Source: Alphaproteobacteria bacterium (GTDB lineage Bacteria > Pseudomonadota > Alphaproteobacteria > Rs-D84). Taken from it: a stretch of 55,648 nt of DNA. The position numbers and the translations under genes were made by a program. Under the pieces are notes generated by a model that was not told the origin of the DNA, made no database searches, and saw nothing but the letters and a program-made list of their open reading frames with translations. The number at the start of each line of letters is the position of its first letter. The first letter of the stretch is position 1. This document shows, one piece after another, positions 1 through 55,648 of the stretch. The stretch spans positions 1 to 55,648 of the forward strand of contig WQXN01000005.1 of NCBI GenBank assembly GCA_009784815.1, given 5' to 3'.

Positions 1-336
1 ACGCCGGTTGGTTTTTCTTGCTTCTGGGCGATCTATCCTCGATTTGCGACATTTCTAGGATTTTTTGGGATTTATTTAATCAATCCTGGATTTGCGATTG
101 CACTGATATTTTTTGAGATTATTTATTATTCTCGCAAACGCGACTTAGCTGGGATTTTTTGAGATTTATTTAATCTATCCTCGATTTCGACTGGGTTGGC
201 TTGTTGGTAAATTATTGTGTGCGTTGACCGCTGCAACCTCGCTAATGCACATATCAAAAAATCCGCCAATAACGCGAATTTTTTGTATGCTTATAAGCTT
301 GGTTTGCGATTGCACTGATATTTTTTGGAATTGTTA
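1..336. repeat. AT-rich intergenic region carrying copies of a dispersed repeat
   Basis: No convincing gene is seen downstream of lysS. The stretch holds degenerate copies of a repeat whose core reads GATTTGCGATTGCACTGATA followed by TTTTTTGAGATTATT. The best copy is at 89-175, a partial copy is at 39-84 and a short one at 302-333 abuts the lysS stop. A GGTTTTTCTTG block at 9-20 is also shared with the second locus near 5280. Within a copy, TTTGCGA and TCGCAAA form a wide inverted repeat. Function is unknown; the position at 3' ends suggests a terminator-like or small non-autonomous mobile element (inference). Confidence 0.55.
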
Positions 337-1806
337 TTACTTCATCAGTGGGAACAGGATCACGTCGCGGACGGTGGGCTGGTCGGCAAGCATGGTCATC
401 AGACGGTCAATCCCAAGTCCAAGCCCGGATTGCGGCGGCATTCCGTGCTCCATGGCTTTGATGAAATCTTCGTCCAGGTCGAAACCTTCCTCTTCTCCGG
501 CGGCCTTGTTGTCCATCTGCTCTTCGAACGCGCGGCGCTGTTCAACCGGGTCCACAAGTTCCGAGTAAGCCTTGACCAGTTCCGCCGTGCTGACGACCAG
601 CTGGAATATGTCGATTCTGCGGGGGTCTTTGTCGCTGCGCCGCGCAAGCGGTATCATATAGGCCGGATAGTTGAACACAATCGTCGGCTGGATGAGGTTC
701 GCACGGATTTTCTTTTTCCATATCTGATCGACCAGGCTCATCACCGATTTGATGTCCTTTATTTCGCCCATGCCGAACAGGCCCTTGTCGGCGACGATCT
801 TTTTTGCCGCGTCCAGGTCCTTCCATTCAAGTATGTCCGAGCCGGTAAGCTTATTAATCTCGTCTATATAATTCAGGCGCGCAAAGTTCGAAAAGTCAAG
901 TTCGATTCCCTGGTACGGAATCTTTAGCGTGCCTTTCAAGGTCATAAGCATTTCTTGAAAAAACTTGATCAGGAATTCTATATTGTCGTTGAAATCCCAG
1001 TAGGCCGCGTACCATTCGATCATGGTGAATTCCTGCAAGTGCTGAGGGCTCATGCCTTCGTTGCGGAAGTCCTTTGCGATTTCAAACACGCGGTCAAAGC
1101 CCGCCGCCACGGCCTGCTTTAAAAACAGCTCGGGAGAAATGCGCAGGAAGAAGTCCGCGTCCAAAGCGTTGTGGTGCGTGACGAACGGAGCCGCCGCCGC
1201 GCCCGAGGCGACGTTTTGCAGTATCGGGGTTTCAAGTTCGATAAAATCGTGCCTGTGCATGAAATCGCGGATAAAGCGGAGCAGGCGGAAGCGTAGCTTC
1301 ATAGTTTCGCGCGCTTCGGGATTCGATATTATGTCCAGGTAGCGCTGGCGGTAGCGGGTTTCAATGTCGGTAAGTCCGTGCCATTTTTCAGGCAGGCCGC
1401 GAAGGGCTTTGGACAATATCACGGTATTTTGTCCGTTTATCGTAAGCTCGCCCTGCGTTGTCGTATAAATCGTTCCTTCGATTCCTATAAAGTCGCCTAT
1501 GTCCAGGTTCGCCTTCATGAATTTGAACTGTTCCTCGCCCAGGTCGGCCATGGACAAAGAAAACTGTATGTCGCCGTCGATGTCGTAGATGCGGCCGAAC
1601 ATAAGTTTGCCCATCCAGCGCGCGGCCGTGACGCGGCCAGCGGTTTTTACGGTTGCGCCTTCGCCGGCTTGGCGCGCGGCGACTATCGTGTGCGTGCGGT
1701 CGAACCTGTCTTTCCAGACTATGCCGTCGCGTTCGCGGATCGCGGCGACTTTTGCAAGTCTTGATTCGGCTTCGTTAAGCTGGTTGGGCTGCGTTGTGTT
1801 GGACAT
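337..1806 (-). CDS. lysS: Lysyl-tRNA synthetase, class II
   Basis: Charges tRNA-Lys with lysine in the cytoplasm. The 489-residue product has the expected length for the class II enzyme. An N-terminal OB-fold anticodon-binding region covers about residues 50-135 and the class II catalytic domain about 145-489. Motif 2 shows FRNEGMS (residues 248-253 region) and motif 3 shows GLGLGIDRLMTML near the C terminus. The start is set by a good Shine-Dalgarno sequence, AAGGAG, six bases before ATG. It lies downstream of lptC-lptB on the same strand, but a hairpin with a U-run at about 1829-1856 and a structured spacer separate them, so it is probably its own transcript. An AT-rich repeat follows its stop codon. 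Confidence 0.97.
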   Translation of the reverse strand: MSNTTQPNQLNEAESRLAKVAAIRERDGIVWKDRFDRTHTIVAARQAGEGATVKTAGRVTAARWMGKLMFGRIYDIDGDIQFSLSMADLGEEQFKFMKANLDIGDFIGIEGTIYTTTQGELTINGQNTVILSKALRGLPEKWHGLTDIETRYRQRYLDIISNPEARETMKLRFRLLRFIRDFMHRHDFIELETPILQNVASGAAAAPFVTHHNALDADFFLRISPELFLKQAVAAGFDRVFEIAKDFRNEGMSPQHLQEFTMIEWYAAYWDFNDNIEFLIKFFQEMLMTLKGTLKIPYQGIELDFSNFARLNYIDEINKLTGSDILEWKDLDAAKKIVADKGLFGMGEIKDIKSVMSLVDQIWKKKIRANLIQPTIVFNYPAYMIPLARRSDKDPRRIDIFQLVVSTAELVKAYSELVDPVEQRRAFEEQMDNKAAGEEEGFDLDEDFIKAMEHGMPPQSGLGLGIDRLMTMLADQPTVRDVILFPLMK

Positions 1807-1828
1807 TTTTTACTCCTTGTTGTTGCGT

Positions 1829-1856
1829 AAAAAAGACGGGCACAAAAATGTGCCCG
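1829..1856 (-). terminator. Rho-independent terminator upstream of lysS
   Basis: Read on the minus strand, CGGGCACA and TGTGCCCG form an 8-bp stem with a 4-base loop and are followed by six U. It lies just before the lysS ribosome binding site, so it either ends the lptC-lptB transcript or acts as an attenuator of lysS. Confidence 0.75.
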
Positions 1857-1982
1857 CCTATGATTAATAGTGGGCTTTTTGATTAAGGTTTTTTCGACAT
1901 ATTCATTTTATTTTTCCCGGTTGGTTCAAGTGTATATGTTCTTGGCGAAAATTTCAAGCATTTTATTAACGAGGCCTACAGC

Positions 1983-2086
1983 GCGTCCAACCAATCAAAG
2001 ATTGGGGACGCTATTCGAACGGAAAAACATGACACCCGTCATGTTTTTTACGAAAGTTTTCATTAATGAAAACTTTCTATCCGTTC
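1983..2086. other. Highly structured intergenic element (nested hairpins)
   Basis: Between the lptB stop and the lysS terminator lie several perfect inverted repeats. GCGTCC/GGACGC (1983-2011) encloses CCAATC/GATTGG. GAACGGA (2017-2023) pairs with TCCGTTC (2080-2086) and encloses two further hairpins: an 11-bp stem at 2023-2048 with loop ACCC, and a perfect 26-base palindrome at 2052-2077. The outer pair plus two inner hairpins gives a three-way-junction shape. It could be a bidirectional terminator, a palindromic mobile element or a structured RNA. Only the pairing is seen directly. Confidence 0.6.
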
Positions 2087-2821
2087 TTACATACGAAAAT
2101 CCTCGCCTAGGTAGACCGAGCGGACCTTGGGGTCTTCGACGATTTCGGATGTAGTGCCTTCCTTGATGATTTTTCCGTTATGCAGAATATAGGCGCGGTC
2201 GGTGATGCCAAGAGTTTCGCGCACGTTGTGATCCGTTATGATAACCCCAAGGCCGCGGTTTTTCAGATGCGCCACAAGCTCGCGGATGTCGGCGACCGCG
2301 ATCGGATCTATTCCCGCGAACGGTTCGTCCAGCAGTATGAATTTAGGGTTGGTTGTCAGAGTTCTTGCGATTTCTACGCGGCGGCGTTCCCCGCCCGACA
2401 GGCTGTTGGCGGACGCCTTGCGAAGATGCGATATGGAAAATTCCTTAAGCAAATCATCAAGTCGTTTTCTGCGCACCTTCGGGTCTTTTTCGGACACTTC
2501 CAGGATCGACATTATATTATCTTCGACGGACAGACCGCGGAAGATTGAGTTTTCCTGAGGTAGGTAACCGATTCTAAGACGCGCTCGCTGATAAAAGGGC
2601 AGGCTTGTAATGTCTTGCGAATCAAGAAAAATCTGTCCGCTGGATGCGGCGATCTGGCCCGTGATGCAATAAAAGCACGTGGTCTTACCGGCTCCGTTAG
2701 GGCCAAGCAATCCTATGGACTCGCCCTGTTTGACGGATATATTCACGCCTGAAAATATTACGCGCTTGCCGTATGATTTGGATAGATTCACAGCCTTTAA
2801 AGTGCTTGCTGTTTTTTTCAT
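2087..2821 (-). CDS. lptB: LPS export ABC transporter ATPase LptB
   Basis: ATPase of the LptB2FG complex that extracts lipopolysaccharide from the inner membrane and feeds it to LptC. The 244 residues are the family length. Walker A is GPNGAGKT at residues 40-47, the signature is [14 protein letters not shown], Walker B is [12 protein letters not shown], and the H-loop ITDHNV follows. The start lies one base after the lptC stop, so the pair is one transcription unit. LptA, which often sits between lptC and lptB, is absent here. Assignment to lptB rather than another branched-chain-type ATPase rests on its close match to the LptB signature and the lptC neighbour. Confidence 0.95.
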
Positions 2822-2822
2822 A

Positions 2823-3302
2823 TTAGTTCCTTAGTTGAATAGTCATTCTTTTGGTCCGAACCTTGTCACCATCGTCCGAGTCGACTTTAACATTGCCAGT
2901 CAGAACCAGCAGTCCTGTCGACTTTGTGTATTCTCCATCGTCCGAAGTTATATCCATGGCCACATCTTTATCGTCTTTGTTCTGGATCACGTTCGCGCGG
3001 ACGGTTTGCAGGCGGATTATATCGGGCTCGTCGTAAGTCTGCCATATCTTTGCGGCTTTCATGCTGAACGGATTGTTTCTGGAATCAAGGCCGGCGAAGT
3101 CGCCGTTTCTGATACGGAACTGGTCGAATTGAATGCCGGACAGGTCTATTACCTCGAGATTCGCCCAAAGCAGGCTGCGGTAAATAAGCGGAGCTACGGC
3201 CATGATCATGACGAAAACAAGTCCCCAGCCCATAAATACGCTCCGCAATACGGCGGTGGCGCGGCTGTGCTTGCGCGAAATTATAAGGTGGCGTTTGCTC
3301 AT
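2823..3302 (-). CDS. lptC: LPS export protein LptC
   Basis: Bitopic inner-membrane protein that receives LPS from the LptB2FG transporter. The 159 residues contain one N-terminal transmembrane segment (about residues 22-44) after a basic cytoplasmic stretch. A periplasmic beta-rich domain follows, with the LptC pattern [13 protein letters not shown] and [12 protein letters not shown]. It is immediately upstream of lptB. Sequence similarity among LptC proteins is low, so the call leans on topology, the repeating beta pattern and the neighbour. Confidence 0.85.
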
Positions 3303-3330
3303 GACCTAGATTCTACAAGAAAGATTTTAA

Positions 3331-3359
3331 TTGTGCAAGTTATTGATTTGTGGTAGAAT
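3331..3359 (+). promoter_or_regulatory. Promoter, leaderless type, for exported protein and xerC
   Basis: A -35 box TTGTGC (3331-3336), a 17-base spacer and a -10 box TAGAAT (3354-3359). The predicted start of transcription coincides with the ATG at 3366, so no room is left for a Shine-Dalgarno sequence. Confidence 0.6.
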
Positions 3360-3365
3360 TAATCC

Positions 3366-4277
3366 ATGAGAATGAGGGAATTTCTATTAATTTCGGTTGC
3401 GGCGCTTGCGGCTTTCGACGCAGAGGCATATACTCCGCGCAGGGCGGATGTCGTTGCCGCGCAGGCCCCGGCCGCCGCAAGTCCCATGACCGCCGGGTCT
3501 TTATTGGCGACCGCTATAAATCTTGGCATCGGCGCGATGGCTTTGCAGAATCAGTTAAAGGCCACGGCCGCGGCCTGCGTCCCAAGCGTAAGCGATGTCA
3601 ATTTTGTTCAGCGCATGGTTTTGGAAGTGGCCAAAACCGGCGTCAAAGCCAGCGAATTTACTAAATCCGCAGGCGGTTCCTGCTTGGAAAACGTCGGCAA
3701 CGACTTCAAAACCCGGGCGCAGAATATACATGACGGCCAGGCCCAGCGCGGCGAGGGGAAATGCGCCGATACGGTTCCGACTGGTGATTCGATTTGGGAC
3801 GGCACGAACGTGCGGCTTGCGGCAAACTGCACGATCAACGGAATTTCTTTTTGCACAGGCACCGGCGACAGCAGGGTCATCACTATGGACGGGGCTTTGT
3901 TGAAAGGCTTTCCGATCGTTTCAAACGAAAATGTGCAAAGGACCGCCAATCAGGCGAACCGCGCGAACTTTACGAATATTCACGACATATTCGCGGCAGC
4001 TATGGGATATTTCCAACCGGACGATCTTCTTGAAAGCGAAATAAACCAGGCGCACCGCCTGTCCCAGCTGTCCGAGCAGTGTTCCGAAACCAGGCTGCGC
4101 GCCCAGCAAAGACAACTTTGGATGAATTTCGCCGGCGGCGCGATAATGGGGCTTGGCGAAGGCAATATGCAGGCGGATATAGGAATGGCGATGCAGGCGG
4201 CGCAGGGCGCGGCGGGCGGCGCAGGGGTAACCGGCACGCTGCTTCAGATGGCTCCTATGTTCCTGGGCGCGCAATAA
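3366..4277 (+). CDS. Exported protein of unknown function
   Basis: A 303-residue product with a typical Sec signal peptide (residues 1 to about 21, ending AEA). The mature part has a few Cys, a polar middle and an Ala/Gly-rich C-terminal helix resembling a glycine-zipper. No known family is recognised. The start is ATG 3366 (a second ATG two codons later is possible), placed exactly where the promoter predicts the mRNA 5' end. xerC begins one base after its stop, so the two are co-transcribed. The combination with a chromosome-dimer recombinase is probably incidental. Confidence 0.8.
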   Translation: MRMREFLLISVAALAAFDAEAYTPRRADVVAAQAPAAASPMTAGSLLATAINLGIGAMALQNQLKATAAACVPSVSDVNFVQRMVLEVAKTGVKASEFTKSAGGSCLENVGNDFKTRAQNIHDGQAQRGEGKCADTVPTGDSIWDGTNVRLAANCTINGISFCTGTGDSRVITMDGALLKGFPIVSNENVQRTANQANRANFTNIHDIFAAAMGYFQPDDLLESEINQAHRLSQLSEQCSETRLRAQQRQLWMNFAGGAIMGLGEGNMQADIGMAMQAAQGAAGGAGVTGTLLQMAPMFLGAQ

Positions 4278-4278
4278 T

Positions 4279-5184
4279 ATGATCATCCAGGACTTCCGTG
4301 AATACCTGTTGACCGTTCGCGGTTATTCGGTGCATACGGCCGAATCTTATTGCCTGGATATAAAAAACTTTCTTAACTTTTTCGAAGACTATTCCGGCGA
4401 AGAGGCCAGTGCGGAAGTTTTGGCAAACGCCGAACTAACGGCATTTCGCGCGTGGCTTTCTTCGCGGGCGGCAAAAGGCACGGCAAAAGCGTCAAGCGCA
4501 AGGGCTTTGTCCGCGCTTAAGATGTTTTACAAATTCATAGCGAAGAGGTTCGGAATAAAAAATTCCGCTATTGCCCTTATGCAGTCCCCGAGAGTGCCGC
4601 GGAAATTATCCAAAGCCGTCTCGGGCGAGGATGCGCTTGCGCTTTTGAAAACCGCGGACGAAATGCACCCCGAAGATCCATGGCTTGCGGCGCGGGACAA
4701 GGCTTTGATGACATTGCTGTACGGATGCGGACTGCGAATATCCGAAGCCTTGAACTTGAAAGACGGCAACATATCGGGCGCGCCGGAAGTGGTTAGGGTG
4801 CGCGGTAAGGGCGGTAAGGATCGCCTTGTGCCGATCATGCCGGCAGTGCACGCCGCTATCGCGCAATATATGAAACTGCGTCCGTACGGATTCGATGCGG
4901 GCCGCGCTTTGTTTAGGTCAAGCAAGGGAACTGCGCTTGGGGCGCGGGCCGCGCAACGCATGACGGAACAGGCGCGCAATCTGCTGATGCTTCCAGATTA
5001 CGTGACGCCGCACGCGTTGCGCCATTCGTTTGCCACCGTGCTGCTGTCAAACGGAGTCGATCTTCGCACATTGCAGGAACTGCTTGGGCATTCTTCGCTT
5101 TCGACTACTCAGCTTTATACGAAGGTGGATATGTCGACGCTAACCGAAATCTACGAATCCGCCCATCCCCGCGCAAAGAGATAA
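4279..5184 (+). CDS. xerC: Tyrosine recombinase, XerC/XerD type
   Basis: Site-specific recombinase that resolves chromosome dimers at dif. The 301 residues are the Xer length. The N-terminal SAM-like core-binding domain spans about residues 1-88 and the catalytic domain about 110-295. The catalytic set is complete: R153 (in GCGLRISEAL), K177 (RVRGKGGKDR), H245 and R248 (HALRH), H271 (LLGH) and nucleophile Y280. Its single-base spacing from the preceding exported gene indicates one transcript. XerC is preferred over XerD from the overall motif wording, but the two are hard to separate by eye. No dif site was seen nearby. Confidence 0.93.
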   Translation: MIIQDFREYLLTVRGYSVHTAESYCLDIKNFLNFFEDYSGEEASAEVLANAELTAFRAWLSSRAAKGTAKASSARALSALKMFYKFIAKRFGIKNSAIALMQSPRVPRKLSKAVSGEDALALLKTADEMHPEDPWLAARDKALMTLLYGCGLRISEALNLKDGNISGAPEVVRVRGKGGKDRLVPIMPAVHAAIAQYMKLRPYGFDAGRALFRSSKGTALGARAAQRMTEQARNLLMLPDYVTPHALRHSFATVLLSNGVDLRTLQELLGHSSLSTTQLYTKVDMSTLTEIYESAHPRAKR

Positions 5185-5442
5185 GGACAAAAAATATCAT
5201 GCAATTTTTCAAATCGGTCTAAATCATTGACTGCCTTCGAAAAACCTCCTTACAGGGACTTAGATGTCCACGTTCCAGTCGGTTTTTCTTGGCATTGAAT
5301 GATTTATCCTCGATTTGCGATTGCACTGATATTTTTTGAGATTATTAATTATCCTTGCAAACGCGACCTTGGTGGGATTTTTTGAGATTATTATTAATTA
5401 TTAAATACGATTGCGTGGATATTTTTTGAGCAGTTATTTTAG
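5185..5442. repeat. Intergenic region with second copy of the dispersed AT-rich repeat
   Basis: No gene is seen. Positions 5278-5400 repeat the element found at 1-180: GGTTTTTCTTG, then TTTATCCTCGATTTGCGATT, then two GGATTTTTTGAG-type blocks. About 35 bases (5312-5346) are identical to 89-123. A third ATATTTTTTGAG block follows at about 5420-5430. The promoter of the next gene begins right after it. Confidence 0.6.
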
Positions 5443-5471
5443 TTGACAAAATAGGTTGAGAGAGGTATTAT
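5443..5471 (+). promoter_or_regulatory. Strong leaderless promoter
   Basis: Perfect -35 TTGACA (5443-5448), 17-base spacer, -10 TATTAT (5466-5471). The predicted +1 is position 5478, the A of the ATG of the next gene. Confidence 0.75.
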
Positions 5472-5477
5472 GTCAAT

Positions 5478-6299
5478 ATGAATGATGTGACTATAAATTT
5501 TCTTAACCATCCTATGCTTAGACTTGAAAGCAACTGTTATAGCTATGCTTTAGGAAATTGGTATAAATTCACGCACGATGGGATAGGTCTTAACCCCGGA
5601 GATATACACGCCGGGTTTATGTATCCCAAGCACACGGATAAAGAAGTAGAACAAGGCCTTATTGCAGACGGTCTTCTACCGCTTGAAGATCCGGGCGAAG
5701 AGCTGCCGGGAGCGCCCGAGGGACACTACGTTATAGCGGCATATTGCGGAACGGAAAAAGAAAAAGGCGCTCATGACGTACATTTTATAAAAATCGAAGG
5801 TATGTGTGAAAAAGGGGTCATGTTCTCTGAAAAAAGCGGATATTGCGGTTTCTTTGATTATAACGGATGCAAGGCTTGGGTAAGAAACCGGGTATTGACT
5901 TTGGAAGAATTGCGGAGTTTCAATAGGGATAACTTTTGGCTTGAAAGTAGATTCATGGGGTTTTATGCGGTTCCAGATTCTGGCATAAATCTGTCCACTC
6001 AAAAAATCGTTTATGATATTTGGTCAAGCAATCCGAAATGTATTGAAGCGGTACGTCAGCCTTTTGTCGAGATTGAATTAGAATTTTACAACGCCGTAAA
6101 AGATTTGCCCGTCAGAGAATTCGAGTCGACAGATCAAGCCGAATCCGTATTCGAAAGCTATGCCAAGGCAGTAATGATTTATTCCGGGAAATGGAATAAA
6201 ATGGCAATATCCGCAGGAATGCAAGGCAGAGCGGTCGCCGAAGGAATCGTAAAAATATGGCAGGAAATGAAAAGGGAACAACTATGCAAAAAGTTATGA
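5478..6299 (+). CDS. Unknown protein with an NCYSYALG motif, possible papain-fold Cys enzyme
   Basis: A 273-residue cytoplasmic protein without signal peptide. Near the N terminus it has ESNCYSYALGNWY (about residues 17-29), and further on GAHDVHFIKIE. A Cys followed by a His in this arrangement recalls NlpC/P60-like or other papain-fold cysteine hydrolases, where NCY-A motifs carry the nucleophile. That is a resemblance only, and no family is claimed. Lower GC and plain codon use differ slightly from the GC-rich neighbours. It starts at the +1 of a strong TTGACA promoter, and the following small gene overlaps its end, so the two form a bicistronic unit. Confidence 0.75.
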   Translation: MNDVTINFLNHPMLRLESNCYSYALGNWYKFTHDGIGLNPGDIHAGFMYPKHTDKEVEQGLIADGLLPLEDPGEELPGAPEGHYVIAAYCGTEKEKGAHDVHFIKIEGMCEKGVMFSEKSGYCGFFDYNGCKAWVRNRVLTLEELRSFNRDNFWLESRFMGFYAVPDSGINLSTQKIVYDIWSSNPKCIEAVRQPFVEIELEFYNAVKDLPVREFESTDQAESVFESYAKAVMIYSGKWNKMAISAGMQGRAVAEGIVKIWQEMKREQLCKKL

Positions 6300-6580
6300 A
6301 AAATGTTTATACAATTGGCGGCTTGGAAATATTGCCAGTGACGGTTCCGGAATCAATCGCAGCGGACGCCATGAAGTTTTTTGATCCGACGGATTCGTTG
6401 TCTGTAATAGTAGTCGAGTATTTGGATAAAGACGGACGGTCCGTAGTATGGCTTTCGCGAAACGTCATCTGGTCGGATTGGTGGGCGTGTTCCAGCATGC
6501 TGGACGACGCTACGCGCGAAGATTATTTCCAACAGAGAGATTTGCGCATTCAAAACCGCCCGAAGGAAATAGCGCGGTAG
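6284..6580 (+). CDS. Small hypothetical protein
   Basis: A 98-residue product if started at ATG 6284, which is preceded by an AAAAGGGA ribosome binding site; an in-frame upstream ATG at 6257 lies inside the preceding gene and has no such site. It overlaps the previous gene by 16 bases, suggesting translational coupling. The sequence contains a compact beta-type stretch and a WSDWWACSS patch. No family is recognised. It ends 11 bases before the convergent histidine kinase gene. Confidence 0.6.
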   Translation: MQKVMKNVYTIGGLEILPVTVPESIAADAMKFFDPTDSLSVIVVEYLDKDGRSVVWLSRNVIWSDWWACSSMLDDATREDYFQQRDLRIQNRPKEIAR

Positions 6581-6590
6581 TTAAAGGTTT

Positions 6591-7877
6591 TTATATCGGA
6601 AGGATTACCCGGGTGCGGAGGCCGCCAAGAGGCGAGTTTTCCAGCAGCAGTTGTCCGCCGTGATTTTCGACCGCTTGTTTTGCGATAGTCAGTCCAAGTC
6701 CCGTTCCGCCGTCGCCTCCGCGGGCGGAATCAAGCCGCACGAACGGCTGTAACGCCTCGGTTCGTTTGTCCGCCGGAATGCCTTTGCCATCGTCATCTAT
6801 CGTCACTTCCACAAATTCTTCCGAATCCGTTTCCGTTATAACTACTTTCGATTTCGCGTGCGCGATCGCGTTCTGCAGCAGGTTCGTAAACGCCCGCGCA
6901 AGCGCCGTCGGCCTGGCGTAAAACAGCACCGAATTTTCCGGCGTATTCAGCTTGATCTTAACTTTCCCATTGTCCAGATCGCGCGCCAGACGCGCAAGCA
7001 TCGGGGCCAGGGACACGTCCTGTTCCTCTTCGGGAAGTTCGCCGCGGGCAAATGCTAGATAGCCTCCGATCATGCCGCTCATGCTGTCGATTTCGGCCAG
7101 CAGTTTTTCTTTTTTGATATTGTCCGTTTCGACGCCAAGGCGCATTCTTGCAAGCGGAGTTTTCAGATCGTGGCTGACCGCGTTCAGCATATCGCTGCGG
7201 GTTCTGTTATATCTGTCCAGACGTTCCTTCATGGATATAAGCGCGTTAGCCGCAGCGCGGATTTCCTTGGTTCCGGTAGGGACGAATCCCGGCAGGTCCA
7301 TGCCGCGGCCGAAATAATTCGCCGCCTTGGCTATACGCCGGATCGATCTTGTGTGCATTATTATAAACGGAGTCACGGCCAAAGACGCAATCAGCAAAGA
7401 TATGAACAGCCACAGCACGAACGCGTCGACGCTGCTTGAATAGACGCGGCGCAGGCTGGTGGCAAAGGTCAGTATTTCCGCGCCAGGGCGATGCACGTCC
7501 ACGAACAGCAGGCGGTCGCCGGAATCTATGTAGATTTTGACCGGGTGTTTTATCATGCCTTGCAGCAGCTCGCCCAGCTCGCGGACTTTGGGCGAATTGT
7601 TAGAAGTTTTGGCAGGGCGGTTCAGCTTGGCGTGGCGCGTCATATTGATACGAGTGTCGCGCATCATCGCTTCGGCCAGCGCGGTCGTATGGTCGTCGTA
7701 TTCGGCCAGGCGCACGAAGGCCGCGATTTCCCCGGCCAGGGTTCTGCTCATGGTGGAATGCACGCGGCTCCAATGATTGTCGAAGAACGCGAAGGCCATC
7801 ATAGCCTGCACCAGCAGCATCGGCGCCAGTATTATCAATATCGTTCTGCCTAAAAAGCTTTTGGGTATCAATCGCAT
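6591..7877 (-). CDS. Sensor histidine kinase, EnvZ-like
   Basis: A 428-residue two-component sensor. Two transmembrane segments (about residues 12-32 and 152-174) flank a periplasmic sensor of about 115 residues. A HAMP linker follows, then HisKA with the phosphorylatable H236 in SHDLKTPLARMRLG. The HATPase_c domain has the N box NLLQNAIAHA (N336), G1 DDGKGIP and G2 GGTGLGLTIAK. The H-box wording matches the EnvZ branch, which senses envelope conditions. Its start overlaps the response-regulator stop by 10 bases, so it is the last gene of a three-gene operon. Confidence 0.93.
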   Translation of the reverse strand: MRLIPKSFLGRTILIILAPMLLVQAMMAFAFFDNHWSRVHSTMSRTLAGEIAAFVRLAEYDDHTTALAEAMMRDTRINMTRHAKLNRPAKTSNNSPKVRELGELLQGMIKHPVKIYIDSGDRLLFVDVHRPGAEILTFATSLRRVYSSSVDAFVLWLFISLLIASLAVTPFIIMHTRSIRRIAKAANYFGRGMDLPGFVPTGTKEIRAAANALISMKERLDRYNRTRSDMLNAVSHDLKTPLARMRLGVETDNIKKEKLLAEIDSMSGMIGGYLAFARGELPEEEQDVSLAPMLARLARDLDNGKVKIKLNTPENSVLFYARPTALARAFTNLLQNAIAHAKSKVVITETDSEEFVEVTIDDDGKGIPADKRTEALQPFVRLDSARGGDGGTGLGLTIAKQAVENHGGQLLLENSPLGGLRTRVILPI

Positions 7878-8470
7878 TTTATAATCCTATATCCTTTTCC
7901 GTGCACCGTGGTTACGGTGATGTTACACCCGGATAATTTTTCGCGCAACCTTTTTATCGTCATAGGCGCAGCCCTTGCGATTGCGCCGATCGGAGAGGTT
8001 AATTCGCGCAGCGCGGCTTTTTCATTTTCCGAGAGCGGTATCGCGCGGCCTTCGAATAAAAATTCGCCGTCCAGCCATTCGAAGTTGTTTTCGGTTTTCT
8101 TCGCACCGCTTCGGGAAAGAAGGTTCTTCATGCGCAGGGTAAGCTCTTTAACGGAAAACGGTTTGCCCATATAGTCGTCCGCCCCGCATGAAAGCCCTTG
8201 GATCGTGTTGTCCGTATCGCCAAGCGCGGTCAGCATCAGCACCGGCGTTTTGATATTTTTCGCGCGCATAAGCTTCAACAATTCCACTCCGTCCATGCCG
8301 GGCATCATTCGGTCCAGCACAAGCGCGTCGAACAGGAATAGTTTCATAAATTCAAGCGCCCGTTCCGCGTTCGCGGCGGAAGTCACCGCATATCCTTGGG
8401 CGCGCAGCGCTTTGGACACGCCTTCGTTCAAAACGGGATCGTCATCTACTACAAGTATCGTATGTTGCAT
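7868..8470 (-). CDS. OmpR-type response regulator with short effector domain
   Basis: A 200-residue partner of the adjacent kinase. The receiver domain starts HTILVVDDDP, carries the phosphoacceptor Asp in LVLDRMMPGMDG, the Thr in MLTALG and the Lys in GKPF. The C-terminal winged-helix part ends with VTTVHGKGYRI, typical of OmpR regulators. It is about 25-30 residues shorter than usual between the beta platform and the recognition helix, so DNA binding may be altered. ATG 8470 is chosen because it overlaps the upstream stop as TAATG; an upstream in-frame extension is antisense-like noise. Confidence 0.88.
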   Translation of the reverse strand: MQHTILVVDDDPVLNEGVSKALRAQGYAVTSAANAERALEFMKLFLFDALVLDRMMPGMDGVELLKLMRAKNIKTPVLMLTALGDTDNTIQGLSCGADDYMGKPFSVKELTLRMKNLLSRSGAKKTENNFEWLDGEFLFEGRAIPLSENEKAALRELTSPIGAIARAAPMTIKRLREKLSGCNITVTTVHGKGYRIIKCD

Positions 8471-9480
8471 TATTGTCGGATCGCGTCGCCCAAGTTGATG
8501 TTGTTGTGCACTTCGACGGTTCTTCTGTCCAATGGCCGTACGCGGACTTCGCCTTCCTGTATTGAATTCATATCCTGGCTTTGCCACATTTCGGTCGGGG
8601 ATTGCGTGCCTTCGGCGTATCTAATTCCGCCCGAGTCGCCGCCGCCCACCTGGCGCGCCGAGTTAGCGTGTTCAAGCTTCATAAGGGCGTAACCCGTTCC
8701 GCCGCCCTGGGCGGGCCCCTGCATTCCGAACGAATAGTATCCGCCCAAAATTCCGAAATCCAAATCTATATAGTCTATGCTTAGCAGCAGGGACACGTTG
8801 GACGGGCCGTCATGAGTAAGATTGCATGAAAAATTACGGCTGGCCAAAGTCGCCGATTCTTCGTTAGGCACTATTATTTCCGCCGTGGTCGAAGCGCATT
8901 GAACTTCCATACCGTTGACAAGCACAAAGTACGACAGCGACAGTCTTGCCTGAGAAAGACCGGTCGATACCGACACCTGACGGATAGTCGCGCTTGGGAC
9001 CATGATCAGCGCGTTCGCTATGCCGACGGACGCTGGAAATGAAATGCCCGACTGCAGGCAGGATCTTGTGAACGGGTCCGCCTCGCAGATAGACATTTTC
9101 GAGTGCGAGTTCAGCATAAACAAGTTCGACAGCGTGTTGAACAGGTACGTTCTTGTGATACGGTCGTTCAACCGCGAGCATCTTGCCTGGCGGCATATAA
9201 CCGCCGGCCTGTTGCCAAAGCGCGCCGGGATTCCCGTGTGGTCAACCAAAGCCTGTCTTGCAAAATGTATGTTCGCGTCGTTGTTCACGGAATCGGCCCT
9301 AAGCATGAATTCCGTCGCCGGGATAAAATTATTGTCCTGCGGGAAGGCCATATAGGATTGCACCGGGATATTTTGATACTGCACTTGTAAAAAGCGGTTT
9401 GGTTGCTGCGCGCCGAACGAATAGGCCGCCACAGGCGCCAGCGCCGCCGCCAAAATCATAAGATTCTTGCCTAATTTCAT
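8470..9480 (-). CDS. Exported protein of unknown function, first gene of a two-component operon
   Basis: A 336-residue product with a clear signal peptide (residues 1 to about 20, ending PVAAYS). The mature part is beta-rich with Cys in pairs, including ICRQARCSR, ICEADPFTRSC and NFSCNL. No family is recognised. ATG 9480 is chosen because AAGGGGAAG lies just before it; the longer frame starting at 9528 has no such site. The stop overlaps the response-regulator start, so a periplasmic or surface protein is co-expressed with an EnvZ/OmpR-like pair. It could be the ligand, target or modulator of the sensor (inference). Confidence 0.78.
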   Translation of the reverse strand: MKLGKNLMILAAALAPVAAYSFGAQQPNRFLQVQYQNIPVQSYMAFPQDNNFIPATEFMLRADSVNNDANIHFARQALVDHTGIPARFGNRPAVICRQARCSRLNDRITRTYLFNTLSNLFMLNSHSKMSICEADPFTRSCLQSGISFPASVGIANALIMVPSATIRQVSVSTGLSQARLSLSYFVLVNGMEVQCASTTAEIIVPNEESATLASRNFSCNLTHDGPSNVSLLLSIDYIDLDFGILGGYYSFGMQGPAQGGGTGYALMKLEHANSARQVGGGDSGGIRYAEGTQSPTEMWQSQDMNSIQEGEVRVRPLDRRTVEVHNNINLGDAIRQ

Positions 9481-9550
9481 AGAACTTCCCCTTCTTGTCA
9501 TTGAATTTAGCAAATTTAGCCGCATCAAGGCAAGAAGATTTTTGTTGAAA

Positions 9551-9581
9551 ATGGTAAATGGTAAATGGTAGAAGGTAAATG
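9551..9581. repeat. Tandem 7-base repeat
   Basis: Four units close to ATGGTAA in a row (two exact, two with one mismatch each) in the divergent intergenic region between the exported-protein gene (minus) and the hydrolase-like gene (plus). Confidence 0.7.
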
Positions 9582-9601
9582 ATTGGAAAAAGGATTATCA
9601 G

Positions 9602-10252
9602 ATGATAGATATTATTGTACAAGGTTCGGCTGGGAAACTTCACGGGGTTTATTCCAAGGGAGTTGCTTTGAATTCACCGATGGCCGTCATAATTTCAGGC
9701 AGTTCAAGCAAAGGCCGCCACATGAACGACCGCATAAGCTACGCCATGTTCCGCGCTTTCGCGGACCTGGGTTTCGCAACTTTGCGATTTAACTTCCGCG
9801 GGAACGGCATGTCTCAGGGCAATCTTGGCGGAGTCGAGGAAGAGATAATGGACACCGCGACAATCCTGGACTGGATACAGAACCAAAACGAAGAGTCCGA
9901 CAAGATTTGGATCGCGGGATACGACACCGGAGTCATGGTCACGTTGCAGTCCCTGATGAGGCGGCCCGAGATAAACGGCTTTGTGCTGGTGTCTCCGGAC
10001 ACTACCAGCACCGACGTGTCGTTTCTGTCATCAAGGCCGAACAAGGGTCTGCTTATCCAAGGCGCGGACGAGCCGTACGCGGCTTTGGAATTCGGGACCT
10101 ATCTTTCCAAGACGCTTAAGTCCAAGGGGAATATTGACGTCGAGACGCTTAAGCTGAAAGGCAACGATGAAAAATACGCGACCGGGTTGAAGTCTTTATA
10201 CGACAATATAAAAGGCTATGTAGCGCGCGAAACATCAGGCGGGTTGCTGTAA
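9602..10252 (+). CDS. Alpha/beta-hydrolase-fold protein (COG2945-like) with missing catalytic residues
   Basis: A 216-residue cytoplasmic protein. The stretch ISYAMFRAFADLGFATLRFN followed by FRGNGMSQG is characteristic of the small dienelactone-hydrolase-like family. In that family the nucleophile elbow reads G-F-S-F-G; here it reads GYDTG, so the Ser is an Asp. The usual N-terminal HPHP motif is replaced (SGSSSKG) and the C-terminal His motif reads GNDEKYATG without a His. The fold is thus kept while the triad appears lost, suggesting a structural or binding role. ruvB begins directly after its stop, so it sits at the head of the ruvB-tol run. Confidence 0.8.
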   Translation: MIDIIVQGSAGKLHGVYSKGVALNSPMAVIISGSSSKGRHMNDRISYAMFRAFADLGFATLRFNFRGNGMSQGNLGGVEEEIMDTATILDWIQNQNEESDKIWIAGYDTGVMVTLQSLMRRPEINGFVLVSPDTTSTDVSFLSSRPNKGLLIQGADEPYAALEFGTYLSKTLKSKGNIDVETLKLKGNDEKYATGLKSLYDNIKGYVARETSGGLL

Positions 10253-11248
10253 ATGGCAGAATGCAGAAGCAAAATTTTGGACGGCTCCGGAATAGATGAA
10301 ATCGCAGCCACGGTAAGGCCCAAGCAGCTTGACGATTTTGTGGGACAGGATTCGCTTAAGGAAAACCTGTCGGTGTTCGTGAGGGCAGCAAAGTCGCGTC
10401 TCGAGGCCATGGATCACGTTTTGTTTTCGGGCCCTCCGGGGCTTGGCAAGACGACATTGGCTAATATAGTCGCGAACGAACTTGGCGTCGGATTCAGGTC
10501 CACTTCGGCGCCGATGCTTACCAAGCAGGGCGACTTGGCCGCTATACTGACCGGGTTGGAAGCGCGCGACGTTCTGTTTATCGACGAAATTCATAGACTT
10601 AGCCCTGCTATTGAAGAGGTTTTGTATTCAGCTATGGAGGACTTTAAGCTGGACATAATGATAGGGGAAGGGCCGACCGCAAAATCCATAAAGATCGATT
10701 TGCCGCCGTTTACTTTGGTAGGCGCGACTACGCGCACCGGGTTGTTGTCCGGGCCTTTGCGCGATCGCTTCGGCATAGACCTGCGTCTTAATTTTTACGA
10801 CGAGGGGGCGTTGACGCGCATCATCTCGCGGTCGGCCGGAATACTTGGCTATGATATTTCGATTGACGCCGCGGGCCGGTTGGCGGTCAGCGCGCGCGGA
10901 ACTCCGCGCATCGCCAACCGCATACTGAAACGCGCGCGCGATTTCGCCACCGTCATGGGACGGCCCGACATTTCTCCCGAGGTGGCCGAAACGACTTTGG
11001 CGCGGCTGGATATAGACGCGCGCGGTCTTGACGAGATGGATAAAAAATACATGCGCGCGATCATCAAGCATTACGCCGGAGGACCGGTCGGAATCGAAAC
11101 CATATCCGCTTTGATCGCGGAACCCGTCGACACGATCGAGGATATAATCGAGCCTTATTTAATGCAGCAGGGGTTTATGCAAAGGACTCCGAGAGGGCGC
11201 GTTATAACAGATGCCGCGCGCAAACATTTAGGAGAAACAAATGCATAA
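10253..11248 (+). CDS. ruvB: Holliday junction branch migration helicase RuvB
   Basis: Hexameric AAA+ motor that drives Holliday junction branch migration with RuvA. The 331 residues are the family length. Walker A is GPPGLGKT (60-67), Walker B is LFIDEIHR (around 107-113), sensor 1 is GATTRTG, the Arg finger region is GPLRDRFG, and the C-terminal winged helix ends with the [14 protein letters not shown] pattern. The ATG abuts the stop of the preceding gene and the end overlaps ybgC by 8 bases. ruvA and ruvC are not in this window. Confidence 0.98.
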
Positions 11249-11624
11249 GTTTAGATTTCAGATCGCTTTCGCCGACACCGACGCCGGCGGGATCGTATAT
11301 CACGCAAGACATATCGAAATTTGCGAACGCGCACGGATGAACATGATGAACGGCTGGGATTACAACAGGGACGGCGGGTTCGTTCTGCGAGGTTTGGCGG
11401 CAGAATATAAAAATCCGATTCTGCTTGGCGAGTTAGTGGACATTGAAACGGAATTTATCGAAGTAGGCAACGCTTCTTGCAAGGCGCGGCAGACTTTGAA
11501 AGTCGGCGACGAAGTCCGGTCCGTAATAACGGTTGACGTAGTGTTCGTAAATGCTATGCTAAGGCCGATCCGATTGACGGACCAATTGGTTGAATTCTTG
11601 AAACAAAAAGGTATAAAACTATGA
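11241..11624 (+). CDS. ybgC: Acyl-CoA thioesterase YbgC, Tol-Pal associated
   Basis: A 127-residue hot-dog-fold thioesterase. The catalytic signature [15 protein letters not shown] holds the active Asp and is placed at the N terminus as in YbgC/4-hydroxybenzoyl-CoA thioesterases. ybgC conventionally heads tol-pal operons and does so here, between ruvB and tolQ. The junction with tolQ is an ATGA overlap, implying translational coupling. Confidence 0.95.
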
Positions 11625-12124
11625 AAGGAAACTTCTCGCTGTTGGCGCTGTTCGGCGGCAACGACATTATGATACTGCTGTGCTCGGCCGTTCTTGTTCT
11701 GGCGTCCGTGGTCAGCTGGGCGATAATAATAGGCAAGATACGCATGTGGATGCAGCAGTCGAAAAATCCTCCGCAGATTTCAAGCAACGACAATCCCGAC
11801 ACGGTCGCGGAAAAGATCGTCGCGCCTTACGACCGGAACTTGTACTTTCTTGCTATGGCGGGGGCGACCGCTCCGTTCATAGGGTTGTTCGGCACGATCT
11901 GGGGAATCATACGCGCGTTCTCGGCGATCGGAGCCACCGGATCGACCAGCATCAGTGTTATCGCTCCGGGACTTGCCATGGCGCTTGGCACGACTGCGCT
12001 TGGTCTTATGGTCGCTATACCTTCGACGATCGCGTACTACTATTTTTCCAAGAAGGCCGACGATTTGTTCGACCAGGTCGACATTATGAAAAGAGACCTT
12101 GTTAAAAACGGATTCTTCAAATGA
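11621..12124 (+). CDS. tolQ: Tol-Pal inner membrane proton channel subunit TolQ (short)
   Basis: MotA/ExbB-family channel subunit that couples the proton gradient to envelope constriction. Three transmembrane segments are visible (about residues 15-37, 75-100 and 115-140), with the family stretch APFIGLFGTIWGIIRAF and the Thr/Gly-rich third helix IAPGLAMALGTTALGL. At 167 residues it is about 60 shorter than typical TolQ: the cytoplasmic loop between helices 1 and 2 is cut to about 35 residues. TolQ is preferred over ExbB because of ybgC upstream. Confidence 0.92.
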   Translation: MKGNFSLLALFGGNDIMILLCSAVLVLASVVSWAIIIGKIRMWMQQSKNPPQISSNDNPDTVAEKIVAPYDRNLYFLAMAGATAPFIGLFGTIWGIIRAFSAIGATGSTSISVIAPGLAMALGTTALGLMVAIPSTIAYYYFSKKADDLFDQVDIMKRDLVKNGFFK

Positions 12125-12525
12125 GAGTAAAAGGCCGTTGCCGCAAATTCGATTTCTCGTTCGCGCTGGTGCCGATGATCGACGTCATGACGGTGCTGCT
12201 TGCAGTGTTTATGGTGACCGCGCCGATGATGACAAGCGGGATTGATCTTGAACTGCCCAAAGCCGGACGCGGAGCGCTGGCCGGCCAGGATCGCGCCGCG
12301 CAGATCAGCGTGACCAAGGACGGCAAGTATCATCTTGCCAAAGCGCAGCTGCCGCTGCCCGATCTGATCCGCAGGCTGTCCGCCATGCAACGCGAGAATC
12401 CAAAACTTGAAATCGTAATCAGCGGCGACAAGGACGCGACTTACGGCGGAGTCATGACGCTGATGGGCGCGTTGCGCGACGCGGGATTCTCCAAGGTGGG
12501 GCTGCGCACCGAACATGCGGATTAA
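12121..12525 (+). CDS. tolR: Tol-Pal protein TolR
   Basis: A 134-residue ExbD/TolR-family protein. The N-terminal helix carries the conserved Asp in VPMIDVMTVLLAVFMVT, which lies in the proton path. A periplasmic domain follows with the pattern ISVTKDGKYHL and VISGDKDATYGGVMTLM. It overlaps tolQ by ATGA and tolA by 11 bases. Confidence 0.95.
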   Translation: MRVKGRCRKFDFSFALVPMIDVMTVLLAVFMVTAPMMTSGIDLELPKAGRGALAGQDRAAQISVTKDGKYHLAKAQLPLPDLIRRLSAMQRENPKLEIVISGDKDATYGGVMTLMGALRDAGFSKVGLRTEHAD

Positions 12526-13159
12526 ATCAATATTTTCTTTGGAAAATTCCGGCGCGTCCGTTCTAATACATCTTGTCGTGATCGGCGTAATGCTGACCAC
12601 GTTTCACAGACTGCCCGATAAGATCATCGCTCCGGAAGTCCCCAAGATCATGGTCGTGGATTTGACCCAGGTAAAGATCACGCGCGAGCCGACGCGCGCG
12701 AACACCCGCCAGGAACCCGTGGCCGTTCCGACGCCGCGAGGGCAAGAGGCAAAACCGGCCGCGCAGGTTCAGCCCGCGCCAGAGGCGCCCCAGCCGGTGG
12801 TGCGCACGGTGACCGTTCAGCGCGACCGCGGCGCGCTTCACAGGAATGTAAACGTTTCGATCATAGACGCTTTGCGCGTCGCGATGACGCGGTGCTGGCA
12901 GATCGACACCGGTATGCCGGGCTTGGACGGAATTGTGGCAAGCGCGCATCTTGCCATGGCGCGCGGCGGCTTCGTGCGCGAGATGATGATCGAAAACGAA
13001 GACGCGATCGCCGCAACCGAATCCGGGTTGTATGTTTTGGACACGATCCGCACGGCCATAGCAAACTGCCAGCCGTTCACCATGCTTCCCGACGAGGATT
13101 TCGGCGCCTGGCGCAGCATCAAGCTTAACTTTTTCCCGCTTCAGGGCGCGGTGAATTAA
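12515..13159 (+). CDS. tolA: TolA-like periplasm-spanning protein
   Basis: A 214-residue protein with one N-terminal transmembrane anchor (about residues 14-34) and a Pro/Ala/Gln/Glu-rich stretch (about 60-95). A C-terminal domain resembles TolA domain III (INDALRVAMTRCW-like helix, then a beta pair and a second Cys). TolA usually links TolQR to TolB and Pal; the spacer here is short. tolB and pal do not follow: the next gene is a kinase-like protein. Position after tolQR is the strongest support for the name. Confidence 0.85.
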   Translation: MRIKSIFSLENSGASVLIHLVVIGVMLTTFHRLPDKIIAPEVPKIMVVDLTQVKITREPTRANTRQEPVAVPTPRGQEAKPAAQVQPAPEAPQPVVRTVTVQRDRGALHRNVNVSIIDALRVAMTRCWQIDTGMPGLDGIVASAHLAMARGGFVREMMIENEDAIAATESGLYVLDTIRTAIANCQPFTMLPDEDFGAWRSIKLNFFPLQGAVN

Positions 13160-14032
13160 ATGAACAAAGAAACGATTGAAATATTTTTGGCGCGTGAATT
13201 TCCAAACTATAACATAGAGTTCATAGGACAGGGTTGGTGGTCTTTGGCGTTCAGGGTGGAGAATAGTATTTTCAGATTTCCAAAAGACGTTCGTATGGGT
13301 ATTGAAATCTATGAATTCGAACAATACGCAACCGATTTCATCCGCGATAAAATATCATTTCAAGTGCCTGCGATAGAGATAGTCAAAGGAACAGAATATA
13401 CATATGGAAAGCATAAAAGAATCGCCGGCGACACGTGGTATGATTCTGATTTCGTTAAGGGACTTCCGTCAGGGACATATAACAACTTGGTGAAAAGTTG
13501 CGCAAAATTTATGCATGAACTTCATCAAATCAATATCGCCGAAGCCCAGGAGCATATTCCGAAATTAGGGCAGGTGAAATTTTTGGAAGTTCCGTTCGAC
13601 GCCTTGAACAAGGGATTGCAGGGGCATTTTTCCGCCGATGAAATCAAAACGATTTATGCGAAATACGAAAGGTTCAAATCGCGCGAAGCAAAAGACTTGG
13701 TTTTGCTTCACAGAGATTTTCAAGGATCAAATTCGGTGATGGATAAAGACGGAAATATCGTAGGGGTGTTCGATTGGGCCAACTTTCATATCGGGGAACG
13801 CGCGAATGAATTTTATAAATTTTTTAAACCGGGTTTGGAAAAGTTTTTAGACGATTTGATAGACGCGTACGAGAGCATATCGGGAATCCGAGCAGATATA
13901 GAACGCATCAAAGAAATAATTTTTATAAACACCGTATGCGATGTATTTTGGTTGAACGATTATGAAAGTCTGGCGCCGTTAAAGGATAAGGAAATGGCAA
14001 AAGTCATAGGCAGATTCAAGATGCTTTTATAA
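13160..14032 (+). CDS. Aminoglycoside/choline-kinase-like phosphotransferase, paralogue 1
   Basis: A 290-residue APH-fold protein. The catalytic loop is LLHRDFQGSNSV (H184, D186, N191) and the metal-binding Asp is D205 in GVFDWAN, so the phosphotransfer residues are present. The substrate is not known; homologues act on aminoglycosides, choline, homoserine or sugars. It starts directly after the tolA stop. Two related genes lie at 35585 and 37503. Codon use is more AT-rich than in the tol genes, hinting at later insertion behind the operon (inference). Confidence 0.87.
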   Translation: MNKETIEIFLAREFPNYNIEFIGQGWWSLAFRVENSIFRFPKDVRMGIEIYEFEQYATDFIRDKISFQVPAIEIVKGTEYTYGKHKRIAGDTWYDSDFVKGLPSGTYNNLVKSCAKFMHELHQINIAEAQEHIPKLGQVKFLEVPFDALNKGLQGHFSADEIKTIYAKYERFKSREAKDLVLLHRDFQGSNSVMDKDGNIVGVFDWANFHIGERANEFYKFFKPGLEKFLDDLIDAYESISGIRADIERIKEIIFINTVCDVFWLNDYESLAPLKDKEMAKVIGRFKMLL

Positions 14033-14059
14033 TCGTTAGGATTATTAGGGAAAAAAGAT

Positions 14060-14065
14060 TATAAT
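14060..14065 (+). promoter_or_regulatory. -10 box TATAAT before the EamA-type transporter
   Basis: A perfect TATAAT ends eight bases before the ATG at 14074. The -35 region is weak (TTAGGA-like near 14036). The leader would be zero to two bases. Confidence 0.5.
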
Positions 14066-14073
14066 CCTTTGAT

Positions 14074-14973
14074 ATGAATCCGATTTATGCGATATTGCTA
14101 AGCCTGGTGCCGCCGATATTCTACGGCATGGGCAATATGATGGACAACAAGCTGACTCGCTTCGGCGTGTTCAGGCGGACAAGCACTCTTGTCTTCATAG
14201 GCAATACCACGACTTTGCTGTTTCTGCCGCTGCTGCTTGTATTCGGGCCGATTTCATGGCCTCCGGTCGCCATGATTCCGCTTTTGGCCACGGTAGGAAT
14301 AATCGAATTCTATTACCTGTTTCCCTATTATAAATCGTTCAAGTATTTGGACACTTCGGTCGTAGCCGGATTGTTTTCCATCGCCAAGGTTCTGACTCCG
14401 ATTTTGGCGTTTTTCGTATTAGGCGAAGCTTTAAGCGCGTGGCAGTATCTTGGATTTATGATAGTGATCGCCGCCGCCGTCGTTCTTGCTTTGGAAAAAA
14501 GCAAAAAGATCAAGATAAACAAGGGATTTTGGCTGATGCTTTTCGCAAGCGTAATGATCATGTCGCAGGTCGTAGTTCTGGCCAAGATAAGCGAGTCGAT
14601 GGATTGGGTAAGTCTTTTCTTTTGGTTCGCGGTGATGACGACCGGAGCTTCAAGCAGTTTGCTTTTATGGAAAGAAAATCGCAAAAATATAATGAAAGCG
14701 TTGCGAAGCCGTTCGTTCGGAAGCTATGTTCCCGCGCTTTTGATCAACGAAGTTTTCAGTTCCATGGCCAAGCTGTCGCTGGTATTTATAATAACTCTTT
14801 TGCCTGTGACTTTGATCGAGGCGGGCGACGCGGTTCAGCCCATACTTGTGCTGATGATGTCGTATGTCGCGTTCAAGGTGTTCGGCATAAAGGTTTGGGA
14901 GGATAAAACTCCGATCCTGCGCAAGTCGATATGTTTCGCCTTTATGGTATTGGGGATATTTATGCTTGTTTAG
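14074..14973 (+). CDS. EamA/DMT-family membrane transporter
   Basis: A 299-residue inner-membrane protein with about ten hydrophobic segments in two repeated halves, as in drug/metabolite transporters. The end of the first half has the family-like LGEALSAWQYLGFMIVIAAAV. The substrate cannot be told. The start is just downstream of TATAAT. It stands alone between the kinase-like gene and the kef-type antiporter. Confidence 0.85.
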   Translation: MNPIYAILLSLVPPIFYGMGNMMDNKLTRFGVFRRTSTLVFIGNTTTLLFLPLLLVFGPISWPPVAMIPLLATVGIIEFYYLFPYYKSFKYLDTSVVAGLFSIAKVLTPILAFFVLGEALSAWQYLGFMIVIAAAVVLALEKSKKIKINKGFWLMLFASVMIMSQVVVLAKISESMDWVSLFFWFAVMTTGASSSLLLWKENRKNIMKALRSRSFGSYVPALLINEVFSSMAKLSLVFIITLLPVTLIEAGDAVQPILVLMMSYVAFKVFGIKVWEDKTPILRKSICFAFMVLGIFMLV

Positions 14974-15028
14974 AAAGTTCTTGATAGGGCGCAGGGCGTT
15001 TTAGTAACATTGCGTTCGAGGGAAAGTC

Positions 15029-16879
15029 ATGCAAGCGCAGTTATTAGTATTTTTAGGATTGATGTTCGGGTTGGTTTATTTGCTTAGACTGGCCAAGATA
15101 GGGTCTTTGTTGGCGTTTTTATTAGCGGGCGCGGTCGCCGGACCTCACGCCCTTGGGATATATCAGACCACCGAAACCTGGGAGTTTTTAGGGCAGGTCG
15201 GAATCGCGTTTTTATGGTTCACAATGGGGCTCGAGCTGAATATGCGGCGCATCTGGCGGATGCGGGGCATGATATTCGGATTCGGCGGGTCGCAGGTTTT
15301 GGTCGTAGTAATGTTCATGATGCCGGTGTTTTTCCTTTTCACCGACTGGCCGTTTCTTTCGATCATTATGGCCGCTTTGCTTCTTGCCATGAGCTCGACT
15401 TCCGGGGACCTTCAAATTCTTGCCGACAAGAACGAGCTGCAGTCGTCATTCGGCAGGCAGTCGTTTTCGATATTATTGTTCCAGGATCTGCTGTCGATTC
15501 CGCTGCTTGCCATGCTTCCGATTTTTGCGGGCAAGTCGCTTAACGTCGGCGGCGGAGTAGTGGACATATTCGTTCTGTCCATAGGGCTTGTCATAGGCGC
15601 GGTATTCATCGGGCGCGTGGTGCTGAATCCGATCATGCGCGCGGCGTCAAAACTTAAATCGCGCGAAGCGTTTATTTTAATAATACTTCTGAATATAGTT
15701 TTGTGGTCGGTGATAATGGGGCTGATCGGACTGCCGCCCGCGATAGGCGCGTTTTTGGCCGGTATGTTAATGTCCGAGACGGTGTACCGCCATCAGGTTC
15801 AGGCCGACATAGCTCCGTACCAAGCGATGTTTCTTGCGTTCTTTTTTATTCTTTTGGGCTTAAATCTTAACCTGCCCCTGCTGCGGGACAGCTGGATGCT
15901 GGTCGCGTTGAGCGTCATAGGCCTTATAGCCCTTAAATCCGGGGCGCTGTATTTCGTGGGGCGCATGCGCGGAGTCAGCTCGCGCGAGTCGCTTAAAATC
16001 GCCATACTGCTTTCGCAGGGCGGAGAGTTCGGGCTGCTGATGCTTCACACAATATTGTCCGGAGGCTTCGACGTTATACCGCGCCACCACGCCCAGATCA
16101 TGACGGCGGTCATAGTCATATCCATGATGATGACTCCGATACTGGTCAAGGTTTATGATTTGCTTGAAAAGAAGGGCGTGCTGTTTCCCGGTCAGACAAA
16201 CGCGCGGATCAGAAAAGAGGAAGACGAAGACGACGTTCCGCTGATCAAACCGACGGCCGTGATATGCGGATTCGGACGAGTGGGGCAGACCATCGCAAAA
16301 ATGTTCCAGGCCCAGGGCATACCTTATGTCGCTATAGACGTAGACGCCGACCAGGTGGTCATGGGACGGCGCGAGGGATACAACGTATACTACGGCGATT
16401 CCACGCGCGAGGATGTGTTGCGGTCGCTTGGTATCGGGAATGTCAAGACCTGCGTGCTGGCGCTGGACAATATGGCGGTGATTAAACGCACTGTTCGCGC
16501 CATGAAGGGAGTTTCCCCGCGCGTCAAGATTTTCGCGCGGTCGAGGAATCTTATGGAGGCCGACGCGCTGATGAAGCAGGGAGTTGCGGTAGCTCTGCCC
16601 GAAACGATCGAGTCAAGCTTTGTGCTGGGCCAGGAAGTCCTGCTTAAACTTGGCGTGCCCGAGGCCGCTATAAATTCCATGCTTGACGGTTTGCGTCGCG
16701 ACAGCTATGCAGCGCTTGCCGAAATATTAGAGCGCAACGATCCCAATTACTTCAAGCGCCACCGCAAGCAGATCCGCGAGCTGCAGCATATACTTTTGAA
16801 GGGCGAAGTTCCCGAGAAAAGGAAGACGTTGGAAGATACGATAGAAAGTTCAAGGGCAAAAGTTCGAGGGAAGAAGTAA
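15029..16879 (+). CDS. KefB/KefC-type monovalent cation:proton antiporter
   Basis: A 616-residue CPA2 family protein. The N-terminal exchanger domain has about 12-13 membrane segments (residues 5 to about 390). It is followed by a cytoplasmic RCK/TrkA-N domain (about 408-530) with the NAD-binding motif CGFGRVGQ and the conserved GDSTREDVL. A charged C-terminal tail ends the protein. It likely exports potassium in exchange for protons under control of a nucleotide or redox ligand. No KefF/KefG partner is adjacent. Confidence 0.92.
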   Translation: MQAQLLVFLGLMFGLVYLLRLAKIGSLLAFLLAGAVAGPHALGIYQTTETWEFLGQVGIAFLWFTMGLELNMRRIWRMRGMIFGFGGSQVLVVVMFMMPVFFLFTDWPFLSIIMAALLLAMSSTSGDLQILADKNELQSSFGRQSFSILLFQDLLSIPLLAMLPIFAGKSLNVGGGVVDIFVLSIGLVIGAVFIGRVVLNPIMRAASKLKSREAFILIILLNIVLWSVIMGLIGLPPAIGAFLAGMLMSETVYRHQVQADIAPYQAMFLAFFFILLGLNLNLPLLRDSWMLVALSVIGLIALKSGALYFVGRMRGVSSRESLKIAILLSQGGEFGLLMLHTILSGGFDVIPRHHAQIMTAVIVISMMMTPILVKVYDLLEKKGVLFPGQTNARIRKEEDEDDVPLIKPTAVICGFGRVGQTIAKMFQAQGIPYVAIDVDADQVVMGRREGYNVYYGDSTREDVLRSLGIGNVKTCVLALDNMAVIKRTVRAMKGVSPRVKIFARSRNLMEADALMKQGVAVALPETIESSFVLGQEVLLKLGVPEAAINSMLDGLRRDSYAALAEILERNDPNYFKRHRKQIRELQHILLKGEVPEKRKTLEDTIESSRAKVRGKK

Positions 16880-16885
16880 GAGGAT

Positions 16886-17305
16886 TTATATATTCTCGGC
16901 GGCGGCGCGGGCAAGGGCGTCCACAAGCTCGTTCATTTCGTTTCCGACATGGCCGCGGACCCAAGTCCAGGATACTTTGTGTTTTGCCGCCTGCTCGTCC
17001 AGTTGAATCCATAAATCCTGATTTTTAATTTTATCCCCCTGCGAATTACGGAATCCGCGGCGCTTCCAATTTTTTATCCAAAGCTCCATCCCGTTTTTAA
17101 CATACTGGCTGTCGGTGTTGATTTCGACTTCGGATCCGGCGGGCAGATCGGCAAGCGCGTTTATCACCGCCAGCAGTTCCATTCGATTATTCGTAGTCAT
17201 TTTTTCGCCACCGCTTTTTTGCGCGCAGTTCGTGGCGTAAGCCCAGCCGCCCGGCCCGGGATTGCCCAGACATGAACCGTCCGTGAAAATTACTATTTTA
17301 GACAT
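16886..17305 (-). CDS. rnhA: Ribonuclease HI
   Basis: Degrades RNA in RNA-DNA hybrids. The 139-residue protein has the full catalytic set: D9 (FTDGSCLGNPG), E43 (NNRMELLAV), D65 (NTDSQYV), H119 (VRGHVGNEMN) and D129. An AAGGAAA sequence precedes the start. It is divergent from transketolase, with both promoters in the 39-base gap. Confidence 0.97.
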   Translation of the reverse strand: MSKIVIFTDGSCLGNPGPGGWAYATNCAQKSGGEKMTTNNRMELLAVINALADLPAGSEVEINTDSQYVKNGMELWIKNWKRRGFRNSQGDKIKNQDLWIQLDEQAAKHKVSWTWVRGHVGNEMNELVDALARAAAENI

Positions 17306-17331
17306 CGCTTTTTTCCTTATTCATTTTATGA

Positions 17332-17337
17332 TATAAT
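17332..17337 (+). promoter_or_regulatory. -10 box TATAAT, leaderless transketolase promoter
   Basis: TATAAT is followed by seven bases and then ATG 17345, so the transcript probably starts at the codon. The -35 is poor (T-rich). No Shine-Dalgarno sequence is present. Confidence 0.55.
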
Positions 17338-17344
17338 AGCACAA

Positions 17345-19180
17345 ATGGGATTTACTTCAAAGCAACTTAAGTTAATGGCGAATTCGGCGCGACGATTGTC
17401 GCTGTTCCAGATTCAGGGCGCTAATTCCGGGCATCCGGGCGCGGCGCTTGGCGCGGCCGATATTATGACCACCATCTTCGCCAACCATTTGCGGTTTGAT
17501 CCCAAGCATCCCGACTGGCCCGAACGCGATAGGTTTGTTCTGTCCATGGGTCATGCAAGCGCGCTGTTGTATTCGGTGCTTCATTTGTCGGGCTATGACA
17601 TTTCCATGGAAGACCTTAAAAAATTCAGGCGGATAAATTCCAAAACCCCCGGTCATCCCGAAGTCGGCACACCAGGAGTGGAAGCCGCCACCGGGCCGCT
17701 TGGCCAGGGTTTCGCCATGGGCGCGGGCATGGCTTTGGCCGCGCGGCATCAGGGCATTAAGAATCATACTTATATAATGTGTTCGGACGGCGATCTTATG
17801 GAGGGCGTTACGCAGGAAGCGATATCGATCGCGGGTCTGCAAAAGTTGAATCGCTTGATAGTGCTTTGGGACGACAACGAAATTTCGATCGACGGGCGCG
17901 CGCAGATGAACGAAGATCAGGTCGCGCGGTTCCGCGCCGCCGGATGGAACTCCGTGCGCATCGACGGCCATGACTGCGGGGCTATCGACAAAGCCATTGC
18001 AGCGGCCAAAAAATCCGACAAGCCAACATTCATAGCGTGCCGCACCATCATAGGCATAGGATCAAAATGGCAGGGCGCCGCAACCGTTCACGGAAATCCG
18101 CTTGAAGATTCCGACGCGGTGCGTTTGGTCGGAAAACTTACAAAAGAATCAGACGACGGGTTATGGAAGAAGATAAAAACGGCGAAGGCAAACGGTAAAC
18201 GGAAAAAGGCAAATGGAAGGATAAAAGTTATTATTCCGAAAGTTAAGGATATCGAGTCGACGCGCGCCGTGTCAGGAGTGGCGTTGGAATCCATTGTGAA
18301 AAAATACGGCGGCAGTATAATCGGAGCGACCGCCGATCTTGCCGGCAGCACAAGTGTTCTTACAAGCCACAATAAAAACATCACTTCGAAAAATCCATCA
18401 GGCAACTTTATAGAATTCGGCGTGCGCGAGCATGCCATGGCCGCCGCCATGAACGGCATCGCGCTGTGCGGGATAAAGACTTTCTGCAGCACGTTTCTTG
18501 TATTTTCCGACTATATGCGTCCGGCGATCAGGCTTGCCGCGATAATGAAAGTTCCGCAGATATTTGCGCTTACCCACGACAGCATAGGGCTTGGCGAAGA
18601 CGGCGAGACGCATCAGCCGGTCGAACATTTGGAATCATTGCGCGCCATGCCGAACATCAACCTGTTCCGGCCTTGTTCCGCGGCCGAAGTCGCGTTCGCG
18701 TGGGAGTATGCGTTGAATAGCAAGACCATTCCGACCGCCATCGCATTGTCGCGTCAAAAGTTTCAGATTGGGCCCGCCGCGCCGCGATCTATGATAGAAA
18801 AAGGCGGCTATGTGATAGACGGAAAGGAATTAAATCGCAGACACGTCACCATAATTGCGACAGGCAGCGAAGTCGCGATCGCCATTGCCGCAAGAAAGCT
18901 TCTTGCCGCCCAAAAAATATCCGCCGCGGTCGTGTCCATGCATTGCGTGGAATTGTTTCGCGCCCAGTCCGACAAGTACCGCGAGTCCGTATTGCGCAGG
19001 GATTCCAGCATAGTGATTTCCCTAGAAGCCGGAGCCGCCAACGGTTGGCACGAGTTTGCGGATTTCTGCATAGGCGTAGATAAGTTCGGTTTGTCCGGCA
19101 GCGGTGCGGCGGTGATGGAAGCCTTCGGATTTACCCCTGAAAAAGTTGCGTCCCGGATAATCGGGTTCATATCAAAATGA
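17345..19180 (+). CDS. tkt: Transketolase
   Basis: Thiamine-diphosphate enzyme of the non-oxidative pentose phosphate pathway. The 611 residues are slightly shorter than the common 650-670. The N-terminal ThDP-binding domain shows GHPGAALGAAD, TGPLGQG and the motif GDGDLMEGV-like CSDGDLMEG with WDDNEISIDG. The central domain shows the FGVREHAM helix and HDSIGLGEDGETHQP; a C-terminal domain follows. A Lys/Asn-rich linker (about residues 276-298) sits between the first two domains. The gene downstream overlaps it by four bases. Confidence 0.96.
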   Translation: MGFTSKQLKLMANSARRLSLFQIQGANSGHPGAALGAADIMTTIFANHLRFDPKHPDWPERDRFVLSMGHASALLYSVLHLSGYDISMEDLKKFRRINSKTPGHPEVGTPGVEAATGPLGQGFAMGAGMALAARHQGIKNHTYIMCSDGDLMEGVTQEAISIAGLQKLNRLIVLWDDNEISIDGRAQMNEDQVARFRAAGWNSVRIDGHDCGAIDKAIAAAKKSDKPTFIACRTIIGIGSKWQGAATVHGNPLEDSDAVRLVGKLTKESDDGLWKKIKTAKANGKRKKANGRIKVIIPKVKDIESTRAVSGVALESIVKKYGGSIIGATADLAGSTSVLTSHNKNITSKNPSGNFIEFGVREHAMAAAMNGIALCGIKTFCSTFLVFSDYMRPAIRLAAIMKVPQIFALTHDSIGLGEDGETHQPVEHLESLRAMPNINLFRPCSAAEVAFAWEYALNSKTIPTAIALSRQKFQIGPAAPRSMIEKGGYVIDGKELNRRHVTIIATGSEVAIAIAARKLLAAQKISAAVVSMHCVELFRAQSDKYRESVLRRDSSIVISLEAGAANGWHEFADFCIGVDKFGLSGSGAAVMEAFGFTPEKVASRIIGFISK

Positions 19181-19800
19181 TTTTCATGATGCCAAACGGC
19201 GAGGAAATCCCCATAGAAATAACCGTGCGCCGCGGATCAAAAAACATAGTGATCCGGCCAAAGTTTTCGCCCGCACGCAGAATTTCCGTATCGAAACCGT
19301 GGCATGCTTCCAATTCCAGTGTTATGGAATTTTTAGAGCGCAAACGCAGCTGGCTAGAGAATGCGTTTGCAAAAAACGAAAAGCAGGAAATAGCGGTCGG
19401 CGGCAAGGTCATGATTTTGGATGAAGAACATATAGTTCAGCACCCAAGCCGCGCCCGGCTAGAGCGTTTTGTAAAGCAGAAATTTTTGGAATATGCAAAG
19501 CGCCGCGTCGCGGAGTATGGCGGCGCGATCGAAAAAAAGCCATCGCGCATAACTGTTCGCGACACCAGTTCCAGATGGGGCAGCTGCTCGGCCGCGGGCG
19601 CGCTGTCGTTTTCTTTTCGGTTGGCTTTCGCCCCGGAATATGTCGCACGGTATGTTATAGCGCACGAGATGGCGCATTTACTGCACTTTGACCATTCGCC
19701 TCGGTTTTGGGCCGACGTCGGACGCATATACGGCCCCGGCTGGCAAAGGGCGAAAGATTGGCTTACAAAGAACGGGCAGACGTTGCATAAGTATTTATGA
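19177..19800 (+). CDS. YgjP-like (DUF45) metallopeptidase-fold protein
   Basis: A 207-residue protein with the zinc motif HEMAH (163-167) followed by H173 in HFDHSPRFW, the DUF45/WLM-type gluzincin pattern, and the family stretch RDTSSRWGSCS upstream. Members are predicted zinc hydrolases, some tied to DNA-protein crosslink or nucleotide-related roles; the substrate is unknown. It overlaps the transketolase stop by ATGA and is probably translated from the same mRNA. Confidence 0.9.
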   Translation: MIFMMPNGEEIPIEITVRRGSKNIVIRPKFSPARRISVSKPWHASNSSVMEFLERKRSWLENAFAKNEKQEIAVGGKVMILDEEHIVQHPSRARLERFVKQKFLEYAKRRVAEYGGAIEKKPSRITVRDTSSRWGSCSAAGALSFSFRLAFAPEYVARYVIAHEMAHLLHFDHSPRFWADVGRIYGPGWQRAKDWLTKNGQTLHKYL

Positions 19801-19871
19801 CAAAAAATGCTGGCGAAAATACGACTTCGCTAATATTTTTGAAATTAATTTATTTTTTAACGTATTTATGA

Positions 19872-19877
19872 TATAAT
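19872..19877 (+). promoter_or_regulatory. -10 box TATAAT before exported Gly-zipper protein
   Basis: TATAAT lies about 27 bases before ATG 19904, with a GGAGAGGG ribosome binding site between. The -35 is AT-rich and weak. This gene therefore has a normal leader, unlike several neighbours. Confidence 0.5.
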
Positions 19878-19903
19878 TATTTAACTAGTTCGGAGAGGGC
19901 GTC

Positions 19904-21634
19904 ATGTCAAGATTAATTATATTTGCGTTTATTGCGGTTGGTTTCGTTCATATCGCCGAGGCACAGCCGGTGCGCCGCGATCCGCGGCAGACCATGCTTC
20001 ACAGCGCGGGCCAAGGCGCGGGGGCAGGAAGGCAGACGGTTTCGTTCGTTAACGCCCCTAATCCCGAAGACCGAGGCGCAGGCGGCGTAAACCTTGTGAC
20101 CGAAATGCCGCTTATACTGCAGCAACAGTTCGAGACCGAGCTGGCCGCCGAGGAAGCCTTGCTTGCCATGCCGCTGCCGGTGCGCGTCGCAAGTCGCGAG
20201 CTTGAGATGATGATAAGGACCGGCGATATTGAGGGTTCGGGCGGGGTGGACATGGACACCCTTACCATGTGCGCGGCTGTGAATCCGGGCGCCATGATCG
20301 CTTGGGACAGGCCGACTTACCGCGGAGTCCGAGGCGGAGTCGGAATCGAACAATACACTTGCGTAATGGAGGTTGAATTAGTAGGCATGCTTGGCACGCA
20401 GCAGTTGGTTTTGGCACGCATGAATGTTCCCGCCAATTCCAGTTTCGTCTGCAATCTTGAAAGTTTTCCGCCCGAAGGATTTTTGCCAGCGATTGAACGA
20501 GTCGAACTTCCGCCCGATCGCGAGCCCACAATGGACGACGTGCGAAGCGCCATGGATCGCGAGCGTAGGCGCGGCGGCGGCATGAGGACCGTCACCGGAG
20601 TTATAGGCGGAGCTTTGATGGGTAATATTATGGGTGCTCCGGCGGCAGGCGACGAAGGAAAATTCATAAGCGGCGGGCGCGATCGCATAATAACCACCGT
20701 TGCCGGAGCCGCAGTCGGAGGAGGCGCGATGTACGCCACAGGCCAAGTAGGTCACACGGCGGGCGTCGCGATGGAAAGCGCTTTGATCAGCGGCGCGGGC
20801 GGCGCGGTGTTGGGCAACATGGCGGCCGGAGCGTTCGGCAGCGGATCGACTTTGGCCATACGCAAATGCACGGTATTAAATCAGGACGGCGAATTCAACT
20901 GCCTTATGGGAGTTGTCAGTAAAGGCGATACGGAACACTCTGCAAGATGCCGCGTCGACGAGGGGAATTTCAGGACAAGCTGTTGGGTGGCAAATGAAGA
21001 AAACGGGCCATGGACGCGTAGAAATTGCCGTAATTTTAAAAGCAAGGAAGGCTGTGTGAATGTCGCCACAAGCACTTTTGAAACCGGCAAATGTTCCAAT
21101 GCAGAAAAATTCAACGCCGCCGAGAATCCAAATGCCAGGATGCCGGACGGAGTGTACTTGGAAGGAACCTGCATGGCCGGAGGAACCGAGACGCGGCTTG
21201 TCATGACCATCGATAAGACTTCCGCTACTCTGAAAGATTTCAAGGACAACTGCAAAACCTGGGTCAGGGATATTTGGAACGTGAACAGTCTTGGCAACGG
21301 CACCACGTTATTTTCTGAGCTTACAAGGGAACAGTGCGGCACGATTGAGCCATTTATCAAGGAAGCCGCCGACGGAGGAATAGTCGACTTTAACAATCGC
21401 GCAAGGCTTGGCGGCACAGTCACCGGCGCCGGAATGGGAGCGGGAGTCGGAGCTTTCGCGGGCTATCAGCGCGCCGAACAGGAAGTCGCGGACAGATATT
21501 TTGCCGCCGTGCAGGAATATGCCGACGTGCTGCGCAAGTTTCATTGTCGAAGCGGAAACGCTGATGGCACGATCAACCGTTATCTGGGTCAGTACAACGA
21601 AACGGTTATAGTTCCTGCAATGATAATGCCATAA
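19904..21634 (+). CDS. Exported protein with glycine-zipper segments and Cys-rich middle
   Basis: A 576-residue product with a signal peptide (1 to about 21, ending AEA). Glycine/alanine-rich zipper-like membrane-active stretches occur at about residues 225-305 (for example TVTGVIGGALMGNIMGAPAA) and again near 500-525. Between them (about 320-465) is a Cys-rich region with about a dozen cysteines. The protein is likely periplasmic or outer-membrane associated. No family is recognised with confidence. It is monocistronic: a terminator follows directly. Confidence 0.8.
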   Translation: MSRLIIFAFIAVGFVHIAEAQPVRRDPRQTMLHSAGQGAGAGRQTVSFVNAPNPEDRGAGGVNLVTEMPLILQQQFETELAAEEALLAMPLPVRVASRELEMMIRTGDIEGSGGVDMDTLTMCAAVNPGAMIAWDRPTYRGVRGGVGIEQYTCVMEVELVGMLGTQQLVLARMNVPANSSFVCNLESFPPEGFLPAIERVELPPDREPTMDDVRSAMDRERRRGGGMRTVTGVIGGALMGNIMGAPAAGDEGKFISGGRDRIITTVAGAAVGGGAMYATGQVGHTAGVAMESALISGAGGAVLGNMAAGAFGSGSTLAIRKCTVLNQDGEFNCLMGVVSKGDTEHSARCRVDEGNFRTSCWVANEENGPWTRRNCRNFKSKEGCVNVATSTFETGKCSNAEKFNAAENPNARMPDGVYLEGTCMAGGTETRLVMTIDKTSATLKDFKDNCKTWVRDIWNVNSLGNGTTLFSELTREQCGTIEPFIKEAADGGIVDFNNRARLGGTVTGAGMGAGVGAFAGYQRAEQEVADRYFAAVQEYADVLRKFHCRSGNADGTINRYLGQYNETVIVPAMIMP

Positions 21635-21641
21635 AGTATTT

Positions 21642-21671
21642 AAAAAAAGCCCCGCGGAAACGGGGCTTTTG
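21642..21671. terminator. Bidirectional rho-independent terminator
   Basis: AAAAGCCCCG and CGGGGCTTTT form a 10-bp stem around a short loop, with A-run and T-run on the two sides. It sits between the convergent exported-protein gene and ssb and can serve both. Confidence 0.9.
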
Positions 21672-21681
21672 ATTTTATCTA

Positions 21682-22122
21682 TTAAAACGGGATGTCATCG
21701 TCTATTTGGGCGGGTTGTTCGGGAGCGCGGTTGTCCGATCCGCCGCCTGCGCCCGCTTCACCGGCCGAACGGCCGCCGCTTAACAGCACCAAGCTTGCGC
21801 CTATCGTATTAAGGGTGACTTCCGTCGAGTATTGATCCTGGCCCTGCTGATTCTGCCATTTGCGGGTTCTTAGCTGGCCTTCAAGATAGACCTTAGATCC
21901 TTTGCTTAGAAACCTTTCGGCGACTTGCGCCAGGCCCTGATTGAAGATCACAACGCGGTGCCATTCTGTTTGCTCTTTCCGTTCGCCCGTGGCTTTGTCC
22001 GTCCATGATTCCGACGTCGCTACGCGCAAGTTAACGACTTTGTTGCCGTTATTCAGCGTTCTTGCTTCCGGATCCGCGCCCAGATTTCCCACCAATATTA
22101 CCTTGTTTATGCTTCCAGCCAT
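21682..22122 (-). CDS. ssb: Single-stranded DNA-binding protein
   Basis: A 146-residue SSB. The OB fold covers about residues 1-110, with the typical start [16 protein letters not shown] and the EWHRVVIF strand. A Gly-rich linker leads to the acidic tail DDDIPF, which recruits repair and replication proteins. Divergent from the cupin gene; a shared 75-base promoter region separates them. Confidence 0.97.
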
Positions 22123-22197
22123 GTCTAGTTCTCCTTGATTTCCAACAAGTTATAGTATAGATTGAGTCCGAAAGCAAGAAGAAATAGGAACAGAATA

Positions 22198-22563
22198 ATG
22201 GCGAACAGCTATAAAGAGCTTGAGACCGGCGAACGCCCATGGGGCGGGTGGCAGGTCATTTCAATCGGCAGAAACTATGTGATCAAAAAGGTCGAAGTAA
22301 ATCCAGAGCACCGACTGTCCCTGCAATACCACAATCATAGGGCGGAAGTCTGGGCTATAGTCAGCGGATTGGGCGAAGTTGTTATTGGCGAAGAATCCAG
22401 GCAGGTCAAGTCCGGCGATTGCGTCGGCATACCCCAAGGCGTGACGCATAGAATCACCAATATAGGCGAAGACTTGTTGGTGTTTATCGAAACTCAGAAC
22501 GGCAATATCTTGGACGAATCCGATATAGTCCGCATCCACGACGATTATCAAAGGATTAAATAA
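22198..22563 (+). CDS. Cupin, mannose-6-phosphate isomerase type II-like
   Basis: A 121-residue single-domain cupin. It opens with the phosphomannose isomerase stretch RPWGGWQVI and has the metal-binding pattern HNHRAEVW (His, His, Glu) and the second motif GVTHRITNIG. It matches the C-terminal isomerase half of bifunctional mannose-1-phosphate guanylyltransferases, here free-standing. It would interconvert fructose-6-phosphate and mannose-6-phosphate for glycan synthesis. ATG 22198 is chosen for the AGGAA site eight bases upstream. Confidence 0.88.
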   Translation: MANSYKELETGERPWGGWQVISIGRNYVIKKVEVNPEHRLSLQYHNHRAEVWAIVSGLGEVVIGEESRQVKSGDCVGIPQGVTHRITNIGEDLLVFIETQNGNILDESDIVRIHDDYQRIK

Positions 22564-22616
22564 GGGAACCGTTAAGATAATTAGACCAAGCATTTATTTA
22601 ACTTCCGATTCTTTCC

Positions 22617-22645
22617 TTGATTTTTTAGGTATTTTGTGATATAAT
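22617..22645 (+). promoter_or_regulatory. Promoter of the phosphatase gene
   Basis: -35 TTGATT (22617-22622), exactly 17-base spacer, -10 TATAAT (22640-22645). The predicted +1 is about 22652, only about nine bases before an intrinsic terminator. Confidence 0.7.
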
Positions 22646-22660
22646 GCACAAAACGAACCG

Positions 22661-22684
22661 ATGACCGCTTGCGGTCATTTTTTT
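22661..22684 (+). terminator. Leader terminator/attenuator in the 5' untranslated region
   Basis: ATGACCGC and GCGGTCAT pair perfectly around a TT loop and are followed by seven T. It lies between the promoter and the phosphatase start, so most transcripts may stop after about 33 bases unless read-through is allowed. Confidence 0.75.
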
Positions 22685-22704
22685 ATATAAAAAAGGGAAA
22701 TTCC

Positions 22705-23184
22705 ATGAAACAAATTTATGAAAATATATTTATAGGAGATGATAACGACTGTATGAAATACGCAAGAAATCATGAAATTGCAATAATTCATGCTTGCAAA
22801 ACATGTCATAAAAAAGAGCTTGGATACCATGGCTCTTTATCGGCGGAACACCCGCATTATCTGGTTTATGAAAAAGAAAATCACTTGTTTTTAAATATGG
22901 TGGATGCGCCGGTGGAGTTCTTGCCAAAGTTCGCCAATCCGATGTTCAAGGAAGCCATGAATTTTATAACAGCTAAAAAAATCTTAATTCATTGCAATCA
23001 AGGGTTATCGCGCTCGCCGTCAATCGGAATGCTTTATCTTGCCACAAAAAACATTATTCCTGATGGCGACTATGAATCTGCCGCAAATGCTTTTATTGCG
23101 ATATATCCTGATTTTTCCCCGGGAAATGGCATAAAACAATATATGAAAAATAATTGGGATTATTTAATTCGTTTGAATTCATAA
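22705..23184 (+). CDS. Dual-specificity (DSP-type) protein phosphatase
   Basis: A 159-residue cysteine phosphatase of the eukaryote-like DSP/PTP superfamily. The P-loop is HCNQGLSRS with nucleophile C97 and R103, and the likely general acid is D67 in NMVDAP. It would remove phosphate from Tyr/Ser/Thr or a non-protein substrate. ATG 22705 is preferred over an upstream frame because AAAAAGGGA precedes it and the upstream ATG falls in the terminator stem. AT-rich codon use differs from the flanking genes, hinting at transfer (inference). Confidence 0.88.
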   Translation: MKQIYENIFIGDDNDCMKYARNHEIAIIHACKTCHKKELGYHGSLSAEHPHYLVYEKENHLFLNMVDAPVEFLPKFANPMFKEAMNFITAKKILIHCNQGLSRSPSIGMLYLATKNIIPDGDYESAANAFIAIYPDFSPGNGIKQYMKNNWDYLIRLNS

Positions 23185-23420
23185 GTATTTTTGATGTTTT
23201 TATGAAAATATTTTCCTTTTGACTTTGCCTTCATTAATTCCGAATGGACGTTTGCAGGAACATCAGAATATTCATAAATGCTGCCGCTTTTGAATTCAAT
23301 AACAAGAACGCCGGAATCAAACCCGACGCTTTTAAGGTTGCTGGATTCTACGGGTATTCTGTCGGCATAAGCCGATAGAAACACAAAAGCAAATAAGAAT
23401 AAAACCGCAATCTTTTTCAT
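23160..23420 (-). CDS. Exported KTSC-domain protein
   Basis: An 86-residue protein with a signal peptide (1 to about 19) followed by a KTSC domain: the pattern S-N-L-K-S-V-G-F, then LVIEFKSGSIYEYSDVP and the SKGKYFHKNIK end. KTSC domains are short beta-rich modules of unknown function, often fused to or near phage and lysyl-tRNA synthetase genes. It is convergent with the phosphatase and overlaps it by 25 bases. Confidence 0.85.
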   Translation of the reverse strand: MKKIAVLFLFAFVFLSAYADRIPVESSNLKSVGFDSGVLVIEFKSGSIYEYSDVPANVHSELMKAKSKGKYFHKNIKNTYEFKRIK

Positions 23421-23493
23421 AAATCGATTTTATTGGGTTTTACGCCATAAGTCAACTTATGGTCTAATATCTTAACAGTTACCCAAATAAAAC

Positions 23494-23521
23494 TTGAAAA
23501 CTTGCACACGGGTGCTATAAT
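23494..23521 (+). promoter_or_regulatory. Promoter of tRNA-Ser
   Basis: -35 TTGAAA (23494-23499), 16-base spacer, -10 TATAAT (23516-23521). The predicted start is about eight bases before the mature tRNA 5' end. Confidence 0.75.
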
Positions 23522-23535
23522 CGGGCGTAACTTCC

Positions 23536-23625
23536 GGAGAGATGGCAGAGTGGTTGATCGCGCCCGCTTGGAAAGCGTGTATACTCGCAAGGGTATCGGG
23601 GGTTCGAATCCCCCTCTCTCCGCCA
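23536..23625 (+). tRNA. tRNA-Ser, anticodon GGA
   Basis: The acceptor stem GGAGAGA pairs with TCTCTCC, followed by discriminator G and an encoded CCA. The anticodon GGA is at 23570-23572 in the loop CTTGGAAAG. A long variable arm (ACTCGCAAGGGT region) is typical of serine tRNAs, and the T arm GGGGGTTCGAATCCCCC is perfect. It reads UCC and UCU codons. Confidence 0.97.
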
Positions 23626-23686
23626 TTAAAATATCGTCTAAAATCAATGAGTTGTATTGTTACTAAACCAACTAAAGGACAAAACT

Positions 23687-24766
23687 ATGAGCAGCGCAAG
23701 CGACGCGATATTCAAACAAGCATACGACTACCACACCATGACTCCCGATCAGCAGCGCGCCGCAAGTTTAGCGCGCAAGCTTGATGAGATTCAGGCAATA
23801 GACGAAGGGCGGGCAAGGATACTTTCTCCAGGCGAAGCGCGCGAGGCAATGGCCGCGGCGGCCGAGGGGATACAAGCCGCCAAGCGCAATTCGTCAGGCC
23901 GAACAAAATATTTCTTTTTTCCCAACAATCCGCTTGCGAAATCCCTTGTATACGACACGAATTTTAATCCGGCAAGAAACGGGGCTTTCTGCGCGCTTAT
24001 AGACACTTTTCTTGTAACCGAAGGCCGTCCCGTGACCGAGGTCGAGTTTCGCGATTTATGGCTGCAGAAGATATTTTCGCGCGGTTTGATCGCGGAAGGC
24101 TGGTATTCTCCGCCCCCGTTCGGCGCGGCGGTACTTTTCGGCCGCAACGACGATCCCGCCCGCATAAGCTATACGCGACTTAGATACGAAGAATTTTGGC
24201 CCAGGTCCGAAAACGTAGTAGACTGGAAAAGCGGATTTATGTACGCGTACTGCTCGCCCGTTCATAAGGAAACCGGAATAATCGGCGATATGTCCGTCTG
24301 TCTGTATTTCGGCGAAGACGAACGGCTTCGCGCGCATTTCATCAACGCGTACCGCGCCACGGCCGAGCTTTTGGAACAACTGCCAAAGGTTTCAAATTCA
24401 AAAGAGCTGTTTGAAAAATCAAACAGCGTATTCCAAAAATACAATCTTGCGAACAATATCGACAGCATGAACGATCCTTTGAACAACAATGTCGGACACA
24501 CGTTTCCTTCGATTGGGAAAATAGACGCGGACAGCCTGACCGACGAACAGAAAGACCAGCTTAGCGGCGCGCGCATATTTATAAACGGAGGCGAGCCGCT
24601 TGAATTCACAGACGGAATGCAGTTTACGATCGAGCCGCAGTTGGTATCTACGCTTGATTCATCGCTGCCAAAAGTGACGTTTCATTACGTGGCGAAAAAG
24701 GTTCCTGAAGGCTATCGCCTTTGCAACATAATCAATATCCTGTCTGCAAAATACAGGCTAATTTGA
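23687..24766 (+). CDS. Unknown cytoplasmic protein
   Basis: A 359-residue product with no signal peptide or membrane segment. An Ala/Gln/Glu-rich helical N terminus (about 1-65) precedes a mixed alpha/beta body. No family is recognised. ATG 23687 is chosen because AAAGGA lies seven bases upstream; the longer frame from 23657 starts in the tRNA trailer. The gene directly after the tRNA lacks its own obvious promoter, so it may be read from the tRNA promoter. Confidence 0.7.
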   Translation: MSSASDAIFKQAYDYHTMTPDQQRAASLARKLDEIQAIDEGRARILSPGEAREAMAAAAEGIQAAKRNSSGRTKYFFFPNNPLAKSLVYDTNFNPARNGAFCALIDTFLVTEGRPVTEVEFRDLWLQKIFSRGLIAEGWYSPPPFGAAVLFGRNDDPARISYTRLRYEEFWPRSENVVDWKSGFMYAYCSPVHKETGIIGDMSVCLYFGEDERLRAHFINAYRATAELLEQLPKVSNSKELFEKSNSVFQKYNLANNIDSMNDPLNNNVGHTFPSIGKIDADSLTDEQKDQLSGARIFINGGEPLEFTDGMQFTIEPQLVSTLDSSLPKVTFHYVAKKVPEGYRLCNIINILSAKYRLI

Positions 24767-24791
24767 CAATTCCCCCAGAATAGTTTAGACT
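24763..24791 (+). promoter_or_regulatory. Promoter of the coiled-coil membrane protein
   Basis: -35 TTGACA (24763-24768), 17-base spacer, -10 TAGACT (24786-24791). It overlaps the stop codon of the preceding gene. The leader is about 20 bases. Confidence 0.65.
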
Positions 24792-24816
24792 GAAGTACAG
24801 CAAGCGAGAGTTTATC

Positions 24817-25449
24817 ATGGAAAACATTGAAATATTGAAAGAAATAATACGGTCTAATGTCTTTATGGGGACCGCCGCGTCGTTCGTCACGATCGTGGGA
24901 GCGCTTTGGGGAATCGGGGCATGGGCGCAAAGGAGGGGTGAAAAGAAGCGCGGTGAAGAACAAAAGAAGCGCGATGAAGAACAAAAGAAGCGCGATGAAG
25001 AACAAAAGAAGCGCGATGATAAAATATTTAACAAAATAGATCAGGTCAGCAATGATGTCAAGGTTCTTGCCCAAAAAGTCGACAATAACCGGGACGAGGC
25101 TAAAAATAGAGACGACGCCCTGGCGAATCAGATCGGCGCGCTTAGAAACGATTTCGATAAAAAGTTCACCGGGCTTGAAAATAAGTTCGGCACGCTTGAA
25201 GCAGAAGTAACAGAGATTAAGAAATCCCTGCCCGAACATAGAACATGTTATGATCTTCAACTTTTGGCCAAGCAGGTTGCATCTAATATTACTTCGCATA
25301 ATAATCTTACCGGAGTAGTCAATACCATGCAAATGGAAATAACGAAAGGCATGACTGAAGAGGAATTTAAAGAATATGAAAGAAAAATGAATGAAAGCGT
25401 AAGGGCAGTTCATAAGGCAATGGATCCAAGAAACGCCGGTAAACCGTAA
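24817..25449 (+). CDS. Membrane-anchored coiled-coil protein with in-frame tandem repeat
   Basis: A 210-residue protein with one N-terminal transmembrane helix (about residues 17-37), then a charged coiled coil to about residue 150. The heptad EEQKKRD is repeated about four times (residues about 44-72), encoded by a 21-base DNA repeat. The C-terminal part is acidic and helical. It resembles other bacterial coiled-coil linkers between membrane and cytoplasm, but no function is assigned. It is convergent with another membrane protein, 30 bases apart. Confidence 0.75.
   Translation: MENIEILKEIIRSNVFMGTAASFVTIVGALWGIGAWAQRRGEKKRGEEQKKRDEEQKKRDEEQKKRDDKIFNKIDQVSNDVKVLAQKVDNNRDEAKNRDDALANQIGALRNDFDKKFTGLENKFGTLEAEVTEIKKSLPEHRTCYDLQLLAKQVASNITSHNNLTGVVNTMQMEITKGMTEEEFKEYERKMNESVRAVHKAMDPRNAGKP
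24941..25024 (+). repeat. Tandem 21-base in-frame repeat, four copies
   Basis: The unit is close to AAAAGAAGCGCGATGAAGAA plus C. Copies 2 and 3 are identical, copy 1 differs by one base, and copy 4 diverges at its end. Copy-number change would lengthen the coiled coil by one heptad without a frameshift. Confidence 0.9.
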
Positions 25450-25479
25450 TGTTACTTATATGCTAATCCCAATCCAGCG

Positions 25480-26283
25480 TTAGATCAGCGAAATATGTTC
25501 GTCCAGTATCGCGAAGATTTGCTTTATGCGTTCGCGGCCCGATTCAACCGCTTTCTTAAACAAGCCAAGCACGTATATTTCCGTATCGGTTATATTGTCG
25601 CCTTTGTCCACGTATCTTCCCAAAATATCAAAAATAATATACATACCCTTTTGCGAGATGTTAAGTTTTTCGAAAACGGCCCGATCCATTACGCCATTAG
25701 GAAGGTTCTTGTCCCGGCTCCATACGACGACGCATTCCTTGTACACCAGCCCCGTGCCTTTTTTCGAACATTCCGCGATTACTTTCCTATCCCTTGCCAG
25801 TTGGTCTATGTCGGTACAGCATTTCCTAAATTCAAGAAGCAGATCTTTAAGTTTTTCGTCGACCGGAAAGGCAAAGCCTATGTCGTTGCAGATTTTCGTT
25901 ATGTTGACCGCGGGAAGATTAATCTCTTCGTCCAAATCCTGATTTTTTGCGGACAGTATAAAGGTAAATTCCTTGTAAAGTTCGTTTCTTAGGTTTACCC
26001 GCATTTGGAAAACGTCGAAGTCGTACTGTTTCTGAGCGATGTTTTTTTGTTCTTCAAGAATACGCTCTTGCTTGTCGAATGATTTTTCCGAAAGCTCTTT
26101 CTGTTGGTTCATAGTGCCCAGCTGAAACGAATAGATAAGGGCGGTACCCAGCAACGCTATCAAGGTAAGCTTGGATTCCGGGCCGGAGCCTTCGAAGAAC
26201 AGCGCCACGCAAATCAGCGCAACGCCAAGCACGGCGGATATTAAATAATGATAATTTTTCAGCAAGGGATTCATATCAATCAT
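25480..26283 (-). CDS. Membrane protein of unknown function
   Basis: A 267-residue protein. Two adjacent transmembrane segments (about residues 12-30 and 36-56) are followed by a charged coiled coil (about 58-90) and a helical soluble domain with several Cys. No family is recognised. ATG 26283 or the ATG three codons later could be the start. The layout (two membrane helices plus cytoplasmic helical domain) recalls small sensor or scaffold proteins, without further support. Confidence 0.7.
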   Translation of the reverse strand: MIDMNPLLKNYHYLISAVLGVALICVALFFEGSGPESKLTLIALLGTALIYSFQLGTMNQQKELSEKSFDKQERILEEQKNIAQKQYDFDVFQMRVNLRNELYKEFTFILSAKNQDLDEEINLPAVNITKICNDIGFAFPVDEKLKDLLLEFRKCCTDIDQLARDRKVIAECSKKGTGLVYKECVVVWSRDKNLPNGVMDRAVFEKLNISQKGMYIIFDILGRYVDKGDNITDTEIYVLGLFKKAVESGRERIKQIFAILDEHISLI

Positions 26284-26356
26284 TATATTGCGGGTCCTTG
26301 GAAAGTCAAATATTTCCTGTATAATTTTATACGTATGTTTTTTCTTTGATTTATGG

Positions 26357-26362
26357 TATAAT
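26357..26362 (+). promoter_or_regulatory. -10 box TATAAT of the beta-barrel/phosphatase operon
   Basis: TATAAT lies 20 bases before ATG 26383, with a GGGAGAG ribosome binding site between them. A clear -35 is not seen. Confidence 0.5.
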
Positions 26363-26382
26363 CTTTCAACAGGGAGAGCATC

Positions 26383-27036
26383 ATGAAGAAAACCATTCTA
26401 TTAGGCGCGGCGGTATGTTTTATCGCGGGGCAGACCGCAGCCGCGGACAAGAATTTTTACATAGGCGCCAAGGGAATGGCGAACTTCGTCAGCCATAATT
26501 TTTACGCGACCATTCCGGCGTACGATATTTCAAGCGAGAAAGTAGCCGACGCGGACGTGTCGTTCGGAATGCAGCAGGGGTTGGAACTTTCCCTTGGAAA
26601 ATATCTTAGTCGCAATTGGCGCGCGCAGGTAGATTTGGGAGCGTTGGCCAGACGCGACGAAAAGCTTGTGCCTTCGCAGGGGCTTGGATTTTTCGAGTCG
26701 GCTTATTACGCCACTTTGAACGGAATATACGGCACAGGACAGGGATTCTATATCGGCGCGGGCGCGGGCGCGGCTTATCTTAAAACCGGAATCGAAGACT
26801 ATGCCGGCGGCAGCAACCGCGCTTCGGGCGCGTCGCCCATGGGCGCGGTGATGATCGGGTTCGAGAGAGACATGTCCGGAGGCCTGACCTTCGACGCCGG
26901 AGTAAAGACTTTCGCATGGTACGGCAAAGAACATAGGTATGAACAATTAGCCGAACCTCCGATCGGCGTCGAGGGGATCGGCACCGGACTTGTTTGGAAC
27001 TTGGCGTTAACTTTAGGAGTGAGGTATAATTTCTGA
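26383..27036 (+). CDS. Outer membrane beta-barrel protein
   Basis: A 217-residue protein with a signal peptide (1 to about 21, ending TAAA). Alternating-hydrophobicity strands and a C-terminal Phe (GVRYNF) give the classic outer-membrane signature. Strand pairs such as FYIGAGAGAAYL and LALTLGVRYNF suggest an eight-stranded barrel of the OmpW/OmpA-like size class. It is the first gene of a three-gene overlapping operon ending in an alkaline phosphatase. A porin or adhesin role is possible. Confidence 0.85.
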   Translation: MKKTILLGAAVCFIAGQTAAADKNFYIGAKGMANFVSHNFYATIPAYDISSEKVADADVSFGMQQGLELSLGKYLSRNWRAQVDLGALARRDEKLVPSQGLGFFESAYYATLNGIYGTGQGFYIGAGAGAAYLKTGIEDYAGGSNRASGASPMGAVMIGFERDMSGGLTFDAGVKTFAWYGKEHRYEQLAEPPIGVEGIGTGLVWNLALTLGVRYNF

Positions 27037-27686
27037 TGAAAAAATATTACATACTTTTATTGGCTTTGATTTTTGCGCCGCTTTGCGCGGACGCCGCCGT
27101 GATCGGCGCGCGTAACGCCGCTCAGAGACCGGTTATCGCAACTCCTCAGCGTTCGGCGGTTACGGCGCGCGCCGTGTCATTAGGCGGTCATATAAACACT
27201 AAAACCGGAGGGACGGGCGCGCCAGTAAGATTGACGCCGCCCACCGGCCAAGGCGGCGGAGTTTCAGGCCCAGGGGTAGCCGCTTTGGAAGCGCGCGTAG
27301 ACAGTCTTGAGGCGCAGATATTGGATTTCTTGGATAATCACACCGGCGGTTCGCCCATGCCCGCGGACGTTTACACGATCTCGGAAGTGGACGGTCTATT
27401 GGACGGCAAACAGGACGTTTTGCCGGCGGGCGGATTCTGGGGGCAGGTTCTTATGCGCGGCAGCGGCGACGAGTTGGTATGGACTACGCCCGACAGCGGA
27501 GGAGATATATGGATTCACGGAAACACTATTCTTGGAAATAATTTGGGATGGATTTCCGCAGCGACCGGGCTGACCAACCACCAAGTCGCCGGCATGCTTG
27601 CGGGGACCAGCGTAGTTACTACCTCTGGAAATTACAACATAACCGGAATTTTAAACGTTCCTACTCCTCTGCTACCGTTGCCATGA
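27036..27686 (+). CDS. Exported protein of unknown function
   Basis: A 216-residue product with a signal peptide (1 to about 20, ending ADA). A Gly/Pro/Thr-rich low-complexity stretch precedes a short coiled coil (about residues 87-100: VAALEARVDSLEAQI) and a beta-rich C-terminal part. No family is recognised; the coil-then-beta order recalls trimeric fibre or tail-spike stalks. It begins within the stop of the beta-barrel gene and ends with ATGA overlapping the phosphatase start. Confidence 0.75.
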   Translation: MKKYYILLLALIFAPLCADAAVIGARNAAQRPVIATPQRSAVTARAVSLGGHINTKTGGTGAPVRLTPPTGQGGGVSGPGVAALEARVDSLEAQILDFLDNHTGGSPMPADVYTISEVDGLLDGKQDVLPAGGFWGQVLMRGSGDELVWTTPDSGGDIWIHGNTILGNNLGWISAATGLTNHQVAGMLAGTSVVTTSGNYNITGILNVPTPLLPLP

Positions 27687-28825
27687 AAAAGTATTTTGCA
27701 TCAATATTAGTTGCCGTTGCGATAATTTTGCCGCCGGGCATTCGCGCAAGCGGGCAGCTGGCAAATGTCGAGTATGTCCACCTGGCGATAGAACAAGCCA
27801 GCGGAATATCAATACCTTGGCATCCGGCGGTTTCCTCGAAACAAGTCGCCAATTTAGAATATCTGCTTAGCGTCATCGATATGGCTAATTTGGAAGCCGG
27901 CAAATTGACCCAGTACAGATTTCACACCTCGTCGATGAAGCAGGCGGTTAATACCACAGCCGTACATATGGCTATAGACAGCCTGCTTGCGGCCGATCCT
28001 GAAAATCCAAGAACTCCCGGAAGCGTGATACTCATGATAGGCGACGGCATGGGCATAAACCATGTGAACTGCTCGGGCGGATATATTTCGACCTTGCCTG
28101 TTTCGGCTTGGGTTTCGACTGATCCGGCAGACTGCACGCAATGGTGGTGCATAACCGACTCGGCCGCGGCCACCACCGCTTATTCATGCGGCATAAAAAC
28201 AAACAACAACTTCCTTGCTATGAACCCATCCAAAATTCCTTGCGAAACGGTGGCCCAGCGGGCGGCGCGGGCGGGATACAGATCGGTCATAGCATCAAAC
28301 GATTCATTGACCGGAGCCACGCCGGCCGCGTTCTTCGCGCATACCACAAGGCACGAGCCCGAGGTTATATTAGAATGGCTTGCCTTGGCGCCGCCCATGA
28401 TAACAGTGGGCAGCTTGGTAAGTCCGGCAGCTTATACAGAGCAGCTGATCAGCCAATACAATTCGGGCGAGGGGGAAAACGGCCTAATAAACGGCAAGCC
28501 GTTCTTTTGGATGATCGAGGAGGCCGCGATAGACTGGACTTCGCACTACAACGATTTACCGGCCATGTTGGCCCGTATGGACGACTTTAATGACGCGGTT
28601 CAGGCAGCCGTGGCCTTCGTCGGGCAAAATCCCGAAATAACTCTTATCATAGCCGGCGACCACGAAACCGGCGGCCTTACCGAAAACTGCGTGTTCACGG
28701 ATTTGGGCCACACGGGCGTCGATGTTCCGCTTTACGCTTTTGGCGAGCATGCAGCGCTTTTCACCGGAGGAGTAATACCAAACGACGAAGTGGGCCGCCG
28801 TATCCGCCGCATAATATTCCCTTGA
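27683..28825 (+). CDS. Alkaline phosphatase (PhoA-type), exported
   Basis: A 380-residue periplasmic or surface phosphomonoesterase. The signal peptide is about 1-22. The metal and nucleophile motifs are present: LMIGDGMG (D121), ITDSAAATTAY (Ser160), IEEAAIDWTSHYND, GDHETGG and HTGVDVPLYAFG. Residues 26-100 form an extra N-terminal region with three similar helical blocks (ANVEYVHLAIEQ, ANLEYLLSVID, VNTTAVHMAID). ATG 27683 is chosen because it overlaps the upstream stop as ATGA and gives a proper signal peptide. The final codons overlap the -35 box of the next promoter. Confidence 0.92.
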   Translation: MKKYFASILVAVAIILPPGIRASGQLANVEYVHLAIEQASGISIPWHPAVSSKQVANLEYLLSVIDMANLEAGKLTQYRFHTSSMKQAVNTTAVHMAIDSLLAADPENPRTPGSVILMIGDGMGINHVNCSGGYISTLPVSAWVSTDPADCTQWWCITDSAAATTAYSCGIKTNNNFLAMNPSKIPCETVAQRAARAGYRSVIASNDSLTGATPAAFFAHTTRHEPEVILEWLALAPPMITVGSLVSPAAYTEQLISQYNSGEGENGLINGKPFFWMIEEAAIDWTSHYNDLPAMLARMDDFNDAVQAAVAFVGQNPEITLIIAGDHETGGLTENCVFTDLGHTGVDVPLYAFGEHAALFTGGVIPNDEVGRRIRRIIFP

Positions 28826-28851
28826 AAACCGTCGGCGGGGGGGGGTATAGT
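28822..28851 (+). promoter_or_regulatory. Promoter with G9 tract in the spacer, probable phase-variable promoter
   Basis: -35 TTGAAA (28822-28827), 18-base spacer that ends in nine G (28837-28845), -10 TATAGT (28846-28851). The ATG of the next gene is at 28859, the predicted +1. Losing one G would give the optimal 17-base spacing, so tract length should tune or switch transcription. Confidence 0.7.
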
Positions 28852-28858
28852 AGCGGGC

Positions 28859-29824
28859 ATGAGCGCCAATGAATATATTTTAAATGAATTAAATCAGCTT
28901 AAAAAGCCGTTTGGTTTAGCCGTTCCGAAAACCGACTCCGAGATGGAGGATGAAATAGTCCGCCTGATCATGTCCCAAAAATTCCGCAACAACGCCGCCA
29001 ATGACGAAACCAAGGCGCATGTTAGGGAAGCGGTGCGACGTAGCGTATCGCAAAAAGCTCCGATAAATTTTGTCTGGCCCGGGAACTACTGGAAGCTGTG
29101 GAGGCTCGACGAAGCTCCGGAAGCGGATTTCGCCGAGTTGTTCGCATTTATGTATTTTACCGAATATCTAAAGCGTATTTGCGAAATATACAAACCCGGA
29201 GTTTGGTTCGATTTCTTCAGCGACGATTTGATCATTACAAAACTCAATAATTATAAGCGGCCGGATATCGAAAAACATGAAGCTTCCGTACGTCGCATAA
29301 TCGAATTTTTACGACCGTACCAGCCGGACAATCTTAAGTTCACAACGACGCCCGTTCTCAGCCAGTTCAAAAACGAGGGCGATTTTTGGCAGGCCGTGGA
29401 CAGAAACTTGGAAAAGATAAAACAAGGGCCGCCGCGCGTTATTACCGACCGAGAGAGAAGCGCTATGAACCTAAACGTGCGCCTTTTGCCAGGGCAGATC
29501 GACGATCCGCTGTGGCGTGACAAGGTAATACATCTTCATGACGCCTATCTTATCGCAAAGGCCGAACCCAAGTACCACAAAAACAATCCGGATAAAATAG
29601 GACTGTTCGCAAACGCATTACCCGGATTCATAGGAATCGGGGTAACCAAGCTGTCCGTCATAAGGCTTGGAGTCGGAGCAGGTGTTTTGGTAAGGAAAGG
29701 GGATAGTTTCGGAATGACCGTAATGTCAAAGAACCAAATCGATAACGCCAAGTTCGAATGGCAGCCGGTAAATCTGCCCGGCCTTGCCGGAAAAAACTTT
29801 TCAAAAATAAGAGTGATCGCGTGA
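28859..29824 (+). CDS. Unknown cytoplasmic protein under the G9 promoter
   Basis: A 321-residue soluble protein with no signal peptide. The N-terminal half is helical; a central stretch reads INFVWPGNYWKLWRLDEAPE, then IYKPGVWFDFFSDDLII and, after a helix, IEFLRPYQPDNLKF. This wording faintly recalls the DIT1/PvcA-type isocyanide synthase family (PGA-type loop followed by an SD motif), but the resemblance is too weak to name it. The C-terminal part is a beta domain. Translation starts at the predicted mRNA 5' end. Its last bases overlap the metallo-hydrolase start as GTGA, so the two are coupled. Confidence 0.75.
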   Translation: MSANEYILNELNQLKKPFGLAVPKTDSEMEDEIVRLIMSQKFRNNAANDETKAHVREAVRRSVSQKAPINFVWPGNYWKLWRLDEAPEADFAELFAFMYFTEYLKRICEIYKPGVWFDFFSDDLIITKLNNYKRPDIEKHEASVRRIIEFLRPYQPDNLKFTTTPVLSQFKNEGDFWQAVDRNLEKIKQGPPRVITDRERSAMNLNVRLLPGQIDDPLWRDKVIHLHDAYLIAKAEPKYHKNNPDKIGLFANALPGFIGIGVTKLSVIRLGVGAGVLVRKGDSFGMTVMSKNQIDNAKFEWQPVNLPGLAGKNFSKIRVIA

Positions 29825-30497
29825 AAATAAAAGTCATCGGATCGGATTCGGCGTTCGAAGGATTGAATTCCAGCCTGTTTTTCACGGAAGACAGGGGGGG
29901 GTAGAACGCGGAGTTTTGGTCGACTGCGGATTCACGGTGTTTCCGGAACTAACCCGATTGTCTTTGCGCGAAAAAGTGGACGTAGTTTTAATTTCGCACT
30001 TGCATCCCGATCATACAGGCTCACTCTGCACTCTGGCCATATGGTCTATTATATTTAGAAAGAAAAAAATATTCGTCGGAGGCGAAGACGCAGCCGAACT
30101 TTTCATAGTTCAGGGAATCCGCCCGAACGATTTCGAACCCTTGCCCTCGGACGATCCATTGAACATCAAGACTATTAGGACCGCGCATATTCCCGGAAGC
30201 GGCCACAACAAGGCTCTTTTCATCGCGGATACAATTTTATGGTCCGGAGATACGAACGAGAGCATTCTGGACAGCGATTACGCGCGCCAAGCCAAGATCA
30301 TTTTTCACGAAGCAGTCATGGAACCGCGCACCGGAGCCCATACCGGCATAGAAATATTAAACCAGGCCGCGCCCGATATAAAAGCCAAAACCTGGCTGAT
30401 ACACATACCAGAAAAAGAAAGGGCTGAAATCGAAAGGCTGGCGGCTGAAATGGGCTTTGCCGGAGTATGTTATAACGGCCAGGAAATAGAATTGTAA
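29821..30497 (+). CDS. MBL-fold metallo-hydrolase, out of frame at a G8 tract (phase-variable, OFF as read)
   Basis: The frame opens at GTG 29821, overlapping the upstream stop, and encodes MKIKVIGSDSAF followed by EGLNSSLFFTED, the usual first strand and turn of a metallo-beta-lactamase fold. It then meets eight G (29894-29901) and an immediate TAG. The rest lies in another frame and continues GVLVDCGFTVF with the metal motif SHLHPDHTG, then the later ligands in GSGHN, SGDTN and LIHIPE. One extra G joins the two parts into a seamless 225-residue protein through DRGGVERGVLVDCG. Two lost G would also do. Substrate unknown; family members act on phosphodiesters or nucleotides. Confidence 0.85.
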
Positions 30498-30504
30498 TCA
30501 AAAA

Positions 30505-30843
30505 TTATTTCGCGGGCTTTTTCTTTTTCGGTTTGGGGATCTTCGTGACCCGCGCAAGCGTCCCGGTCATTTCGGTCGCAAGGCTTGGGTCCTCCATATC
30601 CAATATGTAATGGGGTTTTGCTCCCTTATAAGGTTGTCCGGATTCCGGCGCGGCGCCGTATTGTTCGAACACGTACAGAGTTTCGGGAAGCTGCTTCACA
30701 TATACCGTATTGTCGCAGACCAGCAGCACGGGTCGGGCGTCGCAGTACACCATATATTCTCCGAACATTTTTTTGAATGATATGTCGCCAGCGGTTCGCA
30801 CAGAATCACAGACAAAATTTATAAAATCAATATCCGTCGCCAT
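30505..30843 (-). CDS. TfoX N-terminal-domain protein
   Basis: A 112-residue protein with the TfoX/Sxy N-terminal pattern (FKKMFGEYMVYCDARPVLLVCDNTVYVK). In Gammaproteobacteria such domains regulate competence genes; free-standing ones in other phyla have no settled role. The tail is Lys/Pro-rich (PKPKKKKPAK). It overlaps the upstream coiled-coil gene by one base and is its operon partner. Confidence 0.9.
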   Translation of the reverse strand: MATDIDFINFVCDSVRTAGDISFKKMFGEYMVYCDARPVLLVCDNTVYVKQLPETLYVFEQYGAAPESGQPYKGAKPHYILDMEDPSLATEMTGTLARVTKIPKPKKKKPAK

Positions 30844-32681
30844 CAGCTTATCAGTTCCTTCATCGCAAGATATATCCGGCCTATGTCGGTTTTAAGTAAG
30901 GTCGCGGTGATCGCGTCCTTGTTTTCGTCCTGAGACGCATCAAGCAGCATCTTATGGAATCCGCGCATGAACTGCGTCGCGTTTCCGCGAAACGCCGCGT
31001 CGGTTTTGAACAAATTTTGAAATTTCTTTTTGTCCGCGGTCGAAACCAGTTTTGCGAACCATTTCGAAAAGACAGTCTTGTCGCCGGCCTTGTAGCGATC
31101 CCAAACCTGATCCGGGATTTCGGAATTCGCAGCCTGCACCAGATCCAGTGATATTTCGTTCAGCTTTTCTATCATACCGCTTGCCTGGGTCATGAATACT
31201 CCGGAAGCTTCGGGGCGGGCGGGGATAGGCGCGCGTTTTGCGACGGTCTTGCGCGCGGTTTCCATGCCTTGGGTCAGCTTTTCCATTTTCGACAGCGCGT
31301 CGGAATAATCGGTAAGCAGTTCGATCATCATCTGCCTTGACTGCTCGGTAAGCTTCTCAAGCTTCATGCTTGAATCCGTCATGCCGACGACGGATTCCGA
31401 AGTAGTTTTGCTTAGCAATTTAAGCTTGCCTGAAATCTCCTCGGAATTCTGACCCAGTTCAGGCAGCACTTGCTTATAGCTTGCGATAAGCTGAGTAAGC
31501 GGCTGCAGATGCGCCGTCACGTCGCGCGACATTTCTATCATGCCCGACGCCTGTCCGGTCATTTTGGAATTCATGTTGTCCAGCTCGGCCAGCGTATCCT
31601 TTATGCCGCCGCTCATCAGCGCGACGCTGTCCGCGAACGCGGCTTGCGCGGATCCGGTATCGCTTAACGCGCTGTTCGCCTTTTCCGAAATCTGCGTCAG
31701 GCTTTCCAGCATGCCGCTTATCATTTCTTTCACTTCGTTCTGCAGGCGTCCGGTCAAAGTCGTGATCTGGCTTGATATTCCTTTTACAAAGCCTTCGGTG
31801 TCGGTCGCGTGCTCCATCAAAGTCTGCACGGATTTTTCCAATATCTGCTGCTGCTTGTCGATGCTGCTTTCGGCAAGCCTGATCTGGCTTCCGACGGCGC
31901 TGGCGGTGTTGGTAAGCCCGCCCAGCTGCTGATCAAGAAGCGTTTTCGACTGGCGCGTATAAGTCTCGATTTTATTCATGTGCGCGTCCACGGATTTTTC
32001 GTTGCTCTCCAGCATCTCGAAAAGTCCGGCGGAATCATCGCGCATTTTTCCAAACTTCTCGACCGTGTCGACAAGAAGCTTGCCAAGGGTCCCGGCAAGC
32101 GCGTCGCCCTCGATCGTAAAGGAATTCATTTGCGCCGTGTTGCTTTCAAGCCCGGCGGCCAATGACGCCGTGATTTTTTTCGATCCTTCAAGCCATTCGT
32201 CGAAGCATCCGCGTATCCTGTCCACGCGATCCGAAATTTCGGTCGATACGGCGTCCGCGTTCGCAAACAGCTCGGCCACTTTTGCGCCGAACTCTTTCGA
32301 GCTGGTCATAAGATCGCCCCAGCTGTCCGAAACCACTATCTTTGCAAAGCCGTCCATGCGGGTTTCAAGCACGCCCGTCATGTCGGCCAGTTTGTCGGTG
32401 CTTTTGGTCAGGCTGCCCGCGATCTGTTCGGCCCGCGCGGTTTGTGATTCTATGTTTTGCGACATTTTCGAAAGCGCCGCGCCTATGGCGGCCAGGTGTT
32501 TGGCCGTCAACTGATCAATCAGAGATTTAGCTTCCTCAAGCTTGGCTTGGGACGGATCAAGCAGGATTTTAGCCAAAGCTCGATTGGCCTTGGCTGATTT
32601 CATCAAGGCGTATACGGCAAAGGCCGCGACGCAGCCCATAAAAATCAAAACCACCAGCGATAAAATCATAAATTCATTCAT
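30843..32681 (-). CDS. Large membrane-anchored coiled-coil protein
   Basis: A 612-residue protein with one N-terminal transmembrane helix (about residues 6-28) and about 460 residues of predicted coiled coil rich in Ser/Ala/Leu/Gln. It resembles the cytoplasmic part of chemoreceptors but lacks a recognisable hairpin signalling motif. The last 100 residues form a separate helical domain. A cell-envelope scaffold role is possible. An AAAGGAAAG site precedes the start. The promoter lies in the 36-base gap to the divergent AddA gene. Confidence 0.8.
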   Translation of the reverse strand: MNEFMILSLVVLIFMGCVAAFAVYALMKSAKANRALAKILLDPSQAKLEEAKSLIDQLTAKHLAAIGAALSKMSQNIESQTARAEQIAGSLTKSTDKLADMTGVLETRMDGFAKIVVSDSWGDLMTSSKEFGAKVAELFANADAVSTEISDRVDRIRGCFDEWLEGSKKITASLAAGLESNTAQMNSFTIEGDALAGTLGKLLVDTVEKFGKMRDDSAGLFEMLESNEKSVDAHMNKIETYTRQSKTLLDQQLGGLTNTASAVGSQIRLAESSIDKQQQILEKSVQTLMEHATDTEGFVKGISSQITTLTGRLQNEVKEMISGMLESLTQISEKANSALSDTGSAQAAFADSVALMSGGIKDTLAELDNMNSKMTGQASGMIEMSRDVTAHLQPLTQLIASYKQVLPELGQNSEEISGKLKLLSKTTSESVVGMTDSSMKLEKLTEQSRQMMIELLTDYSDALSKMEKLTQGMETARKTVAKRAPIPARPEASGVFMTQASGMIEKLNEISLDLVQAANSEIPDQVWDRYKAGDKTVFSKWFAKLVSTADKKKFQNLFKTDAAFRGNATQFMRGFHKMLLDASQDENKDAITATLLKTDIGRIYLAMKELIS

Positions 32682-32705
32682 CTAGACTTTCCTTTCCACG
32701 GGGAT

Positions 32706-32711
32706 TATAAT
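32706..32711 (+). promoter_or_regulatory. -10 box TATAAT, leaderless AddA helicase promoter
   Basis: TATAAT is followed by six bases and GTG 32718, with ATG 32721 right after. The predicted +1 is the GTG. Confidence 0.5.
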
Positions 32712-32717
32712 ACAAAG

Positions 32718-35312
32718 GTGATGAAAAACAAGACTATTTTACAATCGGGCGGCAAACCGGGTTTGTCCAAAGAACAGTCCGCCGCCGCAGACCCCGCGTC
32801 GCACGTATGGGTGCAGGCCAACGCGGGCACAGGAAAGACTACCGTTTTAATCAGACGCCTGTTGAAACTTATGCTGGACGGCGCGGATATGGGGTCGATT
32901 TTGTGCCTTACTTACACGAACGCCGCAGCGGCGGAAATAAGGGAAAGGATTCTTAATTCCCTTAAAGGATTCGTCACCATGAACGACGACGCGCTGCAGG
33001 AAAAACTGACCGATATAGGCAGCGGAACTATTGAAAAGGCAAGGTCGCTTTTCTATGAGTACATCGACGGCATGGATTCGCTTAAAATACAAACAATCCA
33101 CGGTTTCTGTCAGGAAATTTTACGACGCTTTCCACTTGAAGCCGGGCTTGATCCATCCTGGTCGCCGATGGGGGATTCCGACAAGAACCGCATGATCCGG
33201 GACGTGTTCAAAAAACTGTGGGAGAACAGCGAAGACGCCGAACTTCGGGACGCGCTTGTTCACATAATGGACCGGCTTTCCGAGTACGGGTTCACAAGTG
33301 TGCAAAAACTGGTCGCAGGGCTATATTCAAATTTTTTCACATTAGATTTTAACATTAATAATACAGTGCAATTCATTGAAACTATTAAAGAAAATTTAAA
33401 AATATATAATTTCGATAAAAATGACTTTTTATCCCCCCAGCGTATGAAACTAAGGCAAATATACGGCGCAAAATTGATCAAAGCTGCGGGTGACGCCAAG
33501 TACGCTTACGGTATTGGCGAAGGCATGTTAATGTTCGTAAAAGGAGAGATAGATTTTGAAGAATACAAGTCAAAATTCATAACTTTGAAACTTACGAAAA
33601 GCAAGCACGCCATTTTGTCCGAGAAAAAATACGGCATGGAAATTTCCATGTTCGTCGCGGCTGAACAGACGGATATTTATAACGCAGCGCAAGCCGCAGC
33701 GCAAGAGGAACTGCTGCGCGACACCGCCGCTCTTTATATAGCAGCCGCCAAATTTTCCGCGGAATTCCGCCATGCCAAGGAACAAGCCGCAAGACTGCAC
33801 TACGACGATCTCATACTGTACACTTCGCGGTTATTTTCATCCACGGATATGATGGGATGGGTTATTTCGCAGCTGGATTCCAAAGTTCGCCACATTATGG
33901 TCGACGAAGCGCAGGACACAAGCCCCGCGCAATGGGATATAATCAGAAGCATTTTGACCGACTTCTTCATTGCCGCGGGAAGACCTTCGCTTTTTGTGGT
34001 CGGAGATCCCAAACAATCGATATATTCCTTCCAGGGGGCAAGCATAGACAGCTTTTATTCGGCCGAGGAATATATCGGACGCCAGGTACGGGAAAATTTG
34101 ATGGAATTTCAACAAATCGACTTCCAAAAATCCTATCGGACGGCGCAAACCATTCTTGACGTAGTAGATTACTTTTTTAATCAAGAATCAACGACCGGCG
34201 TCATTAACTGGAAGAAAAAGTCCAAGCATATTTCGGGCCGAAACAGCGACTTGGGCAAGGTGGTTCTTTACCCGCTTACAACCGAGGCCACCGACGTGGA
34301 AAATAATTACGCCAATCAGATAGCCGGGCATATAAAAAGTCGCGCCGATATTGATCCTTCGGACATTATGGTATTGGTCAAAAAACGTTACCCTCATGCG
34401 GCGAATATTATAAAGGCGCTTACCGAAGCCGGAGTGCCCGTCGCAGGCAGCGACCGGGTCGAGCTGGCACAAGCTTTGGCCGTGAAAGATCTACTTGCCG
34501 CGCTTAGGTTCTGTTTGGACAATAGCGATGATTTTTCGCTGGCTTGCATTTTGCGCTCTCCGCTATTTGAAATCACCGAGCCTGAATTATTTAATTTATG
34601 CTATGGGCGCGAAGGGACTCTGTTAGATAATATCGAAAACGCGGAACTGCGCGACAAGCTTTTGCAAATAATCGAATGGTCCAAGGAATACGGAGTTTAT
34701 TCGTTTCTTATGAAACTGCTTGATTCGCGCGGACGCCGCGAAAATATGCTAAAGCGTATGGGCGCGTCCATAATCGAACCGCTGGAAGAATTTCTAACTT
34801 TGGCACTGTCTTTCGAACGCACCCAAAGCGGCGGCATCGCGCAGTTCATCGACTGGTTTATGCGCGGAGAATCCACCGTAAAGCGCGATATGCAGTCCGC
34901 GTCCGGCGTCAGGGTCATGACGGTTTACGCCGCAAAAGGGCTAGAGTCAAAGGCAGTGTTCCTTGTAGACACGACTTTGATCCGCGGAAAATCCGAAGCC
35001 AATCCGGTAATTCCAATCAAAGGGCGTCGGCATTGGATTTGGAGTTTGGGACAGGGAAAACTGTCCGCGGATTATTGCGAAATAAAAGAGGCCTACGACG
35101 CCAAATATATGGAAGAATATTACCGGCTGCTTTACGTCGCCATGACCCGCGCAAGGGACGAACTTCATATATTCGGATGCGCCGGCGCCCGGGGCCCGAA
35201 CGAAGGCAGCTGGTTTGATCAATTGTCCAAAGTTCTTCCCGAATTTCCAGGCGCAAAAATCGATGACGGCCGCGTTACAATAGAAAACCAAAAAGGATCG
35301 GAAAATGGATAA
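32718..35312 (+). CDS. addA: AddA-type UvrD-family helicase lacking its nuclease domain
   Basis: ATP-dependent helicase of double-strand break repair. Walker A is ANAGTGKT (34-41). Motif Ia CLTYTNAAAAEI, motif II IMVDEAQDTSPAQW, motif III VVGDPKQSIYSFQGA, motif IV FQKSYRT, motif V VMTVYAAKGLE and motif VI LLYVAMTRARDELH are all present. At 864 residues it is some 250-300 shorter than full AddA and stops soon after motif VI, where the PD-(D/E)XK nuclease domain should follow. A matching nuclease domain is encoded alone at 43234. GTG 32718 or ATG 32721 is the start. AddB is not in the window. Confidence 0.88.
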   Translation: MMKNKTILQSGGKPGLSKEQSAAADPASHVWVQANAGTGKTTVLIRRLLKLMLDGADMGSILCLTYTNAAAAEIRERILNSLKGFVTMNDDALQEKLTDIGSGTIEKARSLFYEYIDGMDSLKIQTIHGFCQEILRRFPLEAGLDPSWSPMGDSDKNRMIRDVFKKLWENSEDAELRDALVHIMDRLSEYGFTSVQKLVAGLYSNFFTLDFNINNTVQFIETIKENLKIYNFDKNDFLSPQRMKLRQIYGAKLIKAAGDAKYAYGIGEGMLMFVKGEIDFEEYKSKFITLKLTKSKHAILSEKKYGMEISMFVAAEQTDIYNAAQAAAQEELLRDTAALYIAAAKFSAEFRHAKEQAARLHYDDLILYTSRLFSSTDMMGWVISQLDSKVRHIMVDEAQDTSPAQWDIIRSILTDFFIAAGRPSLFVVGDPKQSIYSFQGASIDSFYSAEEYIGRQVRENLMEFQQIDFQKSYRTAQTILDVVDYFFNQESTTGVINWKKKSKHISGRNSDLGKVVLYPLTTEATDVENNYANQIAGHIKSRADIDPSDIMVLVKKRYPHAANIIKALTEAGVPVAGSDRVELAQALAVKDLLAALRFCLDNSDDFSLACILRSPLFEITEPELFNLCYGREGTLLDNIENAELRDKLLQIIEWSKEYGVYSFLMKLLDSRGRRENMLKRMGASIIEPLEEFLTLALSFERTQSGGIAQFIDWFMRGESTVKRDMQSASGVRVMTVYAAKGLESKAVFLVDTTLIRGKSEANPVIPIKGRRHWIWSLGQGKLSADYCEIKEAYDAKYMEEYYRLLYVAMTRARDELHIFGCAGARGPNEGSWFDQLSKVLPEFPGAKIDDGRVTIENQKGSENG

Positions 35313-35583
35313 CGGATTCAGACAACTGGCGCTGGCCGCCGACAAGAAATACGGCACCCAGTCGCAGATAGACCTTTGCATAGAAGAGATGAGCGAACTG
35401 ACCAAAGAGCTTATAAAACGATCGCGCGGCAAAGACAACTTTGACGCTATAGCCGAAGAAGTGGCCGATGTTCAGATAATGATCAATCAATTAAAAGTGT
35501 CTTTGGATATGGAAGACGCAGTTCGGAAACATTTCGACGCAAAGTTGAAAAAATTAAAGACCATTTTAAGCGCAAGGATTTAA
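35305..35583 (+). CDS. MazG-like nucleotide pyrophosphohydrolase
   Basis: A 92-residue all-alpha protein with the MazG signature EEMSELTKEL and EEVADVQIMINQL, whose acidic residues bind magnesium. Single-domain members cleave NTP or dNTP to monophosphate, cleaning the pool. It overlaps the helicase gene by eight bases and is directly followed by a kinase-like gene, so the three form one run. Confidence 0.88.
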   Translation: MDNGFRQLALAADKKYGTQSQIDLCIEEMSELTKELIKRSRGKDNFDAIAEEVADVQIMINQLKVSLDMEDAVRKHFDAKLKKLKTILSARI

Positions 35584-35584
35584 C

Positions 35585-36442
35585 ATGCTTTTGGAAAAAG
35601 ACGTAGCCGCATTTTTAGAAGAAAAGTATCGTAATCAAAAAATAAAATTCATCGGAGGAATATGGAGCTCGTTCGCATTTCTTGTCGGCGACCAGGTATT
35701 TAGATTTCCAAAAGAGGACGTGGAAGAATATAAAACCGAGGCGCAGCTTTTGAAATTTATCCGAGGCAGGATCAGCTTTCCGATCCCCGATCTAAGCGTA
35801 TTCACGGATCAAAAATACCCTTATTCAGTGCATAAATATTTGGAAGGCAGCATTTGGAGCGTCAAAGAAATCGAGAAGGGCGAGTTTGCCGAGCTTGCCC
35901 GGGACGCGGCGCGCTTCTTGCATGAACTTCACAGCATACCCATGGATGAAATTTCGGCGGCGGTTCCAACGGTCAAAGCAAAATTCAAAAGACATCAGCA
36001 TAATAAAGACGTTATTTACGGTTATCTGAAAGACCATGTGCCTTTTGACGATTTTAATAAAATATATGAAAAATACCAATCGGCCTGCCAACAAACGCCG
36101 GGCGATTTCGTATTCTGTCACGGGGATTTTACCGGGACCAACTCGCTTATCAGCGAGGACAGGCGTTTGGCGGGCGTAATAGACTGGACAACTTCGGGCT
36201 GGGCGGAACGAGAGTACGAGTTTTGGCGATTTTTGACCGACGACAACATCATGGCGAAAGCGGTCATAGCAGAGTATGAAAAATTATCCGGCGCAAAGAT
36301 TAACTTCGATCGCGTCATGCAGATTCTTTTAATGGATCATATCAGCGTCGTATTTCATCTTAATACAGCCGAGCGCCTGTTTCCCTTCAGAGAAAGCCTT
36401 ATGAAGGACTATATAATACCGCACTTGAAATGGTTTATTTAA
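35585..36442 (+). CDS. APH-fold phosphotransferase, paralogue 2
   Basis: A 285-residue aminoglycoside-phosphotransferase-like protein. The catalytic loop VFCHGDFTGTNSL and the metal Asp in GVIDWTTSGW are intact. The start IKFIGGIWSSFAFLVGDQVF lines up with the paralogues at 13160 and 37503, so the three share a recent family. The substrate is unknown. It starts two bases after the MazG-like stop. Confidence 0.88.
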   Translation: MLLEKDVAAFLEEKYRNQKIKFIGGIWSSFAFLVGDQVFRFPKEDVEEYKTEAQLLKFIRGRISFPIPDLSVFTDQKYPYSVHKYLEGSIWSVKEIEKGEFAELARDAARFLHELHSIPMDEISAAVPTVKAKFKRHQHNKDVIYGYLKDHVPFDDFNKIYEKYQSACQQTPGDFVFCHGDFTGTNSLISEDRRLAGVIDWTTSGWAEREYEFWRFLTDDNIMAKAVIAEYEKLSGAKINFDRVMQILLMDHISVVFHLNTAERLFPFRESLMKDYIIPHLKWFI

Positions 36443-36446
36443 TTGG

Positions 36447-36475
36447 TTGACAAAAAGCATAACGCATTGTAGGCT
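36447..36475 (+). promoter_or_regulatory. Promoter followed by inverted repeat
   Basis: -35 TTGACA (36447-36452), 17-base spacer, poor -10 TAGGCT (36470-36475). An inverted repeat CCTTGT/ACAAGG at 36478-36496 spans the expected start site and could be an operator or a leader hairpin. Confidence 0.5.
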
Positions 36476-36504
36476 TGCCTTGTAATTGATACAAGGATTC
36501 CAAC

Positions 36505-37461
36505 ATGGTTGCTTTAAATAAATTTCAGGGCGAGATCCCGTCCGAGAAAACGCAGACAAACGATAAAGACTATAAAGATACGACGCCTTCTAAAGAACAG
36601 ATAGAAGAAATAAAGGCGCACATCATGATTTCGCTGGACTATATGTGCAGCGACGCATGCGGCTATACAAAAGCAAAACTTACCCGCGAAAATATAGCTC
36701 ATACAAGCGATTGCATTCACAACACCATACAAACACTGGGTAATTTTTACGTAGGTTACGCCCGAAGATTAATAGCTCCGGGATCGCCCGAAGCAAATAC
36801 AATCACCGCGATGTTTCGCGGCGTGCAGGCCGATTTTAAAGGGCTTGACGCAGATTCGGTAGCGCGGCTTGCGGGGGAATACGACGCTTTGCTGAGTGAT
36901 CCTGAAAGGACCGTCAGCCATGATGAAAAGTATTTGTCCGAAACAGCTTGGGCGCATGCGTGGACCATGATGGAAGGCGAAATGAAGGCTCATAGAAATG
37001 TTCGTGAAATAATGGGCCAGCTGAAGGAATTGAAAAACAAACAGACAAAGGACGATGAAATGGACACCACTAAAGATAAAGACATGGCCGCCATCGCGAA
37101 CGACTTCATTCCGGAAGAGCATGTAACGAAAGGCATAATGGTGCTTGCGATAAACCACATGACCGGAGGCCTTACCGAAAAGTGCATTTTCGACGCCGTC
37201 GCGACTTTGTCTTTATTAGAAGCCGGCGGCATAACTCCGGGAGGCGCCGACAATGCACCGCCTGCGAAAGCCATGCAGATCGCGTATACCGAATTCTATA
37301 GTTTCGACATCAGCGTGCAGGCCACGCTTACGCATCGATACAATACAATCAAGACCGATTATGAAAAGAACGAAGATCCGCAAGACTGGGAGAACGCCAG
37401 GCTTTTCGTGGAATCGACCATAGCCGCGCTTGCGATAATTGAACTGGGCAACCAGCAGTAG
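36505..37461 (+). CDS. Unknown mostly helical cytoplasmic protein
   Basis: A 318-residue soluble protein without signal or membrane segment; acidic, mainly alpha-helical, with a Lys/Asp-rich linker near residues 175-193. No family is recognised. It may be two similar helical halves: both contain a stretch of the type A-H-I-M-I-S-L / G-I-M-V-L-A-I followed by an amphipathic helix, but this is not firm. Confidence 0.7.
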   Translation: MVALNKFQGEIPSEKTQTNDKDYKDTTPSKEQIEEIKAHIMISLDYMCSDACGYTKAKLTRENIAHTSDCIHNTIQTLGNFYVGYARRLIAPGSPEANTITAMFRGVQADFKGLDADSVARLAGEYDALLSDPERTVSHDEKYLSETAWAHAWTMMEGEMKAHRNVREIMGQLKELKNKQTKDDEMDTTKDKDMAAIANDFIPEEHVTKGIMVLAINHMTGGLTEKCIFDAVATLSLLEAGGITPGGADNAPPAKAMQIAYTEFYSFDISVQATLTHRYNTIKTDYEKNEDPQDWENARLFVESTIAALAIIELGNQQ

Positions 37462-37466
37462 GAGGC

Positions 37467-37495
37467 TTGCGCCGGCGGACGGTTTGTGCTATAAT
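37467..37495 (+). promoter_or_regulatory. Leaderless promoter of the third APH paralogue
   Basis: -35 TTGCGC (37467-37472), 17-base spacer, TATAAT (37490-37495) with the extended element TGTGC before it. The ATG at 37503 is at the expected +1. Confidence 0.65.
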
Positions 37496-37502
37496 TTTGG
37501 GC

Positions 37503-38372
37503 ATGAGCACCAAAGAAAAAGCATTTAAATTTCTATTCGATAATTTCCCGGGCATGAAAATTTCATTCTTCGGAGAAGGATGGACCTCCGTTGCGTTTTT
37601 AGTGGGCGATTATATTTTCAGATTTGCAAAAGAACCCGAATATCTGGAAAAATACAAGACCGCCGCCAAAGTCATTTCCCTTGTCCGCCCGTCGTTAGAT
37701 ATTCCGATATCGGGAATCACCATAGTCGAAGGCCAAGACCTTATATACACCTCGCATCATTACCTGAGGGGCAACCATTGGTCACAAGACGAATTCGCAA
37801 AACTACCCGCCGACAAGCAGGACGCATTCGTAAGCGACTGCGCCAGGTTTTTGTATAAAATGCATTCCATGAAAATAGACCCGTTCACGAACGACAAATC
37901 GGGAAAAAAGCCAAAGACGCCCAACGTAGTGCCGTTCGATGTTTTGGAAAACCTGATGGACGGCAGAATTCCCAAGGAAGACCTTAAAAAAATATATAAG
38001 AAATACGAGGACATAGCAGGGCTTCCCGCCAACGGCGACAAGGTTCTTCTACACGGAGATTTCAAGGGAACCAACGCCGTTGTAAACGACGACTATCGCC
38101 TGATCGGAGTGTTCGATTTCGAAAACGCAAAAGTCGGGGAAAGGGCGTCCGAATTCAAATATTTTTACAGCCCTAAAAATTCGATGTTTTTGGAAAAACT
38201 TTTGGCCGAATATAAAAAATTATCCGGCATAGAAATCGACGTGCAGCGGTTGCGCGATCTTTGTCTGCGCGATTGTATAAACGGCATGAAGAACATTGGT
38301 CGGGAAAGCCTTGACGATATCCGAAAATCAGCCCTTGATTCCCGGGCCGAACGCCTGCTGCGCTTTGTATAA
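37503..38372 (+). CDS. APH-fold phosphotransferase, paralogue 3
   Basis: A 289-residue paralogue of the genes at 13160 and 35585. It shows VLLHGDFKGTNAV and GVFDFENAKVGERA, so catalytic Asp, Asn and metal Asp remain. ATG 37503 is preferred over the in-frame codon at 37467, which lies inside the -35 box. Substrate unknown. Confidence 0.87.
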   Translation: MSTKEKAFKFLFDNFPGMKISFFGEGWTSVAFLVGDYIFRFAKEPEYLEKYKTAAKVISLVRPSLDIPISGITIVEGQDLIYTSHHYLRGNHWSQDEFAKLPADKQDAFVSDCARFLYKMHSMKIDPFTNDKSGKKPKTPNVVPFDVLENLMDGRIPKEDLKKIYKKYEDIAGLPANGDKVLLHGDFKGTNAVVNDDYRLIGVFDFENAKVGERASEFKYFYSPKNSMFLEKLLAEYKKLSGIEIDVQRLRDLCLRDCINGMKNIGRESLDDIRKSALDSRAERLLRFV

Positions 38373-38380
38373 TATTTGCG

Positions 38381-38409
38381 TTGATTATTGAAAATCCTAA
38401 GTGTATAGT
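38381..38409 (+). promoter_or_regulatory. Promoter of the TPR protein/ABC exporter operon
   Basis: -35 TTGATT (38381-38386), 17-base spacer, -10 TATAGT (38404-38409). The leader is about 26 bases and contains a GGAG site. Confidence 0.65.
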
Positions 38410-38441
38410 GGGCTTTGGTAAAAACCAGTCGGAGCCTTGAT

Positions 38442-40145
38442 ATGAAGAAAAAACCAGCAAAAAACACAAAGAATCCCAAAAACAACAAAGTCATAGCGAA
38501 CGCGTTCAAAGTCGAATATAAAAGACAGCTTAGGCTTTTCGGGATATTGGCGGCGGTCGCCGTTACGGTCACGGCGCTTGCGATCGGGGTTAGAAAGTAT
38601 CCTTCAAGCATCAATATCGATATACCGGACATAATCGGCATAATCGAAAAAGGCGAACGCAAGGGAAGCCAGTGGGGCGAATTCCTGGCAGGCATTCACG
38701 CCATGAACGTGGGCGACTTCGAAGCCATGCGCAGGTTTTCCGAAGCCAAAGCCGAAACCGAATCCAAAGTAGTGCGCGAGGCGGTGATGAGGGCGGCATT
38801 CATGTCGGGCGGAGATTTATCCGGGATCGGCACAACCGGAGAGCGCACTTTGGTGCCGCTTGCGATAGAATTCGCTGCCGCCGCGCAGCGCGACGATTGG
38901 GCAGCCGCATGGAAAAGCGTCGGGAAACACGACATATTCATACTGACTCCGGCCAGGATAGTCGCCGCAACCGCTACAGGCCGCCCGGACGAAGCGCAGA
39001 AAATTGCGCGCGCGCAAAAGAATTTTCCTGATCTTCGGAACTTTAACATAGGCTTCGCCTATGCAATCGCCGGGTATCCGCGCAGCGCACGCAAATACTT
39101 CCGCATGCTGCCCGACGAATTCCTGAATCTGAACGACTTCCTATTCATACGCGCGTTCTATCTAAGGCACAATATGCAGGCCGACGCCGACGCCTTGACC
39201 GAGCGGTTCCGATCAATCCCACGCGGCAGCTTCATCGCCGACATCCGGGAGCTTCCCGACTGGTCGAATTACAACACCCGCGCCAAGCAGGCCAGATACG
39301 GTCTGACTTCGATCGTTGCGCAGCATCCGTTCATGCTTGGCACGGGCTGGGGTTTGGTCGCGCTCCGCACCGCTGAAAATTCGGCAAGCGGAAACGCCGA
39401 CGACGCGCTGAATTATTATTTGGGCGTGAATTTTTCAGAGCAGGGACGCGGAAAATATTTTTTCAACAAGATTCCAGACAGCAGCCCGTTCAAACCGTTC
39501 GTCATGATTCACCTTAGCGACTCGTCCATAAAATCAATGGAGAAAGTCGTCAGGAAATTTCCTTCGTTCGTGCCTGCGACGGCCAGGCTTGCGCTGATGA
39601 AGGCCGCGGACAACGATCTACGCGGGGCGCTGGCCGCAGCGGACCGCGCGCTTGACAACGCCGTCGACGCGTCGCCCGCCACCACCGCCTATCTATTGAA
39701 GCTGCGCGCGCACGTGAACTTTTTGTCGGGCGAACTGCACGCCGCCCTTAACGATATAAACGAAGCGTCCATACTGGCGCCGAAAGACCGCGGCCTGATG
39801 GCCGATAAAGTTCGAATATGGTCGGCGATGGGAACAAATCTGGACGAGGCGTACGCACTGGCCGGCGCGCTTATCCGCAGTAATCCGCTTGCGTCCGATT
39901 ATTGGGACGCTATGGGAGTAGTGCTAACCGCCCGGGGCGAGATCGAGGAAGCGTTGCGCATACTTGAACGCGTTCAGCGCGCCGAACCCGACGTATCCAG
40001 CTATGCAGAAAACTTCGGCGACGCGCTGGCGGCGGACGGGCAGATTAAACGCGCCAAAGAGGCTTACCGCCGCGCGATTTCGCTGGCAAGCGACGGTCAG
40101 ATCAACGCGCGCGCGGTCCGCAAAAAAATGAACAAGTTGAAATAA
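38442..40145 (+). CDS. Membrane-anchored TPR-repeat protein
   Basis: A 567-residue protein with a basic N terminus, one transmembrane helix (about residues 28-50) and a long helical periplasmic part. Tetratricopeptide-like repeats are clearest in the last 200 residues (for example ALRILERVQRAEPDVSSYAE and DALAADGQIKRAKEAYRRAI). It probably mediates protein contacts in the envelope. ATG 38442 is used because GGAG precedes it. Its stop overlaps the ABC exporter ATG by one base (TAATG), pointing to coupling. Confidence 0.85.
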   Translation: MKKKPAKNTKNPKNNKVIANAFKVEYKRQLRLFGILAAVAVTVTALAIGVRKYPSSINIDIPDIIGIIEKGERKGSQWGEFLAGIHAMNVGDFEAMRRFSEAKAETESKVVREAVMRAAFMSGGDLSGIGTTGERTLVPLAIEFAAAAQRDDWAAAWKSVGKHDIFILTPARIVAATATGRPDEAQKIARAQKNFPDLRNFNIGFAYAIAGYPRSARKYFRMLPDEFLNLNDFLFIRAFYLRHNMQADADALTERFRSIPRGSFIADIRELPDWSNYNTRAKQARYGLTSIVAQHPFMLGTGWGLVALRTAENSASGNADDALNYYLGVNFSEQGRGKYFFNKIPDSSPFKPFVMIHLSDSSIKSMEKVVRKFPSFVPATARLALMKAADNDLRGALAAADRALDNAVDASPATTAYLLKLRAHVNFLSGELHAALNDINEASILAPKDRGLMADKVRIWSAMGTNLDEAYALAGALIRSNPLASDYWDAMGVVLTARGEIEEALRILERVQRAEPDVSSYAENFGDALAADGQIKRAKEAYRRAISLASDGQINARAVRKKMNKLK

Positions 40146-41983
40146 TGAGAAATACTACCCCCCCCCCGCCGAATAAAGCCGCGCCCAAGCGCGAGGAGAG
40201 CATGACGCTTCCCAAGACAATCTGGGGATTCTGGTTCAGGTACGGATTTAAATTCATACCGCTGACCATGCTTGCGTGGGCGGTTATGCTTGCCGCGTAC
40301 GAGGTCGCCAACACGGTCATGTGGCCGCTGATCAACAAATGGTTCATAGCGATATTCGAAAACGGCATACCCGAAGGAATGTCATGGACTTCATACGCCT
40401 TGCCCACTATAGTTTTTCTTGGACTGCTTGGCCTGTCGATAGACTTGGCGTATTTAATAAGATATTTAATTCAAGCGCGGCTATGGCCCAGGGCGCAAAA
40501 ACATCTTAATGAAAAAATCTACGATTACCTTTATCTGCAGTCCAGTCAATTCTTCCACAACACTTTGGTCGGCAAGATAAATTCGCAGGCGAACTATATC
40601 TCGGCCGGGATGGAGAAAGTGATGAAAGGCGCGATCGTATTCTTGATGGGCATGATCGCAATAGGCATAAACCTGACACTGGTCATATCGTTAAATTGGA
40701 AGATAGCCGCGCTGCTGCTGCTCCTTTTCGCGTTTCATCTGATATGGAGTTTATGGCGCGTCGGCCCCCTTAGCAGGGCGTGGGAGAAATCATCCAACCA
40801 GCAAAGCCTGGTCAACGGAAAACTAACCGACAGCCTGTCCAACTTTTCCATCGTCAGGCTTTTCTCGGCAAGCAGGCGCGAAAAGAGGTACGTGTCCGAG
40901 GCAAGGCAGGAACTGACCCGCGCGCAGATACATTCCAACAACGCCTTGAATCTGTTCTGGGCCGTGCCTTCTATGCTGAACACCGCTTCGTTCACGATTC
41001 TGATGCTGCTGTTGGCGGCGATGTTTTTCAACGGCACATTGACGCTGGCCGAAGCCGTGTTCACGCAAACCGTATTCTGGCTTAATTCCGAAGCGGTGGA
41101 CAGGATCGTATGGACTCTGCCCGATTTTCTCGAGGCGCGCAGCTCGGCCAAGCAGGCTTATGCGGAACTTAACAAACCCATAACCATATTGGACAAACCG
41201 GGCGCTAAAATATTAAAAGCGAAACGCGGAAAGATCGAAATCAAAAACGTGTCGTTCAAATACGGCCGCGCCAAGGCCGGAAAACGCAAAGACGTTATAA
41301 CCGATTTTTCATTAACCATCAAACCCGGAGAAAAGGTCGGAATAGTCGGAAGAAGCGGAGCGGGAAAAACGACGCTGGTAAATCTGATCCTGCGTTTGTA
41401 CGAACCGACGCGCGGCAAAATCATGATAGACGGGCAGGACATATCATTTGTCACTCAGGATTCGCTTCACGACGCGATCGCGTTCATTCCGCAGGACGCG
41501 ACCATGTTCAACCGCAAGCTGTGCGAAAATATAGGATACGGAAAGGAATGCGCCATGCCCGACGAGATAACCGACGCCGCGATAAGCGCATCCGCACATA
41601 AATTCATAATGGATGCGCCCGACAAGTTCGAAACTTACGTCGGCGACCGCGGCATAAAATTATCCGGCGGCCAGCGTCAGCGAATCGCCATCGCGCGCGC
41701 ATTTCTTAAGGACGCCCCGATCCTTGTGTTGGACGAAGCCACAAGCGCCCTGGATTCCGAGACCGAAGTGGCGGTGCAAAAAGCCATCGCAAAACTGTCG
41801 GGAGGACGCACGACGATCGCAATCGCGCACCGCTTGTCTACGCTTCGTAATATGGACCGCATCATAGTTATGGAGAACGGCCGTATAGCCGAGCAGGGCC
41901 CGCACAACAAACTGTTAAAAAAGAAAGACGGAATTTACGCGAAACTGTGGAAAATGCAGTCCGGAGGATTTATTAAAGACTGA
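40145..41983 (+). CDS. ABC exporter (MsbA/half-transporter type) with C10 tract in its first codons
   Basis: A 612-residue exporter with fused membrane and ATPase domains. About six transmembrane segments lie in residues 35-320. The ATPase domain shows GRSGAGKTTLVNLILRLYEP, Q-loop IPQDATMF, signature LSGGQRQRIAIARA and Walker B ILVLDEATSALDSE. Ten C (40158-40167) encode Pro residues 5-8 (TTPPPPNK); the frame is open as read. A change of one base would put the first ATG out of frame. A second start at ATG 40202 behind GAGGAG could still give a protein shorter by 19 residues. The cargo is unknown. Confidence 0.9.
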   Translation: MRNTTPPPPNKAAPKREESMTLPKTIWGFWFRYGFKFIPLTMLAWAVMLAAYEVANTVMWPLINKWFIAIFENGIPEGMSWTSYALPTIVFLGLLGLSIDLAYLIRYLIQARLWPRAQKHLNEKIYDYLYLQSSQFFHNTLVGKINSQANYISAGMEKVMKGAIVFLMGMIAIGINLTLVISLNWKIAALLLLLFAFHLIWSLWRVGPLSRAWEKSSNQQSLVNGKLTDSLSNFSIVRLFSASRREKRYVSEARQELTRAQIHSNNALNLFWAVPSMLNTASFTILMLLLAAMFFNGTLTLAEAVFTQTVFWLNSEAVDRIVWTLPDFLEARSSAKQAYAELNKPITILDKPGAKILKAKRGKIEIKNVSFKYGRAKAGKRKDVITDFSLTIKPGEKVGIVGRSGAGKTTLVNLILRLYEPTRGKIMIDGQDISFVTQDSLHDAIAFIPQDATMFNRKLCENIGYGKECAMPDEITDAAISASAHKFIMDAPDKFETYVGDRGIKLSGGQRQRIAIARAFLKDAPILVLDEATSALDSETEVAVQKAIAKLSGGRTTIAIAHRLSTLRNMDRIIVMENGRIAEQGPHNKLLKKKDGIYAKLWKMQSGGFIKD

Positions 41984-42896
41984 AGAAATCTTCAATTGCG
42001 GCGCGAAGGGCGGCCTTGTCCTTCAGCTCGTTTATCTTGGCGCGAAAATCGGACGCGCCGGGCATTCCGGAGGTATACCAGGCAAGATGTTTTCTGAACA
42101 TATAAAGGCCGTTCGGGGAATCATAATATTCCAAAGAATATTCGAAATGCTTCAAGACAAGATTCGCAATATCCTTCTGCGTTTCTCCGATCAAAGCCCA
42201 AGGATTGCCCATGATCGCGCGGCCTATCATAACTCCGTCACAGTCGGTTATTTCTTTCGCCTTTGCTATATCGTCCGCCGTTTTTATATCCCCGTTCGCG
42301 ACAACGGGAATATTTGATGCCGCTTTTATCTTGGCAATCTCGTTCCAGTCGGCGGTTCCGGCATAACCCTGAGCGCGCGTCCTTCCATGGATCGTGGCCC
42401 AATCCGCTCCGTTATCGGCGCATATTTTCACAAGCTGGGCACTGTTCATAGTCGACGCGTCCCAGCCGGTCCGCGTTTTAACCGAAACCGGAATTTTAAC
42501 AGCATTCCGAATGGCCGCCACGATTTTGCCGGCCAGTTGATGATCGCGCATAAGGTTCGCGCCTGCCAGCGCGCGGGTCGCTACTTTCGGCACGGGGCAG
42601 CCCATATTTATATCGATCCATTTTGCTCCGCGCGATTCTAAAATTTTCGCGCCCTCGGCCATCGCCGGGACATTTGATCCGAATATCTGCGCGCCTATCA
42701 AACCTTCCTGCGTAAAATCGTCCGCATTGCGTTTGGCCTTGGCATTCCGTATCAGGCTGTGACACGAATTCATTTCAGTAAGCAGAGGCAGATCGGGCGC
42801 GATTTCGCGCAATATTTTCCTGTAAGGCAAGTCAGTAACCCCGGCCAAAGGCGCGGCGAAAATCGGAGCATCCATCAGTTGCAAGGGCTTGAACAT
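41973..42896 (-). CDS. dusB: tRNA-dihydrouridine synthase, DusB-like
   Basis: FMN-dependent enzyme reducing uridines in the D loop of tRNA. The 307 residues start with APLAGVTDLPYR and contain the catalytic Cys in INMGCPVPKV, the FMN contacts VKTRTGWD and HGRTRAQGYAG, and the GDI and GRAIMGNPW motifs. Its end overlaps the convergent ABC exporter by 11 bases. The start region lies within the divergent ftsB promoter. Confidence 0.94.
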   Translation of the reverse strand: MFKPLQLMDAPIFAAPLAGVTDLPYRKILREIAPDLPLLTEMNSCHSLIRNAKAKRNADDFTQEGLIGAQIFGSNVPAMAEGAKILESRGAKWIDINMGCPVPKVATRALAGANLMRDHQLAGKIVAAIRNAVKIPVSVKTRTGWDASTMNSAQLVKICADNGADWATIHGRTRAQGYAGTADWNEIAKIKAASNIPVVANGDIKTADDIAKAKEITDCDGVMIGRAIMGNPWALIGETQKDIANLVLKHFEYSLEYYDSPNGLYMFRKHLAWYTSGMPGASDFRAKINELKDKAALRAAIEDFFSL

Positions 42897-42907
42897 TTTG
42901 TTATAAT
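42879..42907 (+). promoter_or_regulatory. Leaderless promoter of ftsB
   Basis: -35 TTGCAA (42879-42884), 17-base spacer, TATAAT (42902-42907). The ATG 42914 is exactly the predicted +1. Confidence 0.7.
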
Positions 42908-42913
42908 CGCATT

Positions 42914-43237
42914 ATGACTGGAAAAATCAAGCAATTATTCGAGTTTCTACGGTTGGCCCTGCGCGACGGATGGCGCGGAGCCGTCGGAATACTTGCCATA
43001 CCTTTGGTTGGCTATCTTATATTAAACGCGGTTTTGGCCGAAGGCGGATTAATTCAGCTGGTAAAAAACACCAAGACCGAGACGCACATGGCCCGAGTGG
43101 TAGCGGAAAAAACCGCAAGACTGGACGAGATTAATCTTCGTATAGATTTAATAAAAAACTACTCGCCCGATTATATAGAAGAGCTGATACAACGGCATCT
43201 TAACATGGCCGCGCCGGGGGTTAGGATACTTAGATGA
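42914..43237 (+). CDS. ftsB: Septum formation initiator family protein, FtsB-like
   Basis: A 107-residue bitopic protein. One membrane helix (about residues 25-44) is followed by a coiled coil and the DivIC/FtsB motif, here IDLIKNYSPDYIEELIQRH. It would take part in the FtsQLB divisome subcomplex. The nuclease gene overlaps its end by four bases. Confidence 0.88.
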   Translation: MTGKIKQLFEFLRLALRDGWRGAVGILAIPLVGYLILNAVLAEGGLIQLVKNTKTETHMARVVAEKTARLDEINLRIDLIKNYSPDYIEELIQRHLNMAAPGVRILR

Positions 43238-43644
43238 CTTACAAATCGATAAAAGATTTTCTATCTGCAATCAACGAACAAAACGCCAAAGTTCAAGAGG
43301 GCATAGATTTTCACAAGCTGGCCGAGAAGGGCGAGCTGCCTCCCGGCATTTTCGATAAAACGCCGGAGCTTAGGGAATTTTTCGGACCAAATTCACAAGC
43401 CGAAGTTCCTATAGCGGGTTTCATAAATGGAACGGTTCAAAGCCGGCGCATAGACCGCGTCGCAGTTTTTGACGACGAGGTTAGGTTTTTAGACTTCAAG
43501 ACCGGTTCCGATTTGGGCGACTATGATCAACAGATGTCCGAGTACGGCAAGCTGCTGTCCGAAGTTTATACGAATAAGAAAGTCACGGGCTGGATTTACT
43601 GGGTCGAAAAATCCGCCTTGCAACAAGCCTACCCAAAGTTATAA
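43234..43644 (+). CDS. Stand-alone RecB/AddA-type PD-(D/E)XK nuclease domain
   Basis: A 136-residue protein. The second half matches the nuclease domain that ends AddA and RecB: an acidic strand AEVPIAGFI (E57), then RRIDRVAV (D74), the core VRFLDFKTG (D87, K89) and YDQQMSEYGKLL (97-108), followed by a terminal beta-alpha unit. The first 50 residues are helical. No helicase domain is attached. Its likely partner is the nuclease-less AddA at 32718. It lies between ftsB and recN with an ATGA overlap upstream and seven bases downstream, so it is expressed with recN. Confidence 0.85.
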   Translation: MTYKSIKDFLSAINEQNAKVQEGIDFHKLAEKGELPPGIFDKTPELREFFGPNSQAEVPIAGFINGTVQSRRIDRVAVFDDEVRFLDFKTGSDLGDYDQQMSEYGKLLSEVYTNKKVTGWIYWVEKSALQQAYPKL

Positions 43645-43651
43645 TCAAACT

Positions 43652-45298
43652 ATGATACTAAAAAGACTTTACATTAAGAATATAGTTTTAATCGACGATT
43701 TGGATTTGGAATTTCATTCCGGGTTGAACGTGATGACGGGCGAAACCGGAAGCGGAAAATCCATACTTATGGACGCTCTTGCGCTGTCCCTGGGCGCGCG
43801 GTCGGACGTGGGTCTGCTTCGCGCCGGATGCAAAAACGGCGAGGCCGTGTCGGAATTCGAAGGCGATCTGCCGTCCGAAATAGCAACGATTTTGGAAGAA
43901 AACGGAATCGACGCGGAATCCGTTTTGACATTGCGGCGCAGGGTGGATCAAAGCGGAGTCAGCCGCGCATGGCTGAACGGCGTCCCGGTGAACATCGGCA
44001 CTTTGCGGTCGGTCGGCGACGCCCTGGTCGAAATTCACGGGCAATTCGAAAATCACTCGCTGATGGAATCGGGTACTCACATATTCGCTTTGGACAGGTT
44101 CGGAGGACTGGACGATTTGCGCGAAAAGGTCGGCGCGCTATTCGCTAAATTCGTCGCCGCCGCGGACCAGCTTGACGCATTCCGCAAGGCGGCGGCCCAA
44201 GCCGAAAAGGAACGCGAATTTTTAGAGCACTGCAGCGAAGAACTGACCGCGCTTAATCCCGTTCCGGGCGAAGAGGACGAGCTTGCGAACACCCGCGCGA
44301 AACTGATGGATTCGGAAAAGAACGCGACGACTCTGTCGGACGCTTTCGCCGTTCTGTCCGGCGGAGGAGTTTCAAAATCCGCCGACGAAATTCTGTTTTC
44401 GGCGGCGCATATTCTGGAACGCATCAAGGGCGATAACATCTATCAGCCGCAGATCGACCGGCTTTACGAAATCGGGTCCGAAATTTCCGAGCTTGTTGAA
44501 TTCGTAAAGCCCCAGCAGTTCGACGCCGCAGTGTTAGAGGCCGCCGAAGAGCGGTTGTTCGCGCTTAGAGCCGCCGCGCGAAAGCATCGCATCCAAGTCT
44601 CGGAACTACCCGAAAAACTGGCCGAGATAACCGACGCTTTGCAATCCTTAAGCGACGGCGAAGACAAATTGAAAGAGCTTGAGGCGGCCGCGAACGCAAG
44701 CGCCGACAAATTCGGCAAAGCAGCGATCGAGCTTTCAGCAAAACGCAAAGCGTCCGCAAGCGAAATGTGCGCGGCCATAACGGCCGAGCTTCCCGACCTT
44801 AAACTTGGGCAGGCTGAAATAACCATGACCATAGACGAGGCCGAGCCTTCGTCCAATGGAATAGATTCAGCGGTATTCATGATCAAGACCAATCCGGGAA
44901 CTCCGGCCGCGCCGTTACATAAAATCGCAAGCGGTGGAGAGCTGGCGCGGCTTATGCTTGCCATGCGCGTCGCGCTGGACAAGGGCCAGTTAAACAAGAT
45001 ATTCGTATTCGACGAAGTGGACACCGGAATTTCAGGCGCGACCGCGGCCGCAGTAGGCGAACGGTTGGCAAAGCTGTCCAAGCTTAATCAGACGATCGTC
45101 ATAACCCATTCCGCCCAGGTCGCGGGATTCGGCGATCACCACTACCTTATAACCAAGGCGTCAGAATCAGGCCAGACGCGCACCTACGTATCCGAAATCA
45201 AGGGCAAAACCCGCGAGTCCGAGGTCGCGCGCATATTGTCCGGAGAAAAGATCACTTCGGAATCGCTTGACGCCGCAAAACAACTTATCAAAAAATAA
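43652..45298 (+). CDS. recN: DNA repair ATPase RecN
   Basis: SMC-like protein of double-strand break repair. 548 residues. The N-terminal half shows Walker A GETGSGKS (30-37), a central coiled coil (about 155-365) follows, and the C-terminal half has the signature KIASGGELARLMLA, Walker B KIFVFDEVDTGISG and the H-loop ITHSAQVA. ATG 43652 is chosen because the product starts MILKRLYIKNIVLID, the canonical RecN beginning. Confidence 0.96.
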   Translation: MILKRLYIKNIVLIDDLDLEFHSGLNVMTGETGSGKSILMDALALSLGARSDVGLLRAGCKNGEAVSEFEGDLPSEIATILEENGIDAESVLTLRRRVDQSGVSRAWLNGVPVNIGTLRSVGDALVEIHGQFENHSLMESGTHIFALDRFGGLDDLREKVGALFAKFVAAADQLDAFRKAAAQAEKEREFLEHCSEELTALNPVPGEEDELANTRAKLMDSEKNATTLSDAFAVLSGGGVSKSADEILFSAAHILERIKGDNIYQPQIDRLYEIGSEISELVEFVKPQQFDAAVLEAAEERLFALRAAARKHRIQVSELPEKLAEITDALQSLSDGEDKLKELEAAANASADKFGKAAIELSAKRKASASEMCAAITAELPDLKLGQAEITMTIDEAEPSSNGIDSAVFMIKTNPGTPAAPLHKIASGGELARLMLAMRVALDKGQLNKIFVFDEVDTGISGATAAAVGERLAKLSKLNQTIVITHSAQVAGFGDHHYLITKASESGQTRTYVSEIKGKTRESEVARILSGEKITSESLDAAKQLIKK

Positions 45299-45325
45299 AA
45301 GCTTTTCCAAAATATATTTTTGTGC

Positions 45326-45331
45326 TATAAT
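45326..45331 (+). promoter_or_regulatory. -10 box TATAAT upstream of the G9-tract gene
   Basis: TATAAT with extended TGTGC before it; a normal leader of about 28 bases holds AAGGAG six bases before ATG 45366. The -35 is weak. Confidence 0.55.
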
Positions 45332-45365
45332 GTAGGCAGTTAAACCTATAAATAAGGAGATTATC

Positions 45366-46270
45366 ATGGCACTTGAAAAAACGAACGGGGGGGGGTAGAA
45401 CAAAGCCTAGATAAACCCCTTGAAGTAACAATACTTGGAAAACCCGACACAATAATCCAATTCGCTTCAACTGAAGACTTTATAAAAGAGTGGCAGAAAG
45501 GCAAAATGGGCACGCCCGTTCTTACTGGCGTAAAAATCAGCGGCGACGAGGCCAGGGTGGGTTTCAATGTGGAAAATTCTCCAAGCCTAAGCATCGTGCT
45601 TAACGACTGTATACTTGAAGATGTTGAATTCTATACCAACATTTCGATTCAGGCAAACAACTGCTCTATAAAAAGGATATATGTCGAAGGATCAAAGCTA
45701 GCTCTTTCCGGTGAAAACTTAAATGTCACAAGGCTGAACATTAATGAAGGCTCGTTAAAGCTTGACCTTAAAAACAGCAATATCATAGGCACCGTGCAGC
45801 TTTACAAAGTCCATGTATCGGGAAGTATGAAGGGCGGCAAGTTCGAATTTAAAAACGGCGACCGCACATATCTTGGACAGCGCAACGCGCTTATAATGGA
45901 AGACGTGGATTTCGGCAAAAAAGATTATGATCCCGATTACTTCACCCATGAAAACATGACGCTTGTGAGTCCCAAGATGAATCCGTCTGTTCTTGCCAAA
46001 GTGAAAAATATCAGGCCGGAATCGGTCAAGGACAGCGCGATGAGTCAAAAGGACAAGGACGCCGCGTATTCCAAGGCTGCCGACAGAGTTAAGGCAGAGC
46101 TTCTGGATACAGGAAAGAAGTTCTTCACAAATACCGGAAAGCCCGCGGCGGAAGCCGAACGGCTTGCCGGCGAAATTTACGACAAGCTTGCCAAAAAAGG
46201 AAGCGTCGATATGGAGAACTATTCGACCGCGCTGTTGGAACGGCTTATGGGCAAAGAGTTTGGATTATAA
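45366..46270 (+). CDS. Beta-helix-like protein, out of frame at a G9 tract (phase-variable, OFF as read)
   Basis: ATG 45366 follows a strong AAGGAG site, so it is the real start. It encodes MALEKTNGGG and then hits TAG immediately after nine G (45387-45395). The main frame, from 45395 to the stop at 46270, has no good start of its own until ATG 45506. One extra G gives one 301-residue protein (MALEKTNGGGVEQSLDKPLE and onward). Residues about 65-165 alternate short strands (for example LSIVLNDCILEDVEF, NNCSIKRIYVEG, NLNVTRLNINEG) as in pentapeptide-like beta-helices. The C-terminal 100 residues are helical. No signal peptide. A terminator follows. Confidence 0.85.
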
Positions 46271-46280
46271 ATTCTTGCTC

Positions 46281-46305
46281 AAACTCCCCACTTGGGGAGT
46301 TTTTT
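46281..46305 (+). terminator. Rho-independent terminator
   Basis: AAACTCCCC and GGGGAGTTT form a 9-bp stem around loop ACTT, followed by a T-rich run. It isolates the G9-tract gene from the giant gene. Confidence 0.9.
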
Positions 46306-46327
46306 CTTATATTTAAATAAAAATCAT

Positions 46328-46357
46328 TTGACCCAGTATCATTAATATTGCTAGACT
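46328..46357 (+). promoter_or_regulatory. Promoter of the giant gene
   Basis: -35 TTGACC (46328-46333), 18-base spacer, -10 TAGACT (46352-46357). The leader of about 30 bases carries two purine-rich sites, GGAGG and AAGGAG, before ATG 46394. Confidence 0.5.
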
Positions 46358-46393
46358 CGACCAAATATGTTCCTAACTGGGAGGAAAAGGAGT

Positions 46394-49300
46394 ATGAGAA
46401 AGCTCATACTTTTGATGTTTTTTGGGTTAATCGCGCCGCTTGTATCAATCGCCGCGACGGGTTTCGACGCACTTATACCGTCAAACTCGCTTAGATTCAA
46501 GACGGACGCCGGCGCGTATTGGTACATTCAATCCTGCTCGGTCGAAGACAATATGTTCTGGAACGGAAGAATATGCCAAAGCTGCGCTTGGAACGAAGAA
46601 CTTGACTTTAACTACAACAACCCGTCGGACCTTCACTTCAACGCCCTTACCAATCCTTGCAGATGCGCGGGCGGCAGAAGTTTTGTGCGCAACAACGCCA
46701 CGGGCGAGTGCATATGCGACGAGGTGAACGGCTTCGTGTTTCTACCGGGTCCCAACGTCTGCATTCAAGGATGCCAGCCGGGAAGATTTTTCGACAGCGG
46801 AAATTTAGCCAATCCTTGCACCTTGTGCCCGGTCAGAACTTATCAGCCCGAAGCGGCGTTCCTTGGAGCAAGTTGCAACAACTGCCCTTCGAACACGGAC
46901 AACGGTCAGGGACTTCCCTGGACCGTCGAAAGCGCGACTTCGACTTCCGACACGCCCGCCACCGGGGCGGCCGCGCGCGCGCAGTGCAGGAAAAGAGTGG
47001 CGTTTGAAGTCACCGCCACAATAGGCGGATCGACGCGCGTGATAGGCCGCGGATACAGAACTTGCAATCACAACGGTTCCTCCACAAATACGGACGGGGC
47101 GTATAACCAGAACTGCACCTATTCCGTAACTTCATGCGGAGCGGGCCGCAGCGTATGGAGCAGCTTTGTAACCGCGACGACACCTTACGTGCTTCGCGTG
47201 ACTCCGCGCACTTTGGGATCGGCCACGCGCGTTGACGCAACGCTTAACACGGCCAGATATTTGGAAGCCGTCAACGCCGCTTGCGAGCCATGCGCGGCGG
47301 GACGCGTCCAGGCGAACGACAGTCACACGGTATCTCCGTGCCCGGCCTGTTTGGAAGGACAGTTCCAATCCGCCACCGGACAAACGACGTGCGACCAATG
47401 CCGCGGAGGGTTTGGACCATCGGACACCGGATTCGCTAATTCAAGCATAAATACTGCCACCACTTCAGGAGCGTTCTCGTCAAGCACGGGCGCCACAAGC
47501 TGCAGTTCCTGTCCGTCTAATGCAAACAACGCAGGATCGTGGTTTCCATGGACAATCACGACTGCTGCGCCGACCTCCAACAACGCAACGGCCGGGGCGA
47601 ACGCGGCGACTTTATGCAGAAAGAGGGTCGCGCACACGTTCACTTTGACCAACGGCACCCAGATAGGCACGGGTTTCAGGATTTGCAACGCAACCGGCAC
47701 TACGAACAATGACACGGTATACACGACCAACTGCACATACACAGTCGAGTCCTGTATGCTTGGAGTAAATTACGAGCGGATACCAACAGTAGGATTCCCA
47801 TATAATCATCCTACAGCGGGTGCGCATACCGCCAATTCGACATTGCAGCAGACAGCCGTGCTTGCCGCTTGCAGGCCTTGTTCGGACAGGGGCGCCAATT
47901 GGTTCAGTTCAAGCACTCAGGAAACCTGCACCGAGTGCGTCGAAAACGAATTCAGATATTGGAACGGAAGCCAGTGTATAACCTGTCCTTCCGGAGAATT
48001 AGTGAACGCGTCAAGATCAGGCTGCGTCGCATGCCCAGCGGTCGGAACGCCCGAACCGTCACGTCCGTTCTTTTTCTGGAACACAAGAACCAACAGCTGT
48101 CTGCCTTGCCAGTCCGCCGCCAACAACCGCCTGCTGAACAATATCAACGGAGTGCGCGTCGGCGCGACGTCGTGCTCGTGTCTTGACGGGTTCGCGTTAA
48201 GTGAAGTGACCATACCGCCAACCGCCACGGTTTTAACCGGCACTGCCGCACCCGCGAACGCCCTTGGCAGCGTGGGCAACTGGTTCATAAATACAACGAA
48301 CTGGGCGATCTTTGAAAAAACCGGAGCCGCCGTATGGACTTCGCGCGGACAGACGACCTGCGAAATGTCGGCGTTGACTTGTCCGTCCGCTTCATTCGCC
48401 GTGGGCGACGGATTCAGCGAAGGCATGCCTATCACGGCCTGTATGACCTGTATCGCCACGGGTACTCCGACTTGCATGCCCGGCACGGGGGCGGGGCAGT
48501 GTCCGGCCTGCGCCGTGTGTCCTATGGTCAACACTCCGACCGGGAACTTCACGCCTATCGCCATGGGCACTCCCACCTCGACTCAGGCGCTTGCGAACGT
48601 AACGATAGGCTGGCCTTCGACCATAACGGTCAGCATCGGTGCGGCAACCACCGCGGGAATAGGGGCTACGGCAGTCAGCGAGTGCAGAAAACAAGTTCCG
48701 TTTGAAACCAGCCTTGGCGGAAATTTTGCACATAACGCGAATATGCCCACGGCCACTTCAACTCCGGACTCTCTTTGCTTTGGAGTCATGACCTGTTCGG
48801 CGGCTGGTACCACCAACAACTTGCAGTCTTACAGAAACTCGTGTTCGAACTTCACGTATTTGGGGCGCAAACCGGGCGCAAGACTTACCAACACGGCCGG
48901 CACTATAAGGTGCGAAGTTTGTCCGCACGGATCTTATTCCACAAATTGGGTCTTGGCAAGCACATGGGCAGGAGGTCATTTGCCCATATCCACCGATCTT
49001 AACAATCCGTTTTCATGCACCAACTGCGTAATAGGAACTTCGCAATCAAACTCGGACGGTATGTTGCGTGATAGCATAAACACTTGCTTTTCATGCCGCG
49101 GAGGATTCAATTCGACCGGCAGTACACCACCGACTTCGGCTACAACAAGCGGAACCTTCGGCGGAGCTGAAGGTAGATCCGACAACACCGCCGGAGTTTG
49201 CACATCATGTCCAATCAATACTCAGGCCACTCAAATAACCGGAGTTCCTACAACAGGTTTCCCTTACACCGTCAGCGCAGTTAACGCAACTACCGGCGCG

Positions 49301-52300
49301 GAAACCTTCTTCCCTCAGAACCCAACAGCCGGATCCGTCGGAGCCAGCGCGTCATGGCAATGCCGCAAACGCATACCGTTTGAAGTTCGCGCGGCAGTCC
49401 CGGACGGCACGTTCAATACAGGAGCAAGCGGCAATGGAATGGGCAATACAACACTTCGCTCGATCGGCCGTGGATATAGAACCTGCAGCTATAATACCGG
49501 AACGGACGAGTTCGGCTATGGAAGCGATTGCTTTATAGTAGTCACAGCATGCGGATCAGGCCGCCGCGCAGTGGCAGGACGTCTTGGTGTAATTTCTACC
49601 GCAAGCGGAACTGTAAACACAAATATTATAGACGCCACACAAGCCGCCAATGCTCATCAAGCCGCCGTAAACTGGGCTTGTGAACCTTGCCCGGGTGGAG
49701 CGGGAACAAGCGCACAAGTTCAAAACAGCGAAAACCACACATCGACTTTATGCACGGCCTGCACGGCGGCGCAGTTCGCGGCGGCCGGAGCTTCCGCATG
49801 CACAGTCTGCCCCGGATCCGGCTGGCGCTGGACTGGCCCGACGCCGATAGGAAGCCTTCAATCGCCCACGGTCGCAGGATGCTACGAGCCGTTATCATTC
49901 TGTAATTCTTGCCCCTCGGGTCAATCCATGGGCGCTAACTGCGCCGGCTGCAACCAAGTTAACTGCGTAGCTGGTCAGTGCCTTGACAACATCACCTGCC
50001 GCGGTTGCGCCGTCAACACTTTCCGCACGGAAGCCAGCCATTCGCTGACCTGCCCAAGCGCTACAAATTTCGCTTGCAACAACTGTCCGGCGTTTACCGA
50101 TAATCCGGCTCTTGCCGTTACGACTTCGACGTTCACCGGATTCACGACAAGCAACTGGGGAACCGCGTGGCGCACGCCGAACACGTTCCAGGTTTCCTTT
50201 GCCAACAACACCATAGCTAATGATATAGGGCTTACAACATCGACCGGAGCATCAGGTTGTAGAAAGAACGTTCCATGGCAGACGGTTCCGACGAACACCG
50301 CGGGAAGCACCGGCGGCTGCGTCGGATCCCAGATTTGCAGCTATTCCGGGACCGGAACCGCTTGGACTAATTATAACGCCAACTGCGGAAACCAGGTCAT
50401 ATTGGCGGTAGGCCCCGGGTTTAGGGCGACCTCCACCACGGCCTGCGCGGCTTGTGCGGCGGGAACCATGTCGGAAAACACTTGGAACACGACCGTGCCT
50501 TCATCAGCGGCCCGGTGTCATGACTGCGCGCTTGGAACATATCAGACCACGACCGGGGCGACAAGCTGCCTTAACTGTCCGGCCATAACCATAGCGACGG
50601 AATCAATCAGCACCGGCACAGGCGGAAATCCTGCCAGCATTAGCGTCGCACTTAACAACGCGTCATCGGTATCTCCGTTCAACGCGCTTTCCACATGCCG
50701 CAAGGAAAGGGCGCACCTTGAAACCGCAACCGGCTGTTACGGCGCAAGGCTTTGCCTTGGTGCGACGGCCACGACCAACGCATTGGCTTCATATCCTTCG
50801 GCGAACTGCACCGGCGCGATCCGCTGGCAGGGAGCCGGACACGGACGTAGATTCGTACCGGCGCAATCAGGCGGCACGGCGGCTCAGGCGTGCGTGGCGT
50901 GCGCTGCCGGAACATTCTCGGGCAGCTGGTCTACTTCCGACGCTTGCGAATCCTGCCAGTCCGGAGTAATCGGGGGAGGGACTTCCACAACCTCGGGAAC
51001 ATTCAGCGCGGCGCAGGCGACTTCCTGCACTGCCTGCCCGTCGAACAACAATAACAGCAACGCCGTATGCCCCGTCTTTGGAGCCACCACCCAGCCGTGC
51101 GGATTCCCATGGACCGTTGCGAACACCACCACTTACGCGCTGGCCATTCCCGAAGCTTGCGTGTCCAGCTGCATGGGATCCTGCATCGGCAGCTGCATGC
51201 CTCCGTGCATAGGCGGCAATCCGGCAAACAGCGGTCCTTGCAATGATTCATGCTCGGCGACCTGCACTCCGCGGTGCAACGCGCAATGCACTTCGATCAC
51301 GGGACAGGACGCCATAGTCGGAGCCAGCTCGCATCTTAGGTGCAGAAAGAACGTGCCGTTCACAGGAACGAACGGAAACGGATACAGGACTTGCACGGCC
51401 AACGCCGCGACCGGCACCGACACCGTATATGTAAGCAACTGTTTCTACACAGTGACATCATGCGTGGCCGGAATGATAGCAAGCAATCCGCTTCCGCTGA
51501 TTTCAAGCGCATCCGGCACCACTAACGTCACCAACTCGACCACCATACAGAACAACGCCGTCAATTCAATATGCGTCGGCTGCGAATCCGGATCCTTCAG
51601 CGCGGGCAACGACGCCTCGACCACATGCACCTTGTGTCCGTCCTATTCGTCGTCGTCCATAACTATAAGCAACACCGATTTGGGGGGCGCAACAACAAAC
51701 GAAACGTTCGGCAATTTCGGACTGCCTTGGACGACTTCCGGCACAGGATTCACCGCCGCGCAGGCGATCACGATCGGCGATGCGCCGGCCGGCGGCGCGA
51801 CCTCGCACACCAGGTGCCGCAAGCGCATTCCTTTCGAAGTCCGCGCCCAAGTTCCAAGCGGCGGATTTAATACGGCGGCAAGTCCGCTTGGCAACGGCCT
51901 TGCCCAAACTACGAGTCGCACGATCGGACGCGGATACAGAACTTGCAGCGCAAGCGCGGCAACCGGATCGGACGACATATACACCGCCAACTGCATATAC
52001 ACCGTGACTTCGTGCGGTGCGGGCCGCCGCGTCAGATCGGGATTCCTGACCGCGACTTCACCCTACGTTCTAAGGCAGTCGACCTCAACCGTTTCGGCCA
52101 CCAATTTGGCCGCGGCCATACGCATGGATGCCACCGCAACCGCTACGCAGATGACGGACAGATTCTTGGAAGCCGTTAATCTTGCGTGCGAACCGTGTCC
52201 GGGCGGAACCGGCACCGCGGCTCAGGCCGGAACGCTTAACGACACCACTTCGACAAGCTGCAATACAACTTGCGCGGCCACCGCATTCGCCTCGAACGGA

Positions 52301-55300
52301 GCGTCATGGTGCACGACATGCCCAAGCGGCGCATGGAGATGGACCGGCGCTACACCGATAACCACGCAAAACGGAGTCACGGGGTGCACTACGGCGAACT
52401 CGTTCTGCAACACCTGCCCGGCGGGAGAGATGTTAAGCGCAGACTGCGCCGGATGCCGACAGATAATGTGCCCGGCGGGACAGGTAGTAAGCGGAACAAG
52501 CTGCGTAGCCTGCACGGGAAGCAACTTTATGGCGGCCGGAACGCTTAACGGAGTAACCGCAACCGGCGCGGCCTGCAACAGCCTGTGCCACGCGAACACC
52601 ACCTGCACGGCTTGCCCTGCGTTCACCGATAATCCGGCGCTTAACGTCCTGACGGCCACTCATACCGGATTCACAACCACCAACTGGGGGAATGATTGGA
52701 CCACTTCGTCGACCAAAACATTTGCAGTGTCGCAGCAAGCAAATTCAAGCTTTACGGCGAGCACGGGATGCAGAAAGCGCGTGCCTTATCAAACGGTTCC
52801 GACAAGCACCGCGGGCAACGCCGGCGGCTGCGTGGGCGAGCAGATATGCAATTACTCGGGAACGGGAACCGCTTGGTCCAATTACAGCAACAGCTGCGCC
52901 AACCGCGTGATCTTGGCTACGGCTCCCGGATTTAGGGCAACTAATGCGACAACTTGCGAAGCTTGTCCGGCCGGAACCGCTTCGCCCAACACTTGGGTGT
53001 CTACAATACCTTCGGCAAGCGGACGCTGCACCGCGTGCGGGGACGGTTTGTGGCAGAATCTTACGGGGGCCACATCGTGCCAGGATTGCCCTCAGCGCGC
53101 GACCACTTCCCAGACGTTGGCATCGGCCGGCAATACAAGCATAACCATCGCGGCCGCCACTTCGTCGGGATCGCGCAATGCGGTCACCACCTGCAGCAAG
53201 CAAGTCGGGCACGTCGATACTAACTGCTATGGCAGGCGGGCATGCTCGGCCGCGTCAACCGCCACTTCGGCAAGCGGATTAGACGTCTACAACGTAAGCT
53301 GCGGAGCGGCGACATGGCTTGGATCGGGCCCCGGGCGCAGATTCATATCGGCTCAATCCGGAAGCACGGCGGCGAACGCCTGCCCGCAATGCTTGGCGGG
53401 AACATTTAAAAATTCTTGGTCAAGCGCGGATTGCGAAGCCTGCGCAATTGGAACCTCGCAGCCCGCCGCCGGACAGACAAGCTGCGTTGGATGCGGCGAC
53501 GGATTCTGGCAAAACCAAACTGGACAAGCCAATTGTCAGGAATGCCCGGTCCGGACCACTAATTCCGAAAACTTTACTTCCGGAGGTAATAACGTTAGCG
53601 TATCTCTTAACAACGCGACTTCCGTATCGCCGCGCAATGCGGTCGGCAACTGCCGCAAAGAGCGCGCGCATTCGACGACTACATGCTATGGCGCAAGGAC
53701 TTGCGCCGCAACCTCTGCGACCAACGCACTGGCTTCTTATACAGACTGCACCGGCGGGGCGATCCGCTGGCAGGGAGCGGCACCGGGACATAGGTTTGTT
53801 CCCGGCTCGGCCAACGGCACTGAAGGACAAGCTTGCATTGCTTGTACTGCGGGAAATTGGAAGCAAGGATTTAATGACGACACAGAATGCACCGCCTGCC
53901 AACCCGGACGAGTACAGCCAAACCCCGGACAGTCTAGTTGCGTGGAATGCGGGAACGGATTATGGCAGAACGCCTCGGGACAAACCGCTTGCAACGACTG
54001 TCCGGCGCGCACGACTACAAGTCAAACCTTGGCAACGGCCGGCAACGTAAGCATAACTTTAGCCAACGCGGATTCGGCATCGCCACGCAACGCAGTCACC
54101 ACCTGCAGCAAGCAGATCGGAACGGTGGACACCGGCGCGGGCTGTTATGGAAGACGCGTATGCTCGGCCGTATCTACGGCGAACGCCACCACCGCGTTAG
54201 CGACAGCATACACGCAAAGCTGCGGCACGATAACGTGGCTTGGGTCGGGTCCGGGTCGGAGATTCGTAAGCGGACAATCGACTGCGGCGGCTTCGTGCGT
54301 TTCTTGCGCCGGCGGAACTTTCTCGACCGGCTGGGGCACGGAAACGGCCTGCACCAACTGCACCGCCGGAACCGCAAGCAACGACACGGGCCGGACTTCG
54401 GCTTGCCCCAACTGCTCTTCGGGAACTTTCCAGGCCAGCGCGGGTCAAACCAGCTGTCCGGACTGCCCGGCGCGCACTACAAACTCGGATTCTGTAAGCA
54501 CCGGCGGAAGCCCGGCGACGGTCAGCGTATCGCTTAACAACGCGACTTCCGTATCTCCGTTCAACGCGGTCGGCAACTGCCGCAAGGAACGCGGACATAT
54601 AGACACGGCGGCAGGTTGTTACGGGGCGCGCGAATGCTCGGGCGCGACTACGACGACGAACGCGCTTGCCACATATCCTACCTGCACCGGCGCGATCCGC
54701 TGGCAGGGCGCAGGCCCCGGAAGACAGTTTGTTTCGGCGCAATCGGGCGGCACGGCGGCGCAGGCTTGCACTCAGTGCGCGGCCGGAAGATTTTCGGGCA
54801 CTTGGTCCACCGCAACAAGCTGCGACCAATGCGCCGCCGGTTCATTTAGCGCAGCCGGGGCGTCTAGCTGCTCGTCCTGCCGGGGAGGCGTAGCCGGAGG
54901 AGGCGCGGCGGGGACTTCGGGAACATATCATGCAAGCCAAGGACAATCCAGCTGTACGTCTTGCCCATCGAACAACCAGTCCACCCAAGTGACGGGCGTG
55001 CCGACTACAGGATTCCCTTACACGGTAAGCGCGGTCAACGCGTTGACCGGGGCAGAGACATTGTTCCCGGCCGCGGCAACCGCTGGCTCGGTCGGCGCGA
55101 CCGTCGTCGGACGCTGCCGCAAGCGCATACCTTTCACAGTCGCGCTTCCGAATCCGGCTTCCGCACAAACGCTGATCGTCGGACGCGGATACAGGGCCTG
55201 CAACGCCGCGGGCACCGCCGACAACGATTCGACTTATTCGGTAGACTGTCATTACTATGTGACTTCATGCGGAGCGGGAAGACGCGCAATAGTCGCGTTG

Positions 55301-55648
55301 TCATCAACCAATCCCTATCGCGCAGGAGTCGGCGGCTGGGTGACAACCACCGATACGCATGGAAATAATAACAGGCTTGTAGAGATAGTAAATGCGGCGT
55401 GTCCGATGACCATCTGCGGTCGCGCGGAATCGCGGACAGATCACACCAACGCGGGAGCGACTACGACAAACACCGCATGCAACACTGGAACACTTATAGC
55501 CGCTGAGGGCTCGTCGGCCTGCACCAATTGCGCGAGCCGTCCCCGTCTTTTGGGTTGGGAGGCTGCCGTTGCGAATACAGATCGTTGTTCTTGCAATTAT
55601 TCCATGTGCGCCGCAAGCGGCAACAGGGCCAACGACAGCGGATTCACC
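46394..55648 (+). CDS. Giant secreted Cys/Thr/Asn-rich modular protein (3' end beyond window)
   Basis: One frame stays open from ATG 46394 to the right edge: 3,085 codons with no stop, so the C terminus is missing. The N terminus is a signal peptide (about 1-22, MRKLILLMFFGLIAPLVSIA). The mature protein is built of Cys modules of the type C-x2-C-P-x-G-T, resembling the ephrin-receptor-like/GCC2-GCC3 and growth-factor-receptor Cys patterns. Larger modules recur: CRKR-x-PFEV to GRGYRTC to TVTSCGAGR (about 46985, 47615, 49361, 51341, 51815, 55115), CRKER-x-H to CYGAR to GAIRWQGAGPGRRFV (50696, 53651, 54578), CSKQ to CYGRR to TWLGSGPGRRF (53192, 54104), and CRKNVPWQ or CRKRVPYQ to TAGxxGGCVG (50258, 52769). 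Lys is scarce; Thr, Ser, Asn, Ala and Gly dominate. A surface adhesin, shield or predation/host-contact fibre is plausible, not shown. Long overlapping frames on both strands here are its shadows. Confidence 0.9.
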   Translation, partial: MRKLILLMFFGLIAPLVSIAATGFDALIPSNSLRFKTDAGAYWYIQSCSVEDNMFWNGRICQSCAWNEELDFNYNNPSDLHFNALTNPCRCAGGRSFVRNNATGECICDEVNGFVFLPGPNVCIQGCQPGRFFDSGNLANPCTLCPVRTYQPEAAFLGASCNNCPSNTDNGQGLPWTVESATSTSDTPATGAAARAQCRKRVAFEVTATIGGSTRVIGRGYRTCNHNGSSTNTDGAYNQNCTYSVTSCGAGRSVWSSFVTATTPYVLRVTPRTLGSATRVDATLNTARYLEAVNAACEPCAAGRVQANDSHTVSPCPACLEGQFQSATGQTTCDQCRGGFGPSDTGFANSSINTATTSGAFSSSTGATSCSSCPSNANNAGSWFPWTITTAAPTSNNATAGANAATLCRKRVAHTFTLTNGTQIGTGFRICNATGTTNNDTVYTTNCTYTVESCMLGVNYERIPTVGFPYNHPTAGAHTANSTLQQTAVLAACRPCSDRGANWFSSSTQETCTECVENEFRYWNGSQCITCPSGELVNASRSGCVACPAVGTPEPSRPFFFWNTRTNSCLPCQSAANNRLLNNINGVRVGATSCSCLDGFALSEVTIPPTATVLTGTAAPANALGSVGNWFINTTNWAIFEKTGAAVWTSRGQTTCEMSALTCPSASFAVGDGFSEGMPITACMTCIATGTPTCMPGTGAGQCPACAVCPMVNTPTGNFTPIAMGTPTSTQALANVTIGWPSTITVSIGAATTAGIGATAVSECRKQVPFETSLGGNFAHNANMPTATSTPDSLCFGVMTCSAAGTTNNLQSYRNSCSNFTYLGRKPGARLTNTAGTIRCEVCPHGSYSTNWVLASTWAGGHLPISTDLNNPFSCTNCVIGTSQSNSDGMLRDSINTCFSCRGGFNSTGSTPPTSATTSGTFGGAEGRSDNTAGVCTSCPINTQATQITGVPTTGFPYTVSAVNATTGAETFFPQNPTAGSVGASASWQCRKRIPFEVRAAVPDGTFNTGASGNGMGNTTLRSIGRGYRTCSYNTGTDEFGYGSDCFIVVTACGSGRRAVAGRLGVISTASGTVNTNIIDATQAANAHQAAVNWACEPCPGGAGTSAQVQNSENHTSTLCTACTAAQFAAAGASACTVCPGSGWRWTGPTPIGSLQSPTVAGCYEPLSFCNSCPSGQSMGANCAGCNQVNCVAGQCLDNITCRGCAVNTFRTEASHSLTCPSATNFACNNCPAFTDNPALAVTTSTFTGFTTSNWGTAWRTPNTFQVSFANNTIANDIGLTTSTGASGCRKNVPWQTVPTNTAGSTGGCVGSQICSYSGTGTAWTNYNANCGNQVILAVGPGFRATSTTACAACAAGTMSENTWNTTVPSSAARCHDCALGTYQTTTGATSCLNCPAITIATESISTGTGGNPASISVALNNASSVSPFNALSTCRKERAHLETATGCYGARLCLGATATTNALASYPSANCTGAIRWQGAGHGRRFVPAQSGGTAAQACVACAAGTFSGSWSTSDACESCQSGVIGGGTSTTSGTFSAAQATSCTACPSNNNNSNAVCPVFGATTQPCGFPWTVANTTTYALAIPEACVSSCMGSCIGSCMPPCIGGNPANSGPCNDSCSATCTPRCNAQCTSITGQDAIVGASSHLRCRKNVPFTGTNGNGYRTCTANAATGTDTVYVSNCFYTVTSCVAGMIASNPLPLISSASGTTNVTNSTTIQNNAVNSICVGCESGSFSAGNDASTTCTLCPSYSSSSITISNTDLGGATTNETFGNFGLPWTTSGTGFTAAQAITIGDAPAGGATSHTRCRKRIPFEVRAQVPSGGFNTAASPLGNGLAQTTSRTIGRGYRTCSASAATGSDDIYTANCIYTVTSCGAGRRVRSGFLTATSPYVLRQSTSTVSATNLAAAIRMDATATATQMTDRFLEAVNLACEPCPGGTGTAAQAGTLNDTTSTSCNTTCAATAFASNGASWCTTCPSGAWRWTGATPITTQNGVTGCTTANSFCNTCPAGEMLSADCAGCRQIMCPAGQVVSGTSCVACTGSNFMAAGTLNGVTATGAACNSLCHANTTCTACPAFTDNPALNVLTATHTGFTTTNWGNDWTTSSTKTFAVSQQANSSFTASTGCRKRVPYQTVPTSTAGNAGGCVGEQICNYSGTGTAWSNYSNSCANRVILATAPGFRATNATTCEACPAGTASPNTWVSTIPSASGRCTACGDGLWQNLTGATSCQDCPQRATTSQTLASAGNTSITIAAATSSGSRNAVTTCSKQVGHVDTNCYGRRACSAASTATSASGLDVYNVSCGAATWLGSGPGRRFISAQSGSTAANACPQCLAGTFKNSWSSADCEACAIGTSQPAAGQTSCVGCGDGFWQNQTGQANCQECPVRTTNSENFTSGGNNVSVSLNNATSVSPRNAVGNCRKERAHSTTTCYGARTCAATSATNALASYTDCTGGAIRWQGAAPGHRFVPGSANGTEGQACIACTAGNWKQGFNDDTECTACQPGRVQPNPGQSSCVECGNGLWQNASGQTACNDCPARTTTSQTLATAGNVSITLANADSASPRNAVTTCSKQIGTVDTGAGCYGRRVCSAVSTANATTALATAYTQSCGTITWLGSGPGRRFVSGQSTAAASCVSCAGGTFSTGWGTETACTNCTAGTASNDTGRTSACPNCSSGTFQASAGQTSCPDCPARTTNSDSVSTGGSPATVSVSLNNATSVSPFNAVGNCRKERGHIDTAAGCYGARECSGATTTTNALATYPTCTGAIRWQGAGPGRQFVSAQSGGTAAQACTQCAAGRFSGTWSTATSCDQCAAGSFSAAGASSCSSCRGGVAGGGAAGTSGTYHASQGQSSCTSCPSNNQSTQVTGVPTTGFPYTVSAVNALTGAETLFPAAATAGSVGATVVGRCRKRIPFTVALPNPASAQTLIVGRGYRACNAAGTADNDSTYSVDCHYYVTSCGAGRRAIVALSSTNPYRAGVGGWVTTTDTHGNNNRLVEIVNAACPMTICGRAESRTDHTNAGATTTNTACNTGTLIAAEGSSACTNCASRPRLLGWEAAVANTDRCSCNYSMCAASGNRANDSGFT

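Follow-up and report, generated by a model that had tools for sequence, protein, structure and literature searches.

A poly-G tract within a predicted promoter spacer of a small alphaproteobacterial genome: probably one of about fifty contingency loci

A few groups of pathogens are known for phase variation through the slippage of homopolymers. The porA, fetA and opc genes of Neisseria meningitidis have a run of G (or C) within or at the spacer between the -35 and -10 boxes, and one-base changes in it alter both spacing and transcription (PMC2791445, PMC7864442); the original prediction had cited such spacer switches as established in Neisseria, and the literature agrees (PMC2791445, PMC3899988). 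In the spirochaete Treponema pallidum, poly-G likewise lies between the -35 and -10 boxes of tp0126 and of tpr genes; tp0126 (ompW-like) performs best at a spacing of 17 bases, and the tprL tracts are mostly G9 (PMC7864442). Tracts of Campylobacter peak at 9 Gs (53%; PMC6321876), and 82% of them are found within reading frames, with 18–39 phase-variable genes per C. jejuni genome (PMC6321876, PMC4965091). A literature search, which reached subscription journals only in small part, found no paper linking poly-G tracts or phase variation to Rickettsiales, Holosporales or termite symbionts.

We analyzed a window of 55,648 nucleotides (contig WQXN01000005.1 of assembly GCA_009784815.1, positions 1 to 55,648), on the forward strand of which the promoter elements, the tracts, the genes that carry them and the phosphatase and P0001 genes are located. 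A direct reading of the letters bore out, base for base, the promoter anatomy that had been proposed for it. It consists of a -35 box TTGAAA (28822–28827, five of six positions as in TTGACA), which overlaps the TGA stop (28823–28825) of an alkaline phosphatase frame, an 18-base spacer (28828–28845) formed by ACCGTCGGC (28828–28836) and a G9 tract (28837–28845), the predicted slippage site, and a -10 box TATAGT (28846–28851, five of six positions as in TATAAT). The heptamer AGCGGGC separates the latter from the ATG at 28859 of a gene here termed P0001, and given that this ATG is only 7 bases past the -10 box, the P0001 mRNA is predicted to be leaderless. As in the neisserial genes, a homopolymeric tract thus lies between recognizable -35 and -10 boxes, with the difference that slippage is a prediction here. 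The accompanying arithmetic, by which G8 gives a spacer of 17 and G9 one of 18, is likewise correct, and one-base slips would by this count move the spacing to or from the optimum of 16–17. We predict that slipped-strand mispairing in living cells would add or remove one G, and that the G count would set promoter output through the spacer, with G9 (18 bases) weak or off, G8 (17) strong and G10 (19) off; these strengths are extrapolated from porA, fetA and tp0126 and from the local spacer preference described below. A tract interrupted as in GGGGAGGGG would be expected not to slip. A search for inverted repeats around the site found none.

P0001 (28859–29824) encodes 321 amino acids (aa), and its stop is overlapped by the GTG start of a gene for a metallo-beta-lactamase-fold hydrolase (29821–30497), whose nearest solved relative is Apyc1 (E 4.6e-11). 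The promoter had been proposed to drive both genes. For P0001 this stays our prediction, and the hydrolase would be reached by read-through; for the latter the promoter is not the whole account, because a G8 tract of its own (29894–29901, with TAG directly after it) puts it out of frame in the assembly, leaving 27 aa at the assembled G8 as opposed to 225 aa at G9. Given this second, frame-switching tract, the pair may represent two switches in series, wherein the hydrolase would be expressed only if the promoter is on and its own tract is in frame. In the assembled state P0001 and the hydrolase would both be weak or off.

The genome from which the window derives (828 kb in 12 contigs, 87% complete and MAG-like) was surveyed through genome searches and fetched stretches, the latter providing 455 kb for run-length statistics. 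We detected 51 tracts of G8 or more, namely 39 G9, 8 G8 and 4 G10 as assembled, where homopolymer lengths can be in error by one base; the tally additionally lists two G7 runs. In the 455 kb, G/C runs of lengths 6, 7, 8, 9 and 10 occur 12, 0, 2, 15 and 3 times, whereas for lengths 6, 7 and 8–10 a first-order Markov model predicts 79, 19 and 4 and a second-order model 34, 3 and 0. The 20 runs of 8–10, next to none of 7, are beyond chance, which places the focal tract far above chance in length, and A/T runs lack such a second peak. The promoter is not the lone case that it had been taken for, its anatomy standing as described: it is one of about 27 promoters of the same design, alongside more than 20 other tracts. 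The genome-wide occurrence, the peak at G9 and the presence of frame-disrupting tracts resemble C. jejuni, in which G8–G12 tracts switch the frames of glycosyltransferase, methyltransferase and restriction-modification genes. However, the Campylobacter tracts are mostly intragenic, whereas about half of those found here are promoter spacers, and their density is 51 over 0.83 Mb and, for the relative G036, 159 over about 1.1 Mb. The set as a whole would thus comprise roughly half spacer promoters of one layout, and for the remainder mostly intragenic frame switches.

In a typical poly-G promoter of this genome, TTGACA, in most cases with AAA directly after it, is separated from the G tract by a pre-tract that is mostly 9 and in some cases 6 or 10 bases long. 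TANNNT comes immediately behind the tract, as a rule with a Shine-Dalgarno sequence and an ATG 27–50 bases farther downstream. The focal site has the same geometry (9 + G9 = 18), but with a weaker -35 box and without a leader. Some 27 promoters with a common layout within a single genome, many of them on uncharacterized or metabolic genes, contrast with the isolated surface-protein loci of Neisseria. They also differ from the treponemal promoters, which do not share one stereotyped layout and among which the tprL tract overlaps the -10 box and does not set the spacing. Spacers of 15, 18 or 19 bases were found in 20 of 21 poly-G promoters of this genome and in 42 of 46 of G036, leaving 1 and 4, respectively, at 16–17. 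Among plain TTGACA promoters without poly-G, 17 of 24 and 29 of 48 have spacers of 16–17 within the range 15–19 (Fisher p 7.7e-6 for this genome and 9.6e-8 for G036, with a poly-G search pattern that ended at spacer 19 and a -10 rule looser than that for the plain set). Under an equal -10 rule in the fetched stretches, 9 of 9 poly-G promoters in this genome and 11 of 13 in G036 had spacers of 18–19 or 15. Since 18 is one G above the optimum and 15 one or two below it, single slips would have their largest effect at these lengths, and such off-optimum spacing is what is expected of switches, unlike constant promoters. In a further relative (G016), six promoters combine pre-tracts of 6, 8 and 9 bases with G8–G12 such that the totals are always 17 or 18, suggesting that what counts is the overall spacing. 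A correlation between pre-tract and tract length in a GTDB-wide sample was set aside, as the search pattern itself limited the spacer to 18.

The genome-wide set and the avoidance of the optimal spacer lend strong, if indirect, support to a phase-variable reading of these sequences. We regard the focal site as probably a sigma-70-type promoter in which, as in porA, a slippery G tract determines the spacing, and as belonging to a genome-wide set of about 50 poly-G contingency loci. If so, a little-known order of Alphaproteobacteria, with genomes of 0.7–1.1 Mb, would use phase variation on a larger scale and mainly through promoters, and the 27 or so near-identical spacer promoters (46 in a relative) would make the rule connecting spacer length to output directly testable.

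The distribution among relatives is uneven. Tracts of G8 or longer range from 0 to 159 per genome across 40 relatives, the maximum being in G036, where G9 makes up 74 of 91. A strict version of the promoter pattern occurs in 10 of the 40, with 0–46 copies per genome (46 in G036), and the same pattern read backwards yielded zero matches in all 40. Of 385 genomes sampled from the class, about 380 of them from outside the order, no more than 4 of the latter match, once each, against 1 for the reversed-pattern control, and the expectation that such loci are rare in Alphaproteobacteria is thereby upheld. Viral contigs gave one weakly related protein and two matches to the promoter pattern. Separately, the arrangement TTGACA-N-poly-G-TANNNT was seen, among the matches listed (L070–L181), in gut Clostridia, Bacilli, Spirochaetes (Treponema), Saccharibacteria and others.

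The gene dapB provides a case for comparison. It has a poly-G promoter in this genome and in G036, a member of a different family (verified start MKNNIIITGYGKMG), and a plain spacer in the congener G003 (TTGACA-16-TATAAT) and in G022 (17 bases). The presence and absence of the tract among relatives mark it as a replaceable spacer. The congeners G002 and G003 retain the layout with a nine-base pre-tract, combined with G9, G11 or G16 and TTGATT boxes, and across the clade it occurs with G8–G12 and G16, all comparisons being between species. As judged from these comparisons, the tracts have been gained and lost between related species.

These observations bear on the foremost alternative, that the promoters form a regulon in which G9 serves an invariant structural or regulatory role, for instance as the binding site of a factor or in adjusting melting, its length not varying in life. 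The tight length distribution of the tracts could reflect such a fixed element and counts against switching; the shares of G9 in this genome (39 of 51) and in G036, together with the constant pre-tract lengths, are what a fixed architecture would give. In the spacer-18 promoters of G036 the sequence TGTC(T/A)A, positioned just 3' of the -10 box, would also suit it, as would the metabolic genes, such as dapB, among the targets. Yet the layout is also seen with tracts of 8, 10, 11, 12 and 16 bases, the congener's dapB orthologue does without the tract, and half of the tracts are outside promoters, several of them breaking reading frames. We consider this alternative unlikely on balance.

The genes concerned can be read in both directions. 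Downstream of poly-G promoters lie dapB, a purN-like gene, genes for a histidine phosphatase and an RpiB-like protein, radical-SAM and GT2 genes and many genes without assigned function. The non-promoter tracts are mostly intragenic, several being close to the 5' end. They include in-frame tracts in genes for an Eco57I-type DNA methylase, a GT8, ABC and MFS transporters, thyX and tmk, and others in radical-SAM and methyltransferase genes. Frames are disrupted in the hydrolase gene, in a SET-domain gene and between two glycosyltransferase-2 ORFs that would join at G8. The frame-disrupted genes are of classic phase-variable kinds, which supports switching, whereas dapB, the purN-like gene, thyX and tmk look metabolic or essential and are odd targets for a random switch, which counts against it. 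Why enzymes such as DapB should be switched at random is a question raised by these findings.

A further alternative accepts the focal tract as real and takes the promoter match around it for chance, with P0001 being reached by transcription that starts upstream and includes the phosphatase. The phosphatase frame (27548–28825; Pfam Alk_phosphatase, E 1.2e-28), the true start of which is probably an ATG near 27683 ahead of the signal-peptide-like MKKYFASILVAVAIILPP, ends 33 bases before P0001, for which no Shine-Dalgarno sequence was found, and the TTGAAA box sits on its stop codon; P0001 may be co-transcribed with the phosphatase as well. A consensus promoter scan of 5 kb returned 8 promoter-like sites against 5.3 expected, and hence by itself provides no evidence for the focal site. 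On the other side stands the exact register, 9 + G9 = 18 followed by TATAGT, which the site shares with the other poly-G promoters of the genome. By our own arithmetic (19/4096 per register), about 1% of tracts should have a TTGACA with at most one mismatch at a 9- or 6-base register, and the TTGAAA/G9/TATAAT layout recurs, again leaderless, at a glycosyltransferase gene (L033). We accordingly hold a chance match to be improbable. That the tracts are artefacts, through homopolymer errors or G-rich reads in a MAG-like assembly of 12 contigs, is highly improbable, for although a G30 run at a contig end of G003 proves that such artefacts exist and exact lengths may still be off by one, the flanks are conserved at fixed distances, the tracts recur in independent genomes and are in no excess at contig ends, and the backward pattern is absent from the 40 relatives.

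Two features of the tracts concern their origin and surroundings. MutS (PF00488) was not found in this genome (87% complete) and is present in 34 of 40 genomes by the same search; its loss as a general cause of slippery tracts was rejected, as the tract-rich G036 and G038 have it. A dinucleotide TA is seen directly 3' of the G8–G10 runs in 45 of 51 cases (in the window at 28846, 29902, 40156 and 45396). Outside promoters it follows 18 of 23 tracts, as compared with 4–5% of G3–G6 runs. Behind a sense-coding tract, TAA or TAG terminates one of the reading frames at once, a rationale that does not extend to antisense tracts. The TA after non-promoter tracts thus falls outside what the promoter model explains and counts against the switch reading. 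A broader and rather doubtful proposal is that this order of small-genome, probably host-associated Alphaproteobacteria has a promoter-dominated phasome, with dozens of one-design promoters held at a deliberately suboptimal G9 spacing from which one slip switches them, acting on metabolic and uncharacterized genes. In this proposal the 'G9TA' word, including its copies outside promoters, would be kept by a common and previously undescribed mechanism, such as a dedicated factor or biased tract formation.

P0001 itself weakly resembles isonitrile synthases (PvcA/Dit1), its scores not reaching the family cut-off. Pfam DIT1_PvcA is sub-threshold in two of three family members (best E 0.0047), and PvcA-type isonitrile synthases are among the few PDB matches (E 0.4–0.7), making this relation a candidate function and a lead only. 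The structure predicted with two orthologues had a pLDDT of 43, an unusable model. Orthologues were detected in 2 of the 40 relatives (G006 and G036), other matches being weak. Both retain the N-terminal MSA and both lack the focal promoter tract; they have a C8 in the 5' part (G006) and a C9 in the 3' part (G036) of the gene.

Beyond the focal site, the window holds three tracts that the earlier description had not listed, namely the G8 at 29894, a C10 at 40158 and a G9 at 45387. The C10 (40158–40167) lies 13 nt past the start of an ABC transporter gene (ATPase and membrane domain; 40145–41983), which is in frame at the assembled length and open only at C10, with C9 or C11 leaving 19 or 10 aa. 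Its orthologue in G014 (L291, about position 1500) carries a slippery repeat of another kind, a long AC dinucleotide array, in the corresponding N-terminal part (MKAAENRRKLHTHTHTHTHTHTQ...), and the orthologues in G001 and G002 are repeat-free there. The G9 (45387–45395, with TAG directly after it) lies in a gene without assigned function (45366–46270), which gives 10 aa at the assembled length, 301 aa at G10 and 300 at G7. Like typical Campylobacter tracts, those at 29894 and 45387 are near the 5' end of their gene, which is on in a single frame.

Certain additional sequence elements were also noted. Stretches C1 and C2 of this genome contain promoters with interrupted tracts, for example TTGACAAAACTTCATGGGGGAGGTAGAAT (spacer 17) and TTGACAAATTGCAATGGGGGAGGGTAGACT (spacer 18), which are possibly locked former switches. 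The TGTC(T/A)A of the G036 spacer-18 promoters (L215–L246) is the reverse complement of the -35 core and is a possible operator; an interpretation of TTGACA...TGTCAA as a transposon end was not supported, as the flanks beyond the core, judged by eye, are not conserved. At L214, L215, L218, L224, L232–L235 and L246 of G036, the G tract precedes a short hairpin, as in G9-CGCCTTCGGCG-TAGCTATAAATC, and has a common upstream part, and these elements may constitute a second, non-promoter poly-G family. Finally, the window contains a near-perfect 21-base tandem repeat (24941–25019; 3.8 copies, 98%) within an ORF (24817–25449), the frame of which would be preserved if the repeat changed in length, and an open reading frame of at least 3094 aa (46367–55648) that continues beyond the window end.
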